Source: Ignavibacteria bacterium
GTDB lineage: Bacteria > Bacteroidota > Ignavibacteria > Tepidaquicellales > Tepidaquicellaceae
Direction: 5' to 3'
Length of the DNA stretch: 64,000 nt
Assembly: GCA_016929695.1 (NCBI GenBank)
Contig: JAFGII010000051.1
Coordinates: 62,001-126,000 of the forward strand
Numbering within the stretch: position 1 is the first letter of the stretch; every line of letters begins with the position of its first letter. The position numbers and the translations under genes were made by a program. Shown piece by piece: positions 1-64,000 of the stretch. The notes beneath the pieces are model-generated. The model made no database searches and was not told the DNA's origin. It worked only from the letters and a program-made list of their open reading frames with translations.

Positions 1-876
1 ATTTTTACTGTTAACATACCATTCGTCATTATTTATAGCGAGGAATCCTCCGATATTGGCAAAGGCATCTTTTTTGGCACTCATTGTACATCCGTCTGCA
101 TATGAAAACATTTCATTGCATATTTCAAGAATGGATTTGTTTTCGTATCCTTTCTCACGGATTTTTATAAAGTAAGCATTTTCAGCGAATCTGCAGGCAT
201 CAATAAAAAAGGGAATTTTATTTTCATTACAGATTTTACTTATCATTCGAATATTTTCCATTGAAACAGGCTGACCGCCCCCTGTATTATTCGTTACAGT
301 AATCATACATACAGGAATATTTTTAGCGCCTTTTTCTTTAATAAATGCTTTCAGTTTTTCTATATCCATATTTCCTTTAAAAGGATGAATAACTTCCGGA
401 TGTTTACCTTCTTCAATAACAAGGTCAACTGCTTCAGCACCGTTAAATTCAATATTCGCGCGTGTAGTATCGAAGTGATTATTGCTAGGAATAAACTTCC
501 CTTTTCCAGCATTAATAAATCGTCCGTCTGAATCAATATCACTCAAAATCATCGTGAACAGGATTCTTTCCGCTGCCCTGCCCTGATGAACGGGAATTAT
601 ATGTTTAAATCCAAATATCTTTTTTGTAATTTTTTCAAATTTAAAATAACTTTTTGAACCTGCATAAGACTCATCACCGTCCATTACTGCAGCCCATTGT
701 TTGGCACTCATAGCCGAAGTACCGCTGTCTGTAAGTAAATCTATTAATACATCTTCTGCAGGTATCAGGAATGTATTGTAATATGCTTTTTTTAAAATTT
801 CTTCTCTTTCTTCCTGTGTCGTAGTTTTTACATATTCTACGGTTTTAATTCTGAAGGGTTCTATAATAGTTTTCAT
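1..876 (-). CDS. tnaA: Tryptophanase (partial, C-terminus beyond window)
   Basis: PLP-dependent beta-eliminating lyase that splits tryptophan to indole, pyruvate and ammonia. The reverse-strand frame is open from ATG 876 to the window edge, so about 292 N-terminal residues of a family of about 460 are visible. Landmarks are '[12 protein letters not shown]', '[12 protein letters not shown]', '[11 protein letters not shown]', '[10 protein letters not shown]' and the PLP lysine in 'TMSAKKDA'. Tyrosine phenol-lyase is the close relative. Here the segment reads 'HFDTTR', with Asp where tryptophanases have Asp and tyrosine phenol-lyases have Thr, so tryptophanase is favoured (family knowledge). It sits upstream of the hydrolase gene group in opposite sense only to the cupin; no tryptophan permease is visible. 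Confidence 0.85.
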
Positions 877-899
877 ATATTAAAATTTGAATTAATAAA

Positions 900-2315
900 T
901 TATCTTGAAGGGGAAACATACTTAAGCATCCATTCCGTTATATATTCAAGAAATCCGGGAATAAATTCTTTCTTCAGACTACTATACTCGGAAGGATTGC
1001 CTGTTTCTGCTTCCTGAAACAGGTGGTTTGCTTTTTCAAAAGTTTTTATGATATAATCAATTTTACCTGTTCCGGAAAGTGCGTTTCTCATCGGCTCCAG
1101 ATTCTGAGATTCGAGGACCTGTAAATCAAGACCTCCGAATAATGCAAGTACGGGAGAATTGACTTTTTCAATTATTGTCTGCGGATTAAAGAACAGAAAA
1201 TATTTCATCCACGGACTGTTGAAGGAATGAATGAATCCCTTTGCATTAGTATTTATAAATTCTTCTTTATTGTCAATCTTACTTTTCTCTTCATCGGATA
1301 ATTCATTGTATCCTTTCTCGATTGTATTTTTCAATTTAGTTTCGAGTTCTTCCCATCCCGAATCTGTTTCGTTGCATTTAATAGCATCGTTCAATAATTC
1401 GAGTGTTGAATTAATCTCTTCATCCGAATCACCCGATGTTTGCTTGATTTTTTTTGTCTGCTCAATAATCACATCTTTACCGGGAACTGCAGTCCCTGCC
1501 ATCAAAACAATAAATGCTATATCGTTCCTTTTTGCCGCAACGATAGGAGCAACAATTCCTCCTTCGCTGTGTCCCAGCAATCCAATATTAAGCGGGTTTA
1601 TATCATTTCTTGTTTTCAGAAAATCAACAGCACAACTTACATCCTCCGCAAAGTCTTCAGTTGTGGAAGAATCGACAGGAGTACCTTTTGACTTACCTGT
1701 ATTTCTGTCATCATATCTCAAAACGGCAAAACCATTCCGTGTAAAATGGTCTGCAATAATCTTAAAAATTTTAAAACCGAATATATTTTCATCCCTGTCC
1801 TGGGCTCCGCTACCGGTTATTAATATAACAGCAGGATGTCTGCCCTTATAATCCGGTAATGTAAGTGTCCCTGCAAAATAATTGTCAGCATTATTAAAAC
1901 TTATTTCTTCCGAAGTATAAGGCAGATTTTCTTCAACTTCTGTTTCTACTTTTCCCCTGTACCTAATAAGATAAAAAACCGAACTGAATCCTGCCTGTTT
2001 AAATTCTCCTGATATCGAATCGGTAGTAACTAAAGAACCTGAGAAATATGCAGTTGCAGCAGGTGTCGCAAGTTCGAATTGTATTTCAGGGTGTAAAAAT
2101 ACGATATTCTGCAACGGCAAGTCAATAGCAGATTGCTGTATAATGTCTATCAGTCCGGTATATCCTGTATCAGATTTTGTAAAATCCGTCACAATATCGA
2201 ATTCCATTCCCGGTAGTAGTATCTTCCCTTCCCATTTTCCCTCAATATCACTCTGAGAAAACGATAAAGAAACAACCAGTAGAATATTTAATAATATAAA
2301 GATTGATTTTTTCAC
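900..2315 (-). CDS. Secreted alpha/beta hydrolase (S9/DUF-type esterase)
   Basis: A 471-residue protein with an N-terminal signal peptide (residues 1-20, hydrophobic 'FILLNILLVVSLSFS'), a beta-rich N-terminal domain to about residue 130, then an alpha/beta hydrolase fold. The nucleophile elbow is 'GHSEGG' (Ser250), with likely acid Asp397 in 'GGLDLQ' and His431 in 'ANHLF'. 'LITGSGAQDRDE' is the usual oxyanion-side strand of this group. It is probably periplasmic and acts as an esterase or peptidase; the substrate cannot be told. Its ATG overlaps the stop of the upstream methyltransferase by 4 bases, suggesting translational coupling. Confidence 0.8.
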   Translation of the reverse strand: MKKSIFILLNILLVVSLSFSQSDIEGKWEGKILLPGMEFDIVTDFTKSDTGYTGLIDIIQQSAIDLPLQNIVFLHPEIQFELATPAATAYFSGSLVTTDSISGEFKQAGFSSVFYLIRYRGKVETEVEENLPYTSEEISFNNADNYFAGTLTLPDYKGRHPAVILITGSGAQDRDENIFGFKIFKIIADHFTRNGFAVLRYDDRNTGKSKGTPVDSSTTEDFAEDVSCAVDFLKTRNDINPLNIGLLGHSEGGIVAPIVAAKRNDIAFIVLMAGTAVPGKDVIIEQTKKIKQTSGDSDEEINSTLELLNDAIKCNETDSGWEELETKLKNTIEKGYNELSDEEKSKIDNKEEFINTNAKGFIHSFNSPWMKYFLFFNPQTIIEKVNSPVLALFGGLDLQVLESQNLEPMRNALSGTGKIDYIIKTFEKANHLFQEAETGNPSEYSSLKKEFIPGFLEYITEWMLKYVSPSR

Positions 2316-3064
2316 TTGAATTTTCCTATATAAATATCTGTTTTATATTCGATTTTTATTTTCCCCTTAACACTGTAAGTATCAAAAATCTTTTTAAGTT
2401 CTTTCAAAACTCTATTGTTTTCAGAACCTTCAAGCGGAACGTATGAACAGGACAATAACCTGCCTTTCAATGACAGGAAATCAAGTTCCTGTAAATTATC
2501 TAATTGTTTCTTTTTAATTTTCAAATTATCGAAGAAATTCACAATATGATTTCCCTTCACATTTTCAAGTCTGACTTTTTTGAAATCTGTTTTCAGATTC
2601 TCCTGCAATTTATTATAAGCTTTCATAAAAGGTGTATTATTTTTTCTAACATTAAAAATAATCACCACGTAGCCGTTATTTCTCAGAATTCTTTTAAATT
2701 CCTGCTTTGTTTTCGGAGCATTAAACCAATGATATGCCTGTGCGGCTGTGATTATATCAACACTTGAATCAGCAAGAGTTGTGTTTTCTGCAGTACCATT
2801 AACCGAAATAAAATTAAAATAAGAGAACATCAGTTTTTCAGCTTTTGTCCGCATTTCTTCATTTGGTTCAACCCCAAAAACTATATTCCCGTTTCTCGCG
2901 AACAGTTTTGAAAGGATACCTGTACCGCTTCCGATATCCGCTATATCTTTACTTTCATCGAAATGAATTTCTTTTTCAAGGATACCGATAATTCCTTCAG
3001 GATATTCAGGCCTGTATTTCACATAATATTCAGCACGATTATTAAACCTTTTTACTGTTTCCAT
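2312..3064 (-). CDS. Class I SAM-dependent methyltransferase
   Basis: A 250-residue cytoplasmic protein with the SAM-binding motif I 'IADIGSGTGILSKLF' (about residues 40-54) and the acidic end of strand 2 in 'VFGVEPNEEM'. 'ITAAQAYHWF' is the post-II/motif typical of the UbiE/Methyltransf_11 type that resembles yeast trans-aconitate and small-molecule methyltransferases. The substrate is not recognisable. The stop overlaps the start of the hydrolase by 4 bases, and the FNR-type reductase ends 24 bases upstream, so the three genes read as one transcription unit. Confidence 0.8.
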   Translation of the reverse strand: METVKRFNNRAEYYVKYRPEYPEGIIGILEKEIHFDESKDIADIGSGTGILSKLFARNGNIVFGVEPNEEMRTKAEKLMFSYFNFISVNGTAENTTLADSSVDIITAAQAYHWFNAPKTKQEFKRILRNNGYVVIIFNVRKNNTPFMKAYNKLQENLKTDFKKVRLENVKGNHIVNFFDNLKIKKKQLDNLQELDFLSLKGRLLSCSYVPLEGSENNRVLKELKKIFDTYSVKGKIKIEYKTDIYIGKFK

Positions 3065-3088
3065 TTAAAAAAAATTAGTTTTTAAAAA

Positions 3089-3802
3089 TTATCCGAATCT
3101 TTCAAGTTTAATTTGTCCGGGATTTACACTGTTTTTTAACAGAATTGATTCCATACTGTCAACCATCTTAGGAGGTCCGACTATGTAAAACACCGGTTTA
3201 CTCCAGTCATATAAATATCTTTTGATTATTTCTTCTGTTATGTAACCTTTCTCACCAGACCAGTCTTCCTCCGGTTCTTCGACTGCAGGTACAAAAGTAA
3301 AATCTTTTTTTACTTTTGCCCATTCAATAAATTCATCATAAAAAGTCATCATAGATTTCTTCTTATTTGCATAAAACAAAATCATCTGATAGGGAAGATT
3401 TTCAATAACTGAATATTCGACCATACATCTCACGGGAGTAATTCCTATACCGCCGATTAAAAAAACTGCAGGTACAGATGTGTCTTTATGCAGATTAGTA
3501 TTACCTCCGGGTTCGCCTATTAAAGCAGGAGTTCCGAGTGGAAGTTCAAGAATGTTTTTATTGAATGCTGAATCCAGCGCCCTTGTGGAAAACATTAGTA
3601 CATCTTTTCTCGTAGGTGCATTTGCAATTGAAAACAATCTTGAATTTCCTTCTTCGTCGTTATATTTCGGTTCGAGCAGTGTAATTTTTGCATATTGCCC
3701 CGGTTCGTAATCATATTCCACTCCCAACCTGTCAAACCATATACCTATTGTATTTTCGCAAATAATTTTCCTGTCTTTTAATTTTATTGTTTTTTCGGAC
3801 AT
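3089..3802 (-). CDS. FAD/NAD(P)-binding oxidoreductase, FNR family
   Basis: A 237-residue flavoprotein reductase. The N-terminal beta-barrel carries the FAD motif 'RLFSIANAP' (RxxS type). The C-terminal NAD(P) domain has 'LIGGIGITPVRCMVEYS' and 'YIVGPPKMVDSM', both standard in ferredoxin-NADP reductase-like proteins; it ends 'RFG' close to the usual aromatic terminus. No ferredoxin-like cysteine set is present, so it must pass electrons to or from a separate partner. It leads the minus-strand run that continues into the methyltransferase and hydrolase. The partner and direction of electron flow are unknown. Confidence 0.8.
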   Translation of the reverse strand: MSEKTIKLKDRKIICENTIGIWFDRLGVEYDYEPGQYAKITLLEPKYNDEEGNSRLFSIANAPTRKDVLMFSTRALDSAFNKNILELPLGTPALIGEPGGNTNLHKDTSVPAVFLIGGIGITPVRCMVEYSVIENLPYQMILFYANKKKSMMTFYDEFIEWAKVKKDFTFVPAVEEPEEDWSGEKGYITEEIIKRYLYDWSKPVFYIVGPPKMVDSMESILLKNSVNPGQIKLERFG

Positions 3803-4121
3803 ATATGTTTTTTTTGAAAATAGTAAAAATAAAATCTCCCTTCAGCGCATTTTTTTTTCCGTTGTTAATCATTTGAACCTTAATTCACAGTTTCCAAGCC
3901 GTAGTCCCGAGGAATCAAGACATACATTGAAAACAAGACGGTAAACCTTTATAATCATTTTCCCATTCACAACTTTTATTCACTAAGTTTTAACTGAAGT
4001 TAAGACTGTTACAGATATAGTCATTTGTTGAAACCGGTTTTAAATTTATTAAAATATTTTGACATTTTATATTATCAAATTGAAAATTTATTTTTAATTT
4101 AAAGAAATAAATAAATCATTT
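3803..4121. other. Intergenic region, divergent genes
   Basis: 319 bases between the divergent reductase and cupin genes. It should hold promoters for both. A TTGACA hexamer lies at 4059-4064 but no well-spaced -10 box goes with it. An imperfect inverted repeat with nearly no loop lies at 3986-4007. Nothing else with coding character was seen. Confidence 0.5.
3986..4007. repeat. Short inverted repeat upstream of the cupin gene
   Basis: Ten-base arms AGTTTTAACT and AGTTAAGACT flank two bases; one G-T pair, the rest perfect. It could be a dimeric operator or a hairpin in the leader of the cupin gene. No U-run follows on either strand, so a terminator is unlikely. Confidence 0.4.
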
Positions 4122-4484
4122 ATGGAAAAAGTAAATGTTATTGAGAAGTTCTCGTTATTTACCAACTACTGGAGTTCAAAAATCGTAGGAGAACTAAACG
4201 GTCAGCATGTTAAATTTGTAAAGTTTAAAGGAGATTTCATCCGGCATTTGCACGAGAATGAAGACGAACTGTTTTTTGTAATTAAAGGTAAGTTTAAGAT
4301 GCAGTTTCGCGGGGAGAGAGAGGTAGAAATTGGCGAAAATGAATTTCTGATTGTTCCGAAAGGTGTAGAGCACCGTTCAAGTGCAGAAGATGAAGCACAT
4401 GTAATTGTATTTGAACCTACGGCTGCGGTTAATACAGGAAATATTAATAATGAATTAACAGTAAGAATACTGAAATATTTATAA
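4122..4484 (+). CDS. Cupin-domain protein
   Basis: A 120-residue single-domain cupin. Motif 1 is visible as 'RHLHENEDELFFVIKGK' (about residues 37-54: two histidines and a glutamate as metal ligands) and motif 2 as 'FLIVPKGVEHRSSA'. Such small cupins bind a divalent metal; roles range from dioxygenase or isomerase to sensing, and nothing here decides among them. It is monocistronic, with divergent or convergent genes on both sides. Confidence 0.75.
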   Translation: MEKVNVIEKFSLFTNYWSSKIVGELNGQHVKFVKFKGDFIRHLHENEDELFFVIKGKFKMQFRGEREVEIGENEFLIVPKGVEHRSSAEDEAHVIVFEPTAAVNTGNINNELTVRILKYL

Positions 4485-4642
4485 TTCCTCTTTTAGTTGT
4501 AAAATTCTTCGCAAAATGACATAGGAAATTATAAGTGAGAAGTAATAAGACAATACTCCCCATACTCCCTCCAAAGGAGGATAAAGTAAACTAAAATGTT
4601 TGAAAAAAAAGCGTTTTGATTCCAGTTTTACCGGTTTATAAA

Positions 4643-5362
4643 TTATAAGTTATGTTTCATACCGTTTATGATGTAGGAGATTTCATTCCCGGTAAATTCC
4701 GAAAAATTGAAATCAGAGTAAGTGATTATTTCTGTAAAACCAGTTTCAATCAAGAACTTTTTCAGGGCAGATTGTAATACGGGATAGTGCATAGCGTAAT
4801 TTTTTAATGTTTTACCGGATCTTTTTATAAAAACTTCTGTAATAAATTTCAAATATCCGGAGTCAAGAATTTCATATTCCCTTTTGAAAATAAAATCGTC
4901 AGTTTTTTTAACGGGCAGATTTTTGATTTTTTCATTAATAATCTTTTCATAATTCATAAGTTGTATAGATATTACACCGCCTGAATTTAATAAGGAATAA
5001 GAACCTGATATAAATTTTTTTATTTCATTTTCATTTTTTAAATGCGGGAGAGTATTTCCCCAGCATAAAATCGAATCAAAATTATTTTCAGCCACCAGCG
5101 TAATTATTTCTGATATGCTGCCGCTGATGAATCTGATTTTGTTGTTTCCGGCACGAGATTTTGCGATTTCAATCATATCATTGTCCAGATCTATACCTGT
5201 CAGGTCATATCCCTTTTTCGATAATTCGATACTCAGTTCACCTGAGGCACATCCTGCGTCAATAATTTTTCCTTTAAATTTGATTAAATTATCAATAAAT
5301 TTTATTTTATTAAGATTTAAAGGAAAGAGTAAATCGTAAATTTCGGAAATTTCGGAATACAT
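4643..5362 (-). CDS. Class I SAM-dependent methyltransferase
   Basis: A 239-residue protein with motif I 'IIDAGCASGELSIELSKKG' (about residues 35-53) followed by 'LTGIDLDNDMIEIAKSRA', which places the acidic residue that holds the SAM ribose. 'ILCWGNTLPHL' is the motif after strand 4. It belongs to the Methyltransf_25/UbiE-like group; the substrate is unknown. It is transcribed away from the LEA14-like lipoprotein gene, with 44 bases between the two starts. Confidence 0.75.
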   Translation of the reverse strand: MYSEISEIYDLLFPLNLNKIKFIDNLIKFKGKIIDAGCASGELSIELSKKGYDLTGIDLDNDMIEIAKSRAGNNKIRFISGSISEIITLVAENNFDSILCWGNTLPHLKNENEIKKFISGSYSLLNSGGVISIQLMNYEKIINEKIKNLPVKKTDDFIFKREYEILDSGYLKFITEVFIKRSGKTLKNYAMHYPVLQSALKKFLIETGFTEIITYSDFNFSEFTGNEISYIINGMKHNL

Positions 5363-5406
5363 AAATTAGTTAAGCATTTTTATTTAATCATTAAAACACA
5401 ATTAAC

Positions 5407-6018
5407 ATGAAAAAAATTACATTACTAATTTCAATCCTTGCAGTTGCACTGTTAATACACAGTTGTTCGGTATATAATGCCATCACAAATGCACAGAGAC
5501 TTAAATTTAAACTGGGTTCCGTTGACGGATTCAGTCTCGCCGGTGTAAATCTGAAAAGCATATCCAGCATAAACAACCTAAGTGCGATGGATATAATAAA
5601 ATTAACATCCGCATTTGCAAAAAACGAAATGCCTGCAAACTTTACATTAAATGTACTTGCAAAGAATCCCAATGACGGAACAGGCGGAACAAAAGAATCA
5701 TCTGCTCTGATAAAAAATCTTGACTGGAGATTATTGATAGACAACACAGAGACAATCAACGGAGCGGTTCAGAACATCAATGTACCCGGCGTGGGACAGG
5801 AAACAACTATCCCTGTCGGGATATCACTTGATTTATTCAAATTTTTCAGCAGCAGCGGATATGAGGACTTAATTAATCTGGCGCTTGCATTAGGGGGACA
5901 GAACGGCTCATCTTCACGTCTGTCTCTAAAAGTCAAACCAACAGTTGAAACATTTCTCGGACTGATGACTTACCCGGGTGAAATTACAGTAATCGACAAG
6001 GAATTCAGAGACCAGTAA
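5407..6018 (+). CDS. LEA14-like (LEA type 2) lipoprotein
   Basis: A 203-residue lipoprotein: signal peptide with lipobox ending 'LLIHSC' (Cys20), then a beta-sandwich-like region. The alternation 'FTLNVLAKNPND' followed by 'LDWRLLIDNTETINGAV' matches the WHy/LEA_2 pattern, in which a conserved N-P pair follows the first strands. It should be anchored on the outer side of the inner or outer membrane. Function of this family in bacteria is not established. The start is followed by the typical 'MKK' of exported proteins here. Confidence 0.65.
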   Translation: MKKITLLISILAVALLIHSCSVYNAITNAQRLKFKLGSVDGFSLAGVNLKSISSINNLSAMDIIKLTSAFAKNEMPANFTLNVLAKNPNDGTGGTKESSALIKNLDWRLLIDNTETINGAVQNINVPGVGQETTIPVGISLDLFKFFSSSGYEDLINLALALGGQNGSSSRLSLKVKPTVETFLGLMTYPGEITVIDKEFRDQ

Positions 6019-6072
6019 AATCAATTAATGATTTGAAAAAAAATTATATTTAGTGTATCTTAATAGTTCTTT

Positions 6073-6146
6073 GGGCGATTAGCTCAGTTGGTTAGAGCAC
6101 TTCGTTTACACCGAAGGGGTCTGAGGTTCGAATCCTTAATCGCCCA
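6073..6146 (+). tRNA. tRNA-Val (anticodon TAC)
   Basis: Full cloverleaf: 7-bp acceptor GGGCGAT/ATCGCCC, D arm GCTC...GAGC, anticodon stem CTTCG/CGAAG with loop TTTACAC (anticodon TAC, valine), 5-base variable loop, and T arm with TTCGAAT. Discriminator base A at 6146. The CCA end is not encoded (CAC follows), so it is added by the CCA enzyme. Confidence 0.97.
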
Positions 6147-6487
6147 CACTCCAGTAGCTAGTTGACAGTAGTAAGAGTTTTTTTAAAAGCTAATTATAGA
6201 ATATAGTTATCGAAGGGGGAAGAATGTCAGAGGGAACGGGAGAAGCAGGAGAAGTGGCAAAAGTTTGCAAGATACAAATATAAAAAGAAAATCCGTATAC
6301 ATTCGGAAAAGAAAGAATACCGGACATAAAAACTCCGGAGAATTTCGTCTTTTAACATTTAGAATTTAAACGGATTGTCCCTTTCGTTTGTTATTGAATA
6401 ATGAAACAGGTATTAGCATATTATCATAAATCAATAATCGGTTACTTTTATTAAATTCTTATATTTTAAAAATTTAAATAAATTGTT
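6147..6487. other. Intergenic region after tRNA-Val
   Basis: 341 bases without a gene. The first part holds three heptamer units of the CAGTAGT type (6152-6172), and purine-rich 'GGGAGAAGCAGGAGAAG' at about 6236-6254 looks like a worn piece of the same family. The rest is AT-rich with no open frame of note; it should contain the aminotransferase promoter. Confidence 0.5.
6152..6172. repeat. Heptamer array fragment (CAGTAGT type)
   Basis: Three adjoining 7-base units, CAGTAGC, TAGTTGA and CAGTAGT. The same units recur at 20311-20359 and, on the other strand, at 53375-53493. Confidence 0.5.
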
Positions 6488-7642
6488 ATGAAATACGCAA
6501 AAAGAATGGCGAATCTCGGAACTGAAACAGCATTCGAGGTATTAGCCAAAGCAAAAAAACTTGAAGCAGAAGGAAAGAGCATCATCCACCTTGAAATCGG
6601 AGAGCCGGATTTTGACACTCCTGCGAATATAAGCGAAGCCGCAATAGATGCACTGAAAAAGGGATTTACGCACTACAATCCCTCACCCGGATTGCCGGAA
6701 CTGAGACAGACTATAGCGGATTACATGTCAAGAACACGCGGATTAAATTTTATTCCTGAAGAAGTTGTAATGATGCCGGGCGGAAAACCGGTAATGTTTT
6801 TTGCAATACTCGCACTTGTTGATGAAGGAGACGAAGTAATATATCCGAATCCCGGATTCCCGATATACGAATCAATGATAAATTTCATAGGCGGCAAAGC
6901 AGTACCAATTCCATTAAAAGAAGAAAAAGGTTTTGCATTTGACATAGATGAATTCAAAAAGTTAATCACCGACAAAACGAAGATGGTTATAATGAATACA
7001 CCGCACAATCCAACCGGCGGAGTATTGACAAAAGACGATATATTAAAGATTGCGGAAGTACTGAAAGACAAGGACATCTGGATACTGAACGACGAGATAT
7101 ACAGCAGATTAATATTTGAAGGCGAGCATTTCAGCATTGCACAGGTTGACGGATTCAAGGAAAGAACGATAATATTAGACGGATATTCAAAATATTACGC
7201 AATGACAGGATGGAGAGCAGGATTCGGTGTAATGAACAAGGACCTTGCCCCGCACATTGCGAAACTCGTAACTAACAGCGTATCCTGCACTAACACATTC
7301 GTACAGAAAGCGTGTATAGAGGCGCTGACAGGTCCGCAGGATTCCGTTGACAAGATGCGTGAAGAATTCATGGCAAGAAGAGAAATCATTATTGAAGGTT
7401 TGAATACAATTCCGGGATTTTCCTGTATAATGCCGCACGGAGCATTTTATGCATTCCCGAATATATCGAAGACGGGCTACAAGTCGAAAGATTTGCAGGA
7501 CCATCTGCTGTACAAGGCAGGTGTTGCTTCATTAGCGGGAACATCATTCGGCGCTTACGGAGAAGGATATCTGAGGTTCTCTTATGCAAATTCCAGAGAT
7601 AATATCAAGGAAGCGATTAAGAGAATAAAGGAAGTAATGTAA
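6488..7642 (+). CDS. Class I/II aminotransferase (aspartate aminotransferase-like)
   Basis: A 384-residue PLP enzyme of fold type I. The Schiff-base lysine is Lys235 in 'GYSKYYAMTGWRAG', with the SKxxxxxGWRxG signature of aminotransferase subfamily I. 'NTPHNPTGG' (170-178) supplies the Asn that contacts the ring, 'NDEIYSRL' the Asp for the pyridine nitrogen, and 'LRFSYANS' near the C-terminus the Arg for the substrate carboxylate. It transfers the amino group between an amino acid and a 2-oxo acid; aspartate or alanine/aromatic donors are both possible. A rho-independent terminator follows at 7662-7696. Confidence 0.85.
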   Translation: MKYAKRMANLGTETAFEVLAKAKKLEAEGKSIIHLEIGEPDFDTPANISEAAIDALKKGFTHYNPSPGLPELRQTIADYMSRTRGLNFIPEEVVMMPGGKPVMFFAILALVDEGDEVIYPNPGFPIYESMINFIGGKAVPIPLKEEKGFAFDIDEFKKLITDKTKMVIMNTPHNPTGGVLTKDDILKIAEVLKDKDIWILNDEIYSRLIFEGEHFSIAQVDGFKERTIILDGYSKYYAMTGWRAGFGVMNKDLAPHIAKLVTNSVSCTNTFVQKACIEALTGPQDSVDKMREEFMARREIIIEGLNTIPGFSCIMPHGAFYAFPNISKTGYKSKDLQDHLLYKAGVASLAGTSFGAYGEGYLRFSYANSRDNIKEAIKRIKEVM

Positions 7643-7661
7643 TTTAAAAAACAGAGAGCAG

Positions 7662-7696
7662 AAAACCCGTATGAAGTGATTTTGTACGGGTTTTTT
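7662..7696 (+). terminator. Rho-independent terminator of the aminotransferase gene
   Basis: Arms AAAACCCGTA (7662-7671) and TACGGGTTTT (7685-7694) around a 13-base loop, running into six T's (7691-7696), 20 bases after the stop codon. Confidence 0.8.
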
Positions 7697-7710
7697 ATAG
7701 ATATTAGACC

Positions 7711-7755
7711 GCAGAAAACGCTGAACAACTGAAACTCGATGAATACAAGCATTAC
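7711..7755 (+). repeat. 45-bp interspersed element, copy 1
   Basis: Aligns without gaps to 27336-27380 and, for its first 35 bases, to 22812-22850. Sub-units are 9, 8, 9, 9 and 10 bases; the copies share the closing 'ATACAARCATTAC'. See also the copy list at the other two sites. Confidence 0.55.
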
Positions 7756-7888
7756 TTATAAGAAGCACGGAATACACAGAATGACACTGAATAACACGGA
7801 ATTTTTTTTATATATAAACATTTTGATATTGGCTATGCCGGATTATTCCATTAGTTTTCAAATTCTGTGCAAGATGGCAAGGAATTTT

Positions 7889-7914
7889 GGTTGCTACGCT
7901 GGAGCGTAGTAACC
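7889..7914. repeat. REP-like palindrome
   Basis: Arms GGTTGCTACGCT (7889-7900) and AGCGTAGTAACC (7903-7914) are separated by GG; all pairs form, one of them G-T. GC content is far above the surroundings. No U-run follows, so a simple terminator is unlikely; the shape is that of REP elements. Confidence 0.6.
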
Positions 7915-8053
7915 AGCGAGATTTTCCGGCTCGACCGGTTTATGAATTAAAAATCAGGAATGTATGCGATGATTTTTTCACGCAAAAACGAAAAGATGAT
8001 GAAGAGATTTTAAAAATTTTCTTCCAGAGACACTAAGAGAAAAAGTAAATAAA

Positions 8054-8132
8054 AACTTTAATAACTTTAGGAACTTTTTTAACATTAAGAACTTTTAAAC
8101 TGTAGGAATTTTCAAACTTTTGGAACTTTAAA
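8054..8132 (+). repeat. Nonamer array, AACTTTNNN type
   Basis: About nine units close to AACTTTAAT/AACTTTAGG, most exactly 9 bases long, two of 8. The array stops 16 bases before the nadB start codon, so it lies in or next to the leader. A similar array precedes the deoxynucleoside kinase gene (48519-48579). Confidence 0.55.
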
Positions 8133-8148
8133 AAATATTTATCTTCTG

Positions 8149-9792
8149 ATGATAACTGATTATTTAATTGTAGGGAGCGGAATTGCAGGATTATCACTTG
8201 CACTTAAATTAAGTGAATTAGGCAAAGTAATCATAATAACAAAGAAACGCAAAGCAGAGTCCAACACAAACTATGCACAGGGAGGAATTGCGTCTGTACT
8301 TGGAGAAGACGATAATTTCGAAATGCATATAACCGACACGATAGGTGCAGGCGGAGGATTATGCAAATACGAAACGGTTGAAAAAATAGTAAAAGAAGGA
8401 CCGGTATCAATTAATGAATTAATTGAACTGGGTGTAAGATTTACGAAAGAAAACGGCAAACTGAAACTCGGAAAAGAAGGCGGGCATACAAGAAACAGAA
8501 TTGTACATGCGAAAGACTTGACAGGCAAAGAAATTGAGCGGGCGTTGCTGCACGATATAGCAAAAGAGAAAAACATCAGTGTACTTGAATACTGGTTTTC
8601 AATAGACCTGTTAACTCACAGAAACATAAAACCCGAACTAACGGGAAAGTATAAGAATAAAAAAGTATGTTATGGAATTTACGCTTATGATATAAAATCC
8701 CTTAAAGTTGAAAAAATAATAGCCGGAAAAACCATAATTGCAACAGGCGGACTGGGGCAGGTTTATTTACACACGACCAATCCTGCAATAGCAACAGGAG
8801 ACGGCTTTGCAATGGGATACAGGGCAGGATGTGAACTTGTAAATATGGAATTCGTACAGTTTCATCCGACATCTTTATATGAAAAGGAGATTGAAGATGA
8901 TACACAGGTGTTTTTAATTTCCGAGGCAGTAAGAGGTGCGGGTGCAGTTCTAAAGACAAAAGACGATAAGGAATTCATGCACAAATACGACAAACGGAAA
9001 TCGCTTGCCCCCAGGGACATCGTAGCTCGTGCAATTGACAACGAGTTAAAAAAACGCGGCGAAAACTTTGTTTATCTGGATTTATCAGCGATAGATAAAG
9101 ACAACATAAGAAATAATTTTCCGAACATATACGAACAATGTTTGAAACGCGGTATAGACATTACGAAAGAAATGATACCGGTTGTTCCTGCGGCACATTA
9201 TGCCTGCGGAGGAATCAAAACAGACCTGGAGGGAAAAACAAACATCAAGAATCTTTATGCCTGCGGAGAAGTAACGATGACAGGGGTTCACGGTGCCAAC
9301 CGGCTCGCATCAAATTCATTACTCGAGGCGGTTGTCTTTTCCGATGCGATTTATAATTCAATTAAGAATGAGAAGTCCTACAGAGAGGGAAATAACAGCA
9401 ATCTCAAGGAAATACATAATGCCATAATGAACTGGGATGATAAAGGAACAGTTAATGCAGAAGAATGGATATTAATCAGGCATAACAAAAGGGAAATCAA
9501 AGAGATAATGGGAGATTACGTAGGAATCGTCAGAAATTCTTACAGACTAAAACGGGCGCTGAGACGAATAAAAATGATGAAGGATGAAATCAAGGAATTC
9601 TATAAAAAGACAAGAGTTAATGTCGAATTACTCGAATTACGCAATCTTGTCACAGTTGCATATATAATAATAAAATCAGCAATGAAACGAAAGGAATCGA
9701 GAGGACTACACTATATGCTTGATTATCCTGAACGAGATGACAGACATTATTTAAAAAACACAATAATAGTAAAAAGGCTAAACAATAATTGA
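8149..9792 (+). CDS. nadB: L-aspartate oxidase
   Basis: A 547-residue FAD enzyme that oxidises L-aspartate to iminoaspartate, the first step of de novo NAD synthesis. The dinucleotide motif 'VGSGIAGLSLALKLSELG' opens the protein. 'NTNYAQGGIASVLGEDD' and 'DTIGAGGGLC' are characteristic of NadB within the succinate dehydrogenase flavoprotein family, as are 'EFVQFHPTSL', 'ISEAVRGAGAVL' and 'GVHGANRLASNSLLE'. The C-terminal helical domain is present, so the length is normal. nadA and nadC are not in the window. The stop overlaps the TTG start of the next glycosyltransferase by 4 bases. Confidence 0.93.
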   Translation: MITDYLIVGSGIAGLSLALKLSELGKVIIITKKRKAESNTNYAQGGIASVLGEDDNFEMHITDTIGAGGGLCKYETVEKIVKEGPVSINELIELGVRFTKENGKLKLGKEGGHTRNRIVHAKDLTGKEIERALLHDIAKEKNISVLEYWFSIDLLTHRNIKPELTGKYKNKKVCYGIYAYDIKSLKVEKIIAGKTIIATGGLGQVYLHTTNPAIATGDGFAMGYRAGCELVNMEFVQFHPTSLYEKEIEDDTQVFLISEAVRGAGAVLKTKDDKEFMHKYDKRKSLAPRDIVARAIDNELKKRGENFVYLDLSAIDKDNIRNNFPNIYEQCLKRGIDITKEMIPVVPAAHYACGGIKTDLEGKTNIKNLYACGEVTMTGVHGANRLASNSLLEAVVFSDAIYNSIKNEKSYREGNNSNLKEIHNAIMNWDDKGTVNAEEWILIRHNKREIKEIMGDYVGIVRNSYRLKRALRRIKMMKDEIKEFYKKTRVNVELLELRNLVTVAYIIIKSAMKRKESRGLHYMLDYPERDDRHYLKNTIIVKRLNNN

Positions 9793-10661
9793 AAAAAGTA
9801 CTAAAACTTTCAATAGTAATAGTAACCTGGAACAATGAGGAAGAGATAGCCGAATGTTTAAGGTCTATATATGCAAACGAAGAAAACGAACCGCTCGGAA
9901 GAATAGAGACCATTATAGTTGACAATGCTTCATCTGACAATACTGTCAAGGTCGTAAAAAGTTTCATAGAACTAATAGAAGATGATGTTAAAATAATCGC
10001 CAACGATGAAAATCTCGGTTTTACCAGAGGAGCGAATTTAGGGTTAAGAAAAGCAAAAGGACGATATATATTTTTACTAAATCCCGACACGGAAATTATA
10101 AGTGATGCTTTAGTAGAATTAGTTATAAAGCTGGAAAACGAGAAGCAAGCCGGGATAATAGCTCCGCAGCTTTTATTCAGAGAAAGCGAAATACAAAAAT
10201 CAGTGCGGTGTTTTCCTAAATATAGGGATATTTTTTTCGAAATACTTCTGCTTTCGAAATTATTTCCGAACAGCCGTTTGTTCTCACGCTGGAAAATGAA
10301 CTACTTTTCACATAACGAAGAAGCGGAAGTAGAACAACCGATGGGTGCGGCACTGATGTTTAATAGAAAAATCCTTGAAGAAGCGGATTATCTGGACGAG
10401 CGTTATGATATGTTTTACAGTGACGTGGACGTTTGTAAAAAAATAAGTCTTGCCGGGCATAAAATAATTTTCTTTCCGAAAGCAAAAATTAAACACAGAA
10501 AAGGAGTCAGTGTTTATAAAAACAGGGCTTATATGATTTCACTGTGGAATAAAGACTGCCTGAAATATTTTAAAAAATTTCATTACAATATTATATTGTA
10601 TCCCCTCCTTTATGCGGGATTAATGATATCCGGTTTTTTCAGAAAATTCTTCAGCAATTAA
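9789..10661 (+). CDS. Family 2 glycosyltransferase (rhamnosyltransferase-like)
   Basis: A 290-residue GT-A fold transferase. 'LSIVIVTWNNEEEI' is the first nucleotide-sugar strand, 'TIIVDNASSDNTVKVV' the second, 'NEN LGF'-type 'ANDENLGFTRGANLGL' and 'FLLNPDTEI' the metal-binding DxD-like segment. 'MFYSDVDVCKKISLAGHKI' contains the acidic catalytic region usual in WbbL-type enzymes. It presumably builds a cell-surface polysaccharide at the inner membrane. The TTG start at 9789 overlaps the nadB stop; no ATG with a better position exists nearby. A hydrophobic C-terminal stretch ('NIILYPLLYAGLMISG') could attach it to the membrane. Confidence 0.85.
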   Translation: MKKVLKLSIVIVTWNNEEEIAECLRSIYANEENEPLGRIETIIVDNASSDNTVKVVKSFIELIEDDVKIIANDENLGFTRGANLGLRKAKGRYIFLLNPDTEIISDALVELVIKLENEKQAGIIAPQLLFRESEIQKSVRCFPKYRDIFFEILLLSKLFPNSRLFSRWKMNYFSHNEEAEVEQPMGAALMFNRKILEEADYLDERYDMFYSDVDVCKKISLAGHKIIFFPKAKIKHRKGVSVYKNRAYMISLWNKDCLKYFKKFHYNIILYPLLYAGLMISGFFRKFFSN

Positions 10662-10695
10662 GGATTTTTTCGAATTGAAGAATAGACAACAAAAG

Positions 10696-10742
10696 TATGT
10701 TCTTTATTTTTCCGAGACAATAAAATTTATTTAAAGAACATA
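10696..10742. promoter_or_regulatory. 11-bp perfect inverted repeat upstream of hrcA
   Basis: TATGTTCTTTA (10696-10706) and TAAAGAACATA (10732-10742) form perfect arms 25 bases apart, about 138 bases before hrcA. The usual HrcA operator (CIRCE, TTAGCACTC-N9-GAGTGCTAA) is not seen. The repeat could be an operator or mRNA structure at the end of the GT2 transcript. Confidence 0.35.
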
Positions 10743-10879
10743 ACTTGCATAAGAATAACTTATACAATAACTTTCGTAGTCTTAACTGTCGGATAAGAAC
10801 TTTCTAGAATTAAATTTGTTTTAATTTATGGATTTAATAAAATTGATGATTTTGTTAAATTATATATTCTGTTAGAAAT

Positions 10880-11920
10880 ATGTACGAACAATTATCACAT
10901 AGAGAAAAAGAAATATTAAAATATATTGTAGAAAATTTTATCCGTTATGCGATACCTGTCGGTTCACGTGAGATATCGAAGAAGACGGATTTAAATGTTT
11001 CCTCCGCGACAATCAGGAATGTAATGAGCGACCTTGAAGATATGGAATTATTAAAAACGCCACATACCTCAGCAGGCAGAATACCTACGGATAAAGGTTT
11101 AAGAATATATGTCGACAATCTAATGGGCAAAAAAAAACTAAACAGTAACGAAATAGAATTCATAAAAAACCAGTTTGAAGATATAAAATTCTCCAAACCT
11201 GAAGAGGAAGATTTATATAAAGAGACTTCTAAAATACTCGGTAAAATTTCCAAACAATTATCTATTGTAACTCAGCCATTTCTGGATTCCGGCATCTTCG
11301 AACGGATGGAAATGATACAGATCTCTTCAATCAGAATACTTGTTGTCATAAACATCAAAGCAGGATTTGTCAGGACCATCCTTATGGAAATTGATTCCGA
11401 GATAAGCCGAAACAAGATAGAAAAAATTACAGGTGTACTGAACGAAAAATTAAGCGGTTTATCTCTGAAAGAAATAAGAGATACTTTTGCCGAACGAATC
11501 GGCGGATTAAGAAATGATGAACCGGAATTATATCAGATATTTATAAACTCCATAGACAAGATGTTCAGTGATGAAGAAAAGGGTGACAATATTTATATAG
11601 CAGGAACAGGCGAAGTTTTATCGCAACCAGAATTTGATGACCCGAAAAATTTAAAAAGTATTATTGAGTTGGCAGAAAACAAAAACCTTGTTATTCATAT
11701 CTTCCAGAACATACATCCTTTCGAAGGTGAAGTAAACATAAAAATCGGAAATGAAAATGAAGATAAAAAGCTGAAAGATTACAGTATAATATGTACAACT
11801 TATAATATCGGAGATATAAAGGGAAATTTAGGCATAATCGGTCCGAGAAGAATAAATTATTCCAAAATGGTTTCACTTCTTGAATACACATCAAAATTAT
11901 TTTCAGAGATATATAAATAA
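10880..11920 (+). CDS. hrcA: Heat-inducible transcription repressor HrcA
   Basis: A 346-residue repressor of heat-shock genes. The N-terminal winged helix is clear: 'LSHREKEILKYIVENFI', 'PVGSREISKKTDLNVSSAT' and 'RNVMSDLEDMELLKTPHTS' with 'AGRIPTDKGLRIYVD', all standard HrcA sequence. The central GAF-like domain and the C-terminal 'LGIIGPRRINYSKMVSLLEY' match the family. It heads the hrcA-grpE-dnaJ cluster, the usual arrangement in which HrcA represses its own operon by binding CIRCE; that operator is not evident here. dnaK is not in the window. Confidence 0.95.
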   Translation: MYEQLSHREKEILKYIVENFIRYAIPVGSREISKKTDLNVSSATIRNVMSDLEDMELLKTPHTSAGRIPTDKGLRIYVDNLMGKKKLNSNEIEFIKNQFEDIKFSKPEEEDLYKETSKILGKISKQLSIVTQPFLDSGIFERMEMIQISSIRILVVINIKAGFVRTILMEIDSEISRNKIEKITGVLNEKLSGLSLKEIRDTFAERIGGLRNDEPELYQIFINSIDKMFSDEEKGDNIYIAGTGEVLSQPEFDDPKNLKSIIELAENKNLVIHIFQNIHPFEGEVNIKIGNENEDKKLKDYSIICTTYNIGDIKGNLGIIGPRRINYSKMVSLLEYTSKLFSEIYK

Positions 11921-11938
11921 TCAAGAAAAGGTAATTTT

Positions 11939-12508
11939 ATGACGAAACACAATCACAAACAAAAAGAGATGCCGGAAAAAAAGGAAAATAAAAAACCGGA
12001 ATCGGGATTAGCAGAGACAGATTACTTGAAAGAAGAACTCTCTAAAACCAAAGAATCATTATTAAGATTAGCGGCAGAATTTGACAATTATAAAAAAAGA
12101 ACCGAAAACGAAATAAGCAATTATCTTAAATATGCATCTGAAAATCTTGTAAAAGAATTACTTCCGGTGCTTGATGATATGAACCGTTCAGTTGAATCAA
12201 TTGAAAAAGGCGAAACAAAAGATTTTGAGACTTTAAAAACAGGAATAATATCAATAGCCAATAAATTCAATAAAATTCTCGAATCACAGGGTTTAAAAGA
12301 GATTGATGTACTCGGCAAAGAGTTTAATGTTGATACCTGTGATGCATTACTTCAGATACCAACTCCGGATGTTCCTCCGCATACAGTAGTAGAAGTTGTT
12401 GAAAAGGGATATTATCTAAAAGACAAAATCATACGACATTCGAAAGTACTAGTATCATCTAAAACGGAAAATGACGACCAAATAAAAGACAGTAATGACC
12501 AAGCGTGA
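11939..12508 (+). CDS. grpE: Nucleotide exchange factor GrpE
   Basis: A 189-residue co-chaperone that releases ADP from DnaK. A charged, low-complexity N-terminus ('[13 protein letters not shown]') is followed by the long dimerisation coiled coil (about residues 25-90, '[18 protein letters not shown]') and the C-terminal beta domain with '[24 protein letters not shown]' in pieces and 'IRHSKVLVS', the family signature. Starts 18 bases after hrcA and its end overlaps dnaJ by 14 bases, so the cluster is co-transcribed and probably co-translated. Confidence 0.93.
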
Positions 12509-13649
12509 TTATTACGAAATACTTGAAGTTGACAGAACAGCTTCATCTGCCGAGATAAAAAGTGCCTACAGAAAACTTGCAATGAAATTTCATCCTGACA
12601 GGAATCCGGGCGATAAATCGGCGGAAGAAAAATTCAAAGAACTTGCGGAAGCCTACGAAGTATTATCTGACCCTCATAAGAGAAGCCAGTACGACAGATT
12701 CGGTCATGAGGGCTTGAATTCATCCGGTTTTCAAGGGTTCGGAGATATAAACGATATATTTTCTAGATTTGGAGACATATTCGGATTCGGCGGCAGCATA
12801 TTCGACGATTTTTTCAGCGGCGGAAGAAGTTCAAGGAGGCAAAGGCAAAAAGGAGTACCGGGCAACGATATAAAAAAAACTGTAAAGTTAACACTTGAGG
12901 AAATAGCCGAAGGAACTGAAAAAACAGTTGAATACAATAAGTTCAAAACCTGTAATGTATGCAGCGGAACCGGAGCAAAATCAGCAAGTGCATATGTAAG
13001 TTGCTCAAACTGCGGAGGCACGGGCGAAAAGCGGACAGTATCTAATTCCATATTCGGGCAGATAGTAAATGTAACCGAATGCCCTTACTGCAACGGTGAA
13101 GGAAAAATTGTAAAAGAAAAATGCGAGAAATGTTCAGGTTCCGGCAGAATAAAAACCACTTCAACTGTAAAAGTAAAGATACCTCCGGGAGTTGTAGAAG
13201 GCAATTACATTCCGCTTCGCGGGCAGGGCGACTCAGGAATGAGAGGCGGAACTTCGGGAGATTTACACATAATAATAGAAGAAGAGCAGCATGAATATTT
13301 CATACGCGATGGAGACGATATAATATTCGACCTCACAATCAGTTACCCCGAAGCGGTATTAGGCAGCGAAATAATTGTTCCGACGTTAAAGGGAAATGTT
13401 AATTTAAAAATTGAACCGGGAACCAGTGCCGGCTCTATTTTAAGAATGAAAGAAAAAGGAATAAAACATTTAGACAGCCACGGCAGAGGCGACCAGTTAA
13501 TCAGAGTTGACATTAACGTTCCTGATAAAATATCATCCAAAGAAAAAGAATTTCTTAAGGAAATGATGAAGTATGATAAATTTCACAAAAACAGAAAAGG
13601 CAAAAATAAAGAGAATAAAAAAATTTTTAAAAATGCTTTCAATAACTAA
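12495..13649 (+). CDS. dnaJ: Chaperone DnaJ
   Basis: A 384-residue type I J-protein. J domain at residues 5-70 with HPD at 33-35; glycine/phenylalanine-rich linker ('[19 protein letters not shown]'); zinc domain with four CxxCxGxG repeats ('CNVCSGTG', 'CSNCGGTG', 'CPYCNGEG', 'CEKCSGSG'); then the two C-terminal substrate domains. It delivers substrates to DnaK and stimulates its ATPase. The C-terminal end is lysine- and asparagine-rich ('[20 protein letters not shown]'), a little longer than usual. It lies in the hrcA operon. Confidence 0.95.
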
Positions 13650-13664
13650 AACAGTCATTATATA

Positions 13665-14750
13665 ATGTACATATATTCCGGTGCCATACATATACATTCA
13701 ATATTCTCAGATGGAACGGGAAAACCCGACGAAATTGCCGGATATGCAGAAGAACTTGGGCTGGACTACATTATATTAACAGACCATAATACGATAGAAG
13801 CCAAGAAAGCAGGATACGAGAAATACTACGGTGATACTATGCTGATTATCGGATACGAAATCAATGACATTGAAAACAAAAATCACTATCTTGTTTTCGG
13901 AACGGATTTATTGCCCGGTAACTTCGAGAATATTGGGAATGGAGAGACAGGCTGTAAAATGCCTGCAACAGAATACGTCAGACTGGTAAAAGAAGCCGGA
14001 GGAACGGGATTTATTGCGCATCCCTATGAAAAGCGTAATCACTTTCCCCAGCATCCGCCTTTCCCATGGACGACGTGGGAATCTGAAGACTTTGACGGAA
14101 TAGAAATCTGGAATCATATGAGTGAATGGGTAGAAGGATTAAATGATAAGAATAAAATCCAGAGGTTTCTGCATCCTCTTAAATCACTCATAGCACCGGA
14201 CAGAGAAGCAGTCGAAATGTGGGATAAACTTAATCTTAAAAGAAAAATTTCTGCAATCGGCTCAGTTGACGCACATGCACACAAACAGAATTTTCTCGGA
14301 TTTTATGTTGAAGTTTTTCCCTACAAAGTCTTATTCAAATCCATCAGAACAAATGTCATACTGGATGAAGAAATAAAAAAAGATAACAACGAAAACTTCG
14401 AAAAGGATAAGAACAAAATTATAAAAGCATTAAAAGAAGGACGCTCATTCATTTCGAATCATTATTACGGCGATGCAAAAGGATTCAGATTTTATGCCGA
14501 ATACAACAAAGAAATATACGGAATAGGAGAAGAAATAAAACTTAATTCAGCAAACGAAAGAGTTACTCTTAAAAGCATAGTTCCTAAGAATGCGGAAATC
14601 CGACTTCTAAAAAACGGGAAAATATTGAATAAATTCAGCGGGACAGGAGCCGTATGGGATTACGAAGGACCCGGCAATTACAGAGTCGAGTGCTGGTTAA
14701 GTAATGTCGGATGGATTTTCTCGAATAATATCAGAATTCTACTGAAATAA
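13665..14750 (+). CDS. PHP-domain metal-dependent phosphoesterase
   Basis: A 361-residue protein whose N-terminal two thirds form a PHP (polymerase and histidinol phosphatase) fold: 'GAIHIHSIFSDGTG' (HxH plus SDG), 'ILTDHNTI', 'GYEIND', 'GFIAHPYE' and 'SVDAHAH' supply the histidines and acids that bind two or three metals. Family members hydrolyse phosphodiesters or phosphomonoesters. The last about 90 residues look like a beta domain ('RVTLKSIVPKNAEIRLLKNG'). It lies 16 bases after dnaJ and 14 before purF and is probably in the same transcript; the substrate is unknown. Confidence 0.8.
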   Translation: MYIYSGAIHIHSIFSDGTGKPDEIAGYAEELGLDYIILTDHNTIEAKKAGYEKYYGDTMLIIGYEINDIENKNHYLVFGTDLLPGNFENIGNGETGCKMPATEYVRLVKEAGGTGFIAHPYEKRNHFPQHPPFPWTTWESEDFDGIEIWNHMSEWVEGLNDKNKIQRFLHPLKSLIAPDREAVEMWDKLNLKRKISAIGSVDAHAHKQNFLGFYVEVFPYKVLFKSIRTNVILDEEIKKDNNENFEKDKNKIIKALKEGRSFISNHYYGDAKGFRFYAEYNKEIYGIGEEIKLNSANERVTLKSIVPKNAEIRLLKNGKILNKFSGTGAVWDYEGPGNYRVECWLSNVGWIFSNNIRILLK

Positions 14751-14763
14751 TCAACTTATAAAT

Positions 14764-16287
14764 TTGAAAAAAAAGTTTTACAATTCAAAATCTCCTAAAT
14801 CAGTTCATTCGAATTGCGGAGTATTCGGGATATTTAATCATCCTCAGGCTGCAATAATGACTTACTACGGGCTTCATGCTCTTCAGCATAGAGGACAAGA
14901 ATCAGCCGGTATCGTTACATCTGAATTCAAGCCTGAAAAGAACCGTTATCATTTTAATGTTCACAAAGATTTTGGCTTAACATTAAATATATTTACAGAA
15001 AAAATATTAAAAGACGAATTAAAGGGAAATTCGGCAATCGGTCACAACAGGTATTCCACTTCAGGTTCAAGCGACAAGAGAGTAAATATTCAGCCTTTCA
15101 GTGTGGTTTACAAGGAAGGAAATCTAGCATTATCTCATAACGGAAACTTGACAAATACCAATTCCTTAAGGTTGAAACTACAGCAGGAAGGAACAATTTT
15201 CCAGACAACTTCGGACAGTGAAATAATTCTGCATTTGATTGCAAAAAGCAATAAAGAAAAAATTGAAGGAAAATTAGTTGATGTATTCAGAATAGTAAAG
15301 GGTGCATATTCAATCTGTATATTAACAGACGACAAACTCATTGCCGTAAGAGACCCTCAGGGAGTGAGACCTTTTTCAATGGGAAAACTTGATAACTCTT
15401 ACGTATTTGCATCTGAGACATCATCTTTCGACATAATAAATGCCGATTACATTCGGGATGTTAAGCCGGGCGAGATAATAATAATTGACAGGGAAGTAAC
15501 CGAATCGGGTAATCTTAAATCATACCGATTCGATGAAGCAAAAAAACACAGTCACTGCATATTTGAATTTATTTACTTTTCCAGACCGGACAGCAATATA
15601 TTCGGTGAAAAAGTTGACAAGGTAAGGAGAATGATAGGAAGTAATCTGGCAATAGAGAAACCGCCGCCGGATAAAGACAATCCCGATAATGAAGAAGAAA
15701 AGAAAGTTATTGTCATAAATGTCCCTGACTCTTCAAACACCGCTACAATCGGTTACATCAGCGAAGTCAGGAAGAAGACTACAAATATCAAGCACGAAAT
15801 AGGATTAATCAGAAGCCACTATGTTGGCAGGACATTCATTCAGCCGGGACAAAATCAGCGTGAAATGAGATTAAAAACAAAATTTTCTGTTATAAAGGGA
15901 ATACTCGAAAACAGAAAAGTTGTAATTGTGGATGATTCAATTGTGAGAGGCAATACCTTAAAATTACTTGTGAAGTTAATCCGAAAAGCAAATCCGAAAG
16001 AAATTCATTTAAGAATAACCTCTCCGCCGATTATATCACCCTGTTTTTACGGGATGGATTTTCCCTCAAAAGAAGAACTGATTGCATATCAGCACGACGG
16101 AAATGTTGAGAAAATCAAAGAGTACCTGGGAGTTGATTCCCTTGAATATTTATCGCTTGACACACTTCTGAAATCAGTTCCTTATTCCACACCTAAATCG
16201 GGTTACTGCACAGCCTGTTTCAGTTGTAACTATCCTATCCCTATTGAAGATACAGAACACAGGGATAAGGAAATGTTTGATATATAA
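14764..16287 (+). CDS. purF: Amidophosphoribosyltransferase
   Basis: A 507-residue enzyme that makes phosphoribosylamine from PRPP and glutamine, the first step of purine synthesis. The N-terminal nucleophile is Cys18 ('NCGVFGIF'), so a 17-residue propeptide must be removed. The glutaminase part has 'GHNRYSTSG' and 'SHNGNLTN'; the PRPP loop is 'VVIVDDSIVRGNT' (386-398). Four cysteines in the positions of the [4Fe-4S] ligands of the Bacillus enzyme are visible (Cys265, 427, 482, 485). An acidic insertion at about 300-313 lies between the domains. Starts at TTG 14764; no ATG upstream of Cys18 is available in this frame. Confidence 0.95.
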   Translation: MKKKFYNSKSPKSVHSNCGVFGIFNHPQAAIMTYYGLHALQHRGQESAGIVTSEFKPEKNRYHFNVHKDFGLTLNIFTEKILKDELKGNSAIGHNRYSTSGSSDKRVNIQPFSVVYKEGNLALSHNGNLTNTNSLRLKLQQEGTIFQTTSDSEIILHLIAKSNKEKIEGKLVDVFRIVKGAYSICILTDDKLIAVRDPQGVRPFSMGKLDNSYVFASETSSFDIINADYIRDVKPGEIIIIDREVTESGNLKSYRFDEAKKHSHCIFEFIYFSRPDSNIFGEKVDKVRRMIGSNLAIEKPPPDKDNPDNEEEKKVIVINVPDSSNTATIGYISEVRKKTTNIKHEIGLIRSHYVGRTFIQPGQNQREMRLKTKFSVIKGILENRKVVIVDDSIVRGNTLKLLVKLIRKANPKEIHLRITSPPIISPCFYGMDFPSKEELIAYQHDGNVEKIKEYLGVDSLEYLSLDTLLKSVPYSTPKSGYCTACFSCNYPIPIEDTEHRDKEMFDI

Positions 16288-16502
16288 TCAGGTTGAATTT
16301 TTTATTTCTGAATAAAATTTACTACTGATACAATTTTTATAAACCATCTTCAATGGCTGTATTCTGTCATTAAAATTCCGATAATGTAACTCACCACTTC
16401 AGTCAATTTCCACAGGAGAATTCTGATATAAACCTCTGAAACTTACCCCAATATAAGTATATTGATATTTAAAAATGAATTATTGACATTTAGGTAAATT
16501 TT

Positions 16503-16509
16503 AAAGGAG
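16503..16509 (+). promoter_or_regulatory. Shine-Dalgarno site, clear
   Basis: AAAGGAG five bases before the ATG at 16515. Many genes in the window lack such a site, so this one marks a start that is likely to be strongly used. Confidence 0.6.
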
Positions 16510-16514
16510 AATAT

Positions 16515-18257
16515 ATGAAGAAAATTATTCTAATTTTTACAATCACACTTCTTCCGCTATTTCATTCATATCCGCAAATGATAAACTGGGTAACTCAGAA
16601 CAGCGGGACCTTTGAAAATCTGAATGATATAGCATTCATATCCGGAAATCAAATCATTGCTGCAGGTAACAACGGAAAAATAATATACACAACAAACGGC
16701 GGAATGAACTGGGCATCGAAACCGTTTCCAGTATCATCCGATATACTATGCCTGTATTTTAACGGCAATACAGGTTTTGCAGGATGCAGGAACAGTAAAA
16801 TCTATAAGACAGTAAACGGCGGAAATAACTGGACTGAAATATCATCCTCTTCCGCATATCCGGTAACATCAATAAGTTTTGTTTCCGGCACCGTCGGCTA
16901 TGCAGGTAACGGATATGGACACATATCGAAAACGACGGATGCCGGAGTGCACTGGTTTGATATTTATACAATGCCGGGTTATTCCTCGAAGGTGTTTATG
17001 CTGGATGCAAGCAGAGGCTGGGCTGTAGACACCTACGGATATGTTGTAAGAACAACCAACGGCGGAACAAATTTTCTATCAGCCAGAATAGTAACCGACA
17101 CTCTGTCTTCAGTACACTTCATATCTTCGACACTCGGCTTCATAGCGGGCGATGCAGGCAGAATTTACAAATCAGTAAACGGGGGTGCGAACTGGACTTT
17201 ACTGACTTCAAATACAACCGAAAAATTAAGATGTGTTGCATGTATAAATACAAATATAATTTATGCAACAGGAAACTACGGTACTATATTGTCCACAATG
17301 AACAGCGGTACTAACTGGTCAATACAAACGAAGACGTCGAGTCATCTCAATTCCATAAAATTTTTCTCACCCACTAACGGTTTCATTGCAGGTGACAACG
17401 GAACCATACTTGGCAGAGAACCCTCTCCGGGTAATATAAACGTCGGAACCGATACATTGAGGACAGGATATCCGTTTTATACTTTTTATATGGACTCAAG
17501 AACTCAAATGCTGTATACGGCAAGTGAACTAATTGCAGGAGGAGGTTCATCAAACGGTGCAATAATTAACAAAATCAGTTTTTACGTTACAAGTTTTGCC
17601 TCACAGACAATGAATGAATTTGAGATTAAATTACAAAATTACACTAATAACATTCTCACGGGTTTTGTATTTGATAACTGGACGACAGTATATCAGTCAA
17701 ACGAGAATATATTTCAGACCGGCTGGAAAACATTCGTTCTTCCTTATCCTTATTTATGGGACGGCGTAAACAGCCTGCTGATAGATATTTGTTTTAATAA
17801 CACTAGTTACACATCGAATTCCTACGTAGCGGCGACATCATCATCAGGCAGAACCGTACATCAGCATCAGGATTTAACTTCAGGGAACGGATGCACGGAT
17901 TTATTAACAGGTTCAATACAAAGCAACAGACCGAATATTTCTCTGACTGCCGATATAGTAACAAACAAGAAAAATGAATCAGCGAATATTCCTTCGGAAT
18001 ATGCTTTACATCAGAATTATCCTAATCCGTTTAATCCCGTAACAAAAATCAAGTTTGACTTACCGAAAAACGGATTTACAACATTAAAAATATATAATAT
18101 GCTGGGACAGGAAATTTCGGTACTTGTCAACGAGAATAAAAATGCAGGAAGTTATCTGATTGATTTCAACGCAGGAAATCTACCTAGCGGAACTTATTTC
18201 TACAAACTTATTTCGGGTAATTACGGCGAGATAAGGAAGATGGTATTGATAAGATAG
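16515..18257 (+). CDS. Secreted YCF48/BNR-repeat protein with T9SS sorting domain
   Basis: A 580-residue exported protein. Signal peptide at residues 1-20. Residues about 25-300 carry six or so repeats of the form 'F.AG..G.I..T.NGG..W' ('TTNGGMNWAS', 'TVNGGNNWTE', 'SVNGGANWTL'), which is the YCF48/BNR beta-propeller pattern. A beta-rich middle follows, then a C-terminal sorting domain from about residue 500: 'HQNYPNPFNPVTKI', 'YNMLGQEI', 'SGTYFYKL', ending 'KMVLIR'. Family knowledge: such domains direct export through the Por/T9SS and are cleaved. The function of the propeller, perhaps carbohydrate or protein binding, is not clear. Confidence 0.88.
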   Translation: MKKIILIFTITLLPLFHSYPQMINWVTQNSGTFENLNDIAFISGNQIIAAGNNGKIIYTTNGGMNWASKPFPVSSDILCLYFNGNTGFAGCRNSKIYKTVNGGNNWTEISSSSAYPVTSISFVSGTVGYAGNGYGHISKTTDAGVHWFDIYTMPGYSSKVFMLDASRGWAVDTYGYVVRTTNGGTNFLSARIVTDTLSSVHFISSTLGFIAGDAGRIYKSVNGGANWTLLTSNTTEKLRCVACINTNIIYATGNYGTILSTMNSGTNWSIQTKTSSHLNSIKFFSPTNGFIAGDNGTILGREPSPGNINVGTDTLRTGYPFYTFYMDSRTQMLYTASELIAGGGSSNGAIINKISFYVTSFASQTMNEFEIKLQNYTNNILTGFVFDNWTTVYQSNENIFQTGWKTFVLPYPYLWDGVNSLLIDICFNNTSYTSNSYVAATSSSGRTVHQHQDLTSGNGCTDLLTGSIQSNRPNISLTADIVTNKKNESANIPSEYALHQNYPNPFNPVTKIKFDLPKNGFTTLKIYNMLGQEISVLVNENKNAGSYLIDFNAGNLPSGTYFYKLISGNYGEIRKMVLIR

Positions 18258-18280
18258 AATTTAGTCACAGAAGGGTTGAT

Positions 18281-18307
18281 TGATTGGATGATTGGATAAT
18301 CGGATGG
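18281..18307. repeat. Octamer array, TGATTGGA type (short)
   Basis: TGATTGGA, TGATTGGA, TAATCGGA in exact 8-base register, 24 bases after the stop of the T9SS cargo gene and just before a hairpin of family ACTCAnCCGATGA. Confidence 0.5.
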
Positions 18308-18319
18308 AATTTGTTTTTT

Positions 18320-18357
18320 ACTCAACCGATGAATTGAGTTTATCAGTTGAGTTTTTT
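18320..18357 (+). terminator. Hairpin of the ACTCAnCCGATGA family, terminator-like
   Basis: Left arm ACTCAACCGATGAA (18320-18333), loop TTGAG, right arm TTTATCAGTTGAGT (18339-18352): 14 positions with one mismatch and one G-T pair, then six T's. It fits a terminator for the T9SS cargo gene. Hairpins with nearly the same left arm are at 28578-28613 and, in coding sequence, 29888-29920. Confidence 0.65.
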
Positions 18358-18439
18358 ATCCCACAAAATTAGCAATAAAAACGTATTGAAGAAATATTAA
18401 TGAATAGCAAAAATAAATTATTTTTGCAAAATTAGACTG

Positions 18440-19774
18440 ATGACAAACGTAACAGATTATTTCAGAGAGGTATTTCATTTAAAGAGTACAACCGATTACG
18501 AAAAATCGGCTGATACAATTCAGGAAGGCATATATCTAAAAGGATATAACGTCTGGATGCTGATTGCATCCGCAATTCTCACCTGCATTGGACTTGACAC
18601 GAACTCCCCTGCCGTAATTATAGGTGCTATGCTCATATCCCCGCTGATGGGACCAATCCTCGGAATCGGATTTGGCATAGCTGTTGAGGATAAGGATATG
18701 ATGTTCCGCGGAATAAGGAATTTTACAATTGCGGTTGTTATAAGTATAATTACAAGTGCATTTTATTTTACAATTACTCCTCTCGGCTCCGTAACAACAG
18801 AAATAATTGCACGAACAAAGCCCACTTTTCTTGATGCATTAATAGGATTTTTTGGAGGCGTTGCAGGAATAGTCGCAGCATCAAGGAAAGGGGTAACAAC
18901 AGCAATACCGGGTGTTGCAATTGCCACAGCCTTAATGCCTCCGCTCTGCACTGCGGGATTCGGACTTGTATCGGGCAATATTAATTATTTTTTTGGCGCA
19001 TTCTATCTTTTCCTGATTAATACTTTCTTTATTAGTTTTGCAACATTTCTCATAGTGAAATTCCTTAGATTTCCGATAAAAACATACATCGATGACAAAC
19101 TGAAACGCAAAGCTTTTATTTATGTACTGATTTTTTCAATATTGCTGACGGCACCGAGTTTTTATTTCCTCTATACAACGGTACTTCACAATAGAGAAAA
19201 AAGCAGAATAAATCAGTTTCTTGAATCATCATTTCAAAAACCCGATTACGACATTCTCAACTGGCAACTGCAGGAAAGTGATTCAGTCCGTTATTTGAAA
19301 GTTTATATTGTAGGAAAATACATCCCGCCGGACAAAATTGACACGATGGAAGTGAAACTACTGAATTCAGGAATTGATAATACTAAAATTGAAATTGTTC
19401 AGGCATTTTCATTTGATGAGAACATAGATGAACTTTCTAATTATATGAAAGAGAAACTTGCTTCAGACGAAGAATACGGTAAAATTCCCGAAAAAAAATT
19501 AATGGGCATGCTTGATAGTATTGCAACTATAAAATATCTTGAACAGAAAGATTCAATCAAAATTATTGAAATAAAAAATGAATCGGGAATTCTCTTTCCC
19601 GAATTATCAAATATATCCTATACAAATAGATTATTTATTCCGGGGGATTCGGTAAATATTAAACTTGTCATTGCCGAATGGAAAAAATATACAAACAGCA
19701 GAAATAAATTTGAGGAATTCGTAAAACAAAAAATCACTGACAGTATTTTATTCATACATAGAAATGTCAGATGA
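18440..19774 (+). CDS. DUF389 integral membrane protein
   Basis: A 444-residue protein whose N-terminal half has about six membrane segments with the DUF389 hallmark 'SPAVIIGAMLISPLMGPILGI' in part, 'GVTTAIPGVAIATALMPPL' and 'FFGAFYLFLINT'. The C-terminal half (from about 255) is soluble and alternates beta and alpha, with a repeated 'D...V.....S.ID..KIEI' pattern like periplasmic BON-type domains. The family is also called TIGR00341; a transport role is suspected but not proven. It is flanked by repeat-bearing gaps and has no obvious operon partner. Confidence 0.8.
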   Translation: MTNVTDYFREVFHLKSTTDYEKSADTIQEGIYLKGYNVWMLIASAILTCIGLDTNSPAVIIGAMLISPLMGPILGIGFGIAVEDKDMMFRGIRNFTIAVVISIITSAFYFTITPLGSVTTEIIARTKPTFLDALIGFFGGVAGIVAASRKGVTTAIPGVAIATALMPPLCTAGFGLVSGNINYFFGAFYLFLINTFFISFATFLIVKFLRFPIKTYIDDKLKRKAFIYVLIFSILLTAPSFYFLYTTVLHNREKSRINQFLESSFQKPDYDILNWQLQESDSVRYLKVYIVGKYIPPDKIDTMEVKLLNSGIDNTKIEIVQAFSFDENIDELSNYMKEKLASDEEYGKIPEKKLMGMLDSIATIKYLEQKDSIKIIEIKNESGILFPELSNISYTNRLFIPGDSVNIKLVIAEWKKYTNSRNKFEEFVKQKITDSILFIHRNVR

Positions 19775-19780
19775 ACTGAA

Positions 19781-19825
19781 TGATTGGATTATTGTGGGTT
19801 TTACAAGTCGGGATTTCGTCCCGAC
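19781..19825. repeat. Octamer remnant plus GC-rich hairpin
   Basis: One octamer (TGATTGGA, 19781-19788) starts six bases after the DUF389 stop. A hairpin follows with arms GTCGGGA (19807-19813) and TCCCGAC (19819-19825) and loop TTTCG. A comparable order, octamers then a GC-rich hairpin, is seen at 58024-58118. Confidence 0.5.
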
Positions 19826-19933
19826 AAGTCCGGACTCAAATTGGATGGATTGAGTAAAAGTCTGAAAGACTATCCTATACTTGTTACTTGATATACTATG
19901 TGAACTAACTTATTTTTGTATTAAAACGAATAT

Positions 19934-20317
19934 ATGGCAAAAGTTAAAGGTATAGGGGGAATATTTTTCAGAACGAAAAATCCGGGAAGGACAAGAAAAT
20001 GGTACAGAGATAATCTCGGTATAGAATCCGAAAATTACGGCTACTGTTTTCAGTGGCGGGAGAAAGATAATATGGATAAAGAGCAATACACGGTATGGAC
20101 TCCTTTCCCCAACAGTACGAAATATTTCTCCCCGTCGAGACGTGAATTTATGATAAATTTTATAGTGGATAATTTATTTGAAACACTCTATGAACTAAAA
20201 GAGAAAGGAGTGGAAGTATTACCGGAAATAGAGCAGTCCGAATTCGGAAAATTCGGCTGGATAATAGACCCTGACGGAGTAAAGATAGAGTTGTGGGAGC
20301 CGCTGGAGGGAGGTTAG
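19934..20317 (+). CDS. VOC family (glyoxalase/bleomycin-resistance fold) protein
   Basis: A 127-residue protein with paired beta-alpha-beta-beta-beta modules: 'GIGGIFFRTKNPGRTRKWYRDNLGI' region at the N-terminus and 'FMINFIVDNLFETLYELKEKG' then 'FGWIIDPDGVKIELWEP' at the C-terminus. The last segment is the family signature, with a glutamate that usually binds metal. Members include dioxygenases, glyoxalase I and antibiotic-binding proteins; no specific substrate can be claimed. Its stop codon lies inside a heptamer array. Confidence 0.8.
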   Translation: MAKVKGIGGIFFRTKNPGRTRKWYRDNLGIESENYGYCFQWREKDNMDKEQYTVWTPFPNSTKYFSPSRREFMINFIVDNLFETLYELKEKGVEVLPEIEQSEFGKFGWIIDPDGVKIELWEPLEGG

Positions 20318-20359
20318 CAGAAGACAGGGAGAAGGGAACAGTTGAAAGTAGTAAGTAGG
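20311..20359. repeat. Heptamer array across the VOC gene stop
   Basis: Seven 7-base units in register (for example CAGTTGA, AAGTAGT, AAGTAGG). The first unit, AGGTTAG, carries the TAG stop of the VOC gene. Same family as 53375-53493, opposite orientation. Confidence 0.55.
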
Positions 20360-20505
20360 TAAAGATAAGTCGGGGTTTTAGATGTTTGTAAAAAAGGAAA
20401 TTCAGAAATCGCAGCATTGATATTTTTTTGACACTGAGACCATATATTTAAAATAGCAAGTTAAATAAGGGCACTTTAAAAAATAAAACAGTACTAAATA
20501 TTTTT

Positions 20506-20540
20506 TTCTTTGTGAACTTAGTAAGTTTAGTGGTAAAGGA
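20506..20540 (+). repeat. Nonamer element TTCTTAGTG type, copy 1
   Basis: TTCTTTGTG, AACTTAGTA, AGTTTAGTG, then GTAAAGGA. Further copies at 20635, 22746 and 22862, all on the same strand. Confidence 0.6.
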
Positions 20541-20634
20541 TTTTTTTTTATTTTGTTTTATGAAGCAGGGGTTTCGGAGTAAGTAAAAACCTACCCAAGC
20601 CGGAGATTGGAAAGAAGCATTTGAAATATTTTTT

Positions 20635-20664
20635 TTCTTAGTGAACTTAGTGAGATTAGTGATG
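20635..20664 (+). repeat. Nonamer element TTCTTAGTG type, copy 2
   Basis: TTCTTAGTG, AACTTAGTG, AGATTAGTG in exact 9-base register. It ends 12 bases before the stop codon of the convergent PLP enzyme gene. Confidence 0.6.
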
Positions 20665-20675
20665 TAACAATAAAA

Positions 20676-21878
20676 TTAAATCAGGTCAATTTCCTTCAGG
20701 CATTTTTTTACACGTTCGAAACTCATTGCAATATCATTATCCAGACCGAGTGAGAATCTTACAAGACCTTTACCAAGACCGATTTTTTCTTGTACATCCT
20801 CCGGAATTTCGGATGAAGTGCTATGGCTGGGAGCACTGAACAGTGTTTTAAAATACCCGAGGCTGACTGCAAGATATCCTACCATTTCCTCCTGCATTTT
20901 GACCATTAATTTTTTCGCCTTATCCGCATCTCCCGTATCAATAGACACCATACCGCTATAGCCCATACCTTCATTCATCATCGAGGTAATCAGTTCGTGT
21001 CCTTTATGCTGAGGCAAGCCGGGATAATACACTTTAACACCTAACTTCAGAAATCCCTTCGAAAAATACATTGCATTCCTGCTGTGTCTCTGCATTCTGA
21101 TATGAAGCGAATGAAGATTTTTAAGAATACTTGAGGCTCGAAAACTGTCCAGTACGGGACCGAGCAGCATACTTGCTCCAGTATTTACATCATAGAGAGA
21201 ATCAATAAATTCCTTAGTTGAGCAAACGCATCCTGCAACGCAATCGCTTGTGCCGTTAATATATTTCGTCATACTGTGAATTACGATATCCGCTCCAAGC
21301 CGTTTCGGCGAGACTATCATAGGACTGAACGTATTATCGACAACGAGTTTAATACCCGCTTCCTTTGCGATTTTTGAAAGTTCGGGGATATTCGCTATTT
21401 CGAGCAGCGGATTACTTATTGTTTCACAGTAAAAAATTTTTGTCTTACCGTTAATTGCATTTTTAACTTCCTCGAGATTTGTAATATCAACGAACTTTGT
21501 ATTAACCCCGAACCTCGGCAGAAAATTTTTAAACAGGGCATAAGTTCCGCCGTATATTGTATGGCTGGAAACAATTTCATCTCCCGCACTGCAAATCTGC
21601 AATATGGTACAATTAATTGCACCCATCCCCGAAGCGGAGACTTGAGCCGCTTCAGTATCTTCCATTCTTGCTAGAGCGTCAGCAAGATACTTATCACTCG
21701 GATTCCAGTGCCTCGAATAAAGGAAGCATCCTTCGATTTCGCGCTCAAAAATTTCCTCCATCTTATCTGCACTCAGAAATGTATAAGTAGATGAATCGGT
21801 AATGGAAGGATTCACGTCACCGAATTCACCGAATACGAGATAATCCTGTATCGCTCTGCTGGGGTCAAAATTCTGCAT
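20676..21878 (-). CDS. Cys/Met metabolism PLP-dependent enzyme (transsulfuration family)
   Basis: A 400-residue fold type I enzyme. The PLP lysine is Lys205 in 'IHSMTKYINGTSDCVAG'; 'YCETISNPLLE' and 'VVDNTFSPMIVSPKRLGAD' are further family hallmarks. It could be cystathionine gamma-synthase, cystathionine gamma-lyase, O-acetylhomoserine sulfhydrylase or methionine gamma-lyase. Methionine gamma-lyases carry an active-site Cys in the 'YGCT' segment; here it reads 'YGGTYALF' (residues 109-116), as in the synthase/lyase branch, which argues against a dedicated methionine gamma-lyase. It acts in the cytoplasm on sulfur amino acids. It stands alone on its strand. Confidence 0.85.
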   Translation of the reverse strand: MQNFDPSRAIQDYLVFGEFGDVNPSITDSSTYTFLSADKMEEIFEREIEGCFLYSRHWNPSDKYLADALARMEDTEAAQVSASGMGAINCTILQICSAGDEIVSSHTIYGGTYALFKNFLPRFGVNTKFVDITNLEEVKNAINGKTKIFYCETISNPLLEIANIPELSKIAKEAGIKLVVDNTFSPMIVSPKRLGADIVIHSMTKYINGTSDCVAGCVCSTKEFIDSLYDVNTGASMLLGPVLDSFRASSILKNLHSLHIRMQRHSRNAMYFSKGFLKLGVKVYYPGLPQHKGHELITSMMNEGMGYSGMVSIDTGDADKAKKLMVKMQEEMVGYLAVSLGYFKTLFSAPSHSTSSEIPEDVQEKIGLGKGLVRFSLGLDNDIAMSFERVKKCLKEIDLI

Positions 21879-21984
21879 AAGTATATAATTTTAAGGTTAT
21901 TAAAAATTTCAGATTGAAACGATATTAGTAAACATTTTGTTTCTAAATATAATCAATTTAATAACTAAAATAACGTAAAAAACT

Positions 21985-22650
21985 ATGAAGAAAATAAATA
22001 TCTTAGTAATAACTATATTCGCATTTGCATTAATAACAGCAGGATGCGGAAAATCAGACAAAGTCGTACTTACAGGTGAAAAAAAAGAAACCGCCTCCAT
22101 TCAGGAAGGTAATAAAATTTACAGACTCGACACAGCAACCAGCAAAGTTGAATGGCTCGGTAAGAAAGTAACCGGTCAGCATAACGGAACAATTGAATTT
22201 AAAAACGGCGAATTTGGAGTTGACGGCGATAATGTAACTGCAGGAAAATTCGAAATTGATATGAACACAATTGTAGATTTGGATTTAACAGACGAAGCAA
22301 TGAACAAGAAACTCGTTGACCATCTGAAATCAGACGATTTCTTTTCAGTCGAACAATTTCCGTTATCCACATTTGAAATAACGAAAGTTGAACCTTTAAA
22401 TAATGCAACCAAACCCGATTTCAATCACTCGATTACGGGAAACATTACTATCAGGGATGTAACAAAATCAATTTCATTCCCTGCAAACGTAAAGATTGAA
22501 GATGATGTTTTAAACGCAAACGCTGACTTTGACATTGACAGAACGGAATTCGGATTGAAATTCCTTTCGGGAAAATTCTTTAAGGATATCGGTGATAAAA
22601 TGATTTACGATAACTTCAACCTGAAAATAAGTATAATTGCAAAACCGTAA
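21985..22650 (+). CDS. YceI family lipoprotein
   Basis: A 221-residue lipoprotein: signal peptide with lipobox 'LITAGC' (Cys21), short linker, then a YceI-like domain from about residue 45. 'YRLDTATSKVEWLGKKVTGQHNGTI' region, 'DNVTAGKFEIDMNTI', 'FEITKVE' and 'DRTEFGLKF' are the usual landmarks of this lipocalin-like barrel that can hold polyisoprenoid molecules. It should be anchored in the envelope. Ligand and partner are unknown. A strong terminator follows at 22692-22719, so the gene is monocistronic. Confidence 0.85.
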   Translation: MKKINILVITIFAFALITAGCGKSDKVVLTGEKKETASIQEGNKIYRLDTATSKVEWLGKKVTGQHNGTIEFKNGEFGVDGDNVTAGKFEIDMNTIVDLDLTDEAMNKKLVDHLKSDDFFSVEQFPLSTFEITKVEPLNNATKPDFNHSITGNITIRDVTKSISFPANVKIEDDVLNANADFDIDRTEFGLKFLSGKFFKDIGDKMIYDNFNLKISIIAKP

Positions 22651-22691
22651 CTGATTTGAAATAGTCATATTTCAGATTAAAAAAAACAACG

Positions 22692-22719
22692 GGACGATGC
22701 AAACATCGTCCTTTTTTTT
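22692..22719 (+). terminator. Rho-independent terminator of the yceI gene
   Basis: Perfect arms GGACGATG and CATCGTCC with loop CAAA, followed by eight T's (22712-22719). Confidence 0.93.
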
Positions 22720-22745
22720 ACTAATTTTTGAATACGGAATATATG

Positions 22746-22780
22746 TTCTAACTGTTCTTAGTTAACTTAGCGGTAAAAGA
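22746..22780 (+). repeat. Nonamer element TTCTTAGTG type, copy 3
   Basis: TTCTAACTG, TTCTTAGTT, AACTTAGCG, then GTAAAAGA, in 9-base register. Confidence 0.55.
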
Positions 22781-22811
22781 AATAATCATCTTGTCTATAA
22801 CAATTCAGAAA

Positions 22812-22850
22812 GCGGAAAACGCGAAATAGCGGAATTTCGCAGAGTATATT
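22812..22850 (+). repeat. 45-bp interspersed element, copy 2
   Basis: Core GCGAAATAGCGGAATTT. Sub-units of 9, 8, 9 and 9 bases align without gaps to 27336-27370; the CATTAC end is lost. Confidence 0.55.
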
Positions 22851-22861
22851 AAATATTATTT

Positions 22862-22896
22862 TTCTAAGTGTTCTCAGTGTGCTCAGTGGTAAAAAG
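22862..22896 (+). repeat. Nonamer element TTCTTAGTG type, copy 4
   Basis: TTCTAAGTG, TTCTCAGTG, TGCTCAGTG, then GTAAAAAG, in exact 9-base register. Confidence 0.6.
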
Positions 22897-23090
22897 AAAA
22901 ACGGCATCCCAATTGAAACAATTCAGAACACGGTCAATGCAGTACAGCAAAATATCGCGAAAAAAATAATCATGTATTTTTTATTGTTTTATTGTTTTTA
23001 GTGGTAAGAAAGTATAAAAAGAAACTTCGATTTTATTTGGACTGATAATTATTACAGAAAAAGTTAATTTTTAAAAAGAGAAATGCTGAT

Positions 23091-24668
23091 ATGAAAAAAA
23101 TATACATAATACTAATATCCGTTTTATTTATACTTACGGCTTTTTCCGTATATATTTTCATATCAAAAGATTTCAAAGTAACCATCATTTATCCGCCGGA
23201 AGGAATTTTTGTTTCGACGAATTTTCCTGCTTTCATAATCGTGAGTCCATTTGATGAATTCAAAAACGTGGAAATTGAAGTTAACGGACGATTGAAAGAC
23301 AGAATTGCTTATGAAGATTTGCGCATACTCCGGCTCGGGAACAATGCTTTCATAAATCTACCTGTGACAGTAGAAGGAGAGCACAGCGGGAACAAGGATA
23401 TTGATATAATTTTCAACAGAAAGTTCCTGTCGCCTAAATACAGACTGCTCGTGAATACCAAATACTTTGAATTTCCCGACATAACAGAAACACCGGACAA
23501 TACGGAGATTAAAAGGGTTGAGGATTTTTTTTCTACAAGGATACAGGATTTAATAATAATATTAAACACGAAGCGAATCGACAATCCCGACTGGAAAAAC
23601 GATGTGGATTATCTGAGAGCGAAAGAGTCCACCCGCGTGAACAACCTGCCGGAAGATATTAAAAAAGCATTTTTTGTTTTAGTAGAGACATTTGAGAACG
23701 ATTCGGGAAGGATTGCAACAGCGAATGCATCGAATTATCTGAATTACATACTGCTGAAAAGCGGATATCCCGTTTTGACCGTTCTTCTTGAGAATGAATT
23801 TGAGAATGGATTAAAACGGACTGTCCTTTTCACATACAAAATAATCGAGACAAGCGTTATAAGTTCGGGAGGAATTTCGGAGAAGGTATATCTGCTTGAG
23901 AGAATGGATAAATTTGCCGGGAAAGAATTATTTTCGGGAATAATAACGGAACATTCTCCTGTATGCATGCTGATAAACGAAGTAGTGAAAAAGAACTCGG
24001 AGGAACTGGAAGTATTTTTGTCGGACGCAAAGGCGGAAGCGGGAGTTCTGACGCGGAAATACACGCATTATTATATTAAGAATGAGGCGGAGATTAATAA
24101 AATTATCAGAACAATTGTGGAAGAGGCGGAGGTGTTCAGACAGATCAGGGACGCAAGCAGGAAGAACATTGCTTATGAAATAACAAAACTTTCTACAGCA
24201 ACACACGAGGCAAAACATCTTGCTGATTACAGGACCGGGTTTCCTTTTGCAAAATGCATAACAGAGATACTCCCCTACTTTTTCGGAAATGAAATACTAA
24301 CTGAAAGCAAGACGGACATAAAGCGGCTAATCAAAGTTTACGATGTATTTTCAAGAATAAATCCTGAATACTCTGCATATTTATTTTCGCTTGCTTATGC
24401 GGACGGCGGGAGGAAATATCAACTGCTGAAACTGCTTGACTTCATACTGAACGAATATTACGAAGACAATCAATACCAATGGGCGGCAAAACTAATTTAT
24501 TTCCGGCTCGGAGCAAAGACAGAAATTGATGCAAAGAAAATACTAACGGAAGCGGTGGAGGGAAACGAAAAAGAGTGGGTAGAAATATTCAAGCGGGCGG
24601 CGGAGACGGATGCTGAAGAACTCGGAAAAATATTCAGGGAGATTTATAAAGAAGATTTCGGGAAATGA
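23091..24668 (+). CDS. Unrecognised membrane-anchored protein with HEAKH zincin-like motif
   Basis: A 525-residue protein I cannot place in a named family. Residues 5-24 form a membrane anchor or signal ('YIILISVLFILTAFSVYIFI'). Residues about 30-125 look beta-rich (Ig-like). From about 135 the protein is helical and contains 'TATHEAKHLADYR': HEAKH at 372-376 fits the HExxH zinc site, and Glu405 in 'ILTESKTD', 29 residues on, is a candidate third ligand as in gluzincins. If real, the active site faces the periplasm. The next gene, a TPR protein, starts within the stop (ATGA), so the two products probably work together. Codons such as gcg and agg are more frequent than in neighbours. Confidence 0.55.
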   Translation: MKKIYIILISVLFILTAFSVYIFISKDFKVTIIYPPEGIFVSTNFPAFIIVSPFDEFKNVEIEVNGRLKDRIAYEDLRILRLGNNAFINLPVTVEGEHSGNKDIDIIFNRKFLSPKYRLLVNTKYFEFPDITETPDNTEIKRVEDFFSTRIQDLIIILNTKRIDNPDWKNDVDYLRAKESTRVNNLPEDIKKAFFVLVETFENDSGRIATANASNYLNYILLKSGYPVLTVLLENEFENGLKRTVLFTYKIIETSVISSGGISEKVYLLERMDKFAGKELFSGIITEHSPVCMLINEVVKKNSEELEVFLSDAKAEAGVLTRKYTHYYIKNEAEINKIIRTIVEEAEVFRQIRDASRKNIAYEITKLSTATHEAKHLADYRTGFPFAKCITEILPYFFGNEILTESKTDIKRLIKVYDVFSRINPEYSAYLFSLAYADGGRKYQLLKLLDFILNEYYEDNQYQWAAKLIYFRLGAKTEIDAKKILTEAVEGNEKEWVEIFKRAAETDAEELGKIFREIYKEDFGK

Positions 24669-25768
24669 AAGGGAAGATTTTTTATATTATCATTGTTTTA
24701 CTGCTTGCGGCAATCGTTGCGGTGACGTTTTACCTGTTTTCATTTTTATCAGAGAAAAAGACTGCCGCGATTAACAGGAGCAATGCGGAATTCAGGGCGG
24801 GTATGGAACAATTAAACTCGGGGAATCCGGACAAAGCGGTAAAATATTTTTCAGGATACATCAGAGATTATCCGGCGGACGGATACGGATACTTCTGCAG
24901 GGGATACGCACACGAGCAGAAGAACAGATACAGACTTGCAATCGAGGATTACACGAAAGCGATAGAACTATTGCCGGACAGCATAACATTTTATTACAAC
25001 AGAGCGGGAGCATCCCTTGTAGCAGGCGACTTTGAAGCAGCGTTAAAGGACATTGAACGTCTGAAAACGCTGAAACCAGAATACGGAAACGCGAACGAGA
25101 TACAGGCGGAGGCACTCTATAAGAGTGCATACAACAAGGTAGAGAGTTCGGACTTTGCGGCGGCGGAAGAACTGCTGACGAAAGCGGCGGAACTTAACGG
25201 AAAATCGGTGCAGATATTTTATGCGAGAGGAGTATGCAGGGAAAATTTAAAGCGGTATAAAGAAGCGATTGAAGATTACAGCAAGGCAATTGAACTGAAG
25301 CCGTCGAACGGAGAATTTTACAAGAGCAGAGGATTTTTATATTACCTACAGAAGAATTACAGGCAGGCAATTGCGGATTTCGACTGGGCGCTGGAGATTG
25401 ACCCGAACTCTGCGGCAACGTATTTCAACAGGGGGCTTTGCCATTCGTTCATTAAAAATTATTCAAAAGCGATTAACGACTTTACTAAGGCAATCGAACT
25501 GAAGCCGGACAAAGCGGACTATTACCTGAACAGGGGGATGGTGGAACTGGACGCCGGGCAATACAACGCGGCGCTGAACGATATGAACAATGCACTAAGA
25601 TTAAACAGCGGAATTGGAATGGCTTATGCGGTGAAGGGATATGCACAGGTGAAACTCGAGATATATAAGGAAGCGGCAGAGAATTTCAGGAAAGCGGTTC
25701 AACTTGACGGTTCTTTGAAAGGGAGACTTTCTCCGATAATGGAGGAACTGACAAAAGCGGGGTACTAA
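24665..25768 (+). CDS. Membrane-anchored TPR protein
   Basis: A 367-residue protein: N-terminal membrane segment (about residues 4-28) followed by about eight tetratricopeptide repeats, each 34 residues with 'AIEDYTKAIEL.P' and 'Y.NRG' signatures ('YKEAIEDYSKAIELKPSNGE', 'FNRGLCHSFIKNYSKAI'). TPRs bind peptides or proteins. The start overlaps the stop of the HEAKH protein by 4 bases, and both have an N-terminal anchor, so a complex on the outer face of the inner membrane is likely (inference). Codon use is GC-richer than in the flanking genes. Confidence 0.85.
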   Translation: MKGKIFYIIIVLLLAAIVAVTFYLFSFLSEKKTAAINRSNAEFRAGMEQLNSGNPDKAVKYFSGYIRDYPADGYGYFCRGYAHEQKNRYRLAIEDYTKAIELLPDSITFYYNRAGASLVAGDFEAALKDIERLKTLKPEYGNANEIQAEALYKSAYNKVESSDFAAAEELLTKAAELNGKSVQIFYARGVCRENLKRYKEAIEDYSKAIELKPSNGEFYKSRGFLYYLQKNYRQAIADFDWALEIDPNSAATYFNRGLCHSFIKNYSKAINDFTKAIELKPDKADYYLNRGMVELDAGQYNAALNDMNNALRLNSGIGMAYAVKGYAQVKLEIYKEAAENFRKAVQLDGSLKGRLSPIMEELTKAGY

Positions 25769-26160
25769 TAATTTTGAAATTGTTGTAATTAACCGTTACG
25801 ACCCTAAGGATGCAGAACATACATTTAAAAGTGATTAATGATTTATATTTTGTAGTTTTGTCGGGCACGGCAAGCGGATTATATGCGTCGGAAGTCAGAT
25901 ATATTCTGAATACGGATGTGTTTTTAGTAGTTGATGTTCAGAGGGTCAATAAATAATTCTTGACAATTAAAATATTTTATTTAGTTTTATAGAAAGCACA
26001 TCGGTTGTTGAATGATATTTCGGGGATGTTTAGATGTGACTCCAAAAAAATACTTTTTCAGGGCTTACTACTCCATTTATTGTAATTATTGAATATTCCA
26101 AGACGGAATTTTATCCCCAGGATAATTTAAAAATATTACTTAATTTAAATGGAGAAGAAA
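25769..26160. other. Intergenic region, possible gene remnant
   Basis: About 390 bases without a convincing gene. A 48-codon open frame from ATG 25810 to TAA 25956 is the only coding-like stretch. The segment after it is AT-rich and must contain the promoter of the small lipoprotein gene. Confidence 0.4.
25810..25956 (+). CDS. Small open reading frame, uncertain
   Basis: 48 codons with hydrophobic character ('DLYFVVLSGTASGLYASEV'). No family was recognised, no ribosome binding site precedes it, and it could equally be the tail of a decayed gene or chance. Confidence 0.15.
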   Translation: MQNIHLKVINDLYFVVLSGTASGLYASEVRYILNTDVFLVVDVQRVNK

Positions 26161-26586
26161 ATGAAAACTTCAATGCTTTTTTTCTTGTTTATCGGATTGA
26201 TTTTCTGCGGATGTCAGGATTTAAGTCAGGACATTTCGGCAGTCAATTCCGATAAAGTACCTGTTCCCTACAAAAGAAGTTTTGAGGGAATAGCAACAAC
26301 TTTAAATCCAAGTCCCTTTCCTGACCCGGTACCTGTAGAATTAACGTTAACCGGTACGGGAACGCATGTAGGAAAGTACACGGCATCCTATAATTACGAT
26401 TTATCATTCGATGCCGGTTATCCTCCTCCGTGGGGTGATATTCTGAACGGATACGGCGGAAAGATATCAGCGAACGGGGATGAGATTTATAATAAAAATC
26501 TGCATGGAGAATGGTGGGTTGTGAGCACGACCGAAATTGAATACTGGATAGAATCTGATATTGACGGCGGGACGGGAAGATTTTAA
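26161..26586 (+). CDS. Small lipoprotein, probably truncated by frameshift
   Basis: 141 residues from ATG 26161. An earlier in-frame ATG at 26149 exists, but GGAG at 26151-26154 is correctly spaced for 26161, and the signal peptide then starts 'MKTSMLFFLFIGLIFCGC' (lipobox Cys16 or 18). The mature part is beta-rich and glycine-rich and ends abruptly at 'DGGTGRF'. Proteins with 'GGTGRF' normally go on with '.(G/N)ATG', and exactly such a continuation ('NATEHIYGMGTQKF') is present two bases out of frame just after the stop. So a one-base loss near 26583 probably shortened a longer secreted protein. Function unknown. Confidence 0.6.
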   Translation: MKTSMLFFLFIGLIFCGCQDLSQDISAVNSDKVPVPYKRSFEGIATTLNPSPFPDPVPVELTLTGTGTHVGKYTASYNYDLSFDAGYPPPWGDILNGYGGKISANGDEIYNKNLHGEWWVVSTTEIEYWIESDIDGGTGRF

Positions 26587-26675
26587 ATGCTACGGAACAT
26601 ATTTACGGAATGGGCACACAGAAATTTACTACACCTTTTGCCTCGACTCCAACTACGTGTACCCGGACCGGGTAA
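26586..26675 (+). pseudogene. Out-of-frame 3' continuation of the small lipoprotein gene
   Basis: Reads 'NATEHIYGMGTQKFTTPF' and on to a TAA at 26673-26675. It joins 'GGTGRF' in the preceding gene if one base is added at about 26583-26586. Confidence 0.5.
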
Positions 26676-26803
26676 ATTAGTTATTAATGGTTAGCGTTTA
26701 GTAATTGATAACCCCGACGGGTTTTCATATTTCTAATTTGTTTTAAAAATATATTACCCCGCTGAGGATTTATTTGGAATTTCCTATTAATTAATATTTT
26801 AAT

Positions 26804-27226
26804 TTATTCGCCGAGGATGGTGATGAAGATTTTTCGGGAGCCGCCGCGGTTGCGGTGCTCGCAGAGGTAGATGCCCTGCCATGTGCCGAGGTTTAATCTG
26901 CCGTTTGTGACGGGGATGGTGAGGTTGCTACCGAGAATGGAAGATTTTATGTGTGAGGTCATATCGTCCGTGCCTTCGAATGTGTGCTCGAAGTAGTTTG
27001 CGTTTTCGGGAACAGCAATGTTGAAGTAGGTGTCAAAGTCGGTTCTTACGGTCGGGTCGGTGTTTTCATTTATTGTGAGTGAAGCAGAGGTGTGTTTTAT
27101 GAATATCTGGGCGACTCCTTTTTTGATATCCCTGATTTCGGGAACGGTGTCGAGGATTTCGTTTGTGATAATATGGAAGCCCCTTTTTCTTTGTGATAGC
27201 GTGATTTCTTTTTGAATGATTTTCAT
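26804..27226 (-). CDS. YjbQ family protein (UPF0047)
   Basis: 140 residues from ATG 27226; an ATG 27 bases further upstream is possible but adds residues (MLFVIYFRT) that the family lacks. Signature: 'RGFHIITNEI', 'IFIKHTSASLTINEN', 'FEGTDDMTSHIKSSILGS' and 'GTWQGIYLCEHRNRGGSRKI'. The conserved His, Glu and Arg line a phosphate-binding pocket. Members have been linked to thiamine phosphate synthase activity when overproduced; the true role is unsettled. It is monocistronic, downstream of nothing on its strand but the second TPR gene's promoter region. Confidence 0.88.
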   Translation of the reverse strand: MKIIQKEITLSQRKRGFHIITNEILDTVPEIRDIKKGVAQIFIKHTSASLTINENTDPTVRTDFDTYFNIAVPENANYFEHTFEGTDDMTSHIKSSILGSNLTIPVTNGRLNLGTWQGIYLCEHRNRGGSRKIFITILGE

Positions 27227-27335
27227 AGTACGAAAATAAATAACAAATAACAAAGAACATATTCAATAAAGAATAAAGAATTAATCCGTTACTCCTTAAA
27301 TTCTTTTCTAAATGACAAACTTTATCAATTAGATT

Positions 27336-27380
27336 GCGAAAGACGCGGAATAGCGGAATCTCACGGAATACAAACATTAC
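27336..27380 (+). repeat. 45-bp interspersed element, copy 3
   Basis: Core GCGGAATAGCGGAATCT, closing ATACAAACATTAC. Aligns without gaps to 7711-7755 (sub-units 9, 8, 9, 9, 10) and to 22812-22850. Confidence 0.6.
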
Positions 27381-27478
27381 GCATCGGGGAAACTGATGAT
27401 ACAAATTAGAATGACTTACACAGATTTATTTAGAAAAACAATTTGGTTTTGGATTGTCCGGATTATGAATTATTTATA

Positions 27479-28456
27479 TTATTTGCGTGGAAGGGATTTA
27501 CGGTATTTGACTAGGTATTCTTTTATCAGTTCGGAGGTTTCTCCCAACTTTATTGCCTTTTCAAGGTCTTTGCAGCCGTCTTTGATGTCGTTGCCGGACA
27601 TTATTTTTATTATTCCCCTGTTGGCATAGGCTTTTGCATAATTGCTGTTAATTTCAATTGCTTTGTTGTAATCATTAATTGCACCTTCATAATTCCTGTA
27701 ATAATATTTTGATGCTGCCCTGTTTACATACGCTTCGATATGGTCAGGTCTCAGTTCGATGGCTTTACTGAAATCGCTTATCGAGCCATCATAATTTTTC
27801 AGGTAATATCTCGAGATTCCCCTGTTATAATATGCTACGGTATAATCGGGCTTTAGTTCAATGGCTTTACTGTAATCTGCCTCGGCACCTGCATTGTTTT
27901 TAAATTTTGTTTTTGCTACTCCCCTGTTAATGTAGGCATCAGCAAGGTCGGGTTTCAAGTCAATAGCTTCGCTGAAATCGTCTATTGCACCTGAATAATT
28001 TCTTATATCGAATTTTGCATTTCCCCTGTTATAGTACGTTTCCGCAAAATCAGGATTTATTTCGATGGATTTACTGAAATCTTCAATCGCTCCTTTGTAA
28101 TCTCTGATTTCTGACTTTGTACTGCCCCTATTTATGTAGGCTTCGGCACAGGATGGATTTAATGCAATTGCTTTACCATAATCCGATATCGCTCCAGCAT
28201 AATCACCGAGTTCGGATTTTGCAAGCCCCCTATTAATATAAACATCCTTATCATCAGGATTCAATTCTATCGCTATGCAGTAATCTTTTATGGCACCGCG
28301 GTAATCTTTAAGTTCGTATTTTGCAAGTCCCCTGTCAATATATGCATCAGGTATGTCAGGACTTAATTCAATGGCTATGTTGTAATCATATATGGCACCT
28401 TTATAATCGCCGATGTTGTATTTTTCGTTTCCGCGCTTTATGTATTCTTGTCCCAT
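27479..28456 (-). CDS. Cytoplasmic TPR-repeat protein
   Basis: 325 residues made of about nine consecutive 34-residue tetratricopeptide repeats with consensus 'DY.GAI.DY.KAIEL.PD.A.AY.NRG.AK..L'. No signal peptide or membrane segment is present, and the repeats fill the protein, leaving only about 25 residues of C-terminal cap ('SELIKEYLVKYRKSLPRK'). The DNA has a matching 102-base periodicity. It should be a protein-binding scaffold; the partner is unknown. Compared with the TPR protein at 24665-25768 the repeats are more uniform, pointing to recent expansion. Confidence 0.85.
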   Translation of the reverse strand: MGQEYIKRGNEKYNIGDYKGAIYDYNIAIELSPDIPDAYIDRGLAKYELKDYRGAIKDYCIAIELNPDDKDVYINRGLAKSELGDYAGAISDYGKAIALNPSCAEAYINRGSTKSEIRDYKGAIEDFSKSIEINPDFAETYYNRGNAKFDIRNYSGAIDDFSEAIDLKPDLADAYINRGVAKTKFKNNAGAEADYSKAIELKPDYTVAYYNRGISRYYLKNYDGSISDFSKAIELRPDHIEAYVNRAASKYYYRNYEGAINDYNKAIEINSNYAKAYANRGIIKIMSGNDIKDGCKDLEKAIKLGETSELIKEYLVKYRKSLPRK

Positions 28457-28577
28457 TTGTACAAAGTTAAATGTTAAAGGTTAAATGTTAAATGGAAAAT
28501 TTTGAATTTACTCTCAAAGACCTTACGGACGCTGAGCATATTCAATATTAAATGAAAGACAAACAAAAAAGATGTAT

Positions 28578-28613
28578 TTTCTCATCCGATGAATAAGTTC
28601 ATTGGATGAGAAA
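28578..28613. repeat. Hairpin of the ACTCAnCCGATGA family, intergenic
   Basis: TTTCTCATCCGATGAA, loop TAAG, TTCATTGGATGAGAAA: 16 paired positions, one G-T. It lies 3 bases beyond the mnmE stop codon. On the mnmE strand it is not followed by a clear U-run, so its role as terminator is uncertain. Confidence 0.65.
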
Positions 28614-28615
28614 TT

Positions 28616-30040
28616 TCACTTTCCGATGCAAAAGTTCTCAAATATATGATTTAAAATTTCATCGTTTGTGAATTCGCCGGTGATTTCACCGAGTGACTGA
28701 ATTGCATTACGAAGGTCAAGTGAGATGAATTCACCCGACATTCCTTTATCTATGGATTCAATTGATTTTTCAAGTGATTCGATGATTTTTTCGAGGCAGA
28801 TTTTGTGGCGTGTATTCGTAAGTACAAGCAGACCTTTTTTATCAAGGTTAACTGAATAGCGGAATTTTTCCGTCATCTTGTTTTTTAAATTTTCAATGGT
28901 AGAGAGCTGGTAGATGGAAATACTGAGTGATTGAATGATTGAATGATTGAATGATTGGATAATTGGATGATTGGGTGAAAGGTCGGATTTGGAGAAGCAT
29001 AAAATACTTTTTTCAGGATTGAATTCCTTTTTGTAGTAATCAAGACTTTCTTTGATTTCTTCTTCAGAGCCGGTGCTGTCAATCAGATAGAGTATGAGGT
29101 CTGCTTCTTTAATTCTCTCATAAGTGCGCCTGACTCCCTCGGTTTCCAGTTCGTCGTAACTGAATCTCAGTCCCGCAGTATCTATCAGGTTAAACAATAT
29201 TCCGTTGATTACTATATTTTCCTGAATATAATCGCGCGTAGTACCGGGAATATTGCTTACGATAGCACGGTCAGAACTCAGAAGGAAATTAAACAGAGAA
29301 GATTTCCCGCTGTTAGGTCTGCCTGCAATGACGAGATTGATACCGTCGCGGATTACCTTGCCTGCTATGTAGGTCGAAATTATCTGCAGAAATTTTTCCT
29401 TTAATTCAATAATTTTCTTTCTCAGTTCTTCTTTCTTTACAAATTCGATATCCTCTTCTGCAAAGTCGAGTTCGAGTTCAACAAGAGAAATTACGTTTAC
29501 TAAATCTTTTCTGACACCTGAAATAAATTCCGAAAGTGAACCTTCGAGTTGTGCAATTGATGATTTATGCGCATCTTCGGTTTTCGATTTAATTAAATCG
29601 GCTACCGCCTCTGCCTGAGATAAGTCAAGTCTGCCGTTCAGGAATGCACGTTTAGTAAATTCACCGGGTTCAGCATGGCGGACACCCTTTGATAATATTA
29701 GACTCAAAATTTTACGTGTGTTCAATACTCCGCCATGTGAAGAGATTTCGACTATATCTTCACCCGTATATGAATTTGGTTTTTTGAAAATTGATATTAG
29801 AACCTCGTCAATCAGTTCTTCACCGTCGTATATATAACCGAAATGAATTGTATGGGAATTAACCTCTATGGTGCTAAAGGTTTTTTTACTCATCCGATGA
29901 GCTTTGTTCAGGGGATGAGTTTTTTTGAAAAATATTTTTTCTGTTACGGCAAATGCATCAGCACCGCTGATTCTGATGACGGAAATTGCGGATTCCGTTA
30001 ATGCAGTTGAAATTGCCGTTATTGTATCATTTAAATTCAT
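28616..30040 (-). CDS. mnmE: tRNA modification GTPase MnmE with embedded repeat elements
   Basis: A 474-residue GTPase that with MnmG modifies U34 of certain tRNAs. N-terminal folate domain starts 'NDTITAIST'; G domain has G1 'GRPNSGKS' (240-247), G2 'GTTRD' (266-270), G3 'DTAG' (287-290); the C-terminus is the family's 'FCIGK'. Three oddities: G4 is 'SKSD' (350-353) rather than NKxD; residues 356-371, between G4 and G5, are encoded exactly by six octamers of an otherwise intergenic repeat and read as 8-residue periods 'FNHSIIQS'; and residues 41-51 are encoded by a hairpin also found between genes. The frame is intact, so it is probably expressed. A permease gene ends 4 bases upstream. Confidence 0.93.
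   Translation of the reverse strand: MNLNDTITAISTALTESAISVIRISGADAFAVTEKIFFKKTHPLNKAHRMSKKTFSTIEVNSHTIHFGYIYDGEELIDEVLISIFKKPNSYTGEDIVEISSHGGVLNTRKILSLILSKGVRHAEPGEFTKRAFLNGRLDLSQAEAVADLIKSKTEDAHKSSIAQLEGSLSEFISGVRKDLVNVISLVELELDFAEEDIEFVKKEELRKKIIELKEKFLQIISTYIAGKVIRDGINLVIAGRPNSGKSSLFNFLLSSDRAIVSNIPGTTRDYIQENIVINGILFNLIDTAGLRFSYDELETEGVRRTYERIKEADLILYLIDSTGSEEEIKESLDYYKKEFNPEKSILCFSKSDLSPNHPIIQSFNHSIIQSLSISIYQLSTIENLKNKMTEKFRYSVNLDKKGLLVLTNTRHKICLEKIIESLEKSIESIDKGMSGEFISLDLRNAIQSLGEITGEFTNDEILNHIFENFCIGK
28928..28975. repeat. Octamer array inside mnmE
   Basis: Six exact 8-base units (TGATTGAA three times, TGATTGGA, TAATTGGA, TGATTGGG). Total 48 bases, 16 codons of mnmE (residues 356-371). 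Same family as 53275-53330 and 58024-58087. Confidence 0.85.
29888..29920. repeat. Hairpin of the ACTCAnCCGATGA family inside mnmE
   Basis: ACTCATCC (29888-29895) pairs with GGATGAGT (29913-29920); left side shares ACTCATCCGATGA with 28580-28592. 33 bases, 11 codons (residues 41-51), flanked on both sides by T runs on the plus strand. Confidence 0.75.
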
Positions 30041-30044
30041 AAAT

Positions 30045-31037
30045 TTATTCCTGTTTATTTCTTAGAATAAGCCAGATAAAAATAGGAGCACCAATAAATG
30101 AAATTACTATACCCGCGGGAAGCTCAGAGGGTAATATAATCAGTCTTGAAACTGTATCCGCGAACACCATCAGCAACGCTCCGAGAATTATACTGCACGG
30201 AATGGCATACCTGTAATCCTGTCCTACAAGCATTTTTGAAATATTGGGAACAATCAATCCGACGAAAGATACTATACCTGCAACAGCCACTGCTGATGCA
30301 GCAAGCAATGACGCGATAATTATGGATAATCTTTGCACGAGTTTTAAATTCAATCCGAGCGATACGGCAAGTTCTTCACCGAGCGAAAGTATATTTAGTT
30401 CTTTCGCCATAAAAACCGCAGCGGTAAGACCTATTAACGCAAAAACGGAAGTCATATAAAATTCATCCCAGCCTCTTCCCGCAAGTCCGCCGCTGAGCCA
30501 GAAAAGAATCTGTGAAACATTTTTTCCCGCTACAATAAGCAGAAATCCGTTTATCGAAGATAAAAATGCATTTATGGCAATACCTGCCAAGATGATTTTA
30601 TTTGAATGTATAAAATTAGTATATTTATAGTTTAAACCCTTGGCTAAGATGAAAACGATTAAGGTAGCGGATATTGCAAACACAAAAGATACAGGTGTAA
30701 CCAAATAAAACGGAATGGAAGAAGAGAAAATAAAAATTAAAATCGCACCGAGTCCTGCTCCTGAAGATATTCCGAGCAGACCGGGTTCGGCAAGATTATT
30801 TTTTAAAAGCGACTGCAGTATAATTCCCGAGCACGCAAGCGAAGCACCTACAAGCACTGCATTAAGAACTCTCGGCAGACGTATTTCATATATGATTTTA
30901 CGGTACACTTCATTTTCGGAAGCAAAATATCTGAAAATTTCAGAGACAGGTATATTCACACTGCCAATTAAGACAGATACAAATATACTTGCAAGCAAAA
31001 TAAAAAAAAGCGATATTAGTAACAGTTTTTTCTTCAA
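30045..31037 (-). CDS. FecCD-family ABC transporter permease
   Basis: A 330-residue permease with about ten membrane segments, of the BtuC/FhuB type that takes up Fe-siderophores, haem or cobalamin. Landmarks: 'RLPRVLNAVLVGASLACSG' and 'LQSLLKNNLAEPGLLGISSG' near residues 55-95, and 'GIVSFVGLIVPNISKML' then 'LPAGIVISFIGAPIFIWLI' at the C-terminus. No ATPase or binding-protein gene lies next to it in the window; downstream is mnmE, 4 bases away. The partner genes must be elsewhere, or it shares an ATPase. The transported compound cannot be told. Confidence 0.88.
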   Translation of the reverse strand: MKKKLLLISLFFILLASIFVSVLIGSVNIPVSEIFRYFASENEVYRKIIYEIRLPRVLNAVLVGASLACSGIILQSLLKNNLAEPGLLGISSGAGLGAILIFIFSSSIPFYLVTPVSFVFAISATLIVFILAKGLNYKYTNFIHSNKIILAGIAINAFLSSINGFLLIVAGKNVSQILFWLSGGLAGRGWDEFYMTSVFALIGLTAAVFMAKELNILSLGEELAVSLGLNLKLVQRLSIIIASLLAASAVAVAGIVSFVGLIVPNISKMLVGQDYRYAIPCSIILGALLMVFADTVSRLIILPSELPAGIVISFIGAPIFIWLILRNKQE

Positions 31038-31081
31038 TATGAGAATTTTTTGTAAATTAAATCTGTATTATTTAATTTGTA

Positions 31082-32299
31082 ATGAATAAATTCGGTTCTT
31101 TTAAAATAAAAATTATTCTTGTAACATGCGGCGTTGTGTTCGCTCTGCTGGTTCTTTATTTTACACAGGTAATCGTGGACAGTATAAGAGACAGAGAAAC
31201 ACAGGTTGCTCAGTTGTACGCAAATTCAATTGAATACATAGCAAATGACACCTCAAATATATCAGGAGAATATGCATTTATATTCAACGAAATAATTTTA
31301 CAGATTAATTTTCCTGTCATAGCAACCGATAAGGATTACAGCAAGGTTGATTTTTTCAGAAATGTTGATATTGACACTACACTGCCAAAGAGTGAAATTA
31401 GTAAAATCCTGATTGAAAAAGCAAAAGCTTTTGCCGATTTAAGACCTCCTATAAAAGTTTCTTTTAAAGATTCAGTTATATTAAATCTTGTTCATTACGG
31501 TGATTCGGATTTGATTACGCAACTGAAATTACTTCCCTACATCGAACTCATTATAGGATTTATTTTTATTATGATGGGTTACATAGGTTTCTCATACGTT
31601 AAGAAACACGAGCAGAGCAGTTTATGGGTAGGGCTGACGAGGGAGACGGCACATCAACTCGGAACACCACTTTCATCACTTATGGGCTGGATTGAAATTC
31701 TGAAAAATGAAAATAACGACCCGGAGACCATAAAGGAAATCCAGAACGAGATTGAGAATGACACAATCAGGTTAAATAAAATTGCAAACAGATTTTCAAA
31801 AATAGGCTCCAGACCGAAACTGGAAGAGGAGAATGTTACATCCTTAATTAAGAATGTATGTTCATATCTTGAACGCCGTATTCCCAATCTTATCGGAAAA
31901 GACGGGAAAGTAACGAAAAAAATCTCCATAGACATAAATGCACCCGAAGTGATTAAAGCAAAAATAAACAAAGACCTGTTTGAATGGGTTTTAGAAAACA
32001 TGCTGAAAAATTCTTTCGACGCAATTACGCAGAACAGCGGAATAATTAATTTTAATATATATTCAAACGAAAAAGACGTAATAATAGAATTAACAGACAC
32101 GGGAAAAGGAATAGACAAAAAAGCAAAAAATGACATATTCAGACCGGGATACTCAACGAAAAAAAGAGGTTGGGGTCTCGGACTGACTCTTGCAAAAAGA
32201 ATCATAGAAGATTATCACAAAGGAAAACTTACATTACTTGAATCTTCTCCTGATAAAGGAACTACATTCCGTATTAAATTAAAGAAAACGAATGTCTGA
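31082..32299 (+). CDS. Sensor histidine kinase
   Basis: A 405-residue membrane kinase. Two membrane segments (about residues 9-31 and 153-172) enclose a periplasmic sensor of about 120 residues. No HAMP domain is evident. The phosphoacceptor is His191 in 'RETAHQLGTPLSSL'. ATP-binding boxes: N 'ENMLKNSFDAI', G1 'LTDTGKGID', F 'FRPGYSTK' and G2 'GWGLGLTLAKRI'. It belongs to the group with an atypical 'HQLGTP' H-box that is common in Bacteroidota. No response regulator is adjacent; the following GT39-like gene overlaps by 8 bases, so signal or regulation may concern the envelope (inference). Confidence 0.88.
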   Translation: MNKFGSFKIKIILVTCGVVFALLVLYFTQVIVDSIRDRETQVAQLYANSIEYIANDTSNISGEYAFIFNEIILQINFPVIATDKDYSKVDFFRNVDIDTTLPKSEISKILIEKAKAFADLRPPIKVSFKDSVILNLVHYGDSDLITQLKLLPYIELIIGFIFIMMGYIGFSYVKKHEQSSLWVGLTRETAHQLGTPLSSLMGWIEILKNENNDPETIKEIQNEIENDTIRLNKIANRFSKIGSRPKLEEENVTSLIKNVCSYLERRIPNLIGKDGKVTKKISIDINAPEVIKAKINKDLFEWVLENMLKNSFDAITQNSGIINFNIYSNEKDVIIELTDTGKGIDKKAKNDIFRPGYSTKKRGWGLGLTLAKRIIEDYHKGKLTLLESSPDKGTTFRIKLKKTNV

Positions 32300-34592
32300 C
32301 TGGAAACCGAATAAAAATTCAGTACTTGATATTTTCAGATATCACCGTATAAAAAATTTTATTCTGAAAGGTTTTTACAATGATATTATTTCAATATTAT
32401 TTCTGCTGCTTCTCAAATTTCTTTTCCAGTATTCAATTTTAGCAAACGGCTACAGATGGCTGTCAGCGGATGATTTCTGCCGCGCGGTCATTTCTTTTAA
32501 CTGGATTAATGACCCTAAAATTTATTCCGGAGTATGGCTGTCCTTTCATTTCTGGTTCACGGGATTTATGATACTTTTCATCAAGGATATTATCACGGCA
32601 GCAACAACTTTAAATTTTATTTTCTCCGCGATAACTCTGATTTATTTTTACAAAATAATTTTAATTACAACTGACAGAAAAACTGCATTCTGGTCGGCAA
32701 TAATATTTTCGATATTCCCGTTTCAGGTTTGGCTGAGCCTTTCGGGTTTACCTGAATCTGCTATGTTCTTTTTTGTAACGGCTGGCGCCTATTATCTTAT
32801 TAAATGGCGGCAGGTAAATAAGAATTATTATCTGCTTTTGAGTGCTGTATTTCTGATGCTGTCAAACGGATTCAGGTATGAAGGATGGTTTTTCAGTATG
32901 ACTTTGGTTCTGATGGTAATCTATTACGGCTTTAAAGAAAAGAAAACTTACAAAGATATTCTTTCTAATACTTTAATTGCATCTGTAAGTTTTATTTCGA
33001 TTTTTTGGTGGCTGCTGCAGAATTATCTTGATTTCAATGACCCGTTATTTTTCCTAAAAGAAACTGCAAGAATTTATGAAGATTACAGAAATGTCGGGAT
33101 AATGCAGAGATTAATTCAGTACCCCGCTTTCATTTTTTACATAGCACCGTTAACCGCCATTTTCTCTCTGAAGATTTTATATAAAACCTTCCGCTCGGTT
33201 GAGACAGATTTCAAGAAAATTTTTATTATTTACAATCTAGCAGAAATCGGGCTTCTTATATTTCAGGGACTTGCCGGAACGGGCGGTACAAATATGATTT
33301 CAAGGTATGTGGTAATAAACTGTATTTTGTTAATTCCTGTTTCGGTTGAACAGTATTTCAGATTCAGGAAATATATTGCGATATTTTTAATCGCTGTTAC
33401 CTCGTTGATTTATATTATCTGGAGTTACAATTTTCCGCAGCCGTTTCGTGATGACACTTTTGAAGTCGGATATATGCTCAGACATATGTTCGAAAAAGAA
33501 AACGGCAAGGATTCGTCAAAAGTATATTTTGAAGAAGTAACAGGTTTCTATGATGTATTTGCAGTTCAGGCACTGTCCAATGACCCGTCGAGATTTGTTC
33601 TCGGTCACCTTCCCGATTTAACACAGGTCTCAAAGAAAATAAAATCAAAAGAAAAAATTTCCGGGGAAGAACTGAACATCCTTGATATTCTTTCCTTTAT
33701 GGAAAAAAATTATATTAATACCGCAGTCGTAAAAAGCGAGACCTACAGGGAGAAATTAAAAAAGATTTCCTTAAGGGATGAAGAAATCGGAGATTATAAG
33801 ATTTTTTATTTTCAGGACAGGGAATCGAATGTTAATGACTCGACACTGGAAGTTTTTGCAAAAAACGTGATTTCTTTAAAAGAAAATCCCGACTTGCTTA
33901 ACTTCGAGAGAATGCTGACTGTTGATGAAATCAAAATTGACAATTCGAATTTCGGAATTAACCCGCAAACGGTAACCGTTGACTGGAGAGCCGTCAACGA
34001 GGGACTTATAGACAGTCTTGAATATGATGAATTTGAATTTGACAGGTATCAGGCAGTGCTGGAACTCCGTATCCCCGAAAATGACTCTGTAATTCACAGT
34101 GAGTTTAAAAGAATTTTTTCCGACAGAAATATTGAGGATTTAATTGAAATCAACCGAATAAGAACAATAATAATAATCAAACCTTTTGCTTTGCTTCAAT
34201 ATTCATTAAAGAAACTTACAGTACCTTTTGAAAGCGGAGCTTATAATTTAGTGCTGAAACTCCGCGACAACAAATATGAAAAAGATATGATACTTTACAG
34301 GGGAGATTCTTTATATAAAATATCATCACCGGTCAGACAGGACACCCTTGTTAAAGGTATTGATACTACAAAAATCAAACAGGAAATTCCGAAGTCGAAA
34401 AAAGACACACTGATAAACTATTTTAATATCGGCAGTATCCTTGCTATGTTTCCCAATGCCGATATTCCGCAAATGATGCTGAAAGGAAACGTAAATATAC
34501 AAAAAATGCTTCTTGCAAACGGTTTAAGAATATTATTCTCACAAAGGCATCAGGGGGATTACTTCCTGAATTTTATATTCTCGTCGTTTTAG
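32292..34592 (+). CDS. GT39-like membrane glycosyltransferase with C-terminal soluble domain
   Basis: A 766-residue protein. Residues 1-390 contain about ten hydrophobic segments, with an acidic pair in the first loop ('RWLSADDFCRAV') as in the dolichyl-phosphate-mannose protein mannosyltransferase/ArnT superfamily, and 'LSGLPESAMFFFVTAGAY', 'SNGFRYEGWFFSM' typical of it. The remaining about 375 residues are soluble, mixed alpha/beta, with no family recognised. It probably moves a sugar from a lipid carrier to a protein or lipid on the outer face of the inner membrane. The start lies 8 bases inside the kinase gene. A decayed gene follows. Confidence 0.7.
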   Translation: MSDWKPNKNSVLDIFRYHRIKNFILKGFYNDIISILFLLLLKFLFQYSILANGYRWLSADDFCRAVISFNWINDPKIYSGVWLSFHFWFTGFMILFIKDIITAATTLNFIFSAITLIYFYKIILITTDRKTAFWSAIIFSIFPFQVWLSLSGLPESAMFFFVTAGAYYLIKWRQVNKNYYLLLSAVFLMLSNGFRYEGWFFSMTLVLMVIYYGFKEKKTYKDILSNTLIASVSFISIFWWLLQNYLDFNDPLFFLKETARIYEDYRNVGIMQRLIQYPAFIFYIAPLTAIFSLKILYKTFRSVETDFKKIFIIYNLAEIGLLIFQGLAGTGGTNMISRYVVINCILLIPVSVEQYFRFRKYIAIFLIAVTSLIYIIWSYNFPQPFRDDTFEVGYMLRHMFEKENGKDSSKVYFEEVTGFYDVFAVQALSNDPSRFVLGHLPDLTQVSKKIKSKEKISGEELNILDILSFMEKNYINTAVVKSETYREKLKKISLRDEEIGDYKIFYFQDRESNVNDSTLEVFAKNVISLKENPDLLNFERMLTVDEIKIDNSNFGINPQTVTVDWRAVNEGLIDSLEYDEFEFDRYQAVLELRIPENDSVIHSEFKRIFSDRNIEDLIEINRIRTIIIIKPFALLQYSLKKLTVPFESGAYNLVLKLRDNKYEKDMILYRGDSLYKISSPVRQDTLVKGIDTTKIKQEIPKSKKDTLINYFNIGSILAMFPNADIPQMMLKGNVNIQKMLLANGLRILFSQRHQGDYFLNFIFSSF

Positions 34593-34684
34593 ATTATTTT
34601 TAAAATAATATAAATATTATATAGCAGAAGATTTAATCTCATAAGTAAAAAGAAAAAACATCGGAATTAACCGATAAAATTTAA

Positions 34685-35080
34685 GAATTAAAAAACGATA
34701 TTTGGGGTGATGAGGTGCGCGATATACAGAAAGAATTCAGGGTATCAGGATAGGAAAAAATCAAATCCGTTCTTGGAAATATAAATAATATAGTGGAACC
34801 GATAAAATAATCCGGTTTTGAACTGGAAGGTCTCGGAATTGCTCTTTATTAATCTCCGGTGATTATCTCATCTTTCGGATTTCAGGAGAAAATCACAACG
34901 GAACAAAGGGAAACGCTCCTCTCGGAAGTGTCGGACAGCAAACTTCCGAAAATTATTTTCCGTTGTCTGTTTAAGGCAAGCGATTTTTTTGACGCAACTA
35001 AATTTTCGGAATATAAACTCGATACAGTAAATATTACTTTCGGATTAACTCCCAGAATCAATATGATGTTCAGAAAGTAG
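34685..35080 (+). pseudogene. Decayed gene with three in-frame stops
   Basis: One frame reads as protein-like sequence interrupted at TAG 34751, TAA 34808 and TAA 34850: 'DIWGDEVRDIQKEFRVSG', 'EKIKSVLGNINNIVEPIK', 'SGFELEGLGIALY', then an open 76-codon stretch ending 'YKLDTVNITFGLTPRINMMF' and a TAG. A GTG at 34859 could start a 73-residue protein, but the continuity across the stops in one frame argues for decay of a longer gene. Protein family not recognised. Confidence 0.5.
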
Positions 35081-35163
35081 AAAGTTTGTAATGAATAATT
35101 ATTGAATTTGTTATCCCTACGACTTCTGAGACTGTGTGAAAATTATAAACAAAGTCTTTCATC

Positions 35164-35236
35164 ATTCCCGCGAGTGAGGGAATTTATTACTTAAGATTGT
35201 TTTTTTTCTGGATTCCTGTTATGACAAGCCGGAATC
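35164..35236. repeat. Palindromic element with ATTCCC/GGGAAT arms
   Basis: Hairpin ATTCCC...GGGAAT (35164-35183) followed by GATTCC...GGAATC (35211-35236). It resembles the widespread 'CATTCCCGCG..GGGAAT' type of intergenic palindrome found in many bacteria. Confidence 0.5.
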
Positions 35237-35354
35237 TGAGGACTTTCTCGGGAACGACAATGGTAATGTTTTCTCAAAGACTGTCTGGAATACTGTCCTG
35301 CATATAATATCCGTATTAAATTGAATAAACAATTTAATAGAATTATATTTGTTA

Positions 35355-36347
35355 ATGATTAAGAAAACAGCAAATAAGGTATTTTCCGGTGTATCGAAAA
35401 AAAATATCTGTATTATCGGCGATTTAATGCTGGATATATACTTTCTCGGTGATGTAGTCAGAATATCACCCGAAGCTCCGGTTCAGATATTTGAGAAGAC
35501 ACGCAGTCTCTACCGGCTCGGCGGCTCAGCGAATGTAGGATTGAATGTCAATACACTCGGAGCAAATCCGTTTTTAATCGGTGTTATAGGCAAAGATGAA
35601 GAAGGAAAGGCACTGAAAGTAGAATTCAGAAACCAGAAAATATCAACTGATGGACTGATTATTTCGGATGAAAGACCTACAACATCCAAGACGAGGGTTA
35701 TTGCTTCTTCACACCATCTGATAAGGATAGACAGCGAATCAAAAAACGATATCGACAAAAATACTGAAAAGAAAATTATTTCCATTTTTAAATTAAATAT
35801 TAAAAAATTCGATGCCGTAATTCTTCAGGACTACAATAAAGGAGTATTAACTAAAAATGTAATAGAAGAAATCATAAGAATCTCAAATAAAAATGAAATA
35901 AAAGTTTTCGTTGACCCGAAATTTTTTAATTTCTATGAATATAAAAATGTATTTGCTTTCAAACCCAACAGGAAAGAACTTGAAGAAGCCTCGGGAATGA
36001 AACCGAGAACGGATAACGAATTAAACGATATGTGTTTTGAATTAATTGAAGAAATAAACTGTGATAATTTAATTCTTACACTCGGTGAGAACGGAATAAA
36101 GATGTTTGAAAAAACAAAAAAAGGGGTAAGAATAGAATCAATTCAGACAAGGGCAAGGAAAGTATCTGACGTCTCCGGTGCAGGTGATACGGTAATTTCT
36201 ACTATGGCTGTTTGTGTTGCCGGGGGAGCATCATTAAAAGATTCCGTATTTATTGCGAATATAGCAGCCGGACTTGTTGTTGAAGAAGTTGGTATAGTAC
36301 CCATAGAAAAAAATCAACTTCTGGAACATATAAATAACCATCTGTAA
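35355..36347 (+). CDS. rfaE1: D-glycero-beta-D-manno-heptose-7-phosphate kinase
   Basis: A 330-residue PfkB-family (ribokinase-like) kinase that phosphorylates heptose 7-phosphate at O-1 for the LPS inner core. 'IGDLMLDIYFLGDVVRISPEAP' region, 'GGSANVGLNVNTLGANP' and the C-terminal 'VSGAGDTVISTMAVCVA' (anion hole and catalytic Asp in GAGD) match the HldE kinase domain. A TTG six bases upstream (35349) could also serve; ATG 35355 is preferred as it gives the usual N-terminus. The adenylyltransferase is a separate gene 4 bases downstream, so the bifunctional HldE of enterobacteria is split here. Confidence 0.9.
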   Translation: MIKKTANKVFSGVSKKNICIIGDLMLDIYFLGDVVRISPEAPVQIFEKTRSLYRLGGSANVGLNVNTLGANPFLIGVIGKDEEGKALKVEFRNQKISTDGLIISDERPTTSKTRVIASSHHLIRIDSESKNDIDKNTEKKIISIFKLNIKKFDAVILQDYNKGVLTKNVIEEIIRISNKNEIKVFVDPKFFNFYEYKNVFAFKPNRKELEEASGMKPRTDNELNDMCFELIEEINCDNLILTLGENGIKMFEKTKKGVRIESIQTRARKVSDVSGAGDTVISTMAVCVAGGASLKDSVFIANIAAGLVVEEVGIVPIEKNQLLEHINNHL

Positions 36348-36351
36348 TATT

Positions 36352-36819
36352 ATGCCCTTTGAATTAAAAGATTTTATTAAAATACGAAAGCAACTGAAAG
36401 ATAAGGGTAAAATTCTTATTTTTACGAACGGTTGTTTCGATATTATACACAGAGGACATATCACATATTTAAATAAAGCAAAAGAACTCGGAGATTTTCT
36501 TGTGGTAGGTTTAAACTCCGACTCTTCGGTAAAAAAAATCAAAGACGAATCGAGACCGTTAAATACCGAGGATGACAGGGCTTATGTGCTCGAGAACTTA
36601 AAGCCGGTTGACGGAGTTATAATATTTGAGGAGAATACACCGCTGAATCTTATAGATGCTATTCAACCTGATTTTCTTGTTAAAGGCGGCGACTGGAAAG
36701 AAGATGAAATTGCAGGTGCCGATCTCGTAAAGAGTAACGGCGGCAAAGTCGTGATTATTAAATATGTGGATAATTATTCAACAACTTCCGTTATAAATAA
36801 AATAAAAAAATCCGATTAG
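36352..36819 (+). CDS. rfaE2: D-glycero-beta-D-manno-heptose 1-phosphate adenylyltransferase
   Basis: A 155-residue nucleotidyltransferase that adds AMP to heptose 1-phosphate, giving ADP-heptose. 'FTNGCFDIIHRGHITYL' contains the HxGH motif, and 'VGLNSDSSVKKIK', 'RPLNTEDDRAYVLENLKPVDG' and 'YSTTSVINKI' (ISTT-like site) complete the cytidylyltransferase fold. It follows rfaE1 and its stop overlaps the GTG start of tamB (TAGTG). Confidence 0.93.
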   Translation: MPFELKDFIKIRKQLKDKGKILIFTNGCFDIIHRGHITYLNKAKELGDFLVVGLNSDSSVKKIKDESRPLNTEDDRAYVLENLKPVDGVIIFEENTPLNLIDAIQPDFLVKGGDWKEDEIAGADLVKSNGGKVVIIKYVDNYSTTSVINKIKKSD

Positions 36820-39800
36820 TGCAGGAAGAAGGAACAAATAAAGAAACAAAGAAAAAAGAAAAGAAAAAGAAAAGTATAACCGGAAGGTTATTCAAATACT
36901 TTTTAATTTTTCTTTCATCAGTTTTTTTATTAATAGTAGTTATTTTTCTGCTTCTTCAGACAACTTTTTTTAAGTCATTGCTGCTTCATATTGCACTGAA
37001 TGAAGTCAATAGATCTCTTGAATCAAAAGAAAGTTATATATATGCGGAGACTCTCGAAGGTAATATTTTTTACAATCTGAAACTGACGAATGTACGTGCC
37101 GTGGTTAAAGGCGATACGATGATTTATTTAAACAGTATTTCCTTTAACCATAATATTTTCACTCTGCTCGACCAAAAGGTTGACGCTTCAAACCTGATTG
37201 TCGAAAACCCCCAGATAAATCTCACAAAAGTTATTGATGGGAAAGATACATTATGGAATATCGATTATCTTCTAAAACCGGAAGTTCCGAAACCTGAAGA
37301 TACAACGGAAGCTGAATTCGACTGGGTAATAAACGCGGAAAGCGTGCAGATTAATAATCTTAATTTCAGAATGCTCGCATTCAAACCGCAGGACATTCCC
37401 ATAAGACAGATAATTATGAATGATGTTGACACTTTCGATACTGATTATCTCGATGTAACAGATTTAAATCTCGAATTTGACGGGTACTACAGCAGAGATA
37501 AAAAAGAAATTGATTTAAAAAGACTCGCCTTCAATACAAATTCACAAGTTGACCTTGAAAATTTATCCTTGAAAGCGGAATTGACAGAGAATACTCTGGT
37601 ACGGGATTTTAAAATGAAAACTCTCCGTTCAAATATAGAAATTTCAAATCTTTTCGTTGAAGATTTCAATATTTTTAACGGATTTGATTTTGAAATTTTT
37701 CAGGAAAAGAACCTGCAGTTATCCCTTGATGCAAACAGATTTGATTTTGCAGATTTAAATTTTTTCATACCGGATTTTGATTTTGTCAACTCAGATTATT
37801 ATTTAAAGGCAAATGTATCGGGTAATTATAAAAATTTCACCGTAAAGGAACTTGATTTAAGGGCTGACAGAACATTTTTAAATTTGGCAGGTACAGTTAA
37901 AGGTCTGGATAATCCCGACAATATGTATCTGGATTTAAAATTGCATGACAGCGAAATTGACCCTTCGGAAATAATGCAGAAAGTTCCAATTGCTCAGATT
38001 CCCGACTTTAGAAATGTAGGCAAAGTATATGCCGATGCAACATTTACCGGAGAAATAAACAGATTTGACACAGTATTCGATATTAAATCCGGAGCAGGTT
38101 CAGTAAAAGGAGATGCCGGACTGGATTTCTCAGGCAGAGAAATTATTTACAGGGCAAACGTCAATACGAGAGATATTAACCTTGCAAAAATTACAAATGA
38201 CCCGGGTATGAAAATTATACTGAACTCGGAAATTAACGCAAACGGTGTTGGTACTGATTACAGGACAATGACCGCAAAAGTGAATTACAACCTGACAAAT
38301 TCGGTAATATTTAATCAAAGAATCAGCAAATCATCAGGAGAAATAAAAATCAACAGAAGTTATCTCGACGTGAATATAATATATGCCTCCAATACCGCAA
38401 CAGCCGGAATAAAAGGTAATATTGATTTCCGGGATATGAATAATATAAGTTATGAATTAACCGGAATGACGAAAAGTCTCGATATTTCTTCACTGTCTGC
38501 CGCATCTGAAAAGTCAAACCTGAACTTTACTTTTGAAATAAAAGGCGGCGGGTTAAGTCTGGCACAACTTCAATCCGGAAAAGTACCGGATTTAAACAAA
38601 ATGACCGGAAAATATTTAATTAATATCGAGGAGTCTCAGGTCGGACAATACATTATTCCTCAGGCACCCTTAATTGCAATAATAACAAATGACGGTAAAA
38701 CAAAATCGTTGAATCTTGCTTCGCGGTTTGTTGATATATTTTTTACCGGCGATTTTACTTATAACGATATTCCCTACATACTCGAAAATAACATCACAAG
38801 AATTTCCGAAAAAATCACCGAACGACTGAGACTCAGTACAGGAGATACTTTAGTTAATAATTTCATTTCAACAAAGAAAGACAGCATAACTCAGAAAACA
38901 GATATATTTGCAGACCTCGAATATAAAATTATTATTAAGAACCTGACACCTCTTTATATACTGACAGGCGACAGCAATTATTCCGTAACGGGAGAAATTA
39001 AAGGTAAAATAAAGAATAAGAAAAATATATTTTCATTTACATCAGATGGCAGATTTGATAATTTCAGATATCAGGACAGTGTACTGAATATTTCAAATTC
39101 AAAAATTTCACTGAATCTTGTTGATTATAATATAAGCAATGATTACAAAGACATTTATACCGAAATGACATTCTCATCTCAGAGAATAGGAGTCGGGAAA
39201 AATAACTTCGACTCCATATTTGTCTATATAAATACAATCGATACTATTAACAATTTTGGAATAAAGGGTAACCTCGATTCAACTGCAAGAATTAAATCTG
39301 ACGGTAAAATTGTATTTCTTAGTAATGAATACGGATTTATCTTTGATACTTTGCTGCTCGGTTATAAAAATTATAATTTTTCGAACAGGGACTCACTGCT
39401 TGTCAATTTCATCCCGAGTATTGATTCTCTAACCGTAAACAACATTGTATTTAATAATTTTGCACTCAGGGATAAAGAGCAGCGGATACGAATAAACGGT
39501 ACATATTCGCTCAGCAGCGAAAGTGACCTTAACATAAGGGCAGCAAGACTAAATATAGACGAATTATTTAAACTATCATACAATTCAAGAAACAGCGAGA
39601 AACTAATCACGGGTAACATCAGGAGATTAAATTTACATTTCAAAGGAACACTCGACAATCCCGATGTTACAACAGAATTAAATACCGACCCGCTGGCTCT
39701 CGGAGATTTTCAAATTGGAAGAATTGATGCTCTTGTAGATTATAATGATAATACTCTCAAACCTGAAGTTGGATTCTTCAATCCGAATAACGAAGGTAAA

Positions 39801-41465
39801 TTATCCCTCAAAGGTTATGTTCCATTCACAAATCCTTTTGACGGAGATACACTGAATAACCGGCCGGAAGAAAGTATTAACCTTGAATTAAATGCCATTA
39901 ATTATCAGACCAAGATAATTGAAAAATTTATACCCAATATTTCCGGACTCGATGCAAAACTTTTCAGTGATTTAAAAATCACAGGTAAATTATCGAGCCC
40001 TGAATTAGTAGGAGATATCAATATTGACAGGGGTAAATTCAAACTGGATGTTACCGGCGTGAAATATTTGTTTGATATAAAATTAGATGCTTCAGGACAT
40101 AGACTTCTGATGAATAACCTAAAATTAAATGTTCCCTCCGATGAATCAAGATTTATATCATCAACAGGTTATATAGACCTGACAAATTTATCATTAAACG
40201 ACATTGATCTAACATTTTTCGGAGATGTAAAAGTACTCGACAAAAACGTAACATATAACACTTTGGGATTTTACGGTGATTTAATTGCAGGTCCGGGAAC
40301 TCCTCCTATCAGATTAAAAGGCAATCAGGATGAAATAAATTTAGAAGGCGAGTTACTGGTTAAAAGAGGCAATATATTTATACCGGGATTTCAGTCTGAT
40401 GCGTACAGTTTATATTCCGACAATATTTTATACAAAATCGAATTTGATACAACAGGTTTTGAAAATGATTCTGCGAAATTATCATTCAAACAAATTATTG
40501 ATTCACTGCACCTATCGGGAATATATATCGAAGACCCATTTGATTTCTATTCCAAAAGCAAAGATGATACAACTTCAGTTATGCAGAAAAAAAGTTCAGG
40601 TAAATTCCACTACAATATATCAATTAAAAGTTTGGACGATATATTTACAAGATTTATAATAGACGAAAAAACCAAACAGGAATTTTCGGGAGAAGTAAAT
40701 ATTAATCTTTTTGCAGATAACTATACCAATAATACTATGTCAATCAGAGGCGACATAGAAGTTGAAGACAATTCACTGTACAAATTTTACAAGAATTTCA
40801 ATGCAAAGGGAAATGTAAGATTTGCGGGCGATGTATCAAATCCAATTCTGAATATTAAAGCAAATTACATAGGAACGACAACGAATATTGCCACACAAAC
40901 AACCCGTGATGTGGAAGTAATTCTTTATGTTACGGGAAGTGTCCGGGAACTTGATTTAAAATGGCAGGTTCTTGTAAATGACGACCCGATTTCAGGTGAC
41001 CCGACGGATAATGCTGTCAGTTTCATTTTGTTCGGTAAACTTAAAGACGAATTAAATGCTTCCCAGCGGGCAAGCCTTTTTTCAAATGTGGGCGTTAATC
41101 TTGGTTCCGCATTTCTATCTTCCTATTTAAATCAGTTTGTTTCTTCTTATCTCCCGTTTATACTAAGCACTGACATTAATTTCGTGGAAACTCAGAGCGG
41201 AAGTCTTGCCGAAGGCACCGATATAAGATTCACGGCGGCACTGGGTGATGCAACTATCAGGTTCGGCGGTCAGATACTTACGGATTTATCAAATACTAAT
41301 TTTTTAATAGAATACCCGCTGAATAAATTACTGAAATTCAAAAGCGTTTCCAATAAATTCATATTAAAATTTGAGAGAATAATTGACCCATATTCATCCA
41401 ACACAACAACTTCAACAACAAATAACCGTACCGGCGGTGCATTAATTTACAGAATCAAATTTTAA
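36819..41465 (+). CDS. tamB: TamB/DUF490 family translocation and assembly protein
   Basis: A 1548-residue envelope protein. A lysine-rich cytoplasmic N-terminus (residues 1-25) precedes a membrane anchor at about 28-50 ('YFLIFLSSVFLLIVVIFLLL'). The rest is a long series of beta strands, as in AsmA/TamB lipid-transfer groove proteins. The C-terminal about 400 residues are the DUF490/TamB domain: 'LRLKG' type 'GTPPIRLKGNQDEINLEGEL', 'VRFAGDVSNPILNIKANY' and 'DDPISGDPTDNAVSFILFGKLKDEL'. It spans the periplasm and is thought to carry phospholipid or help insert outer-membrane proteins. Starts at GTG 36819; no BamA/TamA partner lies nearby. Confidence 0.88.
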   Translation: MQEEGTNKETKKKEKKKKSITGRLFKYFLIFLSSVFLLIVVIFLLLQTTFFKSLLLHIALNEVNRSLESKESYIYAETLEGNIFYNLKLTNVRAVVKGDTMIYLNSISFNHNIFTLLDQKVDASNLIVENPQINLTKVIDGKDTLWNIDYLLKPEVPKPEDTTEAEFDWVINAESVQINNLNFRMLAFKPQDIPIRQIIMNDVDTFDTDYLDVTDLNLEFDGYYSRDKKEIDLKRLAFNTNSQVDLENLSLKAELTENTLVRDFKMKTLRSNIEISNLFVEDFNIFNGFDFEIFQEKNLQLSLDANRFDFADLNFFIPDFDFVNSDYYLKANVSGNYKNFTVKELDLRADRTFLNLAGTVKGLDNPDNMYLDLKLHDSEIDPSEIMQKVPIAQIPDFRNVGKVYADATFTGEINRFDTVFDIKSGAGSVKGDAGLDFSGREIIYRANVNTRDINLAKITNDPGMKIILNSEINANGVGTDYRTMTAKVNYNLTNSVIFNQRISKSSGEIKINRSYLDVNIIYASNTATAGIKGNIDFRDMNNISYELTGMTKSLDISSLSAASEKSNLNFTFEIKGGGLSLAQLQSGKVPDLNKMTGKYLINIEESQVGQYIIPQAPLIAIITNDGKTKSLNLASRFVDIFFTGDFTYNDIPYILENNITRISEKITERLRLSTGDTLVNNFISTKKDSITQKTDIFADLEYKIIIKNLTPLYILTGDSNYSVTGEIKGKIKNKKNIFSFTSDGRFDNFRYQDSVLNISNSKISLNLVDYNISNDYKDIYTEMTFSSQRIGVGKNNFDSIFVYINTIDTINNFGIKGNLDSTARIKSDGKIVFLSNEYGFIFDTLLLGYKNYNFSNRDSLLVNFIPSIDSLTVNNIVFNNFALRDKEQRIRINGTYSLSSESDLNIRAARLNIDELFKLSYNSRNSEKLITGNIRRLNLHFKGTLDNPDVTTELNTDPLALGDFQIGRIDALVDYNDNTLKPEVGFFNPNNEGKLSLKGYVPFTNPFDGDTLNNRPEESINLELNAINYQTKIIEKFIPNISGLDAKLFSDLKITGKLSSPELVGDINIDRGKFKLDVTGVKYLFDIKLDASGHRLLMNNLKLNVPSDESRFISSTGYIDLTNLSLNDIDLTFFGDVKVLDKNVTYNTLGFYGDLIAGPGTPPIRLKGNQDEINLEGELLVKRGNIFIPGFQSDAYSLYSDNILYKIEFDTTGFENDSAKLSFKQIIDSLHLSGIYIEDPFDFYSKSKDDTTSVMQKKSSGKFHYNISIKSLDDIFTRFIIDEKTKQEFSGEVNINLFADNYTNNTMSIRGDIEVEDNSLYKFYKNFNAKGNVRFAGDVSNPILNIKANYIGTTTNIATQTTRDVEVILYVTGSVRELDLKWQVLVNDDPISGDPTDNAVSFILFGKLKDELNASQRASLFSNVGVNLGSAFLSSYLNQFVSSYLPFILSTDINFVETQSGSLAEGTDIRFTAALGDATIRFGGQILTDLSNTNFLIEYPLNKLLKFKSVSNKFILKFERIIDPYSSNTTTSTTNNRTGGALIYRIKF

Positions 41466-41499
41466 CATTATCAATCTTCAAAAAGAAATAATTGATGTT

Positions 41500-43488
41500 T
41501 TGAGAAAAGTGAGTAAACCTCTGAAGTTCAATTCCCTTCTGAACATTCTCGGAATGAGGCATTCAAGCAAGAAAAATCTTAGAAAAGTGCTCGGTGAACT
41601 AATTGACGAGGGAATTGTCAAAAAGGAAGGCAAGCATTATTTAATAAAAACTGAAAATCAGGAATCAACCGAAGAAATTGAAAATAAATATGCGGTCGGG
41701 ACACTTGAGAAGTTCAGGAATTATTTTTATGTACTTCCTGATTCGAAATCAGTAAAAAAAAATATTTACATAAATCCGAAAAGAGTAAACAATGCCGTTA
41801 CGGGAGATAAAGTTTACTGTGAAATTTTCAATCCGGAAGATATAGATTCTCGATACTCCGAACTAGAAGGCAGGATAATTAAATCATTCGGGAAAGCGGG
41901 AGAAATAAAAGCCGAGGCGGAATCAATATTGGTCAAATACGGATTCACGAGAGATTTCCCTGAAAATGTTGAAACCGAAGCAGAAAAGATAAAAGAGCAG
42001 TCATTGGAAGAGTTAGAAACACTAATGAAACCGAAACAAAATTATAAATTCACTGATGTATATAATTATTTACAAACCGGCAAGTCAAAGAAAGTAAAAA
42101 TTTCTGAAGACGGAAGAATTAACTTAACAGGTTTAAAATGTTTTACGGTTGACCCCGAAGATGCAAAAGATTATGATGACGCCGTTTCAACTGAAAAGCA
42201 AAAAGACGGTTTTATTATCGGAGTACATATTGCGGATGTTTCATATTATGTAAAGGAGGGAAGTAAAGTTGACCTTGAAGCATTGAAAAGAAGTACAAGT
42301 GTTTATCTTGTAAATCAGGTCTCGCCGATGCTTCCCGAAGCATTATCAAACGAGCTCTGCTCTCTTAAACCCGGCAAAGAGAAATATACTTTTTCGGTAT
42401 TAATAAAACTCGATAAGAATTACAAGGTATCCGGTTATTATATTTTCAAGTCAGTTATTGAAAATAAACGGAGATACGATTATGAAGAAGTTCAGAATAT
42501 TATCGAAAAAAAAATAAAAGATAATTTTTCAAATACCATTATCCTGATGAATAAAATCGCAAAGGAACTAACGATACAAAGACTAAATTCCGGCGGAATT
42601 GATTTTGAATCGAGAGAAATAAAATATGTATTCGATAAAAAAGGAAACGTATCGGATTTAAAGAACCGTGTACGGCTGGATTCCATGAGAATGGTTGAGG
42701 AGTTTATGTTGATTGCAAACAGGTGTGTTACCGAATTCGTAACGGATTTGCAGGAACAGAACAAGACGAGATATCCTTTTGTTTACAGGGTACACGACTA
42801 TCCCGATTCCGAGAAATTAAAAGATTTATCCGAATTTATAAAACAGTTTGGTCATAGAATAGATTTAAAAAATAAAAATGAAATAAAAAAGTTAATTGAA
42901 AGCATTAAAGGCAGACCTGAAGAATATATTATCAACAGTCTGCTCATACGCTCGATGGCAAAGGCAATTTACACGGAAGAAAACATCGGTCATTACGGAC
43001 TCGGATTTGATGATTATACACATTTTACATCACCAATCAGAAGATATCCTGACCTTGTTGTTCACAGAATTTTAAAAGAGTATTTATATAATAAACAAAA
43101 CACACGAAAGGTAATCCGGAAATATAGCAAATCTCTTGCCGATATATGCAAGCATTCATCCAAGATGGAACAGAACGCTATGTCGGCGGAACGTGACGTA
43201 AATAAACTAATGCAGGCACAATTTTTATCGGGACAAATTGGTAATGAATACGAAGGAATAATATCGGGAATAGTGAGTCAGGGGTTTTTTGTGGAACTAA
43301 TTGATTTTCCTGCTGAGGGAATGGTAAGGTTCAAGGATATACCGGACGATTATTATGAGTTCGACGAAAAAAAACACTATGTCAAAGGAAGGCGGCACAA
43401 AAAAATATTTCGTGCCGGAGACAGAATAAATGTAGTTATCCTGAGCAGCGATACAGAAACTCGAAAAATTGATTTCGGAATAGCGTGA
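41500..43488 (+). CDS. rnr: Ribonuclease R (RNB family exoribonuclease)
   Basis: A 662-residue 3'-5' exoribonuclease. An N-terminal helix-turn-helix-like part ('KFNSLLNILGMRHSSKKNL'), cold-shock-like domains, then the RNB catalytic core with 'FTVDPEDAKDYDDAVS' (four Asp that bind Mg) and 'GLGFDDYTHFTSPIRRYPDL'. The S1 domain ends the protein ('YEGIISGIVSQGFFVEL'); the basic tail of the E. coli enzyme is missing. It degrades structured RNA. TTG 41500 is the start: the ATG at 41494 is in another frame. It follows tamB by 34 bases and probably shares its transcript. Confidence 0.92.
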   Translation: MRKVSKPLKFNSLLNILGMRHSSKKNLRKVLGELIDEGIVKKEGKHYLIKTENQESTEEIENKYAVGTLEKFRNYFYVLPDSKSVKKNIYINPKRVNNAVTGDKVYCEIFNPEDIDSRYSELEGRIIKSFGKAGEIKAEAESILVKYGFTRDFPENVETEAEKIKEQSLEELETLMKPKQNYKFTDVYNYLQTGKSKKVKISEDGRINLTGLKCFTVDPEDAKDYDDAVSTEKQKDGFIIGVHIADVSYYVKEGSKVDLEALKRSTSVYLVNQVSPMLPEALSNELCSLKPGKEKYTFSVLIKLDKNYKVSGYYIFKSVIENKRRYDYEEVQNIIEKKIKDNFSNTIILMNKIAKELTIQRLNSGGIDFESREIKYVFDKKGNVSDLKNRVRLDSMRMVEEFMLIANRCVTEFVTDLQEQNKTRYPFVYRVHDYPDSEKLKDLSEFIKQFGHRIDLKNKNEIKKLIESIKGRPEEYIINSLLIRSMAKAIYTEENIGHYGLGFDDYTHFTSPIRRYPDLVVHRILKEYLYNKQNTRKVIRKYSKSLADICKHSSKMEQNAMSAERDVNKLMQAQFLSGQIGNEYEGIISGIVSQGFFVELIDFPAEGMVRFKDIPDDYYEFDEKKHYVKGRRHKKIFRAGDRINVVILSSDTETRKIDFGIA

Positions 43489-43561
43489 AATTTTGATATT
43501 TTCCTTTATAAAAGTAAGGAAAGTAATGTATCAACAGTTCAAAAAAAAAACAGAAATAAAA

Positions 43562-43594
43562 AAGGTTATACTTAAAATTAATAAGTATAACCTT
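43562..43594 (-). terminator. Terminator of the ferritin gene (minus strand)
   Basis: Perfect 12-base arms AAGGTTATACTT (43562-43573) and AAGTATAACCTT (43583-43594), nine-base loop. Read on the minus strand it is followed by a run of six T's. It may also stop rnr transcription from the other side, less efficiently. Confidence 0.75.
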
Positions 43595-43659
43595 AATATA
43601 ATTTAACATTTTAATTCCCTGATTTTAATTCAGGAACAAGATGTTTCTAAATCGAATTA

Positions 43660-44169
43660 TTATTCAGAACCCGGCGGTGTAAATGTCCGCTGTGAAAGTT
43701 CCGCATCCATCATAAGCAATCCCTGTCCGTTACCATTAATTATTTTAATTCTGGCTAACAATCTTGAAGCAGTAGCTTCCTCTTCAACCTGTTCATCAAC
43801 ATACCATTTAAGGAAACTTACAAGTGAATGGTCGTTTTCCTTAATTGCCATATCCATCAGTTCATTTATAGATTTAGTAATGTACTGCTCGTGAGCCAGC
43901 GTCTGCTCAAATACATCAACATGTGACTTAAAATCAATCGGTGGTCCTTCAATTGTTTTAAGTTCGATTTTTCCTCCTCTTTCAAGAAGATAATTAAATA
44001 ACTTCATAGCGTGAAAATGTTCTTCCTGAGTCTGAACGGAAAAAAAATTTGCTATTCCGTCTAAATCATTTGAATAAAAATATGCCGCCATCGAAAGATA
44101 GATATATTCCGAATGTAATTCCTTGTTAATCTGTAAATTAATGGCGTCCTGAAGTTTTTTAGATATCAT
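43660..44169 (-). CDS. ftn: Ferritin
   Basis: A 169-residue four-helix iron-storage protein. The ferroxidase ligands are visible in 'SEYIYLSMAAYF' (Glu near residue 20), 'QTQEEHFHAMKLFNYL' (Glu and His near 50-55) and 'EQTLAHEQYITKSI' (Glu near 95), with 'FLKWYVDEQVEEEA' (Gln/Glu near 127-130) closing the site. No haem-ligating Met of bacterioferritin is apparent. AAAGGAG precedes the ATG by 8 bases, a strong ribosome site. It is monocistronic with its own terminator. Confidence 0.93.
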   Translation of the reverse strand: MISKKLQDAINLQINKELHSEYIYLSMAAYFYSNDLDGIANFFSVQTQEEHFHAMKLFNYLLERGGKIELKTIEGPPIDFKSHVDVFEQTLAHEQYITKSINELMDMAIKENDHSLVSFLKWYVDEQVEEEATASRLLARIKIINGNGQGLLMMDAELSQRTFTPPGSE

Positions 44170-44380
44170 TTTTTTTCTCCTTTAATTTTATTTTTTCTGT
44201 TCATAAATCTAAACAATTTTAATATCTAAAAAGTTAAATAAATTAATATTAAAAAATAATTCATTAATACATCAAACCATTAATAAAGTGATTTAATGTT
44301 TCAGGTAAATCATCAAAGCAGGAAAGAAGCAAAGATAAATTTCAAAAAATATATATTTCAGATTTTTAACTTATACAAAC

Positions 44381-45679
44381 TTATGCTTTCCCAAGAAGTT
44401 CAAGCATATTCTTTTTATATGCTTCCACACCCGGCTGATTGAAAGGATTTACACCAAGCATCAATCCGCTGACAGCACAGGAAAATTCAAAGAAATAAAT
44501 CAGAGAACCTAAATTGTATTCGTTAATTTTATCTATCTCAATTGATAGCAGCGGTACTTTCCCGTCACTGTGTGCCATATTTGTTCCGAGCATAGCCATT
44601 TTGTTTATATCATTCAGTCCCCTGTTCAGAAGATAATTTAAACCGTCAAAATTTTTTTCATCGAAGGGTATTGTTATACTTCGTCCGGAATTTTCAACCC
44701 ACAAAACAGTTTCAATGATATTTCTTTTTCCGTCCTGAATCAACTGGCCGAGTGAATGTAGGTCGGTTGTAAAATCAGCTGAGGCGGGAAATATTCCTTT
44801 CCCATCCTTACCCTCGCTTTCGCCGAATAACTGTTTCCACCATTCGGATAAATAATGCAAAGAGGGACTGTAATTAACAAGAATTTCAATTGTTTTACCT
44901 CCGTGATACAGAAAATTACGTACTGCTGCATATTGTAATGCAGCATTCGTTTCGAGTGTTTTATTATCAAGAATTGATTTTCTCATATCGGCTGCACCTC
45001 TGAGCAGTTCTTCTATATCAAAACCTGCACAGGCAATCGGTAGCAGCCCTACGGGGGTTAAAACAGAAAACCTGCCACCTACATCATCCGGAATAATAAA
45101 AGTTCTATATCCTTCCGCATCTGACAATTTTCTCAGTGAACCGTTTCTTTCATCCGTAACGGCAATTATTCTTATGTCTGCCTCTTTTCCGTACTTGAAA
45201 TATATATGATTTTTTAAAATCCTGAACGCAATCGCTGGCTCCGTAGTCGTTCCCGATTTTGATATTACGATTATTGAATAATCTTTATCATCGAGAATTT
45301 CAAGCAAATCAATAATATAATCCTCACCGATATTCTGTCCGGCGAATAAAACTAAAGGTTTCTCTCTTTCTTTTGATTTTCTCAGATGATTAAAATTATG
45401 CGACAATGCCTCAATTACAGCTCTTGCACCAAGATAGGAACCGCCAATACCTATCACTACAATAACTTTTGATTTTTTTTTCAGTTCATCTGCCGCTATT
45501 TTGATTGAATTAATTAAATCCTTCTGTATTTCCGAGGGAAGATTAACCCATCCCAGGAAATCATTACCGGGACATTCGCCGGAAAGAATCATATCCCTGC
45601 TTAATGCCGCAATATCATCAAGAAGATAAAAATCTTCTTTCTTGATAAAATCAAAAACTCTTTCAATATTTAACTTCAT
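44381..45679 (-). CDS. pgi: Glucose-6-phosphate isomerase
   Basis: A 432-residue SIS-fold enzyme that interconverts glucose 6-phosphate and fructose 6-phosphate. 'VIGIGGSYLGARAVIEAL' and 'VISKSGTTTEPAIAFRIL' bind the phosphate; 'DVGGRFSVLTPVGLLPIA' is the PGI signature 1; the C-terminal 'NPFNQPGVEAYKKNMLELL' includes the catalytic His/Gln/Lys region of signature 2. The length is that of the short bacterial (Bacillus-like) form. It is read alone on its strand, 211 bases upstream of ferritin. Confidence 0.95.
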   Translation of the reverse strand: MKLNIERVFDFIKKEDFYLLDDIAALSRDMILSGECPGNDFLGWVNLPSEIQKDLINSIKIAADELKKKSKVIVVIGIGGSYLGARAVIEALSHNFNHLRKSKEREKPLVLFAGQNIGEDYIIDLLEILDDKDYSIIVISKSGTTTEPAIAFRILKNHIYFKYGKEADIRIIAVTDERNGSLRKLSDAEGYRTFIIPDDVGGRFSVLTPVGLLPIACAGFDIEELLRGAADMRKSILDNKTLETNAALQYAAVRNFLYHGGKTIEILVNYSPSLHYLSEWWKQLFGESEGKDGKGIFPASADFTTDLHSLGQLIQDGKRNIIETVLWVENSGRSITIPFDEKNFDGLNYLLNRGLNDINKMAMLGTNMAHSDGKVPLLSIEIDKINEYNLGSLIYFFEFSCAVSGLMLGVNPFNQPGVEAYKKNMLELLGKA

Positions 45680-45874
45680 AAGTAATATTTTAATTTCCCA
45701 TAATATAATCAGAATTTATTTATTATGAAAATCAAGATTTATTTCACATTTTAACTATTTAACTGATGTAAATAACCGGTTGAAAAACAGAGTGAAAATG
45801 CAAAAAATAAAGAATTGCTTTAAGATTGAATAAAAAAAAGAAATAAATTATTTTGATATAAATTTAAAGGAAAA

Positions 45875-46573
45875 ATGTATACAAGAAAAATTATTTTATC
45901 AATAGTTGTATTAATATTCATTACCGTTTTACACGGATGCGGCGAGGGAGACGAATCAGGTCAGAATCTCCAGACAGGTTCAACCGAGCAGTATGCAGAT
46001 AAAGAAAAGGAATTACAGGTAAGGGAAGAAATGCTGAATCAGAGGATAAAAGAACTCGACGAGCGGGAAAGAAATCTGAACCTCCGTGATTCAATTTTAA
46101 ATTCAAAATCAGTCGAAATGAATGTGGAGAATTTATCCGACTCCATTAAGTTAGCACAGGAAAAAAAGAAGTTAGAGGAAAAGAAAAAGAAGGCTGAAGA
46201 AAAAGAAAAGGAACTCAATATAAGGCTGGACAATCCGAAAGAGACAATCACAGATTACATACAATACATCCAGCGCGGAATAGAAGGCGGAAATTTTGAA
46301 GAAAATATGAAAAAAGCAAGCCAGCAATGGGAAAACAGAAGCGTTGAATCATTCAAGAGCAGTTATAAAGGAATTAAGAAATTTTCAGCAATAGAAGACC
46401 CTAAGGTTTTAAAACAGGAAGGCAAAACTGCTAAAGTAAAGGTTAAAATTAAGCAAGTAAGGGACGGAAAAGATGGTAAAGATACTGAAGAAACTATAAC
46501 TGTAACTTATAATCTTGTAGCCGATAAAAACGGCAAATGGAAAATAAAATCCAACATACTGGATAAAAATTAA
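45875..46573 (+). CDS. Lipoprotein with coiled coil and NTF2-like C-terminus
   Basis: A 232-residue lipoprotein: signal peptide with lipobox 'VLHGC' (Cys22), a heptad-like charged coiled coil at about residues 40-120 ('[20 protein letters not shown]', '[17 protein letters not shown]'), then a compact domain of about 110 residues. The C-terminal '[19 protein letters not shown]' and preceding strands resemble DUF4878/NTF2-like lipoproteins. No catalytic residues can be pointed out. It is 18 bases before sucD, so the two may share a transcript. Function unknown. Confidence 0.65.
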
Positions 46574-46590
46574 ATTCAAACATAAATATT

Positions 46591-47577
46591 ATGAGCATAT
46601 TAGTAAACAAGAAATCCAAAGTTCTGATACAGGGAATTACAGGCACCGAAGGTACATTCCACACAACACAAATGCTTGAATACGGCACAAACGTTGTCGC
46701 CGGAGTAACACCGGGAAAAGGCGAAACAATGTTCCAGGACAAAATTCCGGTATTCAACACAGTTAAGGAAGCGGTTGAAAAATCAGGTGCAGACGTATCC
46801 GCAATATTTGTTCCTTCGGGATTTGCAGGTGATGCCGTAATAGAAGCTGCAGATGCCGGTATCAAAGTTATTGTCTGCATAACAGAAGGTATTCCGACAA
46901 ATGAAATGATACGTGCATATAATTATATCAAACTGCTGAACAACAGAGGAGAAGAAATTCATTTAATTGGTCCTAACAGTCCCGGAATAATTTCTCCTGA
47001 AGAATGTAAAGTGGGTATAATGCCGGGTTTCATTCACAAAAAAGGAAACGTAGGGGTAATTTCCAGAAGTGGAACATTGACATATGAAGCGGTTGACCAG
47101 TTGACAAAACTGGGAATCGGTCAGTCAACCTGTATCGGAATCGGAGGCGACCCAGTAATCGGAACAAGATTTATAGATGCGATTAAATTATTTAACGAAG
47201 ACAAGAATACTTATGCAATTTTAATGATAGGTGAAATCGGCGGGAATGCAGAAGAAGAGGCTGCATATTACATAAAAGAAAATGTAAAAAAACCCGTAGT
47301 CGGATTTATAGCGGGAAAAACAGCACCTCCCGGAAGAAGAATGGGTCATGCCGGTGCAATAATTTCAGGCGGAAAAGGAACAGCCGCCGAAAAAGTAACC
47401 GTAATGAAAGAATGCGGAATAATAGTAGCAGACTCTCCCGCTGACCTTGGAATTACGATGAAAGCCGCTCTCGAAAATATGAAATTAAAAACTAAATCCA
47501 GGAAAAAGAATAAGAAAAAAGATAAAAAATCCAAAAAGAAGGATAAGAAGAAAGATAAAAAATTCAGGAAAAAATAA
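46591..47577 (+). CDS. sucD: Succinate-CoA ligase, alpha subunit, with lysine-rich tail
   Basis: A 328-residue subunit of the TCA-cycle enzyme that makes succinate and ATP or GTP from succinyl-CoA. CoA-binding Rossmann domain at the N-terminus ('[19 protein letters not shown]'), phosphohistidine His253 in '[13 protein letters not shown]', and '[20 protein letters not shown]' as expected. The normal protein ends near residue 297; here 31 further residues follow, of which 20 are lysine ('[20 protein letters not shown]'). The tail is not part of the family. The beta subunit gene (sucC) is not next to it. A FolB gene begins 8 bases downstream. Confidence 0.92.
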
Positions 47578-47585
47578 TATACTTC

Positions 47586-47942
47586 TTGACAAAAATCAGA
47601 ATCAATAATGCGAGGTTTTATGCTTTCCACGGCGACAACGAATATGAAAGACAATTCGGTAACCAGTTTGAGGTTGATATTGAAATGGACTGTGACCTTA
47701 AAGAACTCGATGAAACAGATAAACTGAGTAAAACCGTTGATTACCTCGCAGTTTATAATGTAGTAAAAGAAATCTTTCACAGGGAAAAGTTTTATTTACT
47801 GGAAACAATAAGTTCCAGAATCTGTCGTGCTGTCATTGACAAATTTACACCTGTACAGAAAGTGACGGTTAACGTCCGTAAACCAAATGCCCCGCTTGGT
47901 ATTATTGATTCAGTTGAAGTAACAAACGAACTTAAGCGCTAA
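47586..47942 (+). CDS. folB: Dihydroneopterin aldolase
   Basis: A 118-residue T-fold enzyme of folate synthesis that splits dihydroneopterin to 6-hydroxymethyl-dihydropterin. 'INNARFYAFHGDNEYERQFG' holds the pterin-binding region (usually FYGYHG), 'LSKTVDYLAVYNVVKEI' the Tyr and the helix, 'LLETISSRIC' the Glu that binds the pterin, and 'VNVRKPNAPLG' the catalytic Lys. Starts at TTG 47586; its stop overlaps the folK start by one base, giving the sequential pathway pair folB-folK. Confidence 0.9.
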   Translation: MTKIRINNARFYAFHGDNEYERQFGNQFEVDIEMDCDLKELDETDKLSKTVDYLAVYNVVKEIFHREKFYLLETISSRICRAVIDKFTPVQKVTVNVRKPNAPLGIIDSVEVTNELKR

Positions 47943-48427
47943 TGCACAGGGTCTTTCTCGGTCTCGGTTCCAATATAGGAAACAGACTTAATTACATTTC
48001 AAATGCCGTATCAGAAATTAAAAATAACGGCAAGAACAGTTTGATTAAATTATCTTCACTTTACGAAACTGAACCATGGGGCAAAAAACAACAGAATCTA
48101 TTCATAAATATTGTAATTGAAATTTCAACATCCCTTTCCCCCGATGAGCTGCTCTTGCTCATAAAAGATACAGAGAAAAAACTCGGGAGAGCCGTTCGAA
48201 GCAAATGGTCCGAAAGAGAAATTGATGTAGATATATTGTTTTATGATGACCTGGTAATTAAGAAAAAAGGGCTAGAAATTCCACACCCCGAAATTCAGAA
48301 TAGAAATTTCGTTTTGATTCCTTTAAATGAAATAGCCCCTGATTTTATCCACCCAATTCTGAAGAAAAAAATATCTGTTTTATTCTTACTCTCTCCTGAT
48401 AAATTGAAATGTAATAAGATTGGATGA
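47942..48427 (+). CDS. folK: 2-amino-4-hydroxy-6-hydroxymethyldihydropteridine pyrophosphokinase
   Basis: A 161-residue HPPK that adds pyrophosphate to the pterin made by FolB. 'FLGLGSNIGNRLNYI', 'SSLYETEPWGKKQQNLFIN', 'EKKLGRAVRSKWSEREIDVD' with 'IDVDILFYDD' and 'HPEIQNRNFVLIPLNEIAP' are the family blocks, including the two Asp that hold Mg. Read directly after folB. No dihydropteroate synthase gene is in the window. Confidence 0.93.
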   Translation: MHRVFLGLGSNIGNRLNYISNAVSEIKNNGKNSLIKLSSLYETEPWGKKQQNLFINIVIEISTSLSPDELLLLIKDTEKKLGRAVRSKWSEREIDVDILFYDDLVIKKKGLEIPHPEIQNRNFVLIPLNEIAPDFIHPILKKKISVLFLLSPDKLKCNKIG

Positions 48428-48518
48428 TATAAACTGAATATCCACTTTTGGAGAAGGCAGGGAGTGAATATTTCTATTGGACAACCGGTTGATTGAATTA
48501 ATTTCATATACACCAGAA

Positions 48519-48579
48519 ACTTGATGACTTTACAAACTTCACATACTTTATAAACCTTATACTTTTGTAAACTTGACTT
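48519..48579 (+). repeat. Nonamer array, ACTTTATAA type
   Basis: Units such as ACTTTACAA, ACTTCACAT and ACTTTATAA, mostly 9 bases apart, in the leader region of the deoxynucleoside kinase gene. Same type as 8054-8132. Confidence 0.5.
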
Positions 48580-48599
48580 CTTTTATTCTTTTTTATAAT
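48573..48599 (+). promoter_or_regulatory. Possible promoter of the deoxynucleoside kinase gene
   Basis: TTGACT (48573-48578) and TATAAT (48594-48599), spacing 15 bases. If used, transcription starts near 48606, after the ATG at 48598, which supports the later start 48640. Confidence 0.35.
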
Positions 48600-48639
48600 G
48601 TATAATAATGTTAATTTTAATTCAAAAGAATTTGTAATC

Positions 48640-49284
48640 ATGTATATAGCAATCGAAGGTGTAATTGGTGCAGGTAAAACATCACTTGCAAAGAAACTTG
48701 CGGAAAGACTTAATGCAAAACTTATTCTCGAAAGTTTTAAGGATAATCCTTTCCTTGATAAGTTCTATAAAAACAGGGACAGATATGCTTTTCATACGCA
48801 GATTCATTTTCTGCTGAGCAGGTATAAGCAACTGACAAAACTCCAGCAGGGCGACCTTTTTTACGAGAATATTGTGGCTGATTATATATTTGAAAAAGAT
48901 AAAATTTTTGCTTATCTGAATCTGAAAGACGATGAACTGGAATTATATGAAAAAATAGTATCAATTATAGAAAGGCAGATACATATTCCTGATTTAATTA
49001 TATACTTGCAGTCAACAGTTAAAAGATTAATGTCGAATATAAGACACAGGTCAAGAACTTTTGAGAAAGACATAGACGAAGATTACATAAAAAGTTTAAA
49101 TGAAGGATATAATTATTTCTTTTTCAGATTCCGATCCGCAAAAATTCTGATTGCCAACGTTGCGGATATTGATTTTGTTAATAATGACGAAGATTTTGAA
49201 AGTCTTGTATCACAGATTTTAAAAGAGGAACACCCGCAGCTTGAATATTTCAACCCGGGTGTAAGCAAAGTTGCGGGGAAATAA
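48640..49284 (+). CDS. Deoxynucleoside kinase (dGK/dCK family)
   Basis: 214 residues from ATG 48640; an upstream in-frame ATG at 48598 lies inside the likely promoter and adds residues unlike the family. 'MYIAIEGVIGAGKTSLAKKL' starts with the P-loop; 'DRYAFHTQIHFLLSRYKQL', 'LFYENIVADYIFEKDKIF' and 'LIIYLQSTVKRLMSNIRHR' (lid Arg) identify the dNK fold. It phosphorylates a deoxynucleoside (deoxyguanosine or deoxyadenosine most often in Bacteroidota) for nucleotide salvage. A small membrane protein gene begins 4 bases after the stop. Confidence 0.88.
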   Translation: MYIAIEGVIGAGKTSLAKKLAERLNAKLILESFKDNPFLDKFYKNRDRYAFHTQIHFLLSRYKQLTKLQQGDLFYENIVADYIFEKDKIFAYLNLKDDELELYEKIVSIIERQIHIPDLIIYLQSTVKRLMSNIRHRSRTFEKDIDEDYIKSLNEGYNYFFFRFRSAKILIANVADIDFVNNDEDFESLVSQILKEEHPQLEYFNPGVSKVAGK

Positions 49285-49288
49285 AATT

Positions 49289-49486
49289 ATGTCAAAATTT
49301 TTATTAGTACTCGGAGTAATATTTATAATTCTGGCTTATCTGTTTTTTAAATTCCTGTATCTTGTATTCAAAGTAAATAAAACAGGCAGGGATTTAAAAA
49401 GTAAACAGGATTTCAAACCCAAGAAAACAAAAACTACCATAGACAAATCCAAAGCAGTCGATGCGAAATATGAAGAAATAAAATAA
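49289..49486 (+). CDS. Small single-span membrane protein
   Basis: 65 residues from ATG 49289 (an earlier ATG at 49271 overlaps the kinase gene). One membrane segment at about residues 4-25 ('LLVLGVIFIILAYLFFKFLY') and a basic cytoplasmic tail ('KSKQDFKPKKTKTTIDKSK'). No family recognised. It lies between the deoxynucleoside kinase and a heptosyltransferase, 14 bases before the latter, so it is probably co-transcribed with them. Confidence 0.6.
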   Translation: MSKFLLVLGVIFIILAYLFFKFLYLVFKVNKTGRDLKSKQDFKPKKTKTTIDKSKAVDAKYEEIK

Positions 49487-49500
49487 TCAATATTTATAAT

Positions 49501-50592
49501 GTGTTAAACTATATATTAAAACCCTTACTGAGGAAATCACCTTTCGACCCAAAAAATGTTCCCGCCGAAAAAATTAAAAATATACTAATAGTAAAACAAC
49601 ATAACCAAATGGGTGATATGCTTTGCTCTCTACCGCTTTTTGCGGCTTTAAGGAACAGGTTCCCGGATTCACATATTACTCTAATCGCTTCAGAGGATAA
49701 TTTTAAAATTTTTAATACTCCTGAAAATAAATATTTTGACAGAATTATATTATTTGATAAATCATCACCGAAAACAATTTCAAATTTTATTAAAGAATTG
49801 AAGCGAAAGAAATACGAAATCGGAATAGTACCTTCAACTGTTTCTTTTTCCCATACATCGCATCTGATAAATTTCATATCGGGAGCAAAAGCGAGAGTAG
49901 GAGTAAGAAGTACGGATAAAAAATTCAACAAATATGAATACCTTCTGAATATAAAAGGTGATTTCAACTGGGATAAAAACTCTGTTCATCAGATATACAG
50001 AAATCTTGAAATCGGCGAGTTAATCGGATGCAAGATGACTTCAGAGCAACTTAATAAAGTAAAACTGGACTTATCAGTTGAAGAAAATCAGTTCGCTCAA
50101 GATTTTAAGTTAAATAATTTCAGCAATAATAATATTTCAATCGGGTTTCATCCCGGTGCAGGAAAACCCCTGAACAGGTGGAAAACAGAAAATTTTAATG
50201 AGTTAATAGAAAAACTTCATTCTAATCTCAATTCGAACATAATTATAACATCGGGTCCAATGGATACTGAAGTCATTAAACCTGTAAGAGAATATCTATC
50301 ACGAAAAAAAATCAATTACATTGTAACAGAGAACAATCCGCTTCGTATAGATGCTGCAATAATTTCGAAACTTGATCTATATATAACAAATGATACGGGT
50401 CCGATGCACATTGCAAATTATCTTCGCACACCACTGATAGCTTTATTCGGACCCACAAACGGTTATGAATGGGGACCTGTCTTTGAAAATCAGCAATACA
50501 TTCAGTCCCCAACGATAAATATAAACGATATATCCATAGACTTTGTTTATAACAAAGCAATATCAATTTTGAAAAAAACAAAAAAAATATGA
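49501..50592 (+). CDS. Family 9 glycosyltransferase (ADP-heptose:LPS heptosyltransferase)
   Basis: A 363-residue GT-B fold enzyme that adds heptose to the LPS inner core. 'ILIVKQHNQMGDMLCSLPLF' is the N-terminal acceptor part, and 'IGFHPGAGKPLNRWKTENF', 'ITSGPMDTEVI' and 'YITNDTGPMHIANYLRTPLI' are the ADP-heptose binding segments of WaaC/WaaF-like enzymes. Starts at GTG 49501. It uses the ADP-heptose made by the rfaE1-rfaE2 products of the same window. Its end overlaps the ppx gene by 4 bases. Confidence 0.88.
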   Translation: MLNYILKPLLRKSPFDPKNVPAEKIKNILIVKQHNQMGDMLCSLPLFAALRNRFPDSHITLIASEDNFKIFNTPENKYFDRIILFDKSSPKTISNFIKELKRKKYEIGIVPSTVSFSHTSHLINFISGAKARVGVRSTDKKFNKYEYLLNIKGDFNWDKNSVHQIYRNLEIGELIGCKMTSEQLNKVKLDLSVEENQFAQDFKLNNFSNNNISIGFHPGAGKPLNRWKTENFNELIEKLHSNLNSNIIITSGPMDTEVIKPVREYLSRKKINYIVTENNPLRIDAAIISKLDLYITNDTGPMHIANYLRTPLIALFGPTNGYEWGPVFENQQYIQSPTININDISIDFVYNKAISILKKTKKI

Positions 50593-52142
50593 ATAAAATT
50601 CTTGCCGCAATAGACATAGGTACAAACTCATTCCATTTAATTGTCGTAAAAACCGGCGACAAAGGTACATTTAAAATCATCACGAGGGAAAAAGAAGTAG
50701 TGAGACTTGGAAAAAGTTCAAGTGATATGAAATATATTTCGGTTGATGCAGTTCACAGGGCAATTAGCACTTTGAAGAGATTCAAATTAATATGCGATTC
50801 TTTCAATGCTGAAATACGGACAGTTGCAACCAGTGCGGTTAGAGAGGCTCTTAACGGAGAAGATTTTATTTCGGAAGTATTCTACAAGACAGGAATAAAA
50901 ATTGAAATCGTATCGGGATACGAGGAGGCAAGACTGATTTATATGGGTGTGTTGCAGGCATTACCCGTATTCAAGAAGAAAATACTGCTCATAGACATAG
51001 GAGGCGGAAGCACGGAAATGCTTATTGGTGAAAAGGGCGAAGTTATATATGCAAACAGTACGAAAATTGGAACAGTCAGACTAACCGAAAGATTTTTTCC
51101 GGATAAAAAGTTCACGCCCGATGCAATCGAAGAAGCAAAAATGTATACAAGGTCGGTACTGTTTCCTGTATTGAGAAGAATAAAAGAATACAGTTTTGAT
51201 ACAGTCGTTGGTTCTTCGGGAACAATATCAACAATAGGTTCGATGATTTATTTCCTGGAAAATCCTGATACCGGGAATGATTCTTACTTGAATAATTATG
51301 TTTACAACAAGGAGTCTTTATATCAGATTGTAAAAAAAATAACTCGCTACCTGAATGTAAATCAGATTGAAGAATTAAGAGGACTTGACTCTCAGAGAGC
51401 AGATATTATTACTGCCGGCGCGATAATTCTCGAACAGATATTTCTCGAACTCGATGTAAACAGGATAACTGTTTCGAACTATGCGTTAAGAGAAGGCATA
51501 ATTCTCGATACTATTGATAAAATATCGGGACATCGGAATCTCGGAGCAATTACAGATATTAGATATAAAAGTGTTCTGAGTCTTGCAGAACAATGCGATT
51601 TCGACAGGAAGCATTCCGAACAAACATTAAAATTATCAGTGAAAATATTTGATTTTTTACTAAAGTACTATCCCGACTTTGAATTATCAATAATTGACAA
51701 GGAATATCTTGAAGCAGCAAGTCTGCTGCACGATATCGGGCACAGCATATCGCACTCACAGCATCACCGCCATTCATATTACTTAATCTGCAACAGCGAC
51801 TTGCTAGGATTCAACAACGAAGAACTCGAAGTGATAGCAAATATTGCAAGGTATCACAGGAAATCCCACCCAAAACTGAAACACGATAATTTTGAGAAAC
51901 TTAATGCTATTAACAAAGATAAAGTACGTAAACTTTCGGGAATATTAAGAGTTTCAGACGGTCTGGACAGAGGTCACAGTTCTGCGGTTGCCGATATTGA
52001 AATGGAAAAAAGCGGGAATGAAATTAATTTATTTTTAAAATCAAACAACTCCGCAGATTTAACCCTTGAAATCTGGGGAGCAAATATGAGGAAAGAATTA
52101 TTTGAAGAGTCATTTAATTTAAAATTAAATATACTGGGATGA
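50589..52142 (+). CDS. ppx: Ppx/GppA phosphatase with HD domain
   Basis: A 517-residue exopolyphosphatase/guanosine pentaphosphatase. The ASKHA ATPase-like fold is seen at 'LAAIDIGTNSFHLIVVK', 'RTVATSAVREALNG', 'LLIDIGGGSTEMLIGEKG' and 'VVGSSGTISTIGSM'. The C-terminal part (from about 330) is an HD domain: 'EAASLLHDIGHSISHSQHHR' and 'YHRKSHPK'. It removes phosphate from polyphosphate or pppGpp. It sits between the heptosyltransferase and bshA with 4-base overlaps at both ends, so all three are coupled. Which substrate dominates cannot be read from sequence. Confidence 0.9.
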   Translation: MNKILAAIDIGTNSFHLIVVKTGDKGTFKIITREKEVVRLGKSSSDMKYISVDAVHRAISTLKRFKLICDSFNAEIRTVATSAVREALNGEDFISEVFYKTGIKIEIVSGYEEARLIYMGVLQALPVFKKKILLIDIGGGSTEMLIGEKGEVIYANSTKIGTVRLTERFFPDKKFTPDAIEEAKMYTRSVLFPVLRRIKEYSFDTVVGSSGTISTIGSMIYFLENPDTGNDSYLNNYVYNKESLYQIVKKITRYLNVNQIEELRGLDSQRADIITAGAIILEQIFLELDVNRITVSNYALREGIILDTIDKISGHRNLGAITDIRYKSVLSLAEQCDFDRKHSEQTLKLSVKIFDFLLKYYPDFELSIIDKEYLEAASLLHDIGHSISHSQHHRHSYYLICNSDLLGFNNEELEVIANIARYHRKSHPKLKHDNFEKLNAINKDKVRKLSGILRVSDGLDRGHSSAVADIEMEKSGNEINLFLKSNNSADLTLEIWGANMRKELFEESFNLKLNILG

Positions 52143-53281
52143 AAATAGCAATAGTATGTTATCCGACTTACGGCGGCAGCGGGGTTGTGGCAACGGAACT
52201 GGGAAAGTTTCTGGCACTCCGCGGTCATGAAGTTCATTTTGTATCTTATGCAATTCCGTCGAGACTATCGGTTTTTATTGATAATGTATTCTATCACGAA
52301 GTGGAAATGTACAATTATCCGTTGTTCGAATTTCCTCTTTATTCGATTGCACTCGCAAGTAAACTTGTAGAGGTTGTCAAATTCAACGAAATAGATTTAA
52401 TTCACGCTCATTATGCAATCCCTCACGCTACAAGTGCATATCTCTCACGTGAAATTATTAAATCAGAACTGGACTGCAAGAAAAATATAAAAGTAGTTAC
52501 TACTTTACACGGAACTGACATAACACTTGTTGGACTTGAGCCGTCTTTTCTGAACACAATGAAATTCAGTATAGAGCAATCAGATGGTGTTACAGCTGTA
52601 TCAAATTTTCTGAAAGATAAGACAAAATCTTCATATAATATAAGAAATGAAATTGAAGTTATACCGAATTTCATAGACACAAATAAATACAGCCGCTCCG
52701 AATCGGAGGAACTCAATAACGTTAAAAAACATATTGCGCCATCGGAGGAAAAAATCGTAACCCACACTTCAAACTTCAGACCTTTAAAGCGTGTTCAGGA
52801 CGTAATAAAGATATTCAAGGAGATAAAAAAGAAAGTCCCTTCAAAATTAATGTTAATCGGCGACGGACCCGAGAGAAGCGATTGTGAAAGATTGACCAGA
52901 GAACTCGGAATTTCTGATGATGTAAAATTTATGGGTAAACAGGATTCAATTCCCGACTTATTATCGATTTCTGATCTATTTTTGATACCTTCTCAGTCTG
53001 AAAGTTTCGGACTATCGGCACTTGAAGCAATGAGCTGTTCCGTTCCCGTAATCAGTTCAAGTATCGGAGGATTACCTGAACTGAACTTGCACGGCAATAC
53101 CGGATACATAGCGGAAATAGGAGATATAGACAGAATGGCAAAGTACAGTATAGAAATATTATCAGACGAAAAAAAATATAATATATTCAGCAGAAATGCA
53201 AGAAAACGTGCGACGCAGTTTGATTCGGATAAAATCATAATGCAGTATGAAAATTTTTACGGCAAAGTTCTGTGTGATTGA
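52139..53281 (+). CDS. bshA: N-acetyl-alpha-D-glucosaminyl L-malate synthase
   Basis: A 380-residue family 4 glycosyltransferase that joins GlcNAc to L-malate, the first step of bacillithiol synthesis. 'IVCYPTYGGSGVVATELGKF' and 'HFVSYAIPSRL' are specific to BshA; 'HAHYAIPHATSAYLSREI', 'TTLHGTDITLVG', and 'IPSQSESFGLSALEAMSCS' complete the GT4 pattern with the ExFGxxxxE nucleotide-sugar site. It ends 'KVLCD' with a TGA that belongs to an octamer array. bshB and bshC are not in the window. Confidence 0.88.
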   Translation: MKIAIVCYPTYGGSGVVATELGKFLALRGHEVHFVSYAIPSRLSVFIDNVFYHEVEMYNYPLFEFPLYSIALASKLVEVVKFNEIDLIHAHYAIPHATSAYLSREIIKSELDCKKNIKVVTTLHGTDITLVGLEPSFLNTMKFSIEQSDGVTAVSNFLKDKTKSSYNIRNEIEVIPNFIDTNKYSRSESEELNNVKKHIAPSEEKIVTHTSNFRPLKRVQDVIKIFKEIKKKVPSKLMLIGDGPERSDCERLTRELGISDDVKFMGKQDSIPDLLSISDLFLIPSQSESFGLSALEAMSCSVPVISSSIGGLPELNLHGNTGYIAEIGDIDRMAKYSIEILSDEKKYNIFSRNARKRATQFDSDKIIMQYENFYGKVLCD

Positions 53282-53330
53282 ATGATTGGATGATTGAATG
53301 ATTAGATGAATAAATGATTGAATGATTGAA
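53275..53330. repeat. Octamer array across the bshA stop
   Basis: Seven units in exact 8-base register (TGATTGAA, TGATTGGA, TGATTGAA, TGATTAGA, TGAATAAA, TGATTGAA, TGATTGAA). The first unit contributes the last residue and TGA stop of bshA. Confidence 0.85.
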
Positions 53331-53374
53331 TGTCAGGTTTATTGCACAAAGGATAATGTAAGCCCTAACATGCC

Positions 53375-53493
53375 TTCTCCCTACTGTCTCATGCCTCCTT
53401 ACTACTTACTACTGATTTCTGACTACTGATCTCTTTCCCCTGCCTACTGTCTCCTGACTTCTGTCTCCTGTCTCCCGACTCCTACCTCCTCTC
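53375..53493. repeat. Heptamer array of 17 units across the lptA-like stop
   Basis: 17 consecutive 7-base units in strict register (typical TACTGTC, TCCTGAC), degenerate in sequence but without a single insertion or deletion. The array overlaps the last three codons and stop of the minus-strand OstA-like gene. Same family, reverse orientation, at 20311-20359. Confidence 0.8.
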
Positions 53494-54906
53494 CGGTTTA
53501 TCCTCCCTCAGCAAAAATCCCGGCAGTTTTCTTTCAACCACATTTAATTTTTCTTCCGGCGCATATTCTCCTTTCGCGGCACCGGTTACTTTCACTCTGT
53601 AAACCTTCTGGTCTTCGTCAAAATATATCGTCATAAAATCACCGCTGATAATATTCATACCGTTCGCCTTATTATTGTCATAAGCATAGTAAATGCCGTT
53701 TGAGTTTGTATCCACCTCTACAATGCTTAACTTGTCATCGGCAAAATTCATCGTAATATTGTACCCCTTTATCTGGTCGAATCTGTCTTCAAAAAGCGAG
53801 TCGCTTTTCGAAATCAGAAATGAATATTGTGAATTCGGAATGTAACTGAGTTTTCTCGCGTAAACTTTATTTATTTTATTTTCTAATATTTCGGCATAAA
53901 TGGAATCCGCGGTCATCTGCATATCTTTCTGCCACACAACCGGTTCAATATTCAGAGTCACAACATCCTTTTCCTCTTCCCTTCCCGTGTAATAATACGC
54001 TATACCGCACTTTGAAAGGAAATCACCCCTGATAATATTAACGCTGTCCTTCGCTATGTAATATTCGGGTTTTTCCCTGTATGCTTCAAGTATATTGCTG
54101 TAAATGAATAATGTATCATTATCTTCGTCAACCTGAATCAGTCTTGCATTGCCCTTTATTAATGTGAATAATTTATCTTCATAATTTTCCAGATAATCCC
54201 CTGCAGCCGTTAAATCCGATTTATAATCTTTAATAAGGACATTACCTGATGCTATTGATTTTTTTTCGTTAGCATAATCCGTTAAAGTATCCGAAACAAT
54301 AACCGAAGAGTCCTTTTCAATACTGACCTTCTCTCTCGCATAAGATTTCCCCTGTTTCCTGTAATAATCCAGATATTCCGCTTTAATTACCGATGAATCC
54401 GTTTTTACAACTACATTTCCTTTGCAGAATGAATCCTCGGTATTTCTGAAATAGGTTAATTCCTTTGCCGTAATTCTGTATTCAGGATTTATTATAATGA
54501 CATCTCCTGTAAATACTGCCTTTGCTTCATTGAACATATATATACCATCGTCTGCTCTTAAAGTAGCATTCGGGTCTTTGAGAGTAACTCCTCCCTGACA
54601 TATTGCTTTACTGTCATTTCCGAAATAGGTTGCTCTGTCTGTAAAGAGTGAAATCGTATCCTGATATATTCTGACGTTGCCTCTTAAGACAACTCTGTTC
54701 TGGTCAATATATTGCGTAGCCGAATTGCAATAGACTGTAACTCTGCCGTGGACAAAATGAACATTTCCCGTTGCCTCCCTGATATTTTCCTCGCCTTCGG
54801 TTTTACCGGTCAACTGGTCGGCATTTTTCAGTTCGATTTTTTCCTGTCCGTACAGAAGCGGAGTAAATATAAAAATTAATAATATTTTTAAAAGTGCTGT
54901 CTTCAA
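53482..54906 (-). CDS. LPS-export protein of the OstA/LptA type
   Basis: A 474-residue exported protein with a signal peptide (residues 1-20). From about residue 30 on it is a long series of OstA-like repeats that form a beta-jellyroll groove for lipid A: 'TGNVHFVHGRVTVYCNSA', 'VVLRGNVRIYQDTISLFTDR', 'AICQGGVTLKDPNATLRADD', 'AVFTGDVIIINPEYRITAKE'. It is longer than E. coli LptA (about 185 residues) but of the type found in Bacteroidota. It ends 'PERR', encoded within a heptamer array. It follows lptC by 3 bases and carries LPS across the periplasm. Confidence 0.82.
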   Translation of the reverse strand: MKTALLKILLIFIFTPLLYGQEKIELKNADQLTGKTEGEENIREATGNVHFVHGRVTVYCNSATQYIDQNRVVLRGNVRIYQDTISLFTDRATYFGNDSKAICQGGVTLKDPNATLRADDGIYMFNEAKAVFTGDVIIINPEYRITAKELTYFRNTEDSFCKGNVVVKTDSSVIKAEYLDYYRKQGKSYAREKVSIEKDSSVIVSDTLTDYANEKKSIASGNVLIKDYKSDLTAAGDYLENYEDKLFTLIKGNARLIQVDEDNDTLFIYSNILEAYREKPEYYIAKDSVNIIRGDFLSKCGIAYYYTGREEEKDVVTLNIEPVVWQKDMQMTADSIYAEILENKINKVYARKLSYIPNSQYSFLISKSDSLFEDRFDQIKGYNITMNFADDKLSIVEVDTNSNGIYYAYDNNKANGMNIISGDFMTIYFDEDQKVYRVKVTGAAKGEYAPEEKLNVVERKLPGFLLREDKPERR

Positions 54907-54909
54907 ATT

Positions 54910-55437
54910 TTATTTATCTAATATTCCCGTAACCTTATAAATTTTATAATTTTTAAGATTCTGGTCTGATTCAAATCCGTAACCTTCGATATCTTCCTTC
55001 GGACTTTTTATTTTCACGAAAGCATCTGATGAAACTTTCTGTAATTTATTATTCCAGTACATTTTTTGCGTATTTACGGTTGTATTATCTTTATTGCTCA
55101 CTACTATAACGCTGTCATACATCTCGATATCCTTTGACGGTTCAAGCACCTTGCCTCTTTTTCCCGTAAGAGTCGAAACTATCTCTCCGTCCTTATAAAA
55201 ATCAACAACTGCACCGCTGTCTATGAGTGTATAATTCAAAGCATTATAGACCGATATATGCCCTGCTTTTAGTATTGCTTTGATTTTACCCGAATCGGAA
55301 AAAACAACCGATGAGTTCCAGCTTTCCTGGTCGGGAATTTCACTCTTGTTGTAATCCGTTTTCGGCGGCTGGAATTTATTTTCACAGGAAAATAAAATTA
55401 CGGAAAATAAAAATATTATAAAAAAATTCCTTAACAT
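54910..55437 (-). CDS. lptC: LPS export system protein LptC
   Basis: A 175-residue LptC-family lipoprotein-like protein. The N-terminus is a signal/lipobox ('IFLFSVILFSCENKF', Cys18). The LptC beta-jellyroll is visible in 'SVVFSDSGKIKAILKAGHIS', 'DSGAVVDFYKDGEIVSTLTG' and 'DAFVKIKSPKEDIEGYGFE'. It receives LPS from the LptBFG extractor and hands it to LptA. Its ATG adjoins the kdsD stop, and the OstA-like gene follows 3 bases on, so kdsD-lptC-lptA form one operon as in many Gram-negatives. Confidence 0.8.
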   Translation of the reverse strand: MLRNFFIIFLFSVILFSCENKFQPPKTDYNKSEIPDQESWNSSVVFSDSGKIKAILKAGHISVYNALNYTLIDSGAVVDFYKDGEIVSTLTGKRGKVLEPSKDIEMYDSVIVVSNKDNTTVNTQKMYWNNKLQKVSSDAFVKIKSPKEDIEGYGFESDQNLKNYKIYKVTGILDK

Positions 55438-56415
55438 CTATTTCAGTCCGAGTTCTACTAATGTATGAATGTGTATAATACCGTCAATTTTTTTCTTATC
55501 ATTGCTGATAATTAACTGAGTAATCTTATTTGTTTCCATCATTTCGAGTGCTTCCACTGCGAGTGTTGACGAAGGAATCATTTTAGGATTTTTCGACATA
55601 ACATCCTTAGCCCTTATTTTTTCCATTGTAAGAGTTTTTTCCAGCATCCTCCTCAAATCTCCGTCCGTGACAATACCGGATATTTTCCCTTTACTTAATA
55701 CTACTGCACACCCCAGCCTTTTTGATGAAATTGTGTAGATGACATTTCCCATCTCCTCATTTTCATCCACGACGGGCAAATCTTTTCCTTTCACCATTAT
55801 ATCGTCAACTCTCAGCAGAAGTTTTCTGCCGAGACTTCCGCCGGGATGAAACTGGGCGAATTCTTCTTTTGTAAATTTCCTTTTCTGAAGTAGTGCCACG
55901 GCAAGTGCATCACCCATCACAAGTGAAGCAGTTGAAGATGATGTCGGAGCAAGATTATGAGGACAGGCTTCCTCACTTACGGAAATATCAAGAATTATGT
56001 CGGACGATTTTGCCAGTACCGAGCCGGGATTCCCGGTCAATAAAATAATTTTATTTCCGTTTTGTTTGATTAAAGGAATAATTTTTTTAATTTCAGCCGT
56101 ATCACCGCTTTTCGAAATAATAATTACGATATCTTCTTTTTTTATGATTCCGAGGTCGCCGTGAATGCTCTCCGCCGAATGCAGGAACATCGAATATGTA
56201 CCCGTGGAATTGAAAGTGGACGTGATTTTTTGTGCAATTATTCCCGATTTTCCGATTCCGGTTATAATAACTTTTCCTTTGCATTTATAAATCAGATTAA
56301 CGGCATCGAGAAACGATTTCTGAAATTTCCTGTTTAAAAATCTTTTCTCGAGGTCGGCAATTGCTTTCTTTTCTTTCCTTACGACGAGTCTGCCGTTTTT
56401 AACTGTGTTATCCAT
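55438..56415 (-). CDS. kdsD: Arabinose-5-phosphate isomerase (KdsD/KpsF/GutQ family)
   Basis: 326 residues from ATG 56415; an earlier in-frame ATG at 56478 would add 21 residues not expected from the family. SIS domain at about 35-185 with 'GKVIITGIGKSGIIAQKI', 'FLHSAESIHGDLGII' and 'IIISKSGDTAEIKKI'; then two CBS domains from about 200 ('VDDIMVKGKDLPVV', 'RAKDVMSKNPKMIPSS'). It makes arabinose 5-phosphate for Kdo, an LPS sugar. The order kdsD-lptC-lptA ties Kdo supply to LPS export. Confidence 0.9.
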   Translation of the reverse strand: MDNTVKNGRLVVRKEKKAIADLEKRFLNRKFQKSFLDAVNLIYKCKGKVIITGIGKSGIIAQKITSTFNSTGTYSMFLHSAESIHGDLGIIKKEDIVIIISKSGDTAEIKKIIPLIKQNGNKIILLTGNPGSVLAKSSDIILDISVSEEACPHNLAPTSSSTASLVMGDALAVALLQKRKFTKEEFAQFHPGGSLGRKLLLRVDDIMVKGKDLPVVDENEEMGNVIYTISSKRLGCAVVLSKGKISGIVTDGDLRRMLEKTLTMEKIRAKDVMSKNPKMIPSSTLAVEALEMMETNKITQLIISNDKKKIDGIIHIHTLVELGLK

Positions 56416-56616
56416 TATAGTTTTTAGTTCAATGTACAAATTTCCGAATTTTTTTATTATGAAACTATACAAAAACATACTATCGATATTGAACCATCTA
56501 CGAGGCGAGTCTCCGACCTGCTGGATAAATTGATTTTACATTCTGTTTAAACCTCAGAAGAAGAACAATATATTATCGGTATTTTTTATTTCGTTTTATG
56601 TGTTTATCTTGTATAT

Positions 56617-58023
56617 ATGAAAAAAGGCGATGAACTTGATTTAAAAATTCTCTCGCTTAACAGCGAAGGTGCCGGAATTGCTAAAACGGAGGAAGGATTA
56701 GTAGTATTTATAAAAAATACCCTTCCGGGAGACATAATAAGAACAAAAATTACAAGAAAGAAAAATAATTTTGCGGAAGGCAGTCTAACGGATATTCTGA
56801 CCGAATCCCCTTTCCGCATAAAGCCGCAATGCGATATATTCGGCGTATGCGGCGGATGTAAAATCCAGAATTACCAATATGATAAGCAACTGGAATATAA
56901 AACTGAAGTTACGCGGGATGCTTTTAAGAAAATCGGAGGATTCGAAAATATCGAAATTCCGGGAGCAATCGGATGCAAAGAAACATATTTTTACAGGAAT
57001 AAAATGGAGTTTTCGTTTTCAGACGATAAATGGTTTATGAGTAAAGATGAAAAAACAAATGACAGGTTCGCACTTGGACTTCACATTCCGAAATTTTATT
57101 CCAAGATTATAGATGTTGAAGACTGTAAACTCCAATCGGAAATTTCCAACGGAATTTTAAATTTTACAAGAGAATTTTTTAAATCAAGAAATGCAAGTAT
57201 ATACAATACGCACACTCATACCGGTTACCTGAGATTTCTGGTTATCAGGCAAAGCAGAAATACGGACGATTTAATGGTGAATCTGATTACAAACAGTTAT
57301 GATAAAAAAATCGCAGGTGAATATGCAAAAGAACTGCTTAATAATTTTCCTTCCATTACAACTATTGTGAATTCCACAACAGAAAGAAAAGCACAGGTTG
57401 CGTTTTCCGAGAAGGAATATGTCCTACACGGTGAAGGATTTATATATGAAATTTTGTCAAATAACGGCAGGCAGTATAAATTTAAAATATCGCCGAATTC
57501 ATTTTTTCAGACGAACACATCGCAGACTGAAATTTTATACAAGACAGGACTTGAGTTTTTACAACCGCGATCTAATGATTCCGTTCTTGATTTATACTGC
57601 GGTGCGGGTTCGATATCAATATTTACGTCTAACCTTGTAAAGAAAGTTACCGGAGTGGAAATAATAAAGGATGCCATTGATAATGCAAATGAAAATGCAT
57701 TAATTAATTATGTTACGAATGTTAATTTTATTGAAAGCGATATTAAAGACTTTATAAAACAACTGAATTTGACAAATTGTGAATTTAACAAAGTTATCCT
57801 TGACCCCCCGAGAGCGGGATTGCATCCGGATATTTGCAGGATTTTATCTGAAACAAACTTTAAAAAAATTTTGTATATAAGTTGTAATCCGGGCACGCAG
57901 GCACGGGATTTGCAGATAATATGTTCCAATAATAGATACAGAATCGAGAAAATTCAGCCTGTGGATATGTTTCCGCAGACATATCACGTTGAGAATGTGT
58001 GCTCGTTAGTTGGTAGTGGTTAG
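56617..58023 (+). CDS. 23S rRNA (uracil-C5)-methyltransferase, RlmD/RlmCD type
   Basis: A 468-residue TRAM-domain methyltransferase. TRAM at residues about 1-60 ('LDLKILSLNSEGAGIAK'). A [4Fe-4S] set lies in 'CDIFGVCGGCKIQNY' plus a fourth Cys in 'DVEDCKLQ'. The SAM domain has 'VLDLYCGAGSISIF', and the catalytic Cys is in 'ILYISCNPGTQARDL'; 'VILDPPRAGL' is the DPPR motif. It methylates uracil in 23S rRNA (position 747 or 1939); which one is not clear. The gene ends against an octamer array. Confidence 0.9.
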   Translation: MKKGDELDLKILSLNSEGAGIAKTEEGLVVFIKNTLPGDIIRTKITRKKNNFAEGSLTDILTESPFRIKPQCDIFGVCGGCKIQNYQYDKQLEYKTEVTRDAFKKIGGFENIEIPGAIGCKETYFYRNKMEFSFSDDKWFMSKDEKTNDRFALGLHIPKFYSKIIDVEDCKLQSEISNGILNFTREFFKSRNASIYNTHTHTGYLRFLVIRQSRNTDDLMVNLITNSYDKKIAGEYAKELLNNFPSITTIVNSTTERKAQVAFSEKEYVLHGEGFIYEILSNNGRQYKFKISPNSFFQTNTSQTEILYKTGLEFLQPRSNDSVLDLYCGAGSISIFTSNLVKKVTGVEIIKDAIDNANENALINYVTNVNFIESDIKDFIKQLNLTNCEFNKVILDPPRAGLHPDICRILSETNFKKILYISCNPGTQARDLQIICSNNRYRIEKIQPVDMFPQTYHVENVCSLVGSG

Positions 58024-58087
58024 TTATTGGATGATTGGATTATGGGGTGATTGAATGATTGAGTGATTGAATGATTGGATGATTGGG
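58024..58087. repeat. Octamer array, eight units
   Basis: Eight 8-base units in exact register (TTATTGGA, TGATTGGA, TTATGGGG, TGATTGAA, TGATTGAG and so on) starting the base after the rlmD-like stop. Confidence 0.8.
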
Positions 58088-58088
58088 T

Positions 58089-58141
58089 ATCCCGATTCGT
58101 CTGCCGACTCATCGGGATTAAATTCCGACAATTTGGAATTT
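58089..58141. repeat. Two hairpins between octamer arrays
   Basis: ATCCCGAT (58089-58096) pairs with ATCGGGAT (58111-58118); AAATTCC (58120-58126) pairs with GGAATTT (58135-58141). They are set between two octamer arrays. Confidence 0.65.
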
Positions 58142-58149
58142 AAATTGGG

Positions 58150-58189
58150 CGATTGGATGATTGAATGATTGGGTAATTGAGTTATTGGT
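58150..58189. repeat. Octamer array, five units
   Basis: CGATTGGA, TGATTGAA, TGATTGGG, TAATTGAG, TTATTGGT in exact register, 43 bases before the porX start. Confidence 0.7.
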
Positions 58190-58232
58190 TAAAAAAAATT
58201 ATTTTTTAGAAAATTAAAAATGGTTTAAAAAA

Positions 58233-59798
58233 ATGAACGGAAAAAACAATATATTATGGGTAGATGATGAAATTGATTTGCTTCGCTCGAATATTATGTT
58301 CCTCAAGCAGAAGGGCTACAACGTATCCGAAGCGACAAACGGTGAAGATGCACTTAATTTGATAAAGCAGGCAGATTTCGACCTTGTATTTATGGATGAA
58401 ATGATGCCGGGAATGGGCGGATTGCAGACACTTCTTGAAGTGAAAGAAATTAAACCGAATCTTCCGGTTGTTATGGTAACAAAGAACGAAACCGAAACTC
58501 TTATGGAAGAAGCAATAGGAAAAAAAATTACAGATTATCTCATAAAACCGGTTAATCCGAATCAACTTCTTCTCGTCTGCAAGAAAATTCTGGAGTCACA
58601 GAGAATAAAAGGAACACAAGTATCAAAAGATTACATACAGGAATTCAATAATATGTCTATCGCATTAATGAACAATCCCGAATGGGAAGACTGGATTAAC
58701 ATACACCTGAAAATGACAAACTGGGAAATAGAACTGGATGAACATCCGGAACTCGGATTAAAGCAGACTTCACACGACCAGAGAAGAGAAATTAACGTAG
58801 AATTTTCAAAATATATTGAAAAAAATTACAGAAATTGGGTAAACTCGGATTCGGGAAGACCGACTCTTTCAAATGAGATAATCGAGAAATACGTATTTCC
58901 CGAACTGGAAAATTACAAATCGGTATTTTTCTTTGTAGTTGACTGTATGCGGCTCGACCAGTGGTTCGTAATGGAAAAATTTCTTACAAATTATTTCAAA
59001 ATAAGCCGTGAATATTATTATTCAATTCTCCCGACTGCAACGCCTTATTGCCGGAATGCAATTTTTGCAGGGATGTTCCCTTCCGAGATAGAGAAACATT
59101 ATAAGATTCTCTGGGCAACTTCCGATGACGATGAAAACACAAAAAACAATTTCGAGAAGGAATTCCTGATAAAACTAACCGAAAGAAAAAGAATAAAGTT
59201 AAGAAATGAAATCAGATATACGAAAATTATGGATTCGGAATTCAGCAGAGGAATTGAACATAAGATTTTATCATTTGCGAACAATCATCTGAATGCTGTT
59301 GTCATTAATTTCGTTGATATGATAGCACACTCAAGAAGCGATACAGCCATATTAAAAGAAATAGCACCCGACGAATCGGCATACCGTTCACTCACGGAAT
59401 CGTGGTTTGAGCATTCTTCATTCTTCGGTATGCTCAGACAACTAGCAACGCGAAAAGACGTTAAAATCATACTCACTACCGACCACGGAAGCATCAGGTG
59501 TCTGCACGGCGTAAAGGCACTCGGAGACAGGGAATCCGCACCAAACCTCCGCTATAAGTACGGGAAAAACGTAAAAGCCGATTCGAGAAATGCAATGTAT
59601 ATAAAAAATCCGCTCGAGTATAAATTCCCTCTCAGAAGCGGGATTGAAAATTACATCGTGGCAAAAGAGGACTTCTATTTCGTTTATCCGACGGAGTATC
59701 ATAAATATTTAAGTTATTACAATGACACATTTCAGCACGGCGGAATATCAACCGAAGAAATGATTTTACCTGTTGCAATACTTGAACCAAAAGCATGA
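58233..59798 (+). CDS. porX: T9SS two-component regulator PorX
   Basis: A 521-residue response regulator. Receiver domain at 1-120 ('ILWVDDEIDLL', phospho-Asp55 in 'LVFMDEMMPGMGG', 'VMVTKNET', Lys in 'DYLIKPVN'). From about 205 an alkaline-phosphatase-like PglZ domain: 'FFVVDCMRLDQW', 'LPTATPYCRNAIFAGM' with the metal-binding Asp and Thr, and 'LTTDHGSIRC' with the Asp-His pair. PorX controls genes of the type IX secretion system with kinase PorY in Porphyromonas (family knowledge). It heads a plus-strand run: tsaE begins 3 bases on. Confidence 0.92.
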   Translation: MNGKNNILWVDDEIDLLRSNIMFLKQKGYNVSEATNGEDALNLIKQADFDLVFMDEMMPGMGGLQTLLEVKEIKPNLPVVMVTKNETETLMEEAIGKKITDYLIKPVNPNQLLLVCKKILESQRIKGTQVSKDYIQEFNNMSIALMNNPEWEDWINIHLKMTNWEIELDEHPELGLKQTSHDQRREINVEFSKYIEKNYRNWVNSDSGRPTLSNEIIEKYVFPELENYKSVFFFVVDCMRLDQWFVMEKFLTNYFKISREYYYSILPTATPYCRNAIFAGMFPSEIEKHYKILWATSDDDENTKNNFEKEFLIKLTERKRIKLRNEIRYTKIMDSEFSRGIEHKILSFANNHLNAVVINFVDMIAHSRSDTAILKEIAPDESAYRSLTESWFEHSSFFGMLRQLATRKDVKIILTTDHGSIRCLHGVKALGDRESAPNLRYKYGKNVKADSRNAMYIKNPLEYKFPLRSGIENYIVAKEDFYFVYPTEYHKYLSYYNDTFQHGGISTEEMILPVAILEPKA

Positions 59799-59801
59799 AA
59801 T

Positions 59802-60239
59802 TTGATAACCATAAATTCAAAATCACCGGGAGAAACACTTGAGGCAGGAAAAAATTATGCGGAGAAGTATATTTCTGAAGGCGATATTATAGGATTGAAC
59901 GGTGAACTCGGCAGCGGGAAAACCGTTTTCGTGAAAGGTGTTGCAGCGTATTTTTCCGTTAAAGACATCGTGAACAGCCCTACTTATCTCATCGTAAACG
60001 AATATAAAGGCGTTCACCCTGTTTCAAAAATCAGTCTCAACATTTACCATTTTGATTTTTACAGAATAAATAATCTTTCGGAATTTGATATCATAGGTTT
60101 TAAGGAATACCTGAAAAACGATAATTCAGTTTCTATTATCGAGTGGTCCTGCCTTGCGGAAAAGTATTTAAATATTACTTTGAAAAAAGTATATTTTAAC
60201 TATGGTAATAATGAAAATTCAAGAATTATAAAATATTAA
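59802..60239 (+). CDS. tsaE: tRNA threonylcarbamoyladenosine biosynthesis protein TsaE
   Basis: A 145-residue P-loop ATPase needed for t6A at position 37 of tRNAs. 'GLNGELGSGKTVFVKGVAAYF' is the Walker A region, 'VNSPTYLIVNEY' and 'IYHFDFYRI' the switch regions, and 'SVSIIEWSCLAEKYL' the Walker B/EWxE site; here the motif is 'IEWSC', a small departure from 'VEWPE'. Starts at TTG 59802. The next gene but for 26 bases is tsaB, with which it works together with TsaD. Confidence 0.9.
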   Translation: MITINSKSPGETLEAGKNYAEKYISEGDIIGLNGELGSGKTVFVKGVAAYFSVKDIVNSPTYLIVNEYKGVHPVSKISLNIYHFDFYRINNLSEFDIIGFKEYLKNDNSVSIIEWSCLAEKYLNITLKKVYFNYGNNENSRIIKY

Positions 60240-60265
60240 TTTTTCCGTATAATAAGACAAATTTT

Positions 60266-60925
60266 TTGAATATTTTAGTATTAGATACATCGAATTATAA
60301 TCCTGAGTTCGCTTTTTTCGAAAACAAAAGAATTATTGTTCAAAAAAAATTGTATAGTGATAATAATGCTGATTCATTAATTTACGGTATTATTGAAGGT
60401 TTTAAAGAGTCAGGAAGAAAAATGAAAAATATTGAAATTCTTGCTCTTTCTAAAGGTCCGGGTTCTTTTACAGGTTTGAGAGTAGGCTCTGCCGCTGCTA
60501 AGGGAATTTGTACCGCTTCCGGCTGCAGATTTATTGAATTGAACTCACTTGATATAATCGCTGAAAAGTTCAGATTGAATTTTGCAAAGGAATGTATAGC
60601 GGCGGCTTTAATACCTATGAATTCGAGAACAAATGAATTTTATTATGCATTCTATGAAATATGCAAAGAAAACATAAAAAGAATAGGCAAATACTTAATA
60701 TCCGGTTTTAAACAAATAAATTTCGGAAAGAAAGTTCTTTTAATAAACGATAAAGTTAAAGGACTCTATGTAAGACAAAATCTGACAGATTTATCGGAAT
60801 ATTGTTCTGCAGACGCTATGTATTCTCTCGCACAGTTGAGAATAAACGGTAATGAATATAATGATTTTCGTAATTCCGAACCAAATTACATGAAAGATTT
60901 TGTCCCTTTAAAAAAGAAATTCTAA
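60266..60925 (+). CDS. tsaB: tRNA threonylcarbamoyladenosine biosynthesis protein TsaB
   Basis: A 219-residue ASKHA-fold protein, partner of TsaD in t6A synthesis. 'ILVLDTSNYNPEFAFFENKR' and 'ALSKGPGSFTGLRVGSAAAKG' are diagnostic; the latter is the conserved GPGSFTGLRxG motif. Unlike TsaD it lacks the metal-binding histidines. Starts at TTG 60266. The pair tsaE-tsaB sits between porX and accD in a run of short gaps. Confidence 0.9.
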   Translation: MNILVLDTSNYNPEFAFFENKRIIVQKKLYSDNNADSLIYGIIEGFKESGRKMKNIEILALSKGPGSFTGLRVGSAAAKGICTASGCRFIELNSLDIIAEKFRLNFAKECIAAALIPMNSRTNEFYYAFYEICKENIKRIGKYLISGFKQINFGKKVLLINDKVKGLYVRQNLTDLSEYCSADAMYSLAQLRINGNEYNDFRNSEPNYMKDFVPLKKKF

Positions 60926-60942
60926 TAAATTAAATTATAAAT

Positions 60943-61785
60943 ATGGCATGGTTTAAAAGGTCTAAAGAAAACATTACAACTGACACTCCAAAGAAAGACT
61001 TGCCCGACGGAATGTGGGTGAAATGTGATGAGTGCGGTGAACTGATTCACAAGAAGCAATGGGAAGCAAATAAATATGTCTGTATTAAATGCGACTTTCA
61101 TTTCAAAGTCGGAAGTGAAGAGTATTTCAGTTTACTGCTGGATGAAGGTTCATTCAAGGAGTATGATAAAAAAATGAGGTCTGTTGACCCGCTTGGTTTT
61201 ATTGATTCAAAACCCTACAGTAAAAGAATCGAAGAAAGCATAGAAAAAACGAAATTATACGATGCAATCAGATGGGGAACCGGAAAAATAAAAGATACTG
61301 AAGTTGTTATATGCTGTATGGATTTCAAATTTATCGGCGGAAGTATGGGCAGCGTAGTCGGCGAAAAAGTAGCAAGGGCAATTGACAGAAGCATAAAAAC
61401 TCGGAATCCGCTTATAATTATATCCGAAAGCGGAGGCGCCAGAATGATGGAAGGCGGAATCTCGCTTATGCAGCTGGCTAAAACCAGTTCCAGACTGGCA
61501 AAACTTGCAGAAGAAAAAATTCCCTATATCTCAGTGATTACGAATCCCACTACCGGCGGTGCAAGCGCATCTTATTCTATGCTGGGAGATATTAACATTG
61601 CCGAACCGAATGCATTAATAGGTTTTGCCGGACCCCGTGTAATCAAGCAGGCAACAGGGAAAGACCTGCCGAAAGGATTTCAAAGGTCTGAATTCCTGCT
61701 CGAACACGGATTTTTAGATTTCATAGTAAACAGAAAAGATTTGCGGGACAGACTTGCACAAATGCTGCAACATTTCGCAAATTAA
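60943..61785 (+). CDS. accD: Acetyl-CoA carboxylase carboxyltransferase subunit beta
   Basis: A 280-residue subunit that with AccA moves carboxyl from biotin to acetyl-CoA, making malonyl-CoA for fatty acids. Zinc finger at about residues 25-50 (CDEC and CIKC); crotonase-like core with 'GSMGSVVGEKVARAID', 'IISESGGARMMEGGISLMQ', 'SVITNPTTGGASASYSMLGD' and 'IGFAGPRVIKQATG'. accA is not in the window. It lies 17 bases after tsaB and 31 before panC. Confidence 0.95.
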   Translation: MAWFKRSKENITTDTPKKDLPDGMWVKCDECGELIHKKQWEANKYVCIKCDFHFKVGSEEYFSLLLDEGSFKEYDKKMRSVDPLGFIDSKPYSKRIEESIEKTKLYDAIRWGTGKIKDTEVVICCMDFKFIGGSMGSVVGEKVARAIDRSIKTRNPLIIISESGGARMMEGGISLMQLAKTSSRLAKLAEEKIPYISVITNPTTGGASASYSMLGDINIAEPNALIGFAGPRVIKQATGKDLPKGFQRSEFLLEHGFLDFIVNRKDLRDRLAQMLQHFAN

Positions 61786-61816
61786 ATTTATTTCAAAACC
61801 TAAAAGGCAATAAATT

Positions 61817-62680
61817 TTGAAAATAATAAAAGAAATAGACGCTTTACAAAGCATAGCTGATTATTACAGAGCTACATTTAAAACCATTGGTTTCGTCCCG
61901 ACAATGGGATTTTTGCACGATGGGCATGTATCGCTTATACTTAATGCAAGAAAAGATAGTGATATTGTCGTTGTAAGTATTTTTGTCAATCCTACTCAGT
62001 TCGGACCAAATGAGGATTTTGAAAAATACCCCCGTGATTTCCTGAGGGATTTCCACATTTGCAAATCTTCAGGTGTTGATTACGTCTTTCTTCCCGAACG
62101 TAATACTGTTTATCCCGAGAACTTTCTGACAGAAGTTAAAGTTAAAAGCATTACGGACAGATTAGAAGGAAAATTCAGACCGGGTCATTTTACCGGAGTT
62201 GCTACTATTGTAAATAAACTGGTAAATATCGTAAAACCGCATTACCTTTATGTAGGTCAGAAAGATGCGCAGCAGGCTGTTGTATTGAGGAAAATGGCGG
62301 AAGACCTTAATTTGGATTTGAAAGTCAAAGTATGCGAAACAATGAGAGAAGAAACTAAACTTGCTATGAGTTCACGGAATTCATACCTGACAAAAGAAGA
62401 GAAAAGTGAAGCATCCGTTTTATATGAAGCATTAACCGAAGGGAAAAAAATGATAAATGATTATAAAGTAACGGATGCAAATGCGGTTATGAAGTTCATA
62501 GAAAATTTTATTAAAAGAAAATCAAAAAATCTGATTCTACAATATCTGGCAATTACCGACAACTATCTGATGCAGGAAATTGAAGATTTAAAAAATTATG
62601 AAGGTGAAGTGGTAATCTCACTCGCTGCATATCTTGGTAAAACCAGATTAATAGATAATATAATATTTAGTTATAAATAA
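61817..62680 (+). CDS. panC: Pantothenate synthetase
   Basis: A 287-residue ATP-dependent ligase that joins pantoate and beta-alanine. 'FVPTMGFLHDGHVSLI' has the HxGH ATP site; 'VSIFVNPTQFGPNEDFEKYP', 'GKFRPGHFTGVATIVNKL', 'YVGQKDAQQAVVLRKM' and 'LAMSSRNSYLTKEE' (KMSKS-like) follow. It starts at TTG 61817. panD, which makes the beta-alanine, is 11 bases downstream, so the two work in sequence toward CoA. Confidence 0.95.
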   Translation: MKIIKEIDALQSIADYYRATFKTIGFVPTMGFLHDGHVSLILNARKDSDIVVVSIFVNPTQFGPNEDFEKYPRDFLRDFHICKSSGVDYVFLPERNTVYPENFLTEVKVKSITDRLEGKFRPGHFTGVATIVNKLVNIVKPHYLYVGQKDAQQAVVLRKMAEDLNLDLKVKVCETMREETKLAMSSRNSYLTKEEKSEASVLYEALTEGKKMINDYKVTDANAVMKFIENFIKRKSKNLILQYLAITDNYLMQEIEDLKNYEGEVVISLAAYLGKTRLIDNIIFSYK

Positions 62681-62691
62681 TAATAAGTGCA

Positions 62692-63045
62692 ATGTTAAAG
62701 GAAATGTTCAAATCGAAAATACACAGGGCTACGGTAACTGAGGCAGAGCTGTTTTATGAAGGTTCTTTGACTTTAGACGCAGTATTGATGGAAGAAGCAG
62801 GTATGCTGGTCTATGAGAAAGTTCAGGTGGTAAATCTTAACAATGGGTCAAGACTTGATACTTACCTGATTGCAGGGGAACGAAACAGCGGAATAGTTTG
62901 CCTGAACGGTCCTGCTGCAAGACTCGGAAATGTAGGAGATGAAATTATTATAATAAATTACGGATTTTTTAATGAAGAAGAACTGAGGAATTTTAAACCG
63001 AAAATAGTACACGTTGACAAGAAAAACAGAATTATAAAAGAATAA
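62692..63045 (+). CDS. panD: Aspartate 1-decarboxylase
   Basis: A 117-residue pyruvoyl enzyme that makes beta-alanine from aspartate. The proenzyme cleaves itself between Gly24 and Ser25 in 'LFYEGSLTLD', the Ser becoming the pyruvoyl group. 'KSKIHRATVTEAEL' (Lys9, active site), 'NLNNGSRLDTYLIAGERNSG' and 'CLNGPAARLGNVGDEI' are diagnostic. The second Met (residue 5) is a possible start; the first aligns better with other PanD. Beta-alanine goes to PanC. Confidence 0.95.
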   Translation: MLKEMFKSKIHRATVTEAELFYEGSLTLDAVLMEEAGMLVYEKVQVVNLNNGSRLDTYLIAGERNSGIVCLNGPAARLGNVGDEIIIINYGFFNEEELRNFKPKIVHVDKKNRIIKE

Positions 63046-63058
63046 AGGAAATAGTTTA

Positions 63059-63799
63059 TTGCTTGCCACTGTTATACTTGCTGCCGGAAAAGGCAAAAGA
63101 ATGAAATATCCTGAAAGAGCAAAAGTTTTATTTAAAGTCAAAGGTAAACCTATGATTGATTATGTTGTTTCGCTTGCTTTGACGGTGCATTCACACAGAA
63201 TTGTTATAGTAGTAGGATATCAAAAGCAAAGCGTTATCGAATTTATAACCAAGAATTTTAATGAATTCAGTAATAATATCACATTTGCTCATCAGGATAA
63301 ACAGCTCGGGACAGGACACGCGGTAATGCAGACAGAACCTTTACTTAAGGATTTTACCGGAGATGTTTTGATTTTGTCCGGTGATGTTCCTCTGCTGTCA
63401 AAAAATACTATTGATAAATTCATAGCATTTCAAAAGACCGAAAACTTCGATGCGACACTGATATCGGCTTATTTTGATGACCCGTCCGGCTACGGAAGAA
63501 TTATACGTGATAGCAACGGTAATTTTATTGATATCATTGAACAAAAAGATTCAACCGATGAACAAAAGAAAATCAGGGAAATCAACAGTGGAATATATTT
63601 GATTAAATCCGATTATTTATTTGAAGCGCTGAAAACATTAAAAGCTAACAATGCACAGCAGGAATATTATCTAACTGATGTATTTTATTATTTCAGAAAT
63701 GAAGGTCTGAAAATCGGCGCAATGCCCGTTGAGAATAATATTGAAATTACCGGAGTTAATTCCGTCGAACAGTTATCCCAACTCGAAAATTTAATTTAA
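63059..63799 (+). CDS. GlmU-like sugar nucleotidyltransferase, N-terminal domain only
   Basis: A 246-residue NTP transferase. 'VILAAGKGKRMKYPERAKVL' is the pyrophosphorylase signature, 'LGTGHAVMQTEPLL', 'VLILSGDVPLL' (metal-binding Asp), 'GYGRIIRDSNGNFIDIIEQKD' and 'EINSGIYLIKSDYLFEAL' follow, all as in the UDP-GlcNAc pyrophosphorylase half of GlmU. The left-handed beta-helix acetyltransferase half is missing (full GlmU is about 450 residues), so acetylation must be done by another protein or the substrate is already acetylated. Starts at TTG 63059. A phosphoglucosamine mutase-like gene follows by 2 bases. Confidence 0.82.
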   Translation: MLATVILAAGKGKRMKYPERAKVLFKVKGKPMIDYVVSLALTVHSHRIVIVVGYQKQSVIEFITKNFNEFSNNITFAHQDKQLGTGHAVMQTEPLLKDFTGDVLILSGDVPLLSKNTIDKFIAFQKTENFDATLISAYFDDPSGYGRIIRDSNGNFIDIIEQKDSTDEQKKIREINSGIYLIKSDYLFEALKTLKANNAQQEYYLTDVFYYFRNEGLKIGAMPVENNIEITGVNSVEQLSQLENLI

Positions 63800-63801
63800 G
63801 A

Positions 63802-64000
63802 ATGGCTGAAAAAAATACAAATTCCGGAATAATTGCTTCAGTTTCGGGTGTGAGAGGAATTTACGGTGATACTCTCACTCCCGAAAATGTCATTAGATTT
63901 ACTTCCGCATATATCAAACATTGCGGAAAAAGTCAATTTCCCGAAATTGTTATAGGATGGGACGGAAGATTGCATGGGGATAAAATACTTTCGCTTGTAA
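63802..64000 (+). CDS. Phosphoglucosamine/phosphohexose mutase (partial, cut by window end)
   Basis: 66 N-terminal codons of a phosphohexomutase. 'SGIIASVSGVRGIYGDTLTP' is the family's opening with the sequence FGTxGxRG replaced by 'SVSGVRGIYG', as in GlmM- and ManB-like proteins, and 'FPEIVIGWDGRLHGDKI' is the second conserved strand. Position right after the GlmU-like gene suggests that it makes GlcN-1-P or GlcNAc-1-P for that enzyme. The catalytic Ser region lies beyond the window. Confidence 0.8.
   Translation, partial: MAEKNTNSGIIASVSGVRGIYGDTLTPENVIRFTSAYIKHCGKSQFPEIVIGWDGRLHGDKILSLV

Follow-up and report, generated by a model that had tools for sequence, protein, structure and literature searches.

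The mnmE gene of an Ignavibacteria bacterium carries six units of an octamer, read in frame inside the G domain of the protein, whose other copies are dispersed in the genome. None of the MnmE homologs aligned has this array. The octamer also enters at least one other protein-coding gene, and its copies at gene 3' ends have a strong orientation bias. These observations are very probably accounted for by a repeat, TGATTGRA, which was gained or amplified in this lineage, partly replaced the loop between motifs G4 and G5 of MnmE and survives there as an inert linker. The window, the whole stretch of 64,000 nucleotides analysed, belongs to the single assembly that forms the material of this study, which was compared to one genome per species. 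Its features relevant here are the following.

28616..30040, minus strand: mnmE, intact, coding 474 aa, the sole full-length copy in the genome
28928..28975, plus strand: array of six TGATTGAA-type octamers (TGATTGAA three times, TGATTGGA, TAATTGGA and TGATTGGG)
29891..29918: imperfect hairpin of 28 bp, CATCCGATGAGCTTTGTTCAGGGGATGA, in mnmE codons 41-50
28583..28609: copy of the hairpin just downstream of the mnmE stop (stable RNA hairpin, z -4.2)
53275..53332, plus strand: octamer array in TGA sense at the bshA 3' end, starting in the last bshA codons and supplying the stop codon
58024..58087, plus strand: octamer array in TGA sense directly after the rlmD stop, with GTTAGTGG-type sequence before it
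58150..58189, plus strand: octamer array in the same intergenic region as the preceding one
18281..18306, plus strand: degenerate octamer array of about three units that overlaps no ORF of at least 60 aa

The octamer array and the hairpin in mnmE

The array directly follows the G4 motif of MnmE, SKSD (residues 350-353). Residues 356-371 are the translation of its minus strand, PNHPIIQSFNHSIIQS, with residue 356 at window positions 28973-28975 and so on down to residue 371 at 28928-28930. A preliminary description of this DNA had placed six octamers in frame at 28928-28975, coding for 16 residues of the G4-G5 stretch. They are confirmed by TRF (6.2 copies of an 8-mer at 28924-28973, score 72), by a pattern scan and by the codon map, which agrees to the exact residue. 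The pattern scan detected 19 two-unit octamer matches in the 64-kb window versus 0.64 expected in shuffled sequences (largest value 4), and a chance origin of these matches is excluded.

One strand of a pure octamer array codes for FNHSIIQS, in rotation, in all three frames and is free of stops, while no frame of the opposite strand is without a stop; computation on pure arrays reproduces what had been described in this respect. The term frame-neutral, also given to the array, applies to any frame entering it but not to the exit, where the frame is set by the number of units. With one or two units more or fewer, reading would leave the array in another frame and the predicted product would be truncated, at 379 or 387 aa. 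Such an effect, together with the presence of three identical units side by side, would suit a contingency locus in which slippage by 8 bp, not a multiple of 3, switches mnmE on and off. This role is quite improbable: the perfect adjacent units are only three and the remaining ones degenerate, mnmE is a housekeeping gene and not a surface or adaptation gene, and octamer arrays are found also at many gene ends, where switching would be meaningless.

All 58 other genomes searched gave a match to the MnmE query, some of the matches being partial genes or paralogous GTPases; 29 of these genomes, from the genus, family, order and class of this bacterium, provided complete MnmE proteins for alignment. 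Neither the array nor its residues are present in any of the 29 homologs, two congeners included, and the condition named beforehand as refuting, the same residues in relatives that have no octamer arrays, did not arise. The compared G4-G5 segment measures 43 aa in this genome and 40 aa in the congeners, with a range of 32-55 aa over the whole set, for a net gain of about 3 residues, and the loop appears tolerant, even hypervariable, in length. Insertion and replacement are not cleanly separable because MnmE is only about 63-65% identical to the proteins of the two congeners; the alignment presents the entry of the octamer more as a replacement than as a clean insertion. The earlier proposal that a repeat invaded or replaced a tolerant loop gains support from the 29 homologs without the array, from the length variability of the loop and from the restriction of the octamer to this lineage.

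The G4-G5 loop of one relative (G014) features a KTNEG-type tandem expansion that is independent of the octamer. Slippage being a general growth route of short tandem repeats, the array of mnmE could likewise have arisen in place on a local seed and merely resemble the intergenic arrays. This origin is very unlikely, as the unit in mnmE is the octamer dispersed in the genome (221 near-matches to a 2.75-unit pattern and none to the reversed control) and the loops of the congeners contain no octamer-like seed.

A second dispersed repeat, the 28-bp hairpin, is located in the same gene. It folds stably (z -6.5) and adds 8 residues to MnmE at a position where 29 of 29 aligned homologs have a gap. 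The copy at 28583-28609 is followed, on the mnmE strand, by a U-rich stretch. The element (27-28 bp, CATCCGATGAnC..GnTCATCGGATGA) is possibly terminator-like and has 35 copies in the sequence examined, that of mnmE being the only one in an ORF. At up to two mismatches it is absent from the congeners and from all other family genomes searched, and related hairpin matches were found in five genomes of the order. Families of short tandem repeats reportedly occur within one functional gene elsewhere, the host there being an RNA gene.

The presence of two different dispersed repeats might indicate that this lineage can do without mnmE, which gathers repeats on its way to decay. Such relaxed selection is unlikely. 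MnmE retains an intact frame, intact G motifs and the carboxyl terminus FCIGK, which has the C-[IV]-G-K signature; the protein matches TIGR00450 over its full length (396 bits, cut-off 252.6), with a full-length match above cut-off also to NF003661; the partner gene mnmG is present in the genome; and both intrusions preserve the frame at sites that vary among homologs. An assembly or binning artefact, as could be suspected in a fragmented draft with several long arrays at contig ends, is extremely improbable for mnmE. Its 48-bp array lies in the interior of a 177-kb contig and in frame within an intact gene, the best matches of the protein in the search of relatives' genomes are the two congeners, and the estimated contamination is 0.18.

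Dispersal and orientation of the octamer

The dispersed unit is TGATTGRA, 8 bp long. At no more than one mismatch it has 132 matches in this genome, and a search of 43 further genomes from the family and order gave neither a match nor an octamer array. Elsewhere in the class, a few octamer matches turned up in two genomes. An even draw of 396 genomes of the phylum yielded six carriers, the present genome included, with none for the reversed control. Named carriers are Dyadobacter, with many loci, Pedobacter, Bacteroidales MAGs, Psychrobacter, Glaciecola and others. Judged from these genome comparisons, the octamer is a lineage-specific dispersed repeat. A literature search on the octamer string returned no match, and none of the literature found links Dyadobacter to such repeats.

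The 1.55 Mb of genome examined contain 40 merged arrays, few of them inside conserved genes, and both the number and the lengths of the arrays are underestimated because several sit at contig ends. Arrays at or near the ends of contigs C5, C20, C23, C41, C43, C89 and C96 include some of the longest. Composite arrays are found at loci L191, L198, L204 and L209 and at window positions 57990-58087: (GTTAGTG)n often passes directly into (TGATTGRA)n, and CTGTCTC-type heptamers come after (TGATTGRA)n, in an order that is apparently constant. In Dyadobacter and relatives, six intergenic regions (L102, L122, L131, L132, L146, L182) have two opposed octamer arrays each, and their pairing could fold read-through transcripts into long hairpins.

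The arrays at 53275, 58024 and 58150 had been described as lying between genes. All three are present, but those at 53275 and 58024 are gene-end arrays and not simply intergenic. BshA and RlmD are both full length when compared to their families, and therefore show no visible truncation by the arrays. For arrays no more than 20 nt from a gene 3' end in the other named genomes, TGATTG lies in the sense of the gene in 34 cases against 4 (P = 6e-7), counting as genes the ORFs of at least 100 aa and with related Dyadobacter loci that are not fully independent; some of this excess is mechanical, since no frame that enters a TGA-bearing array can continue through it. In 11 of the gene-end arrays of these genomes the stop codon is provided by the array itself. 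When only TAA or TAG stops lying before the array are considered the sense orientation still prevails (12:3, P = 0.035). The present genome has the TGA-bearing sense in 8 cases against 1 within 20 nt of 3' ends, bshA and rlmD among them. All 7- and 8-mer families taken together display only a slight bias, with ratios of 4:1 at -25 to -1 and 7:5 at 0 to 20 nt, so that no repeat but the octamer is credited here with an orientation bias.

An array provides, with its first TGA, the end of a radical SAM protein of AmmeMemoRadiSam type (L199:10315-11190). The protein lacks about 60 positions of the family model (286 of 349 aligned), and its truncation by the array is possible.

Partial replacement of the MnmE loop by a dispersed repeat would involve several steps. 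After gain or amplification of TGATTGRA, ectopic or microhomology-mediated synthesis may have brought a copy of array sequence from another genomic site into mnmE, and slippage may then have adjusted or extended the copy; neither a mobility enzyme nor a target-site signature came to light. A product would survive only if it presented its open strand to the gene and its net length could be divided by three. The array of mnmE would thus owe its persistence to the lack of stops on the strand read by the gene, to a net length change in whole codons and to the tolerance of the loop, while the opposite orientation ends reading frames and copies in that orientation would survive mainly at gene 3' ends. 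The peptide coded by the array is probably a tolerated, inert linker, presumably at the protein surface and devoid of a dedicated function.

Repeats inside other proteins

A penicillin amidase (L206:10123-10162) has an octamer array near residues 237-249, in a variable spacer that precedes a conserved GSN; the array is read in frame and is absent in 13 relatives. The uvrC gene (L199, ORF 5718-7715) features an array of GTTAGTG-family heptamers at 7306-7342, likewise in frame, within the region coding the RNase H domain. UvrC is here about 28 residues longer than in most of nine relatives, and the additional stretch contains QPLTTNHQPLTT. Most of the nine relatives have the D(I/L)G...NIIGLAK sequence uninterrupted, and by this comparison the heptamer array is a clean insertion. 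In a Melioribacteraceae MAG (L126), NHSIIQS is found inside an O-antigen-ligase-like ORF, just before the Wzy_C domain.

Many T9SS C-terminal sorting domains have tandem repeats of 7 or 8 bp near the turn that follows the 'TIKFSIP' strand, such as HLVTLSPCHLVTLSP. They occur at L196 (four ORFs), L198, L204, L262, L267 and L295 and apparently belong to different repeat families. Heptamers of CAGGAGT/CAGAAGACAG type code for part of two T9SS-secreted peptidases, M14 and S8 (L194:5083-5116 and 8680-8718), where they sit in the loop FEVQK...WTKIGFV.

MnmE, UvrC and penicillin amidase are close to natural experiments in which non-coding repeat DNA becomes protein within conserved enzymes, with the empty state available in relatives. 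In addition, the counts from independent genomes reveal an association between the reading-frame polarity of a repeat and the location of its copies. A broader view is tentative and somewhat doubtful: the mutually unrelated octamer, heptamer and hairpin repeats of this lineage might enter the interior of conserved domains in frame often enough to supply new loops, the polarity of the arrays sorting the survivors, with the stop strand at gene ends and the open strand in loops. Stretches of this type may pass for errors in gene callers and alignment filters.

Relation to known repeat systems

The asymmetry between a stop strand and an open strand, whose novelty had been implied for the octamer, was already published for heptamer repeats. 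TAACTGA repeats are found in Beggiatoaceae, Cyanobacteria and some Bacteroidetes (MacGregor 2015, PMC4679880). Their forward strand has stops in all frames and the reverse strand codes for the open periodic peptide LSVISYQ; copies in stop-strand orientation overlap ORF ends, those in open-strand orientation lie within ORFs, mostly at protein ends, and most arrays are positioned just upstream of start codons (PMC4679880). TAACTGA and the octamer share a dispersed, mainly non-coding distribution as direct repeats in many copies, the occurrence of stops in all frames of one strand with an open periodic peptide on the other, and a patchy spread over distant taxa. The units differ, 7 bp in TAACTGA and 8 bp in TGATTGRA, and the octamer works alike without being a TAACTGA member. 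Unlike TAACTGA, the octamer and heptamer repeats described here are found at gene 3' ends and in the interior of conserved domains (the G domain of MnmE, the RNase H domain of UvrC).

GGGAATC-type heptamers of Xanthomonas and Nostoc lie on the sense strand and are enriched near stop codons (Rehm 2015, PMC4692102). They and the octamer are alike in being dispersed short tandem repeats that are mostly non-coding, but GGGAATC-type repeats form G-quadruplexes and occur preferentially in four units (PMC4692102), while the octamer has no such G-tracts. Rickettsia palindromic elements are dispersed elements of about 150 bp that form in-frame inserts in housekeeping genes (PMC10969869). The 28-bp hairpin of mnmE resembles them in outline and is far shorter; a palindrome of ~150 bp with a conserved peptide ORF characterizes those elements, compared to 48 bp for the array and 28 bp for the hairpin.

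The repeats in mnmE represent an intrusion of a known kind and not a new system. What they add to the repeats of PMC4679880 and PMC4692102 is the octamer itself, repeats that have penetrated to the interior of conserved domains, and the presence of two unrelated repeats in one gene.

Follow-up and report, generated by a model that had tools for sequence, protein, structure and literature searches.

In the tnpA_REP genes of subclass 2.4 (RAYT group 4), REPs lie inside the gene, between the HuH and Y motifs, and leave the reading frame undisturbed (PMC6006769). According to the part of the literature on GTAG/CGTC-tagged REPs used here, REPs occur inside genes, the tagged ones are found mostly between tandem or convergent genes near gene 3' ends, and some of them are in frame in genes, tRNA-modification and repair genes among them (PMC3733652). 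PMC3733652 also cites the palindromic elements of Rickettsia (RPE), palindromes that have likewise inserted in frame into housekeeping genes. REPs within genes, group-4 RAYT genes included, had thus been published before; what is new here is a palindrome family that crosses phyla and has no GTRG foot, together with mnmE as a host. We found no paper in the open-licence literature that contains the core sequence or its peptides.

The stretch analysed, hereafter the window, comprises 64,000 nucleotides (G000:C81:62001-126000) of a 2.78 Mb genome in 124 contigs with an estimated completeness of 99.55%. Its minus strand carries mnmE (28616-30040), an ORF of 474 aa that is complete through the C-terminal CIGK. 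The product, a tRNA uridine-5-carboxymethylaminomethyl(34) synthesis GTPase, scores above the cut-off with both NF003661 (397.7 bits) and TIGR00450 (396.1 bits). Inside the gene lies the 33-nt imperfect palindrome ACTCATCCGATGAGCTTTGTTCAGGGGATGAGT (29888-29920), which on the minus strand provides codons 41-51 and reads THPLNKAHRMS. The reading frame of mnmE is kept despite the palindrome, which adds 11 aa to a loop of the protein; an in-frame hairpin encoding residues 41-51 was what the original prediction had proposed, and both the sequence and the 474-aa ORF agree with it. We consider it likely that this hairpin is a copy of a dispersed, REP-like, transposase-linked palindrome which inserted in frame and is tolerated in a variable loop.

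The comparison with other MnmE proteins was based on an alignment of the 29 best-matching relatives. All 29 lack residues 41-51, and the palindrome lies where the protein encoded here has its extra residues; the MnmE structures 3gee, 1xzp and 3geh have an alignment gap at the palindrome-encoded residues as well. Every aligned relative thus appears to present the empty site expected for insertion of a mobile palindrome, while the contrary outcome, conservation of these residues in hairpin-free relatives, did not occur among the 29. The segment from RISG to HTIHFG comprises 28 residues in 27 of the relatives, 22 in the remaining two and 36 here. The net gain is therefore 8 aa although the palindrome encodes 11 aa, so that about three flanking codons would have been lost or replaced and the insertion junctions are inexact; the event was apparently not a clean insertion, or a deletion came after it. 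The loop region varies in sequence among the relatives, and the insertion in mnmE is known from one genome only. Two genomes of the same genus, searched with stricter filters, yielded no copies of the palindrome family, which dates the insertion in mnmE as probably later than the split from these two congeners.

Two related hairpins in the window had been noted in the original prediction, and both were recovered. An intergenic copy only a few nt beyond the mnmE stop (28580-28611) has CTCATCCGATGA in common with the mnmE palindrome, folds with -20.0 kcal/mol and corresponds to a covariance model match at C81:90577-90614 (51.9 bits, E 2.6e-13). The near-match in a terminator-like hairpin proved to be a diverged third copy, ACTCAACCGATGAATTGAGTTTATCAGTTGAGT (18320-18352), with four mismatches in the arms, T runs on its flanks and a fold of -13.1 kcal/mol; it is absent among the model matches listed for the genome. 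The pattern CTCATC-N12-28-GATGAG occurs twice in the window against 0.03 matches expected, and at 66 sites in the genome against none for the reversed control. The recurrence of the palindrome is not due to chance.

From 43 distinct copies we built a covariance model, which gave 147 strand matches in the genome; with the sites recognised by the pattern only, the list comes to about 82 palindrome sites. The mnmE copy is one of the model matches (G000:C81:91885-91923, 45.4 bits, E 4.2e-11), but its score is not independent, because this copy sits in the alignment of the model; the evidence from the arm pattern is independent. Family cores occur as 30 nt and 31 nt, the mnmE copy being of the 31-nt type (33 nt with the outer pair counted) and agreeing with the family consensus at 27 of 30 positions outside the loop. 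Across the family copies 91.3% of the cells are paired, and both sides of a pair were changed in 33 cells compared to a mean of 14.5 after shuffling, a value reached in none of 500 shuffles. These counts support a hairpin that would be maintained as such, and the stem sequence is conserved more than pairing alone requires.

The genomic setting was judged with a simple ORF call on the stretches around the 82 sites. We found 42 sites between tandem, 18 between convergent and 5 between divergent ORFs, whereas 15 lie at contig or stretch edges and 2 overlap ORFs. Since 80 of the 82 sites (including the 15 at edges) are not within an ORF although the coding fraction of these stretches is 0.84, the copies are strongly enriched between genes. 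Gene 3' ends lie at a median distance of 44 nt from the sites, 5' ends at one of 148 nt. The two ORF-overlapping sites are the one in mnmE and one at the start of a ctaB-like gene, which leaves mnmE as the sole clear internal insertion among about 82 sites and provides the intragenic count called for by the original prediction. The other copy (G000:C109; L103 1501-1587) overlaps the 5' end of the ctaB-like ORF, where its GATGAGT arm could provide the start codon, and was for this reason left out of the internal count. Some copies are part of a longer common repeat, GCGCAGATTTAAAAAGATTAAGGAATTTATA-hairpin-TAAAAAAAGAAATAAAA (L005, L006, L008, L015, L059, L067, L086, L087, L093 and L094), and some of these lie near contig ends.

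The 33-nt family thus consists of short (20-40 nt), dispersed, chiefly extragenic palindromes in many copies, as is characteristic of REPs. With the tagged REPs, as far as they are covered in the part of PMC3733652 used here, it shares the position of short palindromes near 3' ends in tandem and convergent spacers and the rare in-frame copies in genes. In contrast to these, our family has no GTAG or CGTC tag, and mnmE is not among the hosts named in that part of the source. The comparison with RPE made in the original prediction is apt in that a palindrome lies in frame in a housekeeping gene. It is a likeness of arrangement; in that source RPE have many copies in genes, whereas here one of about 82 is clearly internal, and a further difference from RPE is that for our family a transposase link was found, in other genomes.

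This link emerged from clustering the proteins encoded near CTCATCCGATGA...TCATCGGATGAG sites, which gave one recurrent family, a RAYT-type (Y1/HUH) transposase at ten loci. The proteins match NF047646 weakly, their scores of 43-60 bits being below the cut-off of 80. At eight of the ten loci (L130, L147, L181, L191, L194, L198, L200 and L201) the palindrome is in frame within the RAYT gene, where it follows the HUH motif and precedes the LRSYTRAINK segment or Y motif, as in the layout HFHLMV...THPMTSSHRMS...LRSYTRAINK...YIHQNP; at L133 and L174 it lies just outside the gene. Further copies outside the RAYT gene were found at L130 (on both sides), L147 (from Alkaliflexus imshenetskii, an array of six copies after the gene), L181, L191, L198 and L200, so that RAYT genes flanked by the same palindrome are seen in other genomes, for example at L130 and L147, but not in the genome studied here. 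Judged from the motifs, the eight loci, all in other genomes, appear to show the palindrome between HuH and Y motifs that is typical of subclass 2.4 or group 4. The likeness to subclass 2.4 (PMC6006769) extends to copies adjoining the gene and elsewhere in the genome and to Bacteroidetes hosts. Unlike the published REPs, which have a GT[AG]G foot, single or double, our palindromes end in ACTC...GAGT, and inspection of the flanks of own and foreign copies revealed no conserved 5' GT[AG]G foot at the stem base. We call the family REP-like because it is carried in and around RAYT genes elsewhere, and a variant because it behaves as published REPs do but has no GT[AG]G foot.

At the thresholds used, no palindrome-carrying RAYT gene was found in the genome itself, and the mobiliser here is therefore one that we infer. 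Two RAYT genes were considered as cognates and rejected. RAYT1 (L070 1400-2300, G000:C94) has a palindrome copy near it, yet the gene is bracketed by GTAGGACAGTCTTCCAGACTGTC palindromes, of which the genome holds about 17 copies. RAYT2 (L123 1230-2116, G000:C26) is flanked by a third, GGTTACTACGCAGGAGCGTAGTAACCAG-like palindrome type and has an internal TGA within its NF047646 match. A 148-aa ORF near the start of contig C75 gave a weak RAYT match (E 0.16). RAYT homologues of relatives from the same order had no palindrome copies nearby. The inner stem is GAAC/GTTC or GAGC/GCTC in this genome and GACT/AGTC in most RAYT-linked copies, with L181, L191, L198 and L201 being intermediate; this difference weighs against the preferred, transposase-linked reading.

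With its 33 nt the unit spans 11 codons. Frame 1 reads THPMTxSHRMS, frame 2 runs into TGA and frame 3 reads SSDDxKSSDE; being palindromic, the unit reads alike on both strands, each with one closed and two open frames. Of exact insertions into genes, some two thirds would consequently leave the frame open. Both open readings occur among RAYT genes, with frame 1 used in L147 and frame 3 in L194, as well as in other genes, and the peptide pattern THPxxxxHRMS recurs in unrelated genes elsewhere. Palindrome-containing ORFs encode a TonB receptor (L161), a GH106 protein with the palindrome ahead of the domain (L179), a GH9/deacetylase protein with the palindrome in the linker (L144), a cyclase protein with the palindrome in the C-terminal part (L152) and a protein with the palindrome in a secretion-tail region (L131). 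In the TonB receptor an in-frame block of 42 nt with the palindrome is missing from six aligned homologues, most homologous matches being 858 nt long compared to 900, and this is the cleanest palindrome insertion seen. That a unit of whole codons has two thirds of its frames open in both orientations suggests a reason for the entry of such repeats into coding regions. One might even speculate that this footless, cross-phylum palindrome was shaped by passage through the frame of its own transposase and was thereby preadapted to frame-safe insertion, for example into mnmE, but we regard this idea as doubtful.

The distribution of the family is patchy. Apart from the genome studied here, two weak strand matches were found in one genome from its own taxonomic family and a single match (E 0.0096) in one genome from a third family; of the 13 genomes in one genus of a different family of the order, 12 have 11-60 strand matches. 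Among GTDB species genomes we found CTCATCCGATGA-N3-9-TCATCGGATGAG in 92 stretches, with Bacteroidota, Ignavibacteria, one Kapaibacterium MAG and two Anaerolineales genomes as hosts; the common form across these genomes is ACTCATCCGATGACTnnnAGTCATCGGATGAGT. A search of a plasmid collection with the 33-nt query, which is a weak test, gave no match. One copy was seen in an IMG/VR viral contig (L251 12301-12332), apparently between predicted genes. In L124, L128 and L145 the palindrome lies at the centre of a far longer inverted repeat that is perfect or nearly so and might reflect a fold-back in the assembly.

Could the hairpin have arisen within mnmE by local mutation, through slippage or quasi-palindrome correction, its likeness to the family being chance or convergence? 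The segment does vary among relatives and the net gain of 8 aa does not equal the unit length, but the agreement with the consensus at 27 of 30 positions, the model E-value of about 4e-11 (with the copy in the model) and the recurrence of THPxxxxHRMS in unrelated genes elsewhere make such an origin highly improbable. Somewhat less remote, but still improbable, is that the palindromes act as intrinsic terminators or stabilise mRNA 3' ends and were selected at gene ends for this role, the mnmE copy being a misplaced one or a functional RNA hairpin. Location near gene 3' ends, stable folds and the T runs of some copies would fit such a role; it does not account for stem conservation beyond pairing, for the patchy occurrence with no copies in the congeners, or for copies in coding regions and within or next to RAYT genes. 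Mobility of the palindrome and a role of its RNA in the host could nevertheless go together.

It is also possible, although in our view unlikely, that the palindrome spreads by another route, such as a different transposase, template switching or phage transfer, and that its presence in RAYT genes is just another tolerated insertion. The missing cognate RAYT in the genome studied here, the copy in the viral contig and the RAYT homologues of same-order relatives with no copy nearby point in this direction, whereas the occurrence of copies within RAYT genes and next to them, in several independent genomes, matches the published hallmark of the RAYT/REP relationship. Under the preferred reading, insertion of a transposase-linked palindrome, a RAYT acting as single-strand HUH/Tyr endonuclease would process and copy the palindrome, and the copies in this genome would stem from a RAYT that has since been lost, that the assembly does not contain or that acts in trans. 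One copy would then have entered the N-terminal domain of mnmE in frame, just ahead of the HTIHFG motif, where it may be tolerated because the site is a variable loop, and MnmE would still work. Nearly all other copies lie between genes, presumably because most insertions into coding regions harm the protein. In this way the insertion into the frame of a housekeeping gene would be tied to a transposase-linked repeat family and be datable by the absence of that family from congeners, and the intragenic REP phenomenon, a form of gene decoration that is known but has received little study, would extend to a family with a different foot in several phyla.

Known RNA families were rejected as the identity of the palindrome, as Rfam gives just one tRNA in the window. 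The prediction that two repeat families are present in mnmE held: in addition to the palindrome the gene contains an 8-bp tandem repeat, (TGAATGAT)n (28924-28973, TRF score 72), which is in frame around NHPIIQSFNHSIIQS and belongs to a distinct repeat family. A special tolerance of mnmE for such insertions is not demonstrated by this observation, which concerns one gene in one genome. The mnmE segment holding the array is unlike that of every aligned relative. TRF gives two more arrays in the window, 53275-53332 and 58026-58086, and overall further (TGAATGAT)n repeats are located at 18274, 53275-53332 and 58026-58179.
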